Source: a virus. From it: a stretch of 25,845 bases of DNA. Positions 1-25,845 of this stretch are shown here, piece by piece. The notes under the pieces were generated by a model, which saw nothing but the letters and a program-made list of their open reading frames with translations, was not told the origin of the DNA and did no database searches. The stretch is from positions 1 to 25,845 of IMG/VR virus record IMGVR_UViG_3300021373_002194, one strand, 5' to 3'. Numbering within the stretch: position 1 is the stretch's first letter; every line of letters begins with the position of its first letter. Position numbers and translations under genes: made by a program.

Positions 1-148
1 ACCCAGACTTAAAGATTATTGGAAGTATAACTTTACCCGTACATTCTGGAATCTATACCTAACTAAAAATCCCATGGGAAGACTGATGGGTCTAAACTTT
101 AATAATTTCCTGAATAAAAAGAAAGAAGAAAATGACGAATCTGAATGA
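1..148 (+). CDS. C-terminal fragment of an unidentified protein (5' end outside window)
   Basis: An open frame enters from the left edge (first full codon at base 2) and stops at TGA 146-148, giving about 48 residues. The other two forward frames stop within the first 60 bases. The visible tail is aromatic and basic (DYWKYNFTRTFWNLY) and ends in a charged run (NKKKEENDESE), as many phage proteins do. It overlaps the start of the downstream HAD gene by 17 nt, which suggests translational coupling. I do not recognise the family, and too little is present to assign a function. Confidence 0.6.
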   Translation, partial: PRLKDYWKYNFTRTFWNLYLTKNPMGRLMGLNFNNFLNKKKEENDESE

Positions 149-719
149 AAAAGTAATTCTCACTGACTGTGACGGTGTACTCGTCGACTGGCTCTTTGGC
201 TTTAAAGAGTTTATGACTGATCGGGGATACACTGAACAAAACCCAACGGGCTATGCTGTATGGAAACGGTATGGTTTGGTTACTAAAGAAAAGGGCACAG
301 AGATTTGCCGAGAGTTCAATAACTCTGCTGCCATTGCATATCTCACTCCTCATTACGATGCTGTTAAATACGTACGTAAGCTGTACGAAGAAGGTGGATA
401 CGTGCTTCGTGTCATCACCTCTTTGTCGCTGAATAAATATGCTTACAAGGCACGGTTACAGAACCTTCACGATCTCTTCGGTGAAGAGGTAATCGATGAG
501 CTTGTCTGCCTAGATACCGGTGCTGATAAGGATGAGGCCTTGGAGCCTTACCGTAACAGTGGCTGCTACTGGGTAGAAGACAAAGTACAAAACGCAGAAC
601 TCGGTGACAAGTTGGGTCTACATTCATTTTTGATTGATCTTCCACACAACCGTCACCTACCGTATCACAATCGTGTAAATGGATGGGAAGACATTTACCA
701 CTCTATCGTAGGAGCTTAA
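132..719 (+). CDS. HAD-superfamily hydrolase, 5'(3')-deoxyribonucleotidase-like
   Basis: This 195-residue protein begins with HAD motif I: TDCDGVLVDW, with the nucleophile Asp12 and the acid/base Asp14. Motif II is the VITSLS segment (about residue 94). A lysine-bearing helix follows (NKYAYKARLQNL), and motif IV is WVEDKVQNAE (about residues 147-156). The size and the DxDGVLVD signature fit the nucleotidase branch (NT5C-like) that T4-like marine phages often carry. The expected reaction is hydrolysis of nucleoside monophosphates, which would feed host nucleotides into phage DNA synthesis. Start ATG 132 follows an AAAGAAGAAA purine run. The exact substrate cannot be read from the sequence. Confidence 0.75.
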   Translation: MTNLNEKVILTDCDGVLVDWLFGFKEFMTDRGYTEQNPTGYAVWKRYGLVTKEKGTEICREFNNSAAIAYLTPHYDAVKYVRKLYEEGGYVLRVITSLSLNKYAYKARLQNLHDLFGEEVIDELVCLDTGADKDEALEPYRNSGCYWVEDKVQNAELGDKLGLHSFLIDLPHNRHLPYHNRVNGWEDIYHSIVGA

Positions 720-720
720 C

Positions 721-1014
721 ATGAAATTCGCTATTCTTGGTTCTATCGCTATGCTTGGCCTCACAGGCTGCGCAACTCTCAGTCAGCCTCTTGATGGTTG
801 TACAAGTGTAGTTTATCACAACGAAAATACTCCACAGTATATGGCAATCGGCGCTTTGGCCGGTACTGCTGCAATGATCGTTCTGTCTGACGGCAATGTC
901 GGCGGCGTAGAGGCTTTGACCGGCGCTGGTGTAGGTGCGGCCGCAGGTGCAGCAGCATCAGGTGGATTCTATACTGCTCGAGTATGTCCATCTATGTCAG
1001 AGGTTTTAAATTAA
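721..1014 (+). CDS. Small lipoprotein with glycine-zipper segment
   Basis: This 97-residue protein starts with a classical lipoprotein signal peptide: MKF, a hydrophobic core, then the lipobox LTGC with Cys17 as the predicted lipidated residue. The central part (about residues 42-82) is rich in Gly and Ala with small-residue spacing (GALAGTAAM, GAGVGAAAGAAASGG), typical of glycine zippers that pack as membrane helices. Two further cysteines (in DGCTS and RVCPS) could form a disulfide. It starts 1 nt after the HAD stop and abuts the next gene. It probably sits in the host outer membrane or periplasm. Phage lipoproteins of this kind can act in superinfection exclusion or lysis, but nothing here proves either role. 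Confidence 0.7.
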   Translation: MKFAILGSIAMLGLTGCATLSQPLDGCTSVVYHNENTPQYMAIGALAGTAAMIVLSDGNVGGVEALTGAGVGAAAGAAASGGFYTARVCPSMSEVLN

Positions 1015-1521
1015 ATGAAAAGAATCCTTTCCATTCTAAGTTTAGTGGCAATGGGTGCATGTGCTACTCCTGCTGCTGCTGAGAAAGCAATCATCACTGA
1101 AGTTGAGCCAAACTGGACTCAAGTCACCCGTAATGTTCCAGTTGAAACTTGTAACATGACTCGAGTGCCAGTCTATGATCGTGTACAAGGTCAAGGTGCT
1201 ACGGGACTAGAAGTTCTTTTTGGTGCTTTGTTCGGCGGACTGGCAGGCAAGGCAATCACCGATAAAGATGAAGGAGCCGCGGCCGGTGCTGTTATCGGTG
1301 GTGTAGTTGCTGCTGAAGCAGGTCGTTCCCCTCAACTTCGTATCGTAGGATATGAAGACAAAGAGATTTGTACAACTCGTTACGTCAATCGCACAGAGTC
1401 AGTAGTAAAGAATTATACTATCTTTTATGAGTGGCGTGGACATTATGGTTCTAGTGTTGTCAATGAGCAATACATCGAAGGTGACTATGTTGACGTAGAC
1501 GTGTCGATCCGTCTTCGATAA
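1015..1521 (+). CDS. Glycine-zipper 2TM-type envelope protein (17 kDa surface antigen/SlyB-like)
   Basis: This 168-residue protein has an N-terminal signal (about residues 1-22). It ends in either a near-lipobox (AMGAC, Cys16) or a signal peptidase I site after ATPAAA. The centre (about residues 65-102) is a Gly/Ala-rich pair of short hydrophobic segments (VLFGALFGGLAGKA, then GAAAGAVIGGVVAAEAG), which is the glycine-zipper 2TM pattern of Gram-negative surface antigens. The C-terminal 65 residues are polar and beta-like (VGYEDKEICTTRYVNRTESV). Two cysteines, in VETCNM and EICTTR, flank the zipper and may pair. It follows the previous lipoprotein gene with no spacer, so the two are probably co-translated. 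A role in modifying the host envelope is inferred. Confidence 0.65.
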   Translation: MKRILSILSLVAMGACATPAAAEKAIITEVEPNWTQVTRNVPVETCNMTRVPVYDRVQGQGATGLEVLFGALFGGLAGKAITDKDEGAAAGAVIGGVVAAEAGRSPQLRIVGYEDKEICTTRYVNRTESVVKNYTIFYEWRGHYGSSVVNEQYIEGDYVDVDVSIRLR

Positions 1522-1528
1522 ATTATAA

Positions 1529-1605
1529 CTGCCCGTAGCTCAGCTGGATAGAGCAACGGATTTCTAATCCGTCGGTCGTAGGTTCGAATCCTACCGGGCA
1601 GGCCA
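1529..1605 (+). tRNA. tRNA-Arg (anticodon TCT)
   Basis: A complete 77-nt cloverleaf can be drawn. The acceptor pairs CTGCCCG (1529-1535) with CGGGCAG (1595-1601). The D-arm is GCTC/GAGC, the anticodon stem ACGGA/TCCGT carries loop TTTCTAA, and the T-arm GTAGG/CCTAC carries TTCGAAT. The discriminator is G1602 and CCA is encoded at 1603-1605. The anticodon TCT reads AGA, and AGG by wobble. Those codons are frequent in the glycan cluster downstream. The gene sits between an envelope-protein gene and a late promoter. Confidence 0.95.
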
Positions 1606-1614
1606 ATCTTATCA

Positions 1615-1622
1615 TATAAATA
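1615..1622 (+). promoter_or_regulatory. T4-type late promoter (TATAAATA)
   Basis: An exact TATAAATA octamer lies in the 47-nt gap between the tRNA-Arg gene and the fibre-like gene, 30 nt before its start codon. This octamer is the late promoter of T4-like phages, read by gp55 with help from gp33. A gp33-like gene is present at 22341-22571. Its position before a virion-type gene fits late expression. Short AT-rich matches can occur by chance, so this remains a strong candidate rather than proof. Confidence 0.65.
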
Positions 1623-1652
1623 GTAGGAATATTTAACTGCACGAGTGTTCCA

Positions 1653-4394
1653 ATGTTCGTTACTACCAAAGCTCAAGACCTCCTTACATACTCCAGATCG
1701 ACTACCGGTACCTATATCGGTAGTGATGGTCTGTTAAAGACTGCAGCAGTCGATGAGGCTCGCATTGAGTATGATGGCAGCGGTAACGTACAAGGATTAT
1801 TGTTAGAACCTATTAGCACTAATCAGTGGACTAACAGTACTACCTTCACTGGACAGTGGGGACATAATGGCACTCTCACAGGGGGTCAATCACCTGATCC
1901 TGCTGGTGGCAGTAGTGCTTATCTTTGGACGGATGTTGATACTGCTGGTGGCCAAGATCAGTTAAATGCTACAAAAAGTGGTATTACTGCTAGTGGCGAT
2001 AATAGATGGACAGCTTCGATATTTGTAAGGAAGCCTCCATCAGCTCCAGCAGGTACTGAGTTTGAGCATTGGAATTTTTTAACTGGTGGTACGCTGCAAG
2101 ATTTGTATACTCGCTGGGAATTTGACTCGAATGGTGCTATTAGTTTAACATCGCAGGGCAATGGAGGCGCCGGAACGTCAGTACCATTTAATGTAGGATA
2201 TGATACCTTAGCTAATGGATGGTATAGAATTTATCAAACATTTTTTGATGCATCAGGAAATAATACTAATGTACAGCAAAGAATCTTTGCTGGTAGAAGA
2301 GCTGCTGGATATACTGGTTCACTCCTGGTATACGGGCCACAGCTAGAACAGAACCATATGGTAACTAGCTATATCCCAACGACAGGCGTAGAAGGTACTA
2401 GACAGCCTGACATAGCATATATTGATACAGATCAGTTTGGTGTAAAGCAGGATCGTGGTACAATTGTAGCTGAAATTAATAATCTAAAGTGGCATACCGC
2501 ACAATCCTCTGCTTCTTATCAAAGGGTCATCGAGTTCGGTAATACTACTAATACTACCGACAGAATTATTCCACTAATTGTTAAAACTGATACTAACCTA
2601 CTTTATGCAGAAATAATCACCGACGCTACTTATCAGGCGTCGTACCAACATGAAGACTATGCTGACTCTGCTGACGTAGGACCGTTTAGTGCTAAGATAG
2701 CAATACGATATGATGAAACCTCAGCTCGACCTGCTCAAGACGGCGTACTGATTGGAAACGATCTATCAATTTCTGATATCGAAGGCGAGCGTCCTTATAG
2801 AACTAGACTGGTTTTACGAAATCAATCTCAAGATGCCACCGGTAATGGTAGTGATATAAGATTTCATATTAAATCTTTACAGTACTATCCTAGGAAACTA
2901 AGTAACTATGAACTTCAACGTGATACTGATCCTGGTACATTAAATACGTTCGAGGTCTCCAACACAGGTGGAGACATATGGACTATCGATGGGCAGGCTG
3001 GAAACAACCCTACTCTGAGTTTAGACACGGCCACTACATACAAGTTCAATATCAACTCCCCGACAGATGCTTTCTATATCACTACTGATGACGGCACTGA
3101 TCATGAACCTGGACAGTTCATTGATAAAGTCTCTTACTCTGCAGCAAAGAACGATAACAGGCTCAAGTCAAACGAGCACGGATTATCCGAATGGTACTGC
3201 TTTGACTCCACAAACGCAACTTACTCGGCAATATACCCTAACACTACTATATACGAAGAGTACAATGGAACTGCCACTATAAAAGTAGGTGCTACTACAA
3301 AGCCTCAGAGCGGCACCATCGCCGTTCTTCCAGGTAGAAAGTACTATGCAAACAGACCTATTCACCTGATCGGCCTTCAAGAAAATAACGTCACTTTGAC
3401 TTCTCAGGGTGACGTTGTTCCTCTGACAGTCCGAGGACTAGTCCATGGGCATATCGGCAGAGACGATGTTTCCAACGGCAAAGATACAATCTATGATATA
3501 TACGCTCCGTTCGGCGCCGGTTCAGTCGCAGTGTATGACGATGTTGCAACTGGAATCGACGGTACCGCGACAACGACGATCAACGTAAGCGCTAATGGAA
3601 CGGCACAGTACACAACGTCATCTAATAATAAGTACGTCATGTTTAAATCGACAGTTCCGGTTGTGATCTCAACCTACAGAGAGTTTTACGATCCAGTGTC
3701 TCAGCACGGTGATACCGGCATCGTCTATCCTGCTTCTACTCATGTTTATTCACATATTACAGGCGGCTATTACAGAACTGTAACTAATACAGCTGTTGAT
3801 GGCAGTGGTAGTAGCACAGGATATGTAACTTATGATAGCACAGATAAGGTGTTTCAAGCAACTCATGGTGATGGCGGGGGCCTAGAAGGACAGGTCGCTT
3901 TGGGATATGAGTACCTGAGTGATACCTACAGCTATGGTGGAGTTCTATCAGATTTTGTTATTGTTGCCCCTTATGCTAGTACTAGTATTACAGTTTCTTA
4001 CTGGAGTGATTCTGACGAGGAATGGAAAGTAGGAGAGACCTTTAGCTTGAACGGTAGCAAGACTAGTCCTGCTCAAGTCCAGCGTGACGGAACTTTAGGT
4101 TTTGGCGTGACTGCAACTACACTGTCCGGCGCCGCCAACAACTTCATTAGCAACACTACAGATATCTGGAAATGGGAAGGAAACAATCCATTCTTTTTAA
4201 GACTCAACGCTGCCGGCGATCCTGATGAAGAGTCTATGCTCGGATGGATGTCCAGCAGGACTGAGTTGACCGGCGATAGGGAATACACGTCTGAAGATGA
4301 TGTGCTGTATTTGACTACTCCGTCTAGTGCAACGACTCTGTACTATATTGGAGGTATAAATGATAATGCAAAAGGAACAATTAACGTATCTTAA
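1653..4394 (+). CDS. Large virion fibre/adhesin-like structural protein
   Basis: This 913-residue protein is rich in Thr, Ser, Gly and Tyr with low charge, the composition of phage fibres. Residues about 10-245 resemble the carbohydrate-binding-like module of phage structural proteins: ARIEYDGSGNVQGLLLEP, then NGWYRIYQTFFDASGN, then YGPQLEQ followed by TSYIPTTG. Residues about 260-425 look like a jelly-roll (LamG-like) domain ending in QYYPRKLSNYELQRDTDPG. Residues about 433-490 match a recurring phage beta-sandwich (WTIDGQAGNNPTLSL, then TYKFNINSPTDAFYITT). The last 400 residues are beta-rich and unassigned. It is preceded by a TATAAATA late promoter and has only a weak Shine-Dalgarno sequence. 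Likely role: a host-binding fibre or virion decoration; the carbohydrate target is unknown. Confidence 0.7.
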   Translation: MFVTTKAQDLLTYSRSTTGTYIGSDGLLKTAAVDEARIEYDGSGNVQGLLLEPISTNQWTNSTTFTGQWGHNGTLTGGQSPDPAGGSSAYLWTDVDTAGGQDQLNATKSGITASGDNRWTASIFVRKPPSAPAGTEFEHWNFLTGGTLQDLYTRWEFDSNGAISLTSQGNGGAGTSVPFNVGYDTLANGWYRIYQTFFDASGNNTNVQQRIFAGRRAAGYTGSLLVYGPQLEQNHMVTSYIPTTGVEGTRQPDIAYIDTDQFGVKQDRGTIVAEINNLKWHTAQSSASYQRVIEFGNTTNTTDRIIPLIVKTDTNLLYAEIITDATYQASYQHEDYADSADVGPFSAKIAIRYDETSARPAQDGVLIGNDLSISDIEGERPYRTRLVLRNQSQDATGNGSDIRFHIKSLQYYPRKLSNYELQRDTDPGTLNTFEVSNTGGDIWTIDGQAGNNPTLSLDTATTYKFNINSPTDAFYITTDDGTDHEPGQFIDKVSYSAAKNDNRLKSNEHGLSEWYCFDSTNATYSAIYPNTTIYEEYNGTATIKVGATTKPQSGTIAVLPGRKYYANRPIHLIGLQENNVTLTSQGDVVPLTVRGLVHGHIGRDDVSNGKDTIYDIYAPFGAGSVAVYDDVATGIDGTATTTINVSANGTAQYTTSSNNKYVMFKSTVPVVISTYREFYDPVSQHGDTGIVYPASTHVYSHITGGYYRTVTNTAVDGSGSSTGYVTYDSTDKVFQATHGDGGGLEGQVALGYEYLSDTYSYGGVLSDFVIVAPYASTSITVSYWSDSDEEWKVGETFSLNGSKTSPAQVQRDGTLGFGVTATTLSGAANNFISNTTDIWKWEGNNPFFLRLNAAGDPDEESMLGWMSSRTELTGDREYTSEDDVLYLTTPSSATTLYYIGGINDNAKGTINVS

Positions 4395-4408
4395 TAATGG
4401 AGTAAATT

Positions 4409-4843
4409 ATGTTATTTCTTGGACTTGGAGCAGTAGCGTTTACTGCAACCCTCTTCGTTGGAGGCTGGATTCTGTATGACCAGTTTCAGAACAAGGAAGA
4501 GGTAGACGACAACGAAGGTGAGAACCTTTCTACAGCATACTACGCAGATGCTGAATGGTTTACAGAACCACAGGCTGGTATCAAGTACCTCGTTGAGGAT
4601 GACGAAGGTATTGATGCCCAGCTAACTCTCGAAGCGGTTATGGATTGGGTAGAGGCAGACGAGCCTAACATCTGGACAGGTGACTGGAACGTTACTGTCT
4701 GGACATGGAACGATGCTGGTGTGATTGGCATCAATGGCGACGCTTCTACCCTTATCAAGGATCGCTACGACGATGTAGAGATTCCTTACTTTACCGGTGA
4801 CGGATTTGTTGAACACGCAACAGTTGACTTGGAGTTTGCATAA
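4409..4843 (+). CDS. Membrane-anchored acidic protein of unknown function
   Basis: This 144-residue protein opens with one hydrophobic segment (residues 2-24, LFLGLGAVAFTATLFVGGWILY) that would serve as a signal anchor. A strongly acidic soluble region follows (EEVDDNEGEN, VEDDEGIDAQ, VEADEPN) with several tryptophans (DWNVTVWTWNDAG). A GGAG-like ribosome site lies before ATG 4409, 14 nt after the fibre gene. Its stop overlaps the next start (TAATG at 4841-4845). No family is recognised. The topology suggests an N-terminal anchor with the acidic domain in the periplasm. Confidence 0.6.
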   Translation: MLFLGLGAVAFTATLFVGGWILYDQFQNKEEVDDNEGENLSTAYYADAEWFTEPQAGIKYLVEDDEGIDAQLTLEAVMDWVEADEPNIWTGDWNVTVWTWNDAGVIGINGDASTLIKDRYDDVEIPYFTGDGFVEHATVDLEFA

Positions 4844-5043
4844 TGGATATGACTACAAACAAAAATATCTCTAAAGAGTTTCGTAAACGCCTGGATATGA
4901 TTAACCGCTGGAAAAAGAAGCAGAATCCCAATGTGACTGTATGGACTGCTGTCAAGAACAGTGAGGGTAAAGAGACATATAAGTACGAGCGGAAGAAGGC
5001 CAATGAAGCGTGGGGTAAGCCAGAATCCTTCTTCATGAAGTAA
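4843..5043 (+). CDS. Small basic protein of unknown function
   Basis: A 66-residue, lysine- and arginine-rich protein (FRKRLDMINRWKKKQNPN, KYERKKANEAWG) with no membrane segment. Its ATG overlaps the stop codon of the preceding gene, so the two are likely translated as a pair. It contains NVTVWT, a hexapeptide also present in the preceding protein, perhaps by chance. Small basic proteins of this type are common in T4-like marine phages. The family and function are not identified. Confidence 0.55.
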   Translation: MDMTTNKNISKEFRKRLDMINRWKKKQNPNVTVWTAVKNSEGKETYKYERKKANEAWGKPESFFMK

Positions 5044-5053
5044 ACATCTAACA

Positions 5054-5129
<76 letters not shown>

Positions 5130-5144
5130 CATTGAGAGGTAAAA

Positions 5145-6254
5145 ATGCACATCGAGAGTGACACCAAACTAGATTACTCGGACGTTCTCCTTCGTCCGAA
5201 GCGTTCAACACTAACGTCTAGAAAGGAGGTCAAGCTCACTCGAACATTTGCATTTCCTCATTCTCAACGAAAGATCGACGTCAATCCTATTATCGCAGCT
5301 AATATGGATGGCGTCGGTACTTTTGAGATGCTCAAGGTTCTTTCAGAAGACAACATGCTTGTAGCACTCAATAAATCATACACTCCAGAAAAACTCCGCG
5401 ATGTATATAGTCATGCAGCTATGAAAGATAGCAACCGCATGAAAGAGAGTCTATGCTTGACAATTGGTATGCAGGATGCAGACTATGAAAAGGTCAGAGA
5501 GTTAAAAGGTAAATTCCCTATTATTTGCATTGACACTCCGAACGGCTACATGGAGAAGTATGTCCAATTTGTAAAGTCTATCCGTGATCTTTGTGGTGTC
5601 AATAATATTATCATTGCAGGTAACGTAGTTACCGCTGATCAGACACAGGAGTTGATTCTAAATGGAGCTGACGTGGTTAAAGTGGGCATTGGTCCTGGAT
5701 CTGTTTGTACTACTCGTATTGTTACTGGTGTTGGGTATCCGCAACTATCGACGATTATGGAGTGCGCGGATGCCGCTCATGGGCTTGGCGGTCATGTTGT
5801 TGCTGACGGGGGTTGCACTTCTCCGGGAGATGTAGCCAAAGCATTTGCTGCAGGCGCAGACTTTGTAATGCTTGGTGGTATGCTGGCAGGTCATGATGAA
5901 GGTGGTGGTGAACCTGTCTATAAGTATATTCATAACAATGAGTACTACTACATGAAGGAAGATGAGGTCTATAAGCCTGTTATCGACCGCAAAGAGTTTC
6001 GTCAGTTCTACGGCATGTCATCCAATACAGCTAACAAGAAGCATGCAGGTGGACTGAAGGACTATCGTGCATCAGAAGGCCGGGATATCCTTGTGCCTTA
6101 CCGTGGTGCAGTTGCTGATACCGTACAGTATATTTTGGGCGGGCTCAGGTCCACGTGCACGTACGTAGGAGCAAAGCAGATAAAAGACCTGACTAAGTGT
6201 GCTACATTTGTCAAAGTGAATAATCAATACAACAGGGTATATGAGAATGCTTAA
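5145..6254 (+). CDS. guaC: GMP reductase (IMPDH/GMPR family)
   Basis: This 369-residue enzyme would convert GMP to IMP and ammonia with NADPH, recycling guanine nucleotides toward adenine nucleotides. Family hallmarks are the N-terminal [14 protein letters not shown], the catalytic loop [12 protein letters not shown] with nucleophile Cys188, [17 protein letters not shown], the phosphate-binding [11 protein letters not shown], and the flap region FYGMSS plus [12 protein letters not shown] near the C-terminus. The FYGMSS/CTYVGA pattern and the lack of a CBS domain favour GMP reductase over IMP dehydrogenase. Length is close to bacterial GuaC (about 347). A GAGAGG ribosome site 5 nt upstream supports ATG 5145. 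The 3' end overlaps the heme oxygenase start. Confidence 0.88.
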
Positions 6255-6810
6255 ACTTCGTGAACTAACCATGGAGCAACATAAGAATGCAGAACGTTCC
6301 AACTTTGCTAAGAAGCTTGTTTCAGGTAAAATTGATAGAGCCGAGTATGCTGAATATCTTCGCAATATGTGGGTGGTATACAATTGTCTAGAAACATGCG
6401 CGATCAAGTTACGAACTCTTGAAGGTATTGAAAACATCAGAAGAACAAAAGGCATTAAAAGTGACTTGATAAAAATTTTAGGATCAAAAAGAGAAGCTAT
6501 AGATACTTCTAACCTGTGTCCATCTACAATAGAGTATGTAGATTATTTGACTCCGATTTCTGATCCTGAAAAGATCTTAGCTCATGTTTATGTTCGGCAC
6601 ATGGGTGACTTATCTGGCGGTCAGATCATTGCTAATAGAATTAAGGACAAGCTGCCTACTAAGTTCTATGAATTTGCAGAAGACCCTGAAGTCCTGAAGG
6701 ATAAGCTAAGAGAAAAGCTAAATAATGATATGGCAGATGAAGCTATGGTAGCTTTCGACTATGCACATAAAATCTTTTTAGAACTGGATGCACGGGATGA
6801 TCTGGGATAA
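6241..6810 (+). CDS. Heme oxygenase (biliverdin-forming)
   Basis: This 189-residue, all-helical protein would open heme to biliverdin IXalpha, CO and iron, using reduced ferredoxin or a similar donor. The first helix holds the proximal heme ligand in EQHKNAER (His14 counting from ATG 6241). The distal helix carries the family signature RHMGDLSGGQI (residues about 119-129), whose Gly-Gly pair lets the helix bend over heme. The segment DYLTPISDPEKILAHVYVRH before it is also typical. The size fits compact bacterial or phage heme oxygenases. It overlaps GMP reductase upstream by 14 nt and the bilin reductase downstream by up to 23 nt. ATG 6247 is an alternative start. Confidence 0.88.
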   Translation: MRMLKLRELTMEQHKNAERSNFAKKLVSGKIDRAEYAEYLRNMWVVYNCLETCAIKLRTLEGIENIRRTKGIKSDLIKILGSKREAIDTSNLCPSTIEYVDYLTPISDPEKILAHVYVRHMGDLSGGQIIANRIKDKLPTKFYEFAEDPEVLKDKLREKLNNDMADEAMVAFDYAHKIFLELDARDDLG

Positions 6811-7477
6811 GCTTATAGATATTCAGTATCTTATTGAAGAGAAGCTGGACAAGACTGGTAAAGAAATTGCAGAGCCTGGTATGGACAGGTTTAACCAACC
6901 AGGCTGGGTTAATCGAGTATGGACATCAAACTCTTATCGCAGAGCTCACGTGGACGTAGTCGATGCTAGAGAAACCAAAAAGCTTTGGATGATGCACTTC
7001 TGTATCTTTCCACACCTTAGCAGTGATGCTCCTATTCTAGGGTTTGATGTTATTGCTGGTAAGAATAAGATTACCGGCGCCTTCTTCGACTTTAGTCCTA
7101 CTACAGATATAAGTCATCCTATGTCTAACTGGTTTGCTAACACAATGGCTAAGTACGGCTACAACAAGACCAGAACACTTCCAGAGTGGGCACAGAAGAT
7201 TTTTAGTAAGCATATGGTTGCAGCCGGTAACGTATCAGAAGAATCTGAAATGAATATGATTACTGATATGATTAATGAAGGCTTGACATACTACCTAGAT
7301 AATGTAGGAAACTACAACGGTGCTTTTGTCTACGATCATATGGGCCAGTTAGCTCAGAACAGATATGCTAAATACCAAAAGCAGAACCCACACACTCCTA
7401 GGACTATGGCTTCACTAGGATTGGATGAAGATGACGTGAAGCTTTTTATCGATAAATGTTTATTCCCTGAGGTTTAA
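6788..7477 (+). CDS. Ferredoxin-dependent bilin reductase, PcyX/PcyA/PebS-like
   Basis: This 229-residue protein fits the ferredoxin-dependent bilin reductases, which reduce biliverdin to phycobilins. Visible signatures are WMMHFCIFPHLSSDAPILGFD, where the Asp in GFD (Asp87 from ATG 6788) matches the conserved catalytic aspartate position, then KITGAFFDFSPT. A long helical middle follows, and the family-type C-terminus is NPHTPRTMASLGLD leading to FIDKCLFPEV. Length matches phage reductases such as PebS (about 233). The start overlaps heme oxygenase, so biliverdin producer and consumer are translated together. ATG 6797 is an alternative start. The genomic layout resembles viral heme oxygenase plus PcyX pairs, but product specificity (phycoerythrobilin or phycocyanobilin) cannot be decided by eye. 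Confidence 0.85.
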   Translation: MHGMIWDKLIDIQYLIEEKLDKTGKEIAEPGMDRFNQPGWVNRVWTSNSYRRAHVDVVDARETKKLWMMHFCIFPHLSSDAPILGFDVIAGKNKITGAFFDFSPTTDISHPMSNWFANTMAKYGYNKTRTLPEWAQKIFSKHMVAAGNVSEESEMNMITDMINEGLTYYLDNVGNYNGAFVYDHMGQLAQNRYAKYQKQNPHTPRTMASLGLDEDDVKLFIDKCLFPEV

Positions 7478-7478
7478 T

Positions 7479-7712
7479 ATGCCAGTCTATACAGTTAGAA
7501 ATGACTCTACTGAAGAGTACTATGAAGTGAATATGTCATATGATGAGTTTAAAAAGCTGCTGGAAGATAATTCTCACTTACGTCAAATCTTTAAGATGCC
7601 GGCAACTGTGAGTGGTAGGATGACCACTCTACGCAGAGCCGGAGGGGATTGGCAAGATCTTCTTAAGAAAGTTAAAAAAAGTTCAGGTAGGGATAACACT
7701 ATTAATGTCTAA
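7479..7712 (+). CDS. Small conserved T4-like phage protein of unknown function
   Basis: A 77-residue protein that begins MPVYTVRNDSTEEYYEVNMSYDEFKKLLEDN and ends in a basic tail. The N-terminal pattern (xYxVRNxxTxExxEVxxSYDE) recalls small proteins seen in T4-like cyanophages and pelagiphages, loosely like an FmdB-type domain without the zinc-binding cysteines (it has none). It starts 1 nt after the bilin reductase stop and overlaps the PhoH start by 8 nt, so it belongs to the same transcription unit. Function unknown. Confidence 0.6.
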   Translation: MPVYTVRNDSTEEYYEVNMSYDEFKKLLEDNSHLRQIFKMPATVSGRMTTLRRAGGDWQDLLKKVKKSSGRDNTINV

Positions 7713-8400
7713 GCAGAAGGGTGTCAGGTCCCTAAAGCTGAAGCTTGAAGATCTACCCGAGATTGAACCAATCACTGAAACTCAAAAAAAGGTATTTACT
7801 TTCTTTGAAAAAAGTGGTAATATAGTTCTTGCTGGTTCGGCTGGAACTGGTAAAACCTTTGTGGCATTATACCTAGCTCTGGAAGAAGTACTGGATAGAG
7901 AGACACCCTATGATCAAGTCGTACTGGTTCGATCAATTGTACCCACACGGGATATCGGCTACCTGCCTGGGAATGAAGATGAAAAGAAAGATGCTTATAC
8001 CGGCCCCTACAGAGCAATCTGTGATGAGCTATTCGGTGAAGGTGATGCCTGGAATAAGCTCGTACAATCCGGAATTATTAAGTTCGAGTCTACATCTTTC
8101 ATTCGAGGGACCACGTTTAACAATTCGGTAGTGATCGTAGATGAGATGCAGAACTTAAACTTCCACGAGCTGGACTCAGTAATCACCCGTATCGGTAGAG
8201 AGTGTCGAGTCATCTTATCAGGTGACTACTACCAATCTGACTTTGATAAGGAAAAAGACAGAGACGGCATACTCAAGTTCCTAACCATCGTAGAGCAAAT
8301 GAAAGACTTTGAGATCTTTGAGTTTGGTTGGGAGGACATTGTTCGGTCAGGCATTGTCCGTGATTATATCATGACCAAGGAAATGCTAAAAGTCAAATGA
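7705..8400 (+). CDS. phoH: PhoH-like P-loop ATPase
   Basis: This 231-residue ATPase has Walker A AGSAGTGKT (residues 43-51) and Walker B VVIVDEMQN (Asp146, Glu147). Between and after these lie the PhoH signatures RSIVPTRDIGYLPG, SFIRGTTFNNSVV and ILSGDYYQSD. PhoH is one of the most common auxiliary genes in marine phages and is related to a phosphate-starvation protein. Its true role in infection is unsettled, with RNA metabolism and a phosphate response both proposed. Start ATG 7705 overlaps the stop of the preceding gene. The length is typical of phage PhoH proteins that lack the extra domains of bacterial forms. Confidence 0.92.
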   Translation: MSKQKGVRSLKLKLEDLPEIEPITETQKKVFTFFEKSGNIVLAGSAGTGKTFVALYLALEEVLDRETPYDQVVLVRSIVPTRDIGYLPGNEDEKKDAYTGPYRAICDELFGEGDAWNKLVQSGIIKFESTSFIRGTTFNNSVVIVDEMQNLNFHELDSVITRIGRECRVILSGDYYQSDFDKEKDRDGILKFLTIVEQMKDFEIFEFGWEDIVRSGIVRDYIMTKEMLKVK

Positions 8401-8412
8401 AAGGATAAGACA

Positions 8413-8625
8413 TTGGCTAAGTTTTCGCGTTTTGACCCGCGTAACAAAAAGAATGGACGTAACAAGAAGATGACCCTAGGTGAATATCCCAAAGGTCCAA
8501 AGCGTGCAGGTGCAGATATCGATGAAGATAAGTACCTTCGTAAGTATAAAAAGATCGAGTATGATGAATACGATCCTGTTCTCCAAGATGAAGTTGAAGA
8601 AGAACTAGGATGGGCAGTTAGATGA
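8413..8625 (+). CDS. Small charged protein, probable TTG start
   Basis: A 70-residue protein with a basic N-terminal half (KFSRFDPRNKKNGRNKKM) and an acidic C-terminal half (EYDEYDPVLQDEVEEELG). Initiation is at TTG 8413, with AAGGAT (8401-8406) at normal Shine-Dalgarno distance. No in-frame ATG occurs before residue 20. The last codons overlap the tiny membrane-protein gene (ATGA at 8622-8625). The basic half could bind nucleic acid, but no family is recognised. Confidence 0.6.
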   Translation: MAKFSRFDPRNKKNGRNKKMTLGEYPKGPKRAGADIDEDKYLRKYKKIEYDEYDPVLQDEVEEELGWAVR

Positions 8626-8720
8626 TTCTTGTATTAGCAGCTGTAGGCACATTCGTAGTAGTGTGTCTGCTCGGTTTAGGTTTTAGTGTTCTGATGAAAA
8701 TGTTGACGGATAGAGAATAA
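8622..8720 (+). CDS. 32-residue single-pass membrane peptide
   Basis: A short frame begins at ATG 8622, overlapping the upstream stop as ATGA, and ends at TAA 8718-8720, which overlaps the next ATG as TAATG. The product (MILVLAAVGTFVVVCLLGLG, then FSVLMKMLTDRE) is almost entirely one hydrophobic helix with a charged C-terminal tail. Without it, the 95 nt between neighbours would be the only real gap in a tightly packed operon. The double stop/start overlap strongly supports it. Function unknown; small phage membrane peptides often act on host membranes. Confidence 0.6.
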   Translation: MILVLAAVGTFVVVCLLGLGFSVLMKMLTDRE

Positions 8721-9070
8721 TGATTGCTGGTAAAGTATGGGGTTCGACAGAACTGATTGAAGCGAACGGTGCACTAGAGTTTCACCGTATCTTCACCAAG
8801 AAGGGTGGAGTATGTTCTAAGCATAAACACGAATTTAAATGGAACGGATTCTTTGTAGAGTCTGGATATATGCTTATTCGCGTTTGGCAGAATGACTATG
8901 ACCTAGTAGATGAGACTATCTTAGGTCCAGGTGAATGGACCAAAGTAAAGCCTGGTGTCTATCACCAGTTTGAGTGCATTGAAGATGCTGTTGCCTTTGA
9001 AGTGTATTGGGCAGAGCTAAATAATAATGATATTGTTAGGGAAACCGTTGGATACTCGCAGAACGTTTGA
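8720..9070 (+). CDS. Cupin-domain protein
   Basis: A 116-residue single-domain beta-barrel protein. Cupin motif 1 appears as KHKHEFKWNGFFVESG (about residues 33-48), with two histidines and a glutamate able to bind metal. Motif 2 appears as PGVYHQFECI (about residues 77-86), with a third histidine. The pattern recalls sugar-phosphate isomerase or sugar-epimerase-type cupins. A carbohydrate role would fit the glycan genes starting 1.5 kb downstream, but cupins are functionally broad. Its end overlaps the nuclease gene by 44 nt if that gene starts at ATG 9027. Confidence 0.65.
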   Translation: MIAGKVWGSTELIEANGALEFHRIFTKKGGVCSKHKHEFKWNGFFVESGYMLIRVWQNDYDLVDETILGPGEWTKVKPGVYHQFECIEDAVAFEVYWAELNNNDIVRETVGYSQNV

Positions 9071-9752
9071 ACACGTAAAAGTTCACTTTGATTATGATGA
9101 CCTGTTGACTGAGACTACAGATGCAGGTCGAGTCTACTTTACAGAGGACAGTAAGAAGTATCCTTCGATTACCACTGTCCTCTCTATCCTTTCGCGCGCT
9201 GGTATAGCTGCATGGAGACGTAGAGTAGGTGATGAAGAGGCAGATCGTATCTCTCGCATCGCTACTACTAGAGGTTCAGCTGTACACCAGATCGTAGAGG
9301 ATTATATAGATAATAAGCCTGATTATGATGCAGGCTATTTTCCAAACATCTTAGAAAACTTTCTCGATATCAAAGGGATTATCGATAAGCGTCTAGGTAA
9401 GGTCTATGCACAGGAACAGCCACTGTACTCGCACCACTTAGGTGTTGCAGGTCGTGTGGACTGTGTAGCTGAGTTTGATGGACAGCTGTCTATCATTGAC
9501 TTCAAGACATCTAAAAAACGCAAGACTCGTAGCAACTGCTACAACTATTTCATGCAGGAAGCTGCTTACGCAATCATGTGGGAGGAGCGGACCGGCATGC
9601 CGATTACGCAACTCGTGACTGTCATGTCTGTTGACAATGATCATCCACTTGTTTTCGTAGAACACCGTGACGATTGGACGGAAAAGCTAAATGCAACCAT
9701 CGAACAATACAGAGCAGAACAGGCTGAAGCCTCAGAAGATCACACCGGTTAA
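9027..9752 (+). CDS. PD-(D/E)XK (RecB/Cas4-like) nuclease
   Basis: This 241-residue protein contains YPSITTVLSILSRAG near the N-terminus, a glutamate-bearing helix (GSAVHQIVEDYID), and the catalytic core GRVDCVAEFDGQLSIIDFKT. In that core Asp145, Asp158 and Lys160 form the D-(D/E)xK motif. QEAAYAIMWEERTG follows, matching the QxxxY-type helix of RecB-family exonucleases. It probably processes DNA ends in phage recombination or degrades host DNA. There are no Cas4-type iron-sulfur cysteines. ATG 9027 lies inside the cupin gene; TTG 9048 is an alternative start. The 3' end overlaps the next gene by 62 nt. Confidence 0.75.
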   Translation: MILLGKPLDTRRTFEHVKVHFDYDDLLTETTDAGRVYFTEDSKKYPSITTVLSILSRAGIAAWRRRVGDEEADRISRIATTRGSAVHQIVEDYIDNKPDYDAGYFPNILENFLDIKGIIDKRLGKVYAQEQPLYSHHLGVAGRVDCVAEFDGQLSIIDFKTSKKRKTRSNCYNYFMQEAAYAIMWEERTGMPITQLVTVMSVDNDHPLVFVEHRDDWTEKLNATIEQYRAEQAEASEDHTG

Positions 9753-9978
9753 ATCAGACGTCAGGTACTACAATGTTGATGGGACTTTTTGTTCCACCAA
9801 CATGTGCCTGGAGAAGTTTGATAGTGTGATCGCTGTAGAAAGAAAAGCATTAAACGGTAAGGTCTATAGTCAGTACTTCCACGTCTGCAATGAGTGTGGA
9901 CGTAAGTACGAGACCTCGCGCAACAAGAGCGACACATCTGAATCTAGACGTGAAGCTGAACTGAAAGGCAAGCTATGA
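9691..9978 (+). CDS. Small zinc-finger-like protein
   Basis: A 95-residue, basic protein with two cysteine pairs, FCSTNMC (about residues 31-36) and HVCNECGRKYE (about residues 68-77). The spacing could hold one zinc ion. Charged, lysine-rich segments follow (TSRNKSDTSESRREAELKGK). It overlaps the nuclease gene upstream by 62 nt and the ClpP-like gene by 4 nt (ATGA). Nucleic-acid binding is plausible but unproven. The ATG at 9691 is the only ATG in frame upstream of the cysteine pairs. Confidence 0.55.
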   Translation: MQPSNNTEQNRLKPQKITPVKSDVRYYNVDGTFCSTNMCLEKFDSVIAVERKALNGKVYSQYFHVCNECGRKYETSRNKSDTSESRREAELKGKL

Positions 9979-10598
9979 ACTCAGATCCATTTATGCCATT
10001 AGATGATCTTCTAGGTATGGGACAAAAGAATAAGAATATCTTCTCTGGCAAATCCCTTGTCCAGCAGCACGATCTGTACTTGTCTGGCGAGATTAAAAGT
10101 TCGGATCAGTACACTGATTGGTTCGAACTACTGCGCTCTGCCGGTAAATCTGATATTATTAAAATTCACATTAACTGTTATGGTGGTGATCTGTTCACTG
10201 CAGTACAGCTGATGCGCTGCATCACAGAGTCTAATGGTAACATCATTACGTCTGTTGAAGGTGCATGCATGTCAGCAGCTACCATGATTTTCCTGGCATC
10301 AGAATCGTTTGAGGTATCTGACCACTCTGCCTTTATGTTCCACAACTACTCTGGCATTACTATTGGTAAAGGTGGAGAGATGTACGAGCAGATTAACTTT
10401 GAAAAGAAGTGGTTCAATAAGTTAGTTAATAACATCTATAAAGACTTTTTGACCGAAGAAGAAATTAAGGACATTGAGCACGGCAAAGACCTATGGCTAG
10501 ACGGCGATGAAGTTGTTATTCGTCTAAAGAAGATGGGTAAGTTTGAGGTCGATAAACAGCTTAGCTTAGAATTAGAGGATGAAGGGAATGATGGTTAA
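9975..10598 (+). CDS. ClpP-like serine protease
   Basis: This 207-residue protein shows the ClpP fold: LYLSGEI, the substrate-groove strand INCYGGDLFTAVQLMRCI, the nucleophile elbow EGACMSAAT (Ser100), MFHNYSG (His123), and DLWLDGDEV (Asp172 as third triad member). Spacing matches ClpP (Ser97, His122, Asp171 in E. coli numbering) closely. No ClpX/ClpA partner is visible here. T4-like phages carry such proteases either for prohead maturation or to redirect host proteolysis; the sequence cannot separate these. The start overlaps the preceding stop as ATGA. Confidence 0.8.
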   Translation: MNSDPFMPLDDLLGMGQKNKNIFSGKSLVQQHDLYLSGEIKSSDQYTDWFELLRSAGKSDIIKIHINCYGGDLFTAVQLMRCITESNGNIITSVEGACMSAATMIFLASESFEVSDHSAFMFHNYSGITIGKGGEMYEQINFEKKWFNKLVNNIYKDFLTEEEIKDIEHGKDLWLDGDEVVIRLKKMGKFEVDKQLSLELEDEGNDG

Positions 10599-10956
10599 AG
10601 TTCCAGTGAGCGTCGGAGAGTTGTTCGATAAGATTACAATTCTTCTTATAAAGAAAGATAATAAGATTGAAGGCGTAGACAAAGAGCTTGATCTTTTAAA
10701 TGAGATTTCTAAAAAGATACAAAAAAGCGTTATTCTTGATGCGCTGGTCTCTCAACTCATGAACATCAATCAGAGCCTGTGGAGTATTGAAGACTATAAG
10801 AGATACTGTGAAAAGAACAAGATTTTTGATGATGATTTTATAGATCGTTCTCGAGCAGTCTATTATCTGAATGATGAGAGAGCTAGGATCAAGTCCAAGA
10901 TCAATCAGTTCGTTGGATCAGACATTCATGAATATAAGAGCCATGGAGATTACTGA
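10588..10956 (+). CDS. DUF6165-family protein
   Basis: A 122-residue helical protein beginning with the family-like pattern KVPVSVGELFDKITILLIK. A middle segment LWSIEDYKRYCEK and a C-terminal half RAVYYLNDERARIKSKIN follow. I recall this pattern from DUF6165 proteins, which often sit in bacterial lipopolysaccharide or glycan gene clusters; that matches its place at the head of this one. Several in-frame ATGs exist (10579, 10588, 10591). I prefer 10588 because GAGG at 10575-10578 is 9 nt upstream. It overlaps ClpP by 11 nt and the next gene by 1 nt (TGATG). Confidence 0.65.
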   Translation: MMVKVPVSVGELFDKITILLIKKDNKIEGVDKELDLLNEISKKIQKSVILDALVSQLMNINQSLWSIEDYKRYCEKNKIFDDDFIDRSRAVYYLNDERARIKSKINQFVGSDIHEYKSHGDY

Positions 10957-11690
10957 TGAAGCACCTGGCCCTATATCATCATAGCAGAGTTACTCCAGGA
11001 AAAAAGCACGGTACTCACAGGCTAGGAGATAAGGTGCATACTATGTTTTGCGCTTATCAGTATGGAGTTTACCACGGTGAGCCAGTAACTATGCACTTGA
11101 GCAGTAAGTTAGCATACACAGATATGATGAAGCAATGGAATGAGATCTTAGATCTGTTTCCAAAAGATTCAGTTGAGCTTAAGATTTGGGATGATATGGG
11201 AGTCCTTACAGATGAAGAGATCATTGAGTTTCTTGAGTCAAAGGGAATAGAGTCTCCTAATGTCTACTTCTATGAAGACGCAAAAGAAGAAGACATTGAC
11301 ATCACCTATTATCTTAAGAACAAGCAGCTAGTTCCTCCTATTGATGTAGAGGTAGACCTACCGCCACAAAAATTTATTACCATGCAGTGGGATAGTCCAG
11401 ATCCATCCAGAAGGATGCCAGAAGACTTTATACAGAGACTGGTATCTTACTATCAGAGAACTGGTTACGATCTTATCGAGATTGGTAAAGATCAAAGTCT
11501 AGCTCAGATATCGCATTACTTAAGCAAAGCTGAGATGCATGTAGGTGTACATTCAGGCATGCTGCATATGGCGCAGATGTATATGCCTCATAAGAAGATA
11601 CATATATATTCTCAGATTGGAGCTCAAGATCATGTCAAAAGGTTCCAGGGTTTTGGTAGTAAAGTGAATCCATTATTAGGACTAGTATGA
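10956..11690 (+). CDS. GT9-like (heptosyltransferase-type) glycosyltransferase
   Basis: This 244-residue protein resembles the C-terminal nucleotide-sugar-binding half of GT9 enzymes: KFITMQWDSPDPSRRMP, then GYDLIEIGKDQSLAQISHYLS, then EMHVGVHSGMLHMAQMY. The last stretch is the typical donor-binding Gly-x-x-Ser-Gly segment. The N-terminal half is short and divergent, so the protein is smaller than classic heptosyltransferases (about 320-350 residues). It is clearly paralogous to the gene at 15397-16095. It probably transfers a sugar in the surface-glycan pathway encoded around it; donor and acceptor are unknown. Confidence 0.6.
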   Translation: MKHLALYHHSRVTPGKKHGTHRLGDKVHTMFCAYQYGVYHGEPVTMHLSSKLAYTDMMKQWNEILDLFPKDSVELKIWDDMGVLTDEEIIEFLESKGIESPNVYFYEDAKEEDIDITYYLKNKQLVPPIDVEVDLPPQKFITMQWDSPDPSRRMPEDFIQRLVSYYQRTGYDLIEIGKDQSLAQISHYLSKAEMHVGVHSGMLHMAQMYMPHKKIHIYSQIGAQDHVKRFQGFGSKVNPLLGLV

Positions 11691-12457
11691 TGAAAGATAT
11701 TATGTTTTTTAGTGGAGGGTTTGATCCTATCCACTCAGGCCACATCAGCGCGATTAATGAGGCGAGCAAGCACGGTGAGTTAGTAATTGGTCTTAATTCA
11801 GATGATTGGCTGACTAGAAAAAAAGGAATGCCGTTTCTTCCTTTTGAAGAAAGAAAAAATATCATCTCTCAGTTCAAGAACGTTAAGACAGTTATAGGAT
11901 TTGACGATAGTGATGGCACCGCTATCGGAGGTATCGATAAAGCTCTAGAGCTATTTCCTGATAGCAAGATTATCTTTGTCAATGGTGGGGACCGGACTCC
12001 TGGAAACGTACCCGAAGAAGAGCACTTTAAAGGTAATCCTAGAGTGGGCTTTAAGTTCTCAGTAGGAGGAGATGATAAGCGCAACTCTTCTAGTTGGATT
12101 CTTGAAAAATGGAAGTACCAAAAGACTTATAGGGACTGGGGGCACTGGAGAGTCTTAGATGATAAGGTAACCACTAAGACTAAAGAGCTAGTGATTGAGC
12201 CGGGTAAATCTTTGAGCGATCAGCGCCATTTCTACAGGTCAGAGCACTGGTATGTGCTATCAGGTAAGTTGGAGATTGATACTGAAACACCTGATCCAGT
12301 TGTAAAGAAGACACTTCTACTTTATCCTCATTCAACAGCCACCATTACGTCTAGAACCTGGCATAAGGCTAGAAATGTAGGAACTGAACCTGTCCACGTT
12401 ATTGAGATTCAGCACGGTACAAGATGCATTGAAGATGATATCGAAAGACGAGATTAA
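11687..12457 (+). CDS. Nucleotidyltransferase-cupin fusion
   Basis: This 256-residue protein joins two domains. Residues 1-135 are a cytidylyltransferase-type fold with GGFDPIHSGH (HxGH at residues 16-19), GLNSDDWLTRKKG, and NSSSWILEKW in place of the usual ISTTxI motif. Residues about 145-256 are a cupin like the C-terminal domain of mannose-6-phosphate isomerase/GDP-mannose pyrophosphorylase: LSDQRHFYRSEHWYVLSGKLEI, then TWHKARNVG, then EIQHG, then EDDIERRD. The first domain would activate a sugar or polyol phosphate; the second could be an isomerase or epimerase. It overlaps its upstream neighbour by 4 nt and ends directly before the next gene. The natural substrate is unknown. Confidence 0.7.
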   Translation: MMKDIMFFSGGFDPIHSGHISAINEASKHGELVIGLNSDDWLTRKKGMPFLPFEERKNIISQFKNVKTVIGFDDSDGTAIGGIDKALELFPDSKIIFVNGGDRTPGNVPEEEHFKGNPRVGFKFSVGGDDKRNSSSWILEKWKYQKTYRDWGHWRVLDDKVTTKTKELVIEPGKSLSDQRHFYRSEHWYVLSGKLEIDTETPDPVVKKTLLLYPHSTATITSRTWHKARNVGTEPVHVIEIQHGTRCIEDDIERRD

Positions 12458-13243
12458 ATGACAAGTGTCTTAATAACAACTATAATGAGGGATAATGAAA
12501 AGTTTATCCCGTACTACCACAGTCAGATAAAAAAGCTAGTAGAAGCGTATGACTATACATTTTATGTTTCTATATATGAAAATGACTCCAAAGATTCTTC
12601 AGCTGAAATGCTTCGCTCTTTAGACTGGTCTTTTTTAAAAGATAGGATTATAATTCAAACGGAAAGTATTGATACTAAAAAGTTTGGATCAGAGATGTCA
12701 AGGGAAAGGGTTGATAATCTAGGCGTGGCTAGAATGAAAAGCATATATGCCAATGATAAAAAGTTTTTAGATCAATGTGATTATGTGTTAGCAATCGAGT
12801 CTGATTTTTCTTACAACATTAGAGATGTAGGGAACCTGATCGAGTTTAAAAAGAACAATGGATTGCGGAATGTAGATATAGTGTCTGGAGTGAGCATCAA
12901 TAAGATGTCAGATAGGACAACTAGAGATACATGGGCAACCAGAACCAGCGCAGATACTCCGCCACACTTTAGACATGGGAGACTGCATGAAAACTGGCAG
13001 ATCACTAAGTACGGAAAGTACTACACCACGTTTAATGGGCTGTGTCTATATAAAGCTGAACCAATAAAGAAGGGTGCAGCTTTTGCTGGTTTTAACAAGA
13101 GACTAAATACATTTGACTGCGACACTGCAGTTATATGCGAAGACTTTCATATGATGGGATACTCTGACATATACATTGATCACACTATTAGAGTCATGCA
13201 CTGCGGATATAGAGCAGCTCCGGTAGAAAACTTTAAATATTGA
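12458..13243 (+). CDS. CAP59/GT69-like mannosyltransferase
   Basis: This 261-residue, GT-A-like protein resembles the cryptococcal mannosyltransferase 1 family (CAP59, GT69). It opens with VLITTIMRDNEKFIPYY, then YVSIYENDSKDSSAEMLRSL (nucleotide-binding END/SKD region), then RVDNLGVARMKSIY. The acidic donor-metal motif is YVLAIESDFSY, and CEDFHMMGY is near the end. Such enzymes use activated mannose or similar sugars, which fits the GDP-mannose dehydratase nearby. ATG 12458 directly follows the previous stop; the 3' end touches the next gene. Most arginines are AGA/AGG. Confidence 0.65.
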   Translation: MTSVLITTIMRDNEKFIPYYHSQIKKLVEAYDYTFYVSIYENDSKDSSAEMLRSLDWSFLKDRIIIQTESIDTKKFGSEMSRERVDNLGVARMKSIYANDKKFLDQCDYVLAIESDFSYNIRDVGNLIEFKKNNGLRNVDIVSGVSINKMSDRTTRDTWATRTSADTPPHFRHGRLHENWQITKYGKYYTTFNGLCLYKAEPIKKGAAFAGFNKRLNTFDCDTAVICEDFHMMGYSDIYIDHTIRVMHCGYRAAPVENFKY

Positions 13244-13254
13244 AAGATTATGAC

Positions 13255-14412
13255 ATGAATGATTGGCAATGGCCTTTAATGAAGAATGCTATTCTTGAAG
13301 AAGACAAGCAGGCTCTCATTAACTTTATTCAAACTACAGATAGATTCACTAACGGACCTATGGTTCGAAAGTTTGAGCAAGAGTGGAGTGAATGGTTAGG
13401 CGCTAACCAAAGCTTAATGGTGAGTTCTGGTAGCACGGCTAATTTTCTATTAGTAGCCGCAGTTAAAGAGCTGTACGGCCTTAAAGACGGTGATAAGGTT
13501 CTTGTTCCTGCATGCACATGGATGACTAACGTCGCTCCAGTGATGCAGTTAGGATTCGATCCAGTTTTCTGTGACGTTGAGATGAAGACCTATGGATTTG
13601 ATATTGAGTATCTTAAGTCCATCCCAAATCGAGATGAGATCAAGGTCGTCTTTGTAAGTCACTTATTGGGTCTGCGCTGCCCTATTGAAGAGTATAAAGA
13701 GATTCTTCCTAATGCGATCTTTATTGAAGACATCTGTGAGTCTCATGGTATCACTAACGATGATGGAGTTAAGCAGGGTTCCGAATCACTAGGATCAACA
13801 TTTAGCTTTTACTTTGGTCATCATATGACATGCATTGAAGGCGGTATAGTATCGACTAACAATGAGGCCCTATATGACTTAATGAAGATGAAGAGAAGTC
13901 ACGGTCTTGCAAGAGAATCAGTTCACTATGAAAAGTACAAGACCTACTATCCTGAAATTCAGCCAGAGTTTCTATTCATTACGGACGGATATAACTTCAG
14001 AAGCAGTGATTTAAATGCAGTGCTAGCATCGTCTCAACTTAAGAACTTATCTAGATCTATTGAGATTAGAAAAAAGAACTTTGAGTACTTCATGTCATTT
14101 ATGCCGGCAGATAAGTTCTACTTACCAAGCTCTTCAAGTAACAACAGCAGCTTCTGCTTTCCGGTAGTCAGCAAGACTAAGAGGCAGCACACTGACCTTA
14201 TGACTAAACTTAAAGAAGCTAAGATTGAGTTTAGACCAGTGATTGGAGGAAACTTGCTTAAGCATCCTTTCTTGAGTAACAAAGGATATGGACTTAACAC
14301 TGAAACTTCTAACGTAGATATTATTCATCAGCAAGGTCTGTATCTAGGAAACAATCACATGATTGGCGAAGAAGAGCTTGATATTTTAAAAGGTATTATT
14401 GAGGATCTATAG
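13255..14412 (+). CDS. ColD-like PLP-dependent sugar 3-dehydratase (DegT/DnrJ/EryC1 family)
   Basis: This 385-residue protein has the DegT fold: TNGPMVRKFEQEW, VSSGSTANFLL (phosphate-binding SGSTA), VLVPACTWMTNV, and FIEDICESHG, where the aspartate contacts the PLP ring. The position normally held by the Schiff-base lysine reads SFYFGHHMTCIEGG, with His189-His190 instead. This His replacement is the hallmark of ColD and related sugar 3-dehydratases, which remove the C3 hydroxyl rather than transaminate a 4-keto sugar. The gene precedes GDP-mannose 4,6-dehydratase, whose product is ColD's substrate. Start ATG 13255 has GAAAG at 13242-13246; TTG 13240 is an upstream alternative. A plain aminotransferase label would probably be wrong. 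Confidence 0.75.
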   Translation: MNDWQWPLMKNAILEEDKQALINFIQTTDRFTNGPMVRKFEQEWSEWLGANQSLMVSSGSTANFLLVAAVKELYGLKDGDKVLVPACTWMTNVAPVMQLGFDPVFCDVEMKTYGFDIEYLKSIPNRDEIKVVFVSHLLGLRCPIEEYKEILPNAIFIEDICESHGITNDDGVKQGSESLGSTFSFYFGHHMTCIEGGIVSTNNEALYDLMKMKRSHGLARESVHYEKYKTYYPEIQPEFLFITDGYNFRSSDLNAVLASSQLKNLSRSIEIRKKNFEYFMSFMPADKFYLPSSSSNNSSFCFPVVSKTKRQHTDLMTKLKEAKIEFRPVIGGNLLKHPFLSNKGYGLNTETSNVDIIHQQGLYLGNNHMIGEEELDILKGIIEDL

Positions 14413-14413
14413 C

Positions 14414-15394
14414 ATGAAAAAAAGAGCACTTATTACCGGAATCACTGGACAAGACGGCGCCTATCTAGCTAAGTTACTTTTAAGTAAGGGCTATGAAGTC
14501 TATGGGTTTTCTTCTCGCAGAGTCAACCAGACTTACCAGAACTTAGATTACTTAGAAATTACAAATGACGTCAATATTATCTTCGGCGATATCACTGACC
14601 AATCTAGCATCAACCACGCAGTAAAGACTTCTCGTCCACACGAAGTCTATAACTTAGCTGCAATGAGCTTTGTTGGATTGAGCTGGCAAGAACCTATTCA
14701 TACCGCCCATGTCGATGGCATGGGGCCTTTGTACTTGTTAGAATCTATTCGTAACTTTGCTCCAAACGCAAAAGTGTATCAGGCATCTACATCTGAGATG
14801 TACGGAAACAATTGGGAAGCTGACTTTACGCAGAATGAATTGACACCGTTTAGACCTAGGTCTCCTTATGGTTCGGCTAAAGTCTTTGCCCATCACTCCA
14901 CTGTAAACTATAGGGAAAGCTACGATCTTTTTGCATGCTGTGGTATCCTATTCAATCATGAGTCTCCTATTCGTGGACTTGAGTTTGTAACACGCAAGAT
15001 TACTGACGGCGTTGCTAGGATCAATGTTGGTCTAGATGATAAGATTGAGCTAGGTAACTTAGATGCTAGGAGAGACTGGGGATTCGCAGGAGACTATGTA
15101 GAAGCTATGTGGATGATGCTGCAGCAAGATGATCCTGATGACTATGTCATTGCAACAGGAAAAACCTGGAGCATCAAGGAGCTTCTTGATAGAGCGTTTG
15201 GTCATATCGGCATCAACGACTGGACTGGGTGTGTTGTTCAGAACCCTGACTTTATCCGACCAGCTGAAGTCCCTCACCTGAAAGGTAATCCATCCAAAGC
15301 AAAAGATAAATTAGGATGGGAACCTAAGACAAGCTTTGATGATCTTGTAACCATGATGATGGAAGCCGATATAAAAAGATATAAAAAGATATAG
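14414..15394 (+). CDS. gmd: GDP-mannose 4,6-dehydratase
   Basis: This 326-residue short-chain dehydrogenase would convert GDP-mannose to GDP-4-keto-6-deoxymannose. The N-terminal Rossmann motif is GITGQDGAYLAKLLL (residues 9-23). The catalytic site shows ASTSEMYG (Ser/Thr 125-127, Glu128) and YGSAK (Tyr152, Lys156). Further family marks are NLAAMSFVGLSW, LFNHESPIRG, LGNLDARRDWGFAGDYVEAMW and RPAEVPHLKGNPSKAKDKLGW. Start ATG 14414 follows GAGGATC with 8 nt spacing; TTG 14399 is less likely. Length is slightly below the usual 340-370. It lies directly after the ColD-like gene. The 3' end carries a short tandem repeat (GATATAAAAA twice). Confidence 0.88.
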   Translation: MKKRALITGITGQDGAYLAKLLLSKGYEVYGFSSRRVNQTYQNLDYLEITNDVNIIFGDITDQSSINHAVKTSRPHEVYNLAAMSFVGLSWQEPIHTAHVDGMGPLYLLESIRNFAPNAKVYQASTSEMYGNNWEADFTQNELTPFRPRSPYGSAKVFAHHSTVNYRESYDLFACCGILFNHESPIRGLEFVTRKITDGVARINVGLDDKIELGNLDARRDWGFAGDYVEAMWMMLQQDDPDDYVIATGKTWSIKELLDRAFGHIGINDWTGCVVQNPDFIRPAEVPHLKGNPSKAKDKLGWEPKTSFDDLVTMMMEADIKRYKKI

Positions 15395-15396
15395 AA

Positions 15397-16095
15397 ATGA
15401 TTAACTTAGTACCAAGCAAAAAGTACTTGAAAGATATGTCTATAACCCTTGGAGATAGATTAGATTATTTTTCATACGGTCTATCCATATCAAAGATAAG
15501 AGACACTGATGTTTGCCTGTCATTTTCTGATGAGCTCTTTGAGTTTGTCAATGACAGGTATGATTGGGATAAGCTTCATCTGGGAGCTTCAACAGAAGGT
15601 ATTACAGAAGTTCTTGAATTCGGTTCAGCAGCACACATGACGTATAAGACAAACTACTATAAAGTCTTTGAAAGCATCTCTGACTGGCCAAAGTTTGATA
15701 ATATACCTGAACATGATATCTCCTTGCCGGAAAAGTTTGTGACATGGCAGTTTGACGCTGGACAATCATACCGGCAGATCGATCCAGAAAGAAGAGAAAA
15801 GATAAAGAAGCACTATGAAGACAGAGGATTTGAGATTATAACCATCGGAGGCCAGGCTGAAATTGAAGGTCTAAGGAAAGATATAAGTCTAACTACATAT
15901 GTAATGTCAAAGGCATCTTATCATGTCGGCGCAGACTCCGGCTTTCCTCATTTGGCTAAGCTAGTGCTTCCTATGAACAAAGTGCATGTCTATGTCAATT
16001 CATATAAAGTCAGCTATCAGGCAAACATCTTAGAGCATGCTGGATGCAAGATAAATTATTGTGAAGGATTTAATTATGCTACGTCAGCTTTTTAA
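15397..16095 (+). CDS. GT9-like glycosyltransferase, paralogue of the 10956-11690 gene
   Basis: This 232-residue protein shares a clear pattern with the protein at 10956-11690: KFVTWQFDAG versus KFITMQWDSP, then GFEIITIGG versus GYDLIEIGK, then SKASYHVGADSGFPHLAKL versus SKAEMHVGVHSGMLHMAQM, then KVHVYVNS versus KIHIYSQI. The C-terminal part resembles the nucleotide-sugar-binding half of GT9 enzymes; the N-terminal part is different (LVPSKKYLKDMSITLGDRL). Two divergent copies in one cluster suggest an old duplication followed by specialisation for different sugars. It overlaps the methyltransferase start by 20 nt. Confidence 0.55.
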   Translation: MINLVPSKKYLKDMSITLGDRLDYFSYGLSISKIRDTDVCLSFSDELFEFVNDRYDWDKLHLGASTEGITEVLEFGSAAHMTYKTNYYKVFESISDWPKFDNIPEHDISLPEKFVTWQFDAGQSYRQIDPERREKIKKHYEDRGFEIITIGGQAEIEGLRKDISLTTYVMSKASYHVGADSGFPHLAKLVLPMNKVHVYVNSYKVSYQANILEHAGCKINYCEGFNYATSAF

Positions 16096-16690
16096 TAAGC
16101 ACAAGTGTGATAAAGGACATAGGCACGGATACGAGTCTGTCTATGAGCCAGATTTTGAAAAGGTAAGAGAAGAACCTATTAACATCTTAGAAGTAGGAAT
16201 CTTAAGAGGAGAATCGATCAAGGCCTGGGTAGAATATTTTCCAAATGCAACAATCTATGGTATCGATAACTTTTCTAGAGTATCAGCTAATACGATCAGT
16301 ATTCTAGATCATGAAAGAGTAAAGTGGTTATCAGCAGACAGTATGTCTCCAGGTCTAAAGGATCATATCAAAGAGAACTGGGGAAGCGTCAAGTTTGATT
16401 TTATTATTGATGACGGCCTTCATACTCCTAAAGCGAATGCTGCAACGTTTAGTAACCTTTACCCTCTTCTGAAAAAAGGTGGAATCTTTTATATCGAAGA
16501 TGTTTTCCCTATAGACAAACTCACTATTCAGGAAATGAATCTTCCATTCTTTGCAAACAAAGGTGATACCTTTAGCATGATAGAATATAATAAGTTTTTA
16601 AATATAGTAAATCCATATAAGCCTGAGCAGATTGATCTCAGGAAAAACACTGGTAATCTAGACAGCTATATCTTTAAGGTTACAAAATGA
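16076..16690 (+). CDS. Class I SAM-dependent methyltransferase (TylF/CmcI-like)
   Basis: This 204-residue methyltransferase has SAM motif I ILEVGILRGESIKAW and the acidic ribose-binding end IYGIDNF. FDFIIDDGLHTPKANAATF follows, with the metal/active-site pattern of macrocin-type sugar O-methyltransferases, then LKKGGIFYIEDV. Its place among glycosyltransferases suggests it methylates a sugar on the phage-directed glycan. Start ATG 16076 is favoured because GAAGG (16063-16067) lies at good spacing; GTG 16061 is an alternative. It overlaps the next start by 4 nt (ATGA). Confidence 0.7.
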   Translation: MLRQLFNKHKCDKGHRHGYESVYEPDFEKVREEPINILEVGILRGESIKAWVEYFPNATIYGIDNFSRVSANTISILDHERVKWLSADSMSPGLKDHIKENWGSVKFDFIIDDGLHTPKANAATFSNLYPLLKKGGIFYIEDVFPIDKLTIQEMNLPFFANKGDTFSMIEYNKFLNIVNPYKPEQIDLRKNTGNLDSYIFKVTK

Positions 16691-17478
16691 AAAGATTGAT
16701 CTATCAGGTGTATATGGGAAAGCGCAAGAATCTCTATGATACATGCGTTGAGTCTGTCAAGCGCTATTGTGAGAAGTACAATATTGAGCATAGAGTCCAG
16801 ACGCAGCCTATACTGAGAATCAAACCTAATATATTTCAAAATAACAGGCCAGATCATGTGATGAGGCTAGGATACCTTCCTATTCTTGAAAAAGAAAACG
16901 CCTTTGATCTCTTGCCGGAGTATGACCAGATCGCAATCATTGATTCAGATGTATACGTGTCAGAAGATGCTCCTAATATCTTTGAAAGTATAGATGATAA
17001 TTCATGCTTTGCCGGAGTTCCAGAAAGAGATCTTCCTTTAACAAAAGAGTACTCTGAACTTATTGCTAGATACTCAGAAAGACACTACGGTGAGATTGCG
17101 GGAAAGAGCGGTAGCAACTTTGAACCAAACCGTTTAGGATATGAGTACTTTAATATGGGAGTCATGGTCCTTAACAAGTCTTTCCATGACTATATCAAGG
17201 TTCCTGTTAAGGAGTGGTTGCAGCTGGCTGAGTTCCAACCGTTTATCAATGGCTATGGTAACTGGGGATGGACGCAAGACCAGACTCTCTTAAACTGGTT
17301 TATCAGATCTAGAAAGATTCCATTCAATAGGCTGGAATGGAAGTTCAACGCGCTTATTAGAGCAGTCAGACCTGAGCGTATCAGCGAGTCATATTTTGTT
17401 CACTTTGCAGATCAGAACAAGTTGCCTGGCCGAGGAGAAAATACTAAAGAGCTACTGGAGATGATTGGTGTACGATAA
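16687..17478 (+). CDS. GT-A glycosyltransferase with DxD motif
   Basis: A 263-residue protein with an N-terminal Rossmann-like strand (LIYQVYMGKRKNLYDTCVES), the metal/donor motif YDQIAIIDSDVYVSEDAP (DSD), a central YFNMGVMVLNKS, and WTQDQTLLNWFI. This order (DxD, then NxGVM, then DQ) is that of GT8-like transferases. The C-terminus contains SYFVHFADQNKLPGRG. It is translated with the methyltransferase before it and the similar transferase after it. Sugar donor and acceptor are unknown. Arginines are mostly AGA. Confidence 0.65.
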   Translation: MKRLIYQVYMGKRKNLYDTCVESVKRYCEKYNIEHRVQTQPILRIKPNIFQNNRPDHVMRLGYLPILEKENAFDLLPEYDQIAIIDSDVYVSEDAPNIFESIDDNSCFAGVPERDLPLTKEYSELIARYSERHYGEIAGKSGSNFEPNRLGYEYFNMGVMVLNKSFHDYIKVPVKEWLQLAEFQPFINGYGNWGWTQDQTLLNWFIRSRKIPFNRLEWKFNALIRAVRPERISESYFVHFADQNKLPGRGENTKELLEMIGVR

Positions 17479-18124
17479 AGTCTTTGTTACTGGATCAGAT
17501 AAAAATAATGAATGGATGCTGGAGTGGTTCTTAAATAACTTTAAGATGCATAACACTACTCCTATCGTATTTGCTGATTTTGGAGTCTCTGATAAGGTTA
17601 GAGAATGGGCAGATAAAGAGTTTGATTCTGTTATAGAAATGCCTAAGTCTAAGGGTACATCTTGGTTTCTTAAGCCGTTGACTATGATTCAGGCTTCGAA
17701 GGTTTCTAAAAAAGTGTGCTGGATCGATACTGACTGTCATGTACTTAGATCTATAGACGATATCTTTAAATACACTGAACCCCAGAAGCTTTGTATGGGA
17801 TTAGATAAGCCTTGGACAGAGCAGTTCAATGAGACTTGGCATAACTCCGGTGTAGTTGCGTTTGAAGGAACTCCTCATGTTTTAATCGCATGGGAAAAGA
17901 GTGTCAGATCAACAGATAATATTAGAGGCGATCAAGAGGTCTTGCACGCCATGATGAGAAACGATGCATTAAGAAGAAGAGTATATATCAAAGATCTTCC
18001 TAACTTTTATAACTGGCTCCGTCTTCAAGTTCAAAACGGAGATGATAGTTTTAATAAGAGAGTAATGCACTGGACGGGAAGAAAAGGAAAGGATCAGATT
18101 CGGGAGTTAATGAAGAGTGTCTAA
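17468..18124 (+). CDS. GT8-like glycosyltransferase with DxD motif
   Basis: A 218-residue protein with KVFVTGSDKNNEWMLEWFL at the N-terminus, the DxD motif VCWIDTDCHVLRS, the acceptor-site pattern WHNSGVVAFEG, GDQEVLHAM and the closing motif VMHWTGRKG. The motif order matches the preceding gene, so the two may be distant relatives adding consecutive sugars. Start GTG 17468 has GGAG at 17457-17460; TTG 17465 is an alternative. Of its 12 arginines, 10 are AGA. It overlaps the neighbours on both sides by about 10 nt. Confidence 0.65.
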   Translation: MYDKVFVTGSDKNNEWMLEWFLNNFKMHNTTPIVFADFGVSDKVREWADKEFDSVIEMPKSKGTSWFLKPLTMIQASKVSKKVCWIDTDCHVLRSIDDIFKYTEPQKLCMGLDKPWTEQFNETWHNSGVVAFEGTPHVLIAWEKSVRSTDNIRGDQEVLHAMMRNDALRRRVYIKDLPNFYNWLRLQVQNGDDSFNKRVMHWTGRKGKDQIRELMKSV

Positions 18125-18743
18125 GAAAGTTGTTCATGTTGTTGGTAACGGTGATAATGCAGTGTGGTTTGATAATGCAAAGGCAGAAGGCTTAAGAGTA
18201 ATATGCAACAAGCCTGTAGTGCAAGTAGACAAAGTCCACACCTGCTGCATTGTAGATTTTAAGATGATGAAGGCTCTCACTGAAGGCAGCGTCAACTTAG
18301 ATAGATACACGTGGGTCTTAGGGTATAGACCAAAGATTCATATGGAAAAGAATCCTTCCTTTCACATGAAGCACGCTGGTCATATCAGAGAGTTCTATCT
18401 CAACCTTCCGCCATACGCTGGTAAGGGTGGACCAGGTTACACTAACTTCAATTGCGGGCACTTCGCCACTCACTACTCTGCAAACAAGTTAAAAGCTGAC
18501 GAGATTCATATGTATGGCTTTGACTGCATCTTTGATTTTACGACCAGATCAATGACAGATTTCTTTCTCCCTTCAGACAGAGGCGATAACAACACGGTTC
18601 GCCTGACTGACGTATGGAGAAAGATCTTTGCTGGTATCTTTAAAGAGTTTGCTGATACAAAGTTTATCCTGCATCACAAGCACGATAATATCAAGATTCC
18701 TAAGCTGAATAACATGGATATCGTGGTTCACAACAAAAAATAA
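18117..18743 (+). CDS. Rossmann-like glycan-cluster protein, possibly sialyltransferase-like
   Basis: This 208-residue protein is not assigned with confidence. It begins with a nucleotide-binding-like strand-turn (KVVHVVGNGDNAVWF). A later segment, FNCGHFATHYSANKLKADEIHMYGFD (positions 18451-18528), reads like the S/N-x-G-x-x-A followed by GFD pattern of bacterial GT42/GT29-type or DUF115-like enzymes. Its position as the last gene of the glycan operon supports a transferase role. Start GTG 18117 overlaps the previous stop. An AT-rich promoter region follows immediately. Confidence 0.5.
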   Translation: MSKKVVHVVGNGDNAVWFDNAKAEGLRVICNKPVVQVDKVHTCCIVDFKMMKALTEGSVNLDRYTWVLGYRPKIHMEKNPSFHMKHAGHIREFYLNLPPYAGKGGPGYTNFNCGHFATHYSANKLKADEIHMYGFDCIFDFTTRSMTDFFLPSDRGDNNTVRLTDVWRKIFAGIFKEFADTKFILHHKHDNIKIPKLNNMDIVVHNKK

Positions 18744-18777
18744 AATTTTAACAAAAACTTTGAAAAAAATGCATTTT
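18741..18777. repeat. Two AT-rich palindromes upstream of the DUF932 promoter
   Basis: TAAAATTTTA (18741-18750) and AAAATGCATTTT (18766-18777) are perfect palindromes separated by 15 nt. They lie just before the -35 hexamer at 18783. They could be UP-element-like or bent DNA, or binding sites for a dimeric regulator. AT-rich palindromes also arise by chance, so no function is claimed. Confidence 0.35.
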
Positions 18778-18782
18778 AGCTA

Positions 18783-18811
18783 TTTACTTTTGCTATGAAA
18801 GAGTATATATT
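18783..18811 (+). promoter_or_regulatory. Sigma70-like promoter upstream of DUF932 gene
   Basis: The -35 hexamer TTTACT (18783-18788) and -10 hexamer TATATT (18806-18811) are separated by exactly 17 nt, about 31-34 nt before the start codon. The setting is the longest intergenic gap on the plus strand after an unbroken run of overlapping genes, so a new transcription unit here is expected. The hexamers are imperfect but share the TTTAC core with the promoters at 20105 and 23002. Confidence 0.55.
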
Positions 18812-18841
18812 CATACTATAACTTGATATAGAAAGGTATGA

Positions 18842-19789
18842 ATGATGTCTCACGAAATTGAAATGGTAGACGGTGTTGCTCAGATGGCTTACGCAGGTGA
18901 TCTGCCGTGGCACGGTCTTGGTACTGAAGTTTCCGACGATATTTCCACTGATGATATGATGAAGGCTGCAGGCCTGGACTGGTCTGTAACCAAGCAGCCT
19001 ATGTATTACATGGATGACCTGGGCGAGATGGGTGAGGTACCCGGCAAGACTGCCCTGGTCCGTTCCACTGACAACAAGGTCATGGATATCGTAGGTGAAG
19101 GCTGGAATCCAGTACAAAACCAAGAGGCCTTTGACTTCTTCCGTCAGTTTGTAGATGCTGGTGACATGCAGATGCACACCGCTGGCTCTCTGAAAGGTGG
19201 CAAGATGGTCTGGGCTCTGGCTAAGATCAACGATGGCTTTACCATCAAGACTCCACAAGGCGAAGACACGGTAGAATCTTACCTCCTCTTCTCCAACCCA
19301 CACCAGTACGGCAAGTCAATCGACGTACGGTTCACTCCAATCCGTGTGGTGTGCAACAACACTCTCACTCTCTCCATTAACCAGCAGGTAGACAACTACG
19401 TCCGTATGGGTCACCAGACTCCATTCGATGCAGCTACTGCAATGGAAACCCTCGGTATGGCTCACCAGAAGCTTGAGACCTACAAGGAAGCAGCTGAGTA
19501 CCTCTGTCAGAAGACTTACACCTCTGAGCAGATGGTCAACTACTTCAACCAGGTATTCCCTTCCGCTGGTGAGAAAGCTTCCTACAAGGCTCGTGAAGCT
19601 CAGGAAGTCATGCACACCCAGGCTGGTGCAGAGCTTGGTGAAGGCACCTTCTGGCAGCTGTTCAACACTGTCACCTACATGACCGACCACACTCTCGGTC
19701 GCAACAACGATAACCGTCTTCAGTCCTCTTGGTACGGCTCCAACGCCAATGTCAAGAAGAAGGCACTTGAACTTGCAGTCGCAGCATAG
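18842..19789 (+). CDS. DUF932 (phage/plasmid-like) protein
   Basis: This 315-residue protein fits the DUF932 family: MSHEIEMVDGVAQMAYAGDLPWHGLG at the N-terminus (given here in outline), then MVWALAKINDGF, YLLFSNPHQYGKS, and FTPIRVVCNNTLTLSI, the most conserved segment. Function is unknown; members occur widely on phages and plasmids. It has its own promoter. Codon choice differs strongly from the glycan genes: all eight arginines are CGN, and C-ending codons dominate, a pattern seen in highly expressed genes. AAAGG (18832-18836) precedes ATG 18842; ATG 18845 has better spacing. Confidence 0.8.
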   Translation: MMSHEIEMVDGVAQMAYAGDLPWHGLGTEVSDDISTDDMMKAAGLDWSVTKQPMYYMDDLGEMGEVPGKTALVRSTDNKVMDIVGEGWNPVQNQEAFDFFRQFVDAGDMQMHTAGSLKGGKMVWALAKINDGFTIKTPQGEDTVESYLLFSNPHQYGKSIDVRFTPIRVVCNNTLTLSINQQVDNYVRMGHQTPFDAATAMETLGMAHQKLETYKEAAEYLCQKTYTSEQMVNYFNQVFPSAGEKASYKAREAQEVMHTQAGAELGEGTFWQLFNTVTYMTDHTLGRNNDNRLQSSWYGSNANVKKKALELAVAA

Positions 19790-19800
19790 GAGATTATATA

Positions 19801-20085
19801 ATGACTGGCACAAGCTTCATCCCTAACTTTCTTGAAAAGATTCAGTCTGGTTCAGTAGACGTCCGCTTTACAAAGGCGGACGGTACTGAGACTGAACGAA
19901 AAGTAACGCTGTCTCCGGACATGATTCCAGAAGAACATCCAGGAGTGGCTCAACCAGAGTATGATAATTTACTCGAGAGCTATGATGATATCCTGAATCA
20001 GGACTACCTTCGTGTCTACAGCATCACTGATCAGGGCTGGCGTACGATCAAACCCAGCAAATTAATTAGTTGGGGTATAGGATAA
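19801..20085 (+). CDS. Small SH3-like protein (DUF2693-like)
   Basis: A 94-residue protein with VRFTKADGTETERKVTLSPDMIPEEH at the start (outline) and YLRVYSITDQGWRTIKPSKL at the end. The pattern VxFTKxDGxxR, then L-x(4)-IP, then VYxxxxxGWRxxxxxxL recalls a small DUF2693-type domain common in T4-like marine phages. An AGGAG site overlapping the stop of the DUF932 gene supports ATG 19801 and co-expression with it. The gene ends directly before a hairpin that may terminate the unit. Function unknown. Confidence 0.6.
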   Translation: MTGTSFIPNFLEKIQSGSVDVRFTKADGTETERKVTLSPDMIPEEHPGVAQPEYDNLLESYDDILNQDYLRVYSITDQGWRTIKPSKLISWGIG

Positions 20086-20093
20086 AAAAAGTT

Positions 20094-20124
20094 CACTTAG
20101 GGGGTTTACAAAGCTCCCTAAGTG
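20094..20124. terminator. Hairpin at end of DUF932 unit, overlapping the next promoter
   Basis: The inverted repeat CACTTAGGG (20094-20102) and CCCTAAGTG (20116-20124) is a perfect 9-bp stem. In RNA it can extend by five more pairs (two of them G-U) to a 3-nt loop, ACA. On the plus strand it is followed by TATTATAT, a weak U-tract. On the minus strand it is followed by AAC and seven Ts, a good U-tract. It may be a bidirectional terminator or an operator, since the -35 box at 20105-20110 lies inside it. Confidence 0.6.
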
Positions 20125-20133
20125 TATTATATA
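20105..20133 (+). promoter_or_regulatory. Sigma70-like promoter with GGGGTTTACAAA element
   Basis: The -35 hexamer TTTACA (20105-20110) and -10 hexamer TATATA (20128-20133) have an exact 17-nt spacer, 33 nt before the lysozyme-like gene. The 12-mer GGGGTTTACAAA around the -35 box recurs at the promoter before gp32 (22998-23009). The repeated 12-mer plus identical spacing makes a chance match unlikely. An overlapping TATAAGTA (20130-20137), one base off the T4 late consensus, could add late expression. Confidence 0.65.
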
Positions 20134-20165
20134 AGTAGTATTGATTGATTTTTTAGGTTATTGAT

Positions 20166-20702
20166 ATGATCCGTTTGGTATCGACCCTCTTCGTTTCTGC
20201 TATCGTCACTGCTTCTATGTATGCCATTGTCACTGCTTCGGAAACGGAAGCACATGAACTTGATTGCAACCTCGTCAGCTTCGGCGAGTACGACTATACG
20301 CATGTATCAACTAATCTTCCAACACGTAACAACAACCCTGGTAACATCCGCAAGACAAAGGTGACTTACTTTGGCGAGACAACTAATGGATCTGGGTTTG
20401 AGTCCTTCGCTGCTCCTGAATGGGGATATGCAGCTATGTTTGATCTTCTTGACCGCCTGTACACTGGACTCACTCTAAGCGAAGCGATCTACAAGTGGGC
20501 ACCTCCGGTAGAGAACGACACTGAGAAGTATGTTCGGTTTGTCGCAAAGAAGACCGGATATGATCGTAACGAATACAAAGTAAATGTGAATGATGAAAGC
20601 ATCATCGAGTTTGCCAAGTGGATGTCTGTTCTTGAAGGCATGAAAGGCTTCTCTGATGATGATGTGACTATGGGTTACATGGTATGGGAAAGGTGTTACT
20701 AG
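20166..20702 (+). CDS. Lysozyme-like/P5-type peptidoglycan hydrolase candidate with N-terminal signal anchor
   Basis: A 178-residue protein starting with a long hydrophobic, Ala-rich segment (residues 2-26, LVSTLFVSAIVTASMYAIVTA) that could be a cleavable signal or a signal-anchor-release sequence. The domain carries the pattern RNNNPGNIRKTK (about residues 54-65), GFESFAAPEWGYAAMFDLL and YKWAPPVENDTEKYV, known from phage P5-like structural muralytic proteins and related hydrolases. The likely role is peptidoglycan cleavage during lysis or entry. It has its own promoter. No holin is identified beside it, which would fit a self-exporting enzyme. Catalytic residues are not assigned. Confidence 0.65.
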   Translation: MIRLVSTLFVSAIVTASMYAIVTASETEAHELDCNLVSFGEYDYTHVSTNLPTRNNNPGNIRKTKVTYFGETTNGSGFESFAAPEWGYAAMFDLLDRLYTGLTLSEAIYKWAPPVENDTEKYVRFVAKKTGYDRNEYKVNVNDESIIEFAKWMSVLEGMKGFSDDDVTMGYMVWERCY

Positions 20703-20715
20703 AGGATGATGAATA

Positions 20716-20862
20716 ATGAATAGTTATGACAAAAGACTGATTGAACGTCTAAGAAACTGGGAAAAGGTATATCCAGAAGACGAAGACAAACCTGAAGGCA
20801 ATCTTTATCTAGAAGCGGCAGAAAGAATTGTAGAGTTATTAAAGGATCAAAATGATGGATGA
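20716..20862 (+). CDS. 48-residue acidic protein of unknown function
   Basis: A short frame from ATG 20716 to TGA 20860-20862. The product (MNSYDKRLIERLRNWEKVYP, then acidic EDEDKPEGN, then LYLEAAERIVELLKDQN) is charged and would form two amphipathic helices. GAGGATGATG (20702-20711) supplies a ribosome site. The stop region overlaps the start of the next small gene, and the frame explains otherwise empty sequence. No family is recognised. Confidence 0.5.
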   Translation: MNSYDKRLIERLRNWEKVYPEDEDKPEGNLYLEAAERIVELLKDQNDG

Positions 20863-21007
20863 TTTAAATCAGTTTACCAATTATGTTAAGGCAATAGATA
20901 TCATTCTGCTCCATGAAGACATTGATCAGCTAAAAGATTTGGAAAGATATTGCCAACATCGTATTAAACAATTAGAGGTTGAGAATGAAGCACAAGCGTT
21001 TATGTGA
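20852..21007 (+). CDS. 51-residue helical protein of unknown function
   Basis: A short frame from ATG 20852 (or ATG 20855) to TGA 21005-21007. The product (MMDDLNQFTNYVKAIDIILL, then HEDIDQLKDLERYCQHRIKQ, then LEVENEAQAFM) reads as two helices, the second coiled-coil-like. AAAGGAT (20841-20847) is a fitting ribosome site. Its 3' end overlaps the aldolase start by 23 nt. No family is recognised, but the SD, the overlaps and the composition support translation. Confidence 0.5.
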   Translation: MMDDLNQFTNYVKAIDIILLHEDIDQLKDLERYCQHRIKQLEVENEAQAFM

Positions 21008-21776
21008 AGAAGGTTTTGGTGAGAAGGGTAACTATACTATTATCCTTCCTATTGACCAAGGAGTAGAGCATGGTCCAGTAGATGCATTCTATTCTACTGA
21101 CCATCCAGAAATGTTGGACATTGATTATCAGGTGGAATTCATTGCAGAACTGCTACATGAGGGTCTAGTAGGTGCTACAGCACTACCAAAACGCACTGCT
21201 AATCTACTTTGTAAAAAGTATCCCCACCTTGCTAAAGATGTTATTTTGAAACTGAATCATGGTAATAATCTAAACCAAACCCTTGAACCATCACAGGCAA
21301 TCTATGCTAGTTCTCAGGATGCTGCTGACATGGGTGGTGTAGGGTTTACAATCTATCCGGGTTCTTCTAATCAAGATGATATGATTAATTATTTTGGTAA
21401 AATCCAAGAACATAAACCGGATAATGTAAAGTCTATTCTCTGGTCTTATCCCCGTGGTGGTGACTTTTATAAGACTACAATTAAAACAATCATGCATGCT
21501 GCATATATGGCTGCACAGTTAGAACCTGATGTTATTAAGGTCAAAATGCCAACAAATAATGGCGATGTTACAAACATTGTTAAGGCGGCATGTGGCATTC
21601 CTGTAGTCTTCTCGGGTGGACAATACGTTGACACTTACAATATGATTGATTATGCAAAACGTATTAAAGAGGCAGGTGGATATGGTATGATTGTAGGTCG
21701 TAATGTATTCCAACGTGAGCGACACCAAGCAAAGCATTTGCTGAAAGAAATACACAGAGTTTTTAGGGAGAGTTAA
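20985..21776 (+). CDS. Class I fructose-bisphosphate aldolase (DhnA/FbaB type)
   Basis: This 263-residue TIM-barrel protein would reversibly split fructose 1,6-bisphosphate to dihydroxyacetone phosphate and glyceraldehyde 3-phosphate through a lysine Schiff base. Marks of the DhnA/FbaB family are IILPIDQGVEHGP, ILKLNHGNN, GFTIYPGSS, LWSYPRGGDF, DVIKVKMPTNNG (Schiff-base Lys expected at 185 or 187), PVVFSGG and the phosphate-binding GGYGMIVGRNVFQR. Length matches compact archaeal-type enzymes rather than E. coli FbaB (about 350). Start ATG 20985 has AGAGG (20974-20978) 6 nt upstream, so it is preferred over TTG 20979. Related DhnA aldolases that make aromatic precursors cannot be fully excluded. 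Confidence 0.82.
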   Translation: MKHKRLCEEGFGEKGNYTIILPIDQGVEHGPVDAFYSTDHPEMLDIDYQVEFIAELLHEGLVGATALPKRTANLLCKKYPHLAKDVILKLNHGNNLNQTLEPSQAIYASSQDAADMGGVGFTIYPGSSNQDDMINYFGKIQEHKPDNVKSILWSYPRGGDFYKTTIKTIMHAAYMAAQLEPDVIKVKMPTNNGDVTNIVKAACGIPVVFSGGQYVDTYNMIDYAKRIKEAGGYGMIVGRNVFQRERHQAKHLLKEIHRVFRES

Positions 21777-22166
21777 ATGAAATATCTCATAGCAATACTG
21801 TTTGCTTTGGTTCCTAGTATTGCTATGAGTCAGGTGATCACTAAAGAAAATATGATTATGGAGTATAAAGACATTGCCAGTTTAGCTGCGGCTGAAGTTC
21901 TGGGATGTGGTAAAATTAATAAAGAAAACATAAAAAGATTTAATACAATTTTTGATGCCTTTATGCTCGACAAAGCTGAAGAAGAAGGTTTTAATGTTAC
22001 AATAGAAGATATTGAAGGATGGAAACTGGCAACACTAATTGAACAATATGATGCAATGAGAGGTATTCCATGTTCAGTGATCAATGAATCTATTGATGAG
22101 TTTAATGAAACAAGTCGATATACACAAGAAATATACGACTATTATACACCAGCAGGAGGAATATAA
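21777..22166 (+). CDS. Secreted small helical protein
   Basis: A 129-residue protein with a clear Sec signal peptide (MKYLIAILFALVPSIAMS, cleavage expected before Gln19). The mature part is helical and acidic, with two cysteines (LGCGK and GIPCSV) that could form a periplasmic disulfide. A strong GGGAG site precedes ATG 21777, which directly follows the aldolase stop. No family is recognised. A phage protein exported to the periplasm beside an aldolase gene could act in lysis, exclusion or envelope change; there is no direct evidence. Confidence 0.6.
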   Translation: MKYLIAILFALVPSIAMSQVITKENMIMEYKDIASLAAAEVLGCGKINKENIKRFNTIFDAFMLDKAEEEGFNVTIEDIEGWKLATLIEQYDAMRGIPCSVINESIDEFNETSRYTQEIYDYYTPAGGI

Positions 22167-22168
22167 AT

Positions 22169-22351
22169 ATGGCTACACTTAAGAATAAACTACGTAAAAA
22201 GCACTTCGATACCAAGTTCCGTAAAAAGAAAGCTCTGGATAATTTAGCTGCCTTTGATATGGAATATGCACACAACCACGATATTAATGAAATCCTTCGT
22301 GGTAACGAAGCATACGCAGAGTTTCTTAACGAGAAGAATAATGGATATTGA
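22169..22351 (+). CDS. Small basic protein upstream of gp33
   Basis: A 60-residue protein with a strongly basic N-terminus (TLKNKLRKKHFDTKFRKKKA) and a neutral to acidic C-terminus. AGGAGG (22153-22158) is an ideal ribosome site for ATG 22169. It overlaps the gp33-like start by 11 nt. The basic N-terminus suggests contact with nucleic acid or with an acidic protein partner, but no family is recognised. Confidence 0.55.
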   Translation: MATLKNKLRKKHFDTKFRKKKALDNLAAFDMEYAHNHDINEILRGNEAYAEFLNEKNNGY

Positions 22352-22571
22352 ATACAAGATCCTAAGCCGAAAACGTTTCTGCGACATGGTCGAAGAGTAC
22401 ATCTACATGAAGGATGTACCTTATATGGAAGCTGTTATTGATTTAATGGGCGAGCATGAAATAGAAGCAGATCGAATACCAAATTTAATCAATACATCGA
22501 TTAGGGATAAGATCGAAGCTGAGGCTCGTGATCTTAACTTCCTAGAACAAATTAACAAGTTGCCATTATGA
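22341..22571 (+). CDS. 33: Late-transcription coactivator, gp33-like
   Basis: A 76-residue protein: MDIEYKILSRKRFCDMVEEY, then YMEAVIDLMGEHEIEADRIP, then IRDKIEAEARDLNFLEQINK ending LPL. The pattern (MVExY, then YMEAV, an EhxIExxxIPxLI segment, then IxxEAxxLNFL near a hydrophobic C-terminus) matches the gp33 late-promoter accessory proteins of T4-like cyanophages as I recall them. In T4, gp33 links RNA polymerase to the sliding clamp. Its position close to gp32 also matches T4 gene order. I reject the longer frame starting at 22254, whose first 29 residues overlap another gene and look non-coding. Confidence 0.6.
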   Translation: MDIEYKILSRKRFCDMVEEYIYMKDVPYMEAVIDLMGEHEIEADRIPNLINTSIRDKIEAEARDLNFLEQINKLPL

Positions 22572-22897
22572 AAAGATTGAGAAATTTTATGTTACGTTTA
22601 ATTGGAATGTACATCCCCTTTGTCCTGGTTATCCTAGGCATCGGAGCATGCAGCTATATCTACAAGGATAACTTCCTTGATAGGTTTAAGCAAGAGGGGA
22701 CGGTAGATGCACCAGAATCACCCGTACTGGAGAGTGAGGAAGAACCCGTTATCGTGGAAGAACCAGTTATTGAAGAGGAGCAGCCTGATGCCGTGGAAGT
22801 GGATGCCAGTGAAGGGGAGCTATCAGCAGGTACCTTACCCGGAATCGGAGAGTGTGTCTGCCCAGATCAAAGCACCCCAGCTCTGGAAGAAGAATAA
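22568..22897 (+). CDS. Membrane-anchored acidic protein
   Basis: A 109-residue protein with a basic N-terminus (MKRLRNFMLRLIG), one transmembrane helix (about residues 14-32, containing Cys28), then a Glu- and Pro-rich periplasmic region with an EEPVI tandem repeat (EEEPVIVEEPVIEEE). A Cys pair (ECVCPD) lies near the end. The topology resembles small inner-membrane spanin-like or tether proteins, but no coiled coil is evident. ATG 22568 overlaps the gp33 stop (ATGA). A second frame with its own strong ribosome site overlaps the 3' half. Confidence 0.55.
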   Translation: MKRLRNFMLRLIGMYIPFVLVILGIGACSYIYKDNFLDRFKQEGTVDAPESPVLESEEEPVIVEEPVIEEEQPDAVEVDASEGELSAGTLPGIGECVCPDQSTPALEEE

Positions 22898-22997
22898 TAT
22901 AGAGGATGACGGTTTTATCACCGTCCATCCTGATTTGAATCCTCCACTTGAACCCATGGAGGTAGAGGAAGGGTCAATCACTTTTCCTGAAAAATAA
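22707..22997 (+). CDS. Overlapping-frame protein of unknown function
   Basis: A 96-residue frame lies inside and beyond the 3' half of the 22568-22897 gene, in another frame. AGAGGGGA (22693-22700) sits 6 nt before ATG 22707, a strong ribosome site. The N-terminal half is basic and Trp-rich, as expected of a shadow frame. The last 35 residues (NNIEDDGFITVHPDLNPPLE, then PMEVEEGSITFPEK) lie beyond the other gene and look like real protein. It may be a true nested gene, or the end of a frameshifted longer product. No signal peptide is present, so it is not a classic Rz1. Confidence 0.4.
   Translation: MHQNHPYWRVRKNPLSWKNQLLKRSSLMPWKWMPVKGSYQQVPYPESESVSAQIKAPQLWKKNNIEDDGFITVHPDLNPPLEPMEVEEGSITFPEK
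22903..22931. other. Imperfect hairpin inside the overlapping frame
   Basis: AGGATGACGGT (22903-22913) pairs with ACCGTCCATCCT (22920-22931) around a 6-nt loop, with one bulged C. It begins 6 nt after the stop of the 22568-22897 gene. There is no T-run afterwards, so a standard intrinsic terminator is not supported. It could be a weak terminator, an mRNA-end structure or a chance pairing within coding sequence. Confidence 0.35.
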
Positions 22998-23001
22998 GGG
23001 G

Positions 23002-23030
23002 TTTACAAATACAAAAAAATATAGTACAAT
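23002..23030 (+). promoter_or_regulatory. Sigma70-like promoter of gp32 with GGGGTTTACAAA element
   Basis: The -35 hexamer TTTACA (23002-23007) and -10 hexamer TACAAT (23025-23030) have an exact 17-nt spacer, 39 nt before the gp32 start codon. The -35 box sits in GGGGTTTACAAA (22998-23009), identical to the element at 20101-20112. AAGGAT (23054-23059) is the ribosome site. This is the clearest promoter in the window and fits early or middle expression of a replication protein. Confidence 0.7.
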
Positions 23031-23069
23031 ACAAACTTCATATTACGAATATACAAGGATACAAGAAAT

Positions 23070-23984
23070 ATGTCATTAGCAGCACTTAAAAACTCCCGCA
23101 ACTCCTCTATCGATAAGCTTCTGAATGCAGCTCAAAGCCTGAACGAACCGACTGAGCGTCGTGGTCCAGATGAGCGTATGTGGAAACCTACTGTCGATAA
23201 GTCCGGTAACGGGTACGCTGTAATCCGATTCCTTCCTACACCTGAAGGTGAGGACCTTCCGTTTGCACGGTACTGGGATCACTTCTTCCAGAACAAGACT
23301 ACCGGCCTCTACTATGTAGAGAAGTCCCTGACCACTATCGGTCAGAAGGACCCAGTCGGTGAGCTTAACTCCAAGCTCTGGAATGCAGGCGGTGAAGGTT
23401 CCCCTGAACGAGATCAGGCTCGGGAACAGAAGCGCCGTCTCCACTACGTATCAAACATCTATGTAGTATCGGACAGCCAGGCGCCCGAGAATGAAGGTAA
23501 GGTGTTCCTCTATCAGTACGGTCAGAAGATCTATGAAAAGCTGATGCAGGCAATGCAGCCTGAGTTTCCAGATGATGATCCGGTCAATCCGTTTGATATG
23601 TGGGAAGGTGCGGACTTTAAACTGAAGATTCGCAACGTGGCCGGTTGGCGTAACTACGATGCTGCAGCCTTTGCCGCACCGTCTGCCTTGGCTGATGATG
23701 AGACACTGGATCGCATCTACTCTCAGGTACACTCACTTAAAGAGTTTACTGATCCATCGACCTTCAAGTCATATGAAGAACTGAAGGCTCAGCTGGATAC
23801 TGTACTTGGTGAGAGTCCAAGCATGACTACTCAGCAGCGAGAGGACCTGTCTATTACAGCCGAATCAGCACCAATGAAGTCAGTTGAGGCCGTCTCTGCA
23901 GCTCCACAGGAGACTCTGGATACCTCGAGTGATGACGATGACGACACTATGTCGTACTTCTCCAAGTTGGCTAACGCAGACTAG
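23070..23984 (+). CDS. 32: Single-stranded DNA-binding protein, gp32-like
   Basis: This 304-residue protein matches T4 gp32. The N-terminus (MSLAALKNSRNSSIDKLLNA) is the cooperative self-assembly region. The OB-fold core contains WKPTVDKSGNGYAVIRFLP, YYVEKSLTTIGQKDPVGELN, YVSNIYVVSDSQAPENEGKV and FLYQYGQKIYEKL, then WEGADFKLKIRNVAGWRNYD. The C-terminal tail is acidic (TSSDDDDDTMS) and would bind replication partners. The T4 zinc-binding cysteines are absent (CPVC is replaced by DPVG), so no zinc site is expected. Every arginine codon I read is CGN. Its stop overlaps the convergent gene's stop in CTAG (23981-23984). Confidence 0.9.
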   Translation: MSLAALKNSRNSSIDKLLNAAQSLNEPTERRGPDERMWKPTVDKSGNGYAVIRFLPTPEGEDLPFARYWDHFFQNKTTGLYYVEKSLTTIGQKDPVGELNSKLWNAGGEGSPERDQAREQKRRLHYVSNIYVVSDSQAPENEGKVFLYQYGQKIYEKLMQAMQPEFPDDDPVNPFDMWEGADFKLKIRNVAGWRNYDAAAFAAPSALADDETLDRIYSQVHSLKEFTDPSTFKSYEELKAQLDTVLGESPSMTTQQREDLSITAESAPMKSVEAVSAAPQETLDTSSDDDDDTMSYFSKLANAD

Positions 23985-25845
23985 TCAGCTGCGTAATTAA
24001 TCACCGGTGGAGTCTCCGGAGCAACAAAGCTGTTGCTTACACTGCTATTTGATGATGCATCAATAGAAGTGACAGATGGAGTTCCACCGGTGGATATTAC
24101 AGTAACTTCTCTGGCCCTGATCTCAGCCTGATCGAGAGTACGTGCAGATACTGCAGTAGGAGAAACTCCGAATCCTCTCATGTCTCCGGAGACTCCGACA
24201 ATATTCCTAATCTTTTCGATCTGAACAGCCATCTCATCTAAGCGTAAGCTTGGGTCAAAGATAGAGACAGTCCTCCGATCTCCTTTAGCTAAGTCCTCAA
24301 GTTCAGGCAAAGCCCTCTTGATATTCTTAGTGAGTTTGCTGAAGTCAATCTCTTTTACATCTATATCAATCTCAGAAAACATCTTTAAAGCATTTGCCAC
24401 AGACAGCAGGCCATCGCCCACCTTGTTGATATCATCTTGCTTATCTGCCAGCTTGAGAACTTCATCGATAGGACTCTTTGATCCAGTAAAGAAGCCAAGG
24501 ATCTTTTCACCAGCATTCGCTAATGCACCGATTCCATCAGACAGTGACACTGCAGCTATTCCCGCCGCCAGCTCACCCATCGTCATTGCAAAGTCTCCTG
24601 TCCTATACTTTGCAGCGATATCGTTGATGCTCAGCAGCTTCTCAACATCTTCAACGATTCTTTCAGGCCCGTCGTCATCTATCAGATCAACGAATGAGTT
24701 CATCCCTTTAGAAGTAGCAAATGCAGCAAGACCCGCTGCTATGGCTGTCATGGCTACAAAGAACGTGCCGCCTTGCTTAAGAAACTCAAAGTCGTTACCC
24801 GTTCCCATGTCGTTGAGAGACAGGAGGGTGTGAACGTTGTCTACAATTCTTTCAGCCCAGTTCTGGCCTTGGAAGAAGTCTATGACTCCTGATGTAGCTC
24901 CAGAAGCAGCAACAGCCCCTTCACCTAAAGCAAACGCCACCAGCCCAGCACTCAGAACTCCCATGGCTCCAGTGAACAGAGCGGACTCCCCAAGCATCTT
25001 AAAGCCACCACCGATAGCGTCATCGATCGATAGAAGGGTAAGCACATTCTGCTTTATGGCCTCTGCCCAGTTTTGCCCTGAGAATAATTCAACAGCAGCG
25101 GCAGCGCTAGCAGAGCCCGAGGCTAGACCTTCTCCTACAGCAAATGCAGCAAGACCGGCACCTAATAGAGCCAGAGCCCCTGTAGTACCGAAGGCTTCAC
25201 CAAACATCTGAGCCTCACCGCCTTTAAACTCATCTCCAATGGAAAGTAGAGTCAATACGTTCTGCTTTACATTTTCTGCCCAGTTGCCTTTGCTGAACAT
25301 CTCTACTGCAGTGCTTATTCCTTGAGCGCCTGAAGCTAGACCTTCTCCTACAGCAAATGCAGCAAGACCGGCTCCCAGCGCTAAGAATGCTCCACCAGTT
25401 CCAAACGCTTCATATAAAAGCTGAGCCTCACCGCCTTTAAACCCATCTCCAATTGAGAGGAGTGTCAATACGTTTTGCTTTACAGTTTCAGTCCAGCCTT
25501 CTTTAGTGAATAGCTCTACGCCTTCGGCCATTCCAGATGAAACTGTAGCCAGTGCTGATCCTGCAGAGAATGCAATTAATCCTAGACCCAATGCGCCGAG
25601 AGTGCTGGCTACAACAGCAACATCTCCGGCTGACTCAACATCATCCTTAATAGCAAGGATCTCATTGACATTGGCACGAACCTTCTTACCGTCCAAGTTA
25701 TCGATAGCAAATAGAAGAGCAGCCAGACCAGCAAGGCCAATGCCGGCTCCGCCTAAAGCTGCGCCGGCGCCTACACCTACTCCTCCAGCAAGAAGACCGG
25801 CGCCGGCACCTATCCCTCCTAGGCCCATGCCTAATCCACCGAACA
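23981..25845 (-). CDS. Repeat-rich virion structural/tape-measure-like protein (5' end outside window)
   Basis: At least 620 codons on the minus strand; the frame stays open past ATG 25828 (preceding residues FGGLG), so the gene continues outside. The protein is Gly/Ala-rich at the start and then has tandem units of about 71 residues. Each contains NWAExxKQNVLTLLSIxD, then a Gly/Ala hydrophobic helix (LGAGLAAFAVGEGLASG), then AVELFS. At least four clear units and two degenerate ones are visible. The C-terminal 180 residues are charged, helical, then Ser/Thr-rich. Long repeated amphipathic and hydrophobic helices suit a tail tape measure or a membrane-active virion protein. The exact role is uncertain. 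Confidence 0.6.
   Translation of the reverse strand, partial: FGGLGMGLGGIGAGAGLLAGGVGVGAGAALGGAGIGLAGLAALLFAIDNLDGKKVRANVNEILAIKDDVESAGDVAVVASTLGALGLGLIAFSAGSALATVSSGMAEGVELFTKEGWTETVKQNVLTLLSIGDGFKGGEAQLLYEAFGTGGAFLALGAGLAAFAVGEGLASGAQGISTAVEMFSKGNWAENVKQNVLTLLSIGDEFKGGEAQMFGEAFGTTGALALLGAGLAAFAVGEGLASGSASAAAAVELFSGQNWAEAIKQNVLTLLSIDDAIGGGFKMLGESALFTGAMGVLSAGLVAFALGEGAVAASGATSGVIDFFQGQNWAERIVDNVHTLLSLNDMGTGNDFEFLKQGGTFFVAMTAIAAGLAAFATSKGMNSFVDLIDDDGPERIVEDVEKLLSINDIAAKYRTGDFAMTMGELAAGIAAVSLSDGIGALANAGEKILGFFTGSKSPIDEVLKLADKQDDINKVGDGLLSVANALKMFSEIDIDVKEIDFSKLTKNIKRALPELEDLAKGDRRTVSIFDPSLRLDEMAVQIEKIRNIVGVSGDMRGFGVSPTAVSARTLDQAEIRAREVTVISTGGTPSVTSIDASSNSSVSNSFVAPETPPVINYAAD
25122..25159. repeat. 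38-bp direct repeat, copy 1, inside the repeat-rich gene
   Basis: The 38 bases at 25122-25159 (GCTAGACCTTCTCCTACAGC and onward) recur exactly at 25335-25372, 213 bp away. That distance equals the 71-residue protein repeat period. The copies encode the conserved AGLAAFAVGEGLAS segment. Near-identical DNA suggests recent duplication or gene conversion between units. Confidence 0.8.
25335..25372. repeat. 38-bp direct repeat, copy 2, inside the repeat-rich gene
   Basis: Exact second copy of the 25122-25159 sequence, one repeat period (213 bp) away. Flanking bases also match in part (GCAAGACCGGCTCC versus GCAAGACCGGCACC). Other units have diverged further, so these two are the youngest or most recently homogenised pair. 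Confidence 0.8.

Follow-up and report, generated by a model that had tools for sequence, protein, structure and literature searches.

Class I fructose-bisphosphate (FBP) aldolases (FBA) act through a Schiff-base lysine that forms an imine with DHAP or FBP, and they are metal-free. The described enzymes closest in sequence to the phage aldolase analyzed here are those of the bacterial FbaB type (~305 aa, NF006704, e.g., Methylocystis WP_124740362), at 35-39% identity, and these are also its nearest lineage in our phylogenetic tree. They share with it the motifs DQG(V/F)EHG, WSYPRG, IKVKLP, FSGG and GRN.FQR, together with the catalytic residues, whereas the phage protein differs from them by two deletions, a longer loop after strand 1, a separate long-branched clade and a score below the family cut-off. 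The T. tenax aldolase (FBPA; 1ojx, 1w8s, 2yce) is likewise a minimal barrel of 263 aa with equivalents of D24, Y146 and K177, and is the best fold match, but it is 28% identical, belongs to a different clade and has H25 where the phage protein has Q25. E. coli FbaB (DhnA) is a member of the same superfamily with the same catalytic triad (D74/Y201/K237), although it is 350 aa long, 27% identical and located on a distant branch. Finally, ADH synthase (ADHS; MJ0400) and LsrF have the fold and the Schiff-base lysine in common with the phage aldolase; however, ADHS differs at 10 of 10 FBA-diagnostic positions and the LsrF fold match is much weaker.

Viral fbaB is already known. Listings of fbaB go back to 2013, with 12 reads in a single marine virome (PMC3877843); the gene is also listed in Mediterranean viruses (PMC10653327) and in a review table, where it is marked 'not validated' (PMC12713726), and an ALDO gene is listed for trench sediment viruses (PMC12448302). 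Like the gene analyzed here, the first three of these are class I FBP aldolases annotated as viral auxiliary metabolic genes, but they are KO-level listings without validation. The compact clade, its genomic position and its exchange go undescribed in the searchable text of these four publications, and clade and swappable locus, both described below, appear to be new.

We analyzed a 25,845-nt stretch of DNA from a marine T4-like phage (IMG/VR virus record IMGVR_UViG_3300021373_002194), referred to as the window, in which an open reading frame of 263 aa runs from ATG to stop. This gene and its predicted functional positions are:

20985..21776, + strand: compact class I fructose-bisphosphate aldolase, 263 aa, FbaB/DhnA superfamily (profile, fold, tree, alignment)
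21054..21056, + strand: Asp24 codon, predicted general acid/base (T. tenax D24, E. coli D74; alignment, PMC4881948)
21447..21449, + strand: Tyr155 codon (T. tenax Y146, E. coli Y201; alignment, PMC4881948)
21537..21539, + strand: Lys185 codon, predicted Schiff-base lysine (T. tenax K177, E. coli K237; alignment, PMC4881948)
21675..21704, + strand: GGYGMIVGRN phosphate-binding loop with G238 and R239 (translation, alignment)

In profile searches the protein matched the Pfam DeoC/LacD aldolase family (PF01791, 8.8e-26) and several class I FBP aldolase models, the best of which was NCBIfam NF006704 (7.2e-46). Its score of 156.5 bits does not reach the curated NF006704 cut-off of 277 bits, and its score against the archaeal-type class I FBA model NF040816 is 87 bits, where the curated cut-off is 430. 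On these scores the window aldolase is best described as a divergent relative of the NF006704 equivalog that lies outside its membership. Among PDB sequences, T. tenax FBPA (1.3e-25) was matched ahead of ADH synthase MJ0400 (2.4e-13). The Pfam, NF006704 and T. tenax matches all lie well outside chance expectation. An AlphaFold2 model built from a 53-sequence alignment (mean pLDDT 92.9, pTM 0.91) gave the same order in Foldseek: the best PDB matches were T. tenax FBPA 2yce/1w8s (E ~3e-18, TM ~0.8), and the T. tenax structures matched include the Schiff-base intermediate series, followed by ADH synthase 2qjg (4e-15) and then LsrF (1e-10). Foldseek against viral models returned no matching fold. 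Pfam, AlphaFold2 and Foldseek therefore all place the protein within the TIM-barrel fold of the DeoC/LacD/DhnA superfamily.

The first-pass annotation had proposed a phage-borne class I aldolase of the DhnA/FbaB type with an intact Schiff-base segment (DVIKVKMP) and phosphate loop (GGYGMIVGRN). Both proposals held: the family is borne out by the profile and T. tenax matches and the phage setting by the viral record and ~29 further viral contigs, while the two segments occupy residues 182-189 and 231-240, with K185 the first K of KVK, and K185, Y155 and D24 align with T. tenax. The phosphate-site residues G211, G212, G238 and R239 are also kept in alignment with T. tenax and E. coli, for which the catalytic residues were taken from PMC4881948. 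The catalytic columns do not vary among the 21 phage homologues aligned, nor in an alignment of 53 rows that combines phage and bacterial sequences. Moreover, ten positions that separate FBA from ADHS, picked from the present alignment and not from any published list, are all FBA-like (E28, H29, K89, N91, T122, Y124, W153, S154, K187 and S210). An intact class I aldolase gene in a virus is thus a confirmed observation, and conservation of the active site supports the prediction that the enzyme is active.

The phylogenetic tree placed the window aldolase with FBA and not with ADHS; ADH synthases are split from FBA, including the window aldolase, by a 100/100 branch. The phage aldolases are monophyletic (100/99) and lie inside the bacterial FbaB set (100/97) on a long branch of 2.35 changes per site. 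Forcing the phage clade together with the T. tenax and haloarchaeal FBA lowered the log-likelihood by 13.5 (AU p = 0.011), which places the window aldolase outside the archaeal FBA clade and is moderate evidence against an archaeal grouping, with long branches in play. Relative to bacterial FbaB, the phage aldolase has lost ~20 N-terminal residues and a segment of ~21 residues after the catalytic strand, where the span is 27-29 residues in 80 of 80 cellular FbaB but ranges in phage proteins from 8 (window) to 14. Between F35 and I87 the window aldolase spans 52 residues, versus 45 in all 80. Judged from this alignment, the phage enzyme was shortened independently. Given the bacterial placement and this separate shortening, the initial description of a short archaeal-type aldolase is right for size and fold but wrong for descent.

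The ~29 further IMG/VR contigs encode orthologues with 56-94% identity to the window aldolase. When 2.9 million viral contigs were scanned with motifs common to the phage and bacterial FbaB proteins, only this compact phage clade was returned, making it the sole one among viral contigs reachable by those motifs. Among 50,697 sequenced phage records, only two matched, both human-faecal and at 28% identity. The one examined, MT835631.1 (L030:5833-6885), carries a bacterial-type aldolase that groups with Parabacteroides on an unrelated branch; this is an unverified human-faecal 'bacteriophage' record, and its aldolase region is probably bacterial DNA. The early suggestion that such a gene is unfamiliar in phages is therefore borne out for sequenced phage records, but not for marine viruses, for which fbaB had been listed (PMC3877843, PMC10653327, PMC12713726). 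A scan of cellular genome contigs with phage-only motifs found no cellular relative. A broader alignment search identified at least 545 cellular relatives among the stretches checked; among the matches listed, these reached no more than 36% identity by tblastn, or 39% when multiply aligned, and were ~300 aa long. Bacterial FbaB of ~300 aa was present at E <= 1e-30 in 176 of 385 Alphaproteobacteria genomes and bacterial-type FbaB in 6 of 146 Cyanobacteriota genomes, and neither the 385 (best 149 bits) nor the 146 contained a phage-like copy.

The neighborhood of the aldolase gene in the window includes the following features:

20094..20124, + strand: hairpin of 14 pairs followed by a T-rich tail, terminator-like and probably closing the unit before it (consensus scan only)
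20166..20702, + strand: F001, endolysin/tape-measure-like protein (PHROG 873), conserved upstream neighbor (profile, synteny)
20852..21007, + strand: F002, small conserved ORF of 51 aa whose last 23 nt overlap the aldolase start; forms the left cassette flank
21777..22166, + strand: F003, small protein of 129 aa with an N-terminal signal-like stretch; right flank of the cassette
22568..22897, + strand: F005, small membrane-anchored-like protein, member of the conserved block (synteny)
23070..23984, + strand: gp32-type single-stranded DNA-binding protein, end of the block and T4-like marker (profile, synteny)

In T4-like relatives the gene order is DUF932, endolysin-like F001, F002, aldolase, F003, F004, F005 and gp32, with insertions in some contigs. 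This T4-like synteny, seen in many contigs, shows that the aldolase, a candidate auxiliary metabolic gene, is encoded among viral genes. The gp32 and DUF932 proteins have Melnitz-like and cyanophage-like T4 relatives at ~50% identity, too distant to name a host. The hairpin suggests, on consensus evidence only, that the aldolase block is its own transcription unit; the scan gave three such sites versus 3.6 in shuffles, and the stem at 20094-20124 is the longest. The T4 late-promoter motif TATAAATA gave two matches versus 1.65 expected and was discarded as evidence.

F003 begins at the base immediately after the aldolase stop in the window and 2-38 bases after the aldolase in relatives. Proteins of this family (window, L004, L009, L010 and others) have two conserved cysteines, a signal-like N terminus and no family match; the gene lies directly 3' of the aldolase wherever both are detected, and occurs without it in at least five contigs. 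In contigs G009 and G010 the aldolase-F003 pair is found at another place, beside a phosphate-binding-protein-like gene, while in G011 the aldolase adjoins a PP-loop ATPase gene and no F003 was found. Transaldolase is a well-known carbon-metabolism gene of marine phages; none was found in 16 aldolase-bearing contigs, which are fragments, and no partner pentose-phosphate auxiliary metabolic gene was seen in them. Elsewhere in the window, positions 5145-6254 encode a GMP reductase (490 bits versus one curated NCBIfam cut-off of 397; best phage-collection matches 40-52%), and positions 6241-6810 a heme oxygenase (Pfam 4.8e-26); the T4-like phage that carries it may not be a cyanophage. Contig L166 (1-3850) encodes a gp32 99% identical to that of the window, and the 2.9 kb upstream of it contain glycine-rich tail-like ORFs and neither aldolase nor F003; gene content in front of gp32 changes rapidly.

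At least five related contigs (L254, L255, L170, L266 and L267) carry F001 and/or F002 ahead of F003 with no aldolase between them, and in L254 and L255 the left flank matches that of the window at 92-93% identity as far as base 20998. The aldolase slot of such relatives is occupied in six contigs by a basic ORF of 33-34 residues (MKAQTPYITLLRAMKEFKPKSRIKRFIMKFFRR..), located at:

L170:1850, basic ORF
L254:298, basic ORF
L255:3916, basic ORF
L266:726, basic ORF
L267:1269, basic ORF
L268:13, basic ORF

The first bases of this ORF align with the aldolase start, so that one slot is used by two alternative genes. For the window/G001 and window/L001 pairs, the aldolase dS is 0.25-0.27 versus 1.4-4.8 for neighboring genes; the latter values are saturated and show only far greater divergence than that of the aldolase, whose synonymous divergence is at least fivefold lower in the pairs tested. 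This low relative dS indicates that the aldolase moved between diverged phage backbones after those backbones had separated and, together with the same flanks lacking the gene, that it has been exchanged as a cassette. For one sub-clade dN/dS is 0.03-0.09, and for close pairs within the sub-clade of the window it is 0.27-0.43; selection on the aldolase is purifying on the whole and looser in the latter.

Together, these observations make it likely that the gene encodes a virus-carried class I FBP aldolase of bacterial FbaB origin, trimmed and held as an optional cassette, that feeds triose phosphates toward pentose and hexose phosphates. An ancestral bacterial FbaB would have been taken up long ago and pared down to a minimal TIM barrel. 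In the predicted mechanism, Lys185 makes the Schiff base (imine) with DHAP or cleaves FBP, Tyr155 and Asp24 serve as acid/base, G211-G212 and G238-R239 hold the C1 phosphate, and no metal is needed. As one of a short run of co-oriented genes that closes with gp32, the gene is probably expressed with replication genes, and would provide extra aldolase capacity at the triose/hexose node during phage replication. Flux direction through aldolase is set by metabolite levels and is unreadable from sequence. Phage replication demands ribose phosphate, however, and together with the position in a replication-gene block this favors flow from triose phosphates into FBP, and from there into pentose phosphates (for nucleotides) and hexose phosphates, as the most plausible direction. 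Phages of this group would gain, lose and exchange the aldolase by recombination in the conserved flanks.

It is also possible, if doubtful, that the substrate has shifted, and that this DHAP-dependent aldolase acts not as a glycolytic FBP aldolase but on a different sugar phosphate, such as sedoheptulose 1,7-bisphosphate or a phage-sugar or cell-surface-sugar precursor. The very long phage branch leaves room for such a change, and the lost segment after the catalytic strand, the seven extra residues between F35 and I87, the curated FBA equivalog cut-offs that go unreached and the glycosyltransferase genes upstream in several relatives are all consistent with it. Nevertheless, all ten FBA-diagnostic positions are kept, the closest solved fold is an FBP aldolase, and no conserved sugar-pathway partner adjoins the gene. 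A broader form likewise seems to us unlikely, namely a phage-specific family, trimmed and diverged in phages, that has left glycolysis as such and prefers a different ketose phosphate, with the aldolase and the 33-aa basic ORF among at least two alternative alleles at a site exchanged by recombination ahead of gp32.

We consider it improbable that the aldolase supplies fructose 6-phosphate to the GDP-mannose/deoxysugar pathway at 10956-18743 of the window, a role raised at first pass. Genes for a GDP-mannose 4,6-dehydratase, a DegT aminotransferase and a mannose-6-phosphate-isomerase-like cupin do lie 6-10 kb upstream, but they are singletons relative to the other aldolase-bearing contigs, in which the aldolase block is conserved without them, and DUF932, other genes and the terminator-like hairpin intervene. 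The suggestion fares poorly because the dehydratase and most sugar-nucleotide genes of the window are without counterpart in the aldolase-bearing contigs examined, and because the aldolase sits in a separate block by gp32. Near the dehydratase and aminotransferase genes, positions 11687-12457 encode a protein in which a nucleotidyltransferase-like domain of the HldE/cytidylyltransferase type is apparently fused to the C-terminal cupin of a mannose-6-phosphate isomerase.

Acquisition of a true archaeal-type aldolase from archaea is very unlikely: the length equals that of T. tenax FBPA, which is also the closest PDB match, but the tree position with bacterial FbaB, the AU test, Q25 in place of the archaeal H25 and the T4-like bacteriophage neighbors all argue against it. 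Bacterial contamination or a mis-binned contig, which the fragmentary nature of metagenomic contigs and the bacterial-type aldolase of the faecal record might suggest, is already refuted by conserved T4-like synteny in most of the ~29 contigs, and the compact clade has no cellular copy among the matches listed or in the Alphaproteobacteria and Cyanobacteriota samples.

If the trimmed FbaB-derived aldolase is active, a metal-free triose/hexose node would join the carbon-metabolism steps altered by marine phages. The compact clade offers a protein that is small and amenable to assay, and that escapes standard annotation cut-offs. The same flanks with and without the aldolase also provide a natural contrast for asking when a carbon-metabolism gene benefits a phage.
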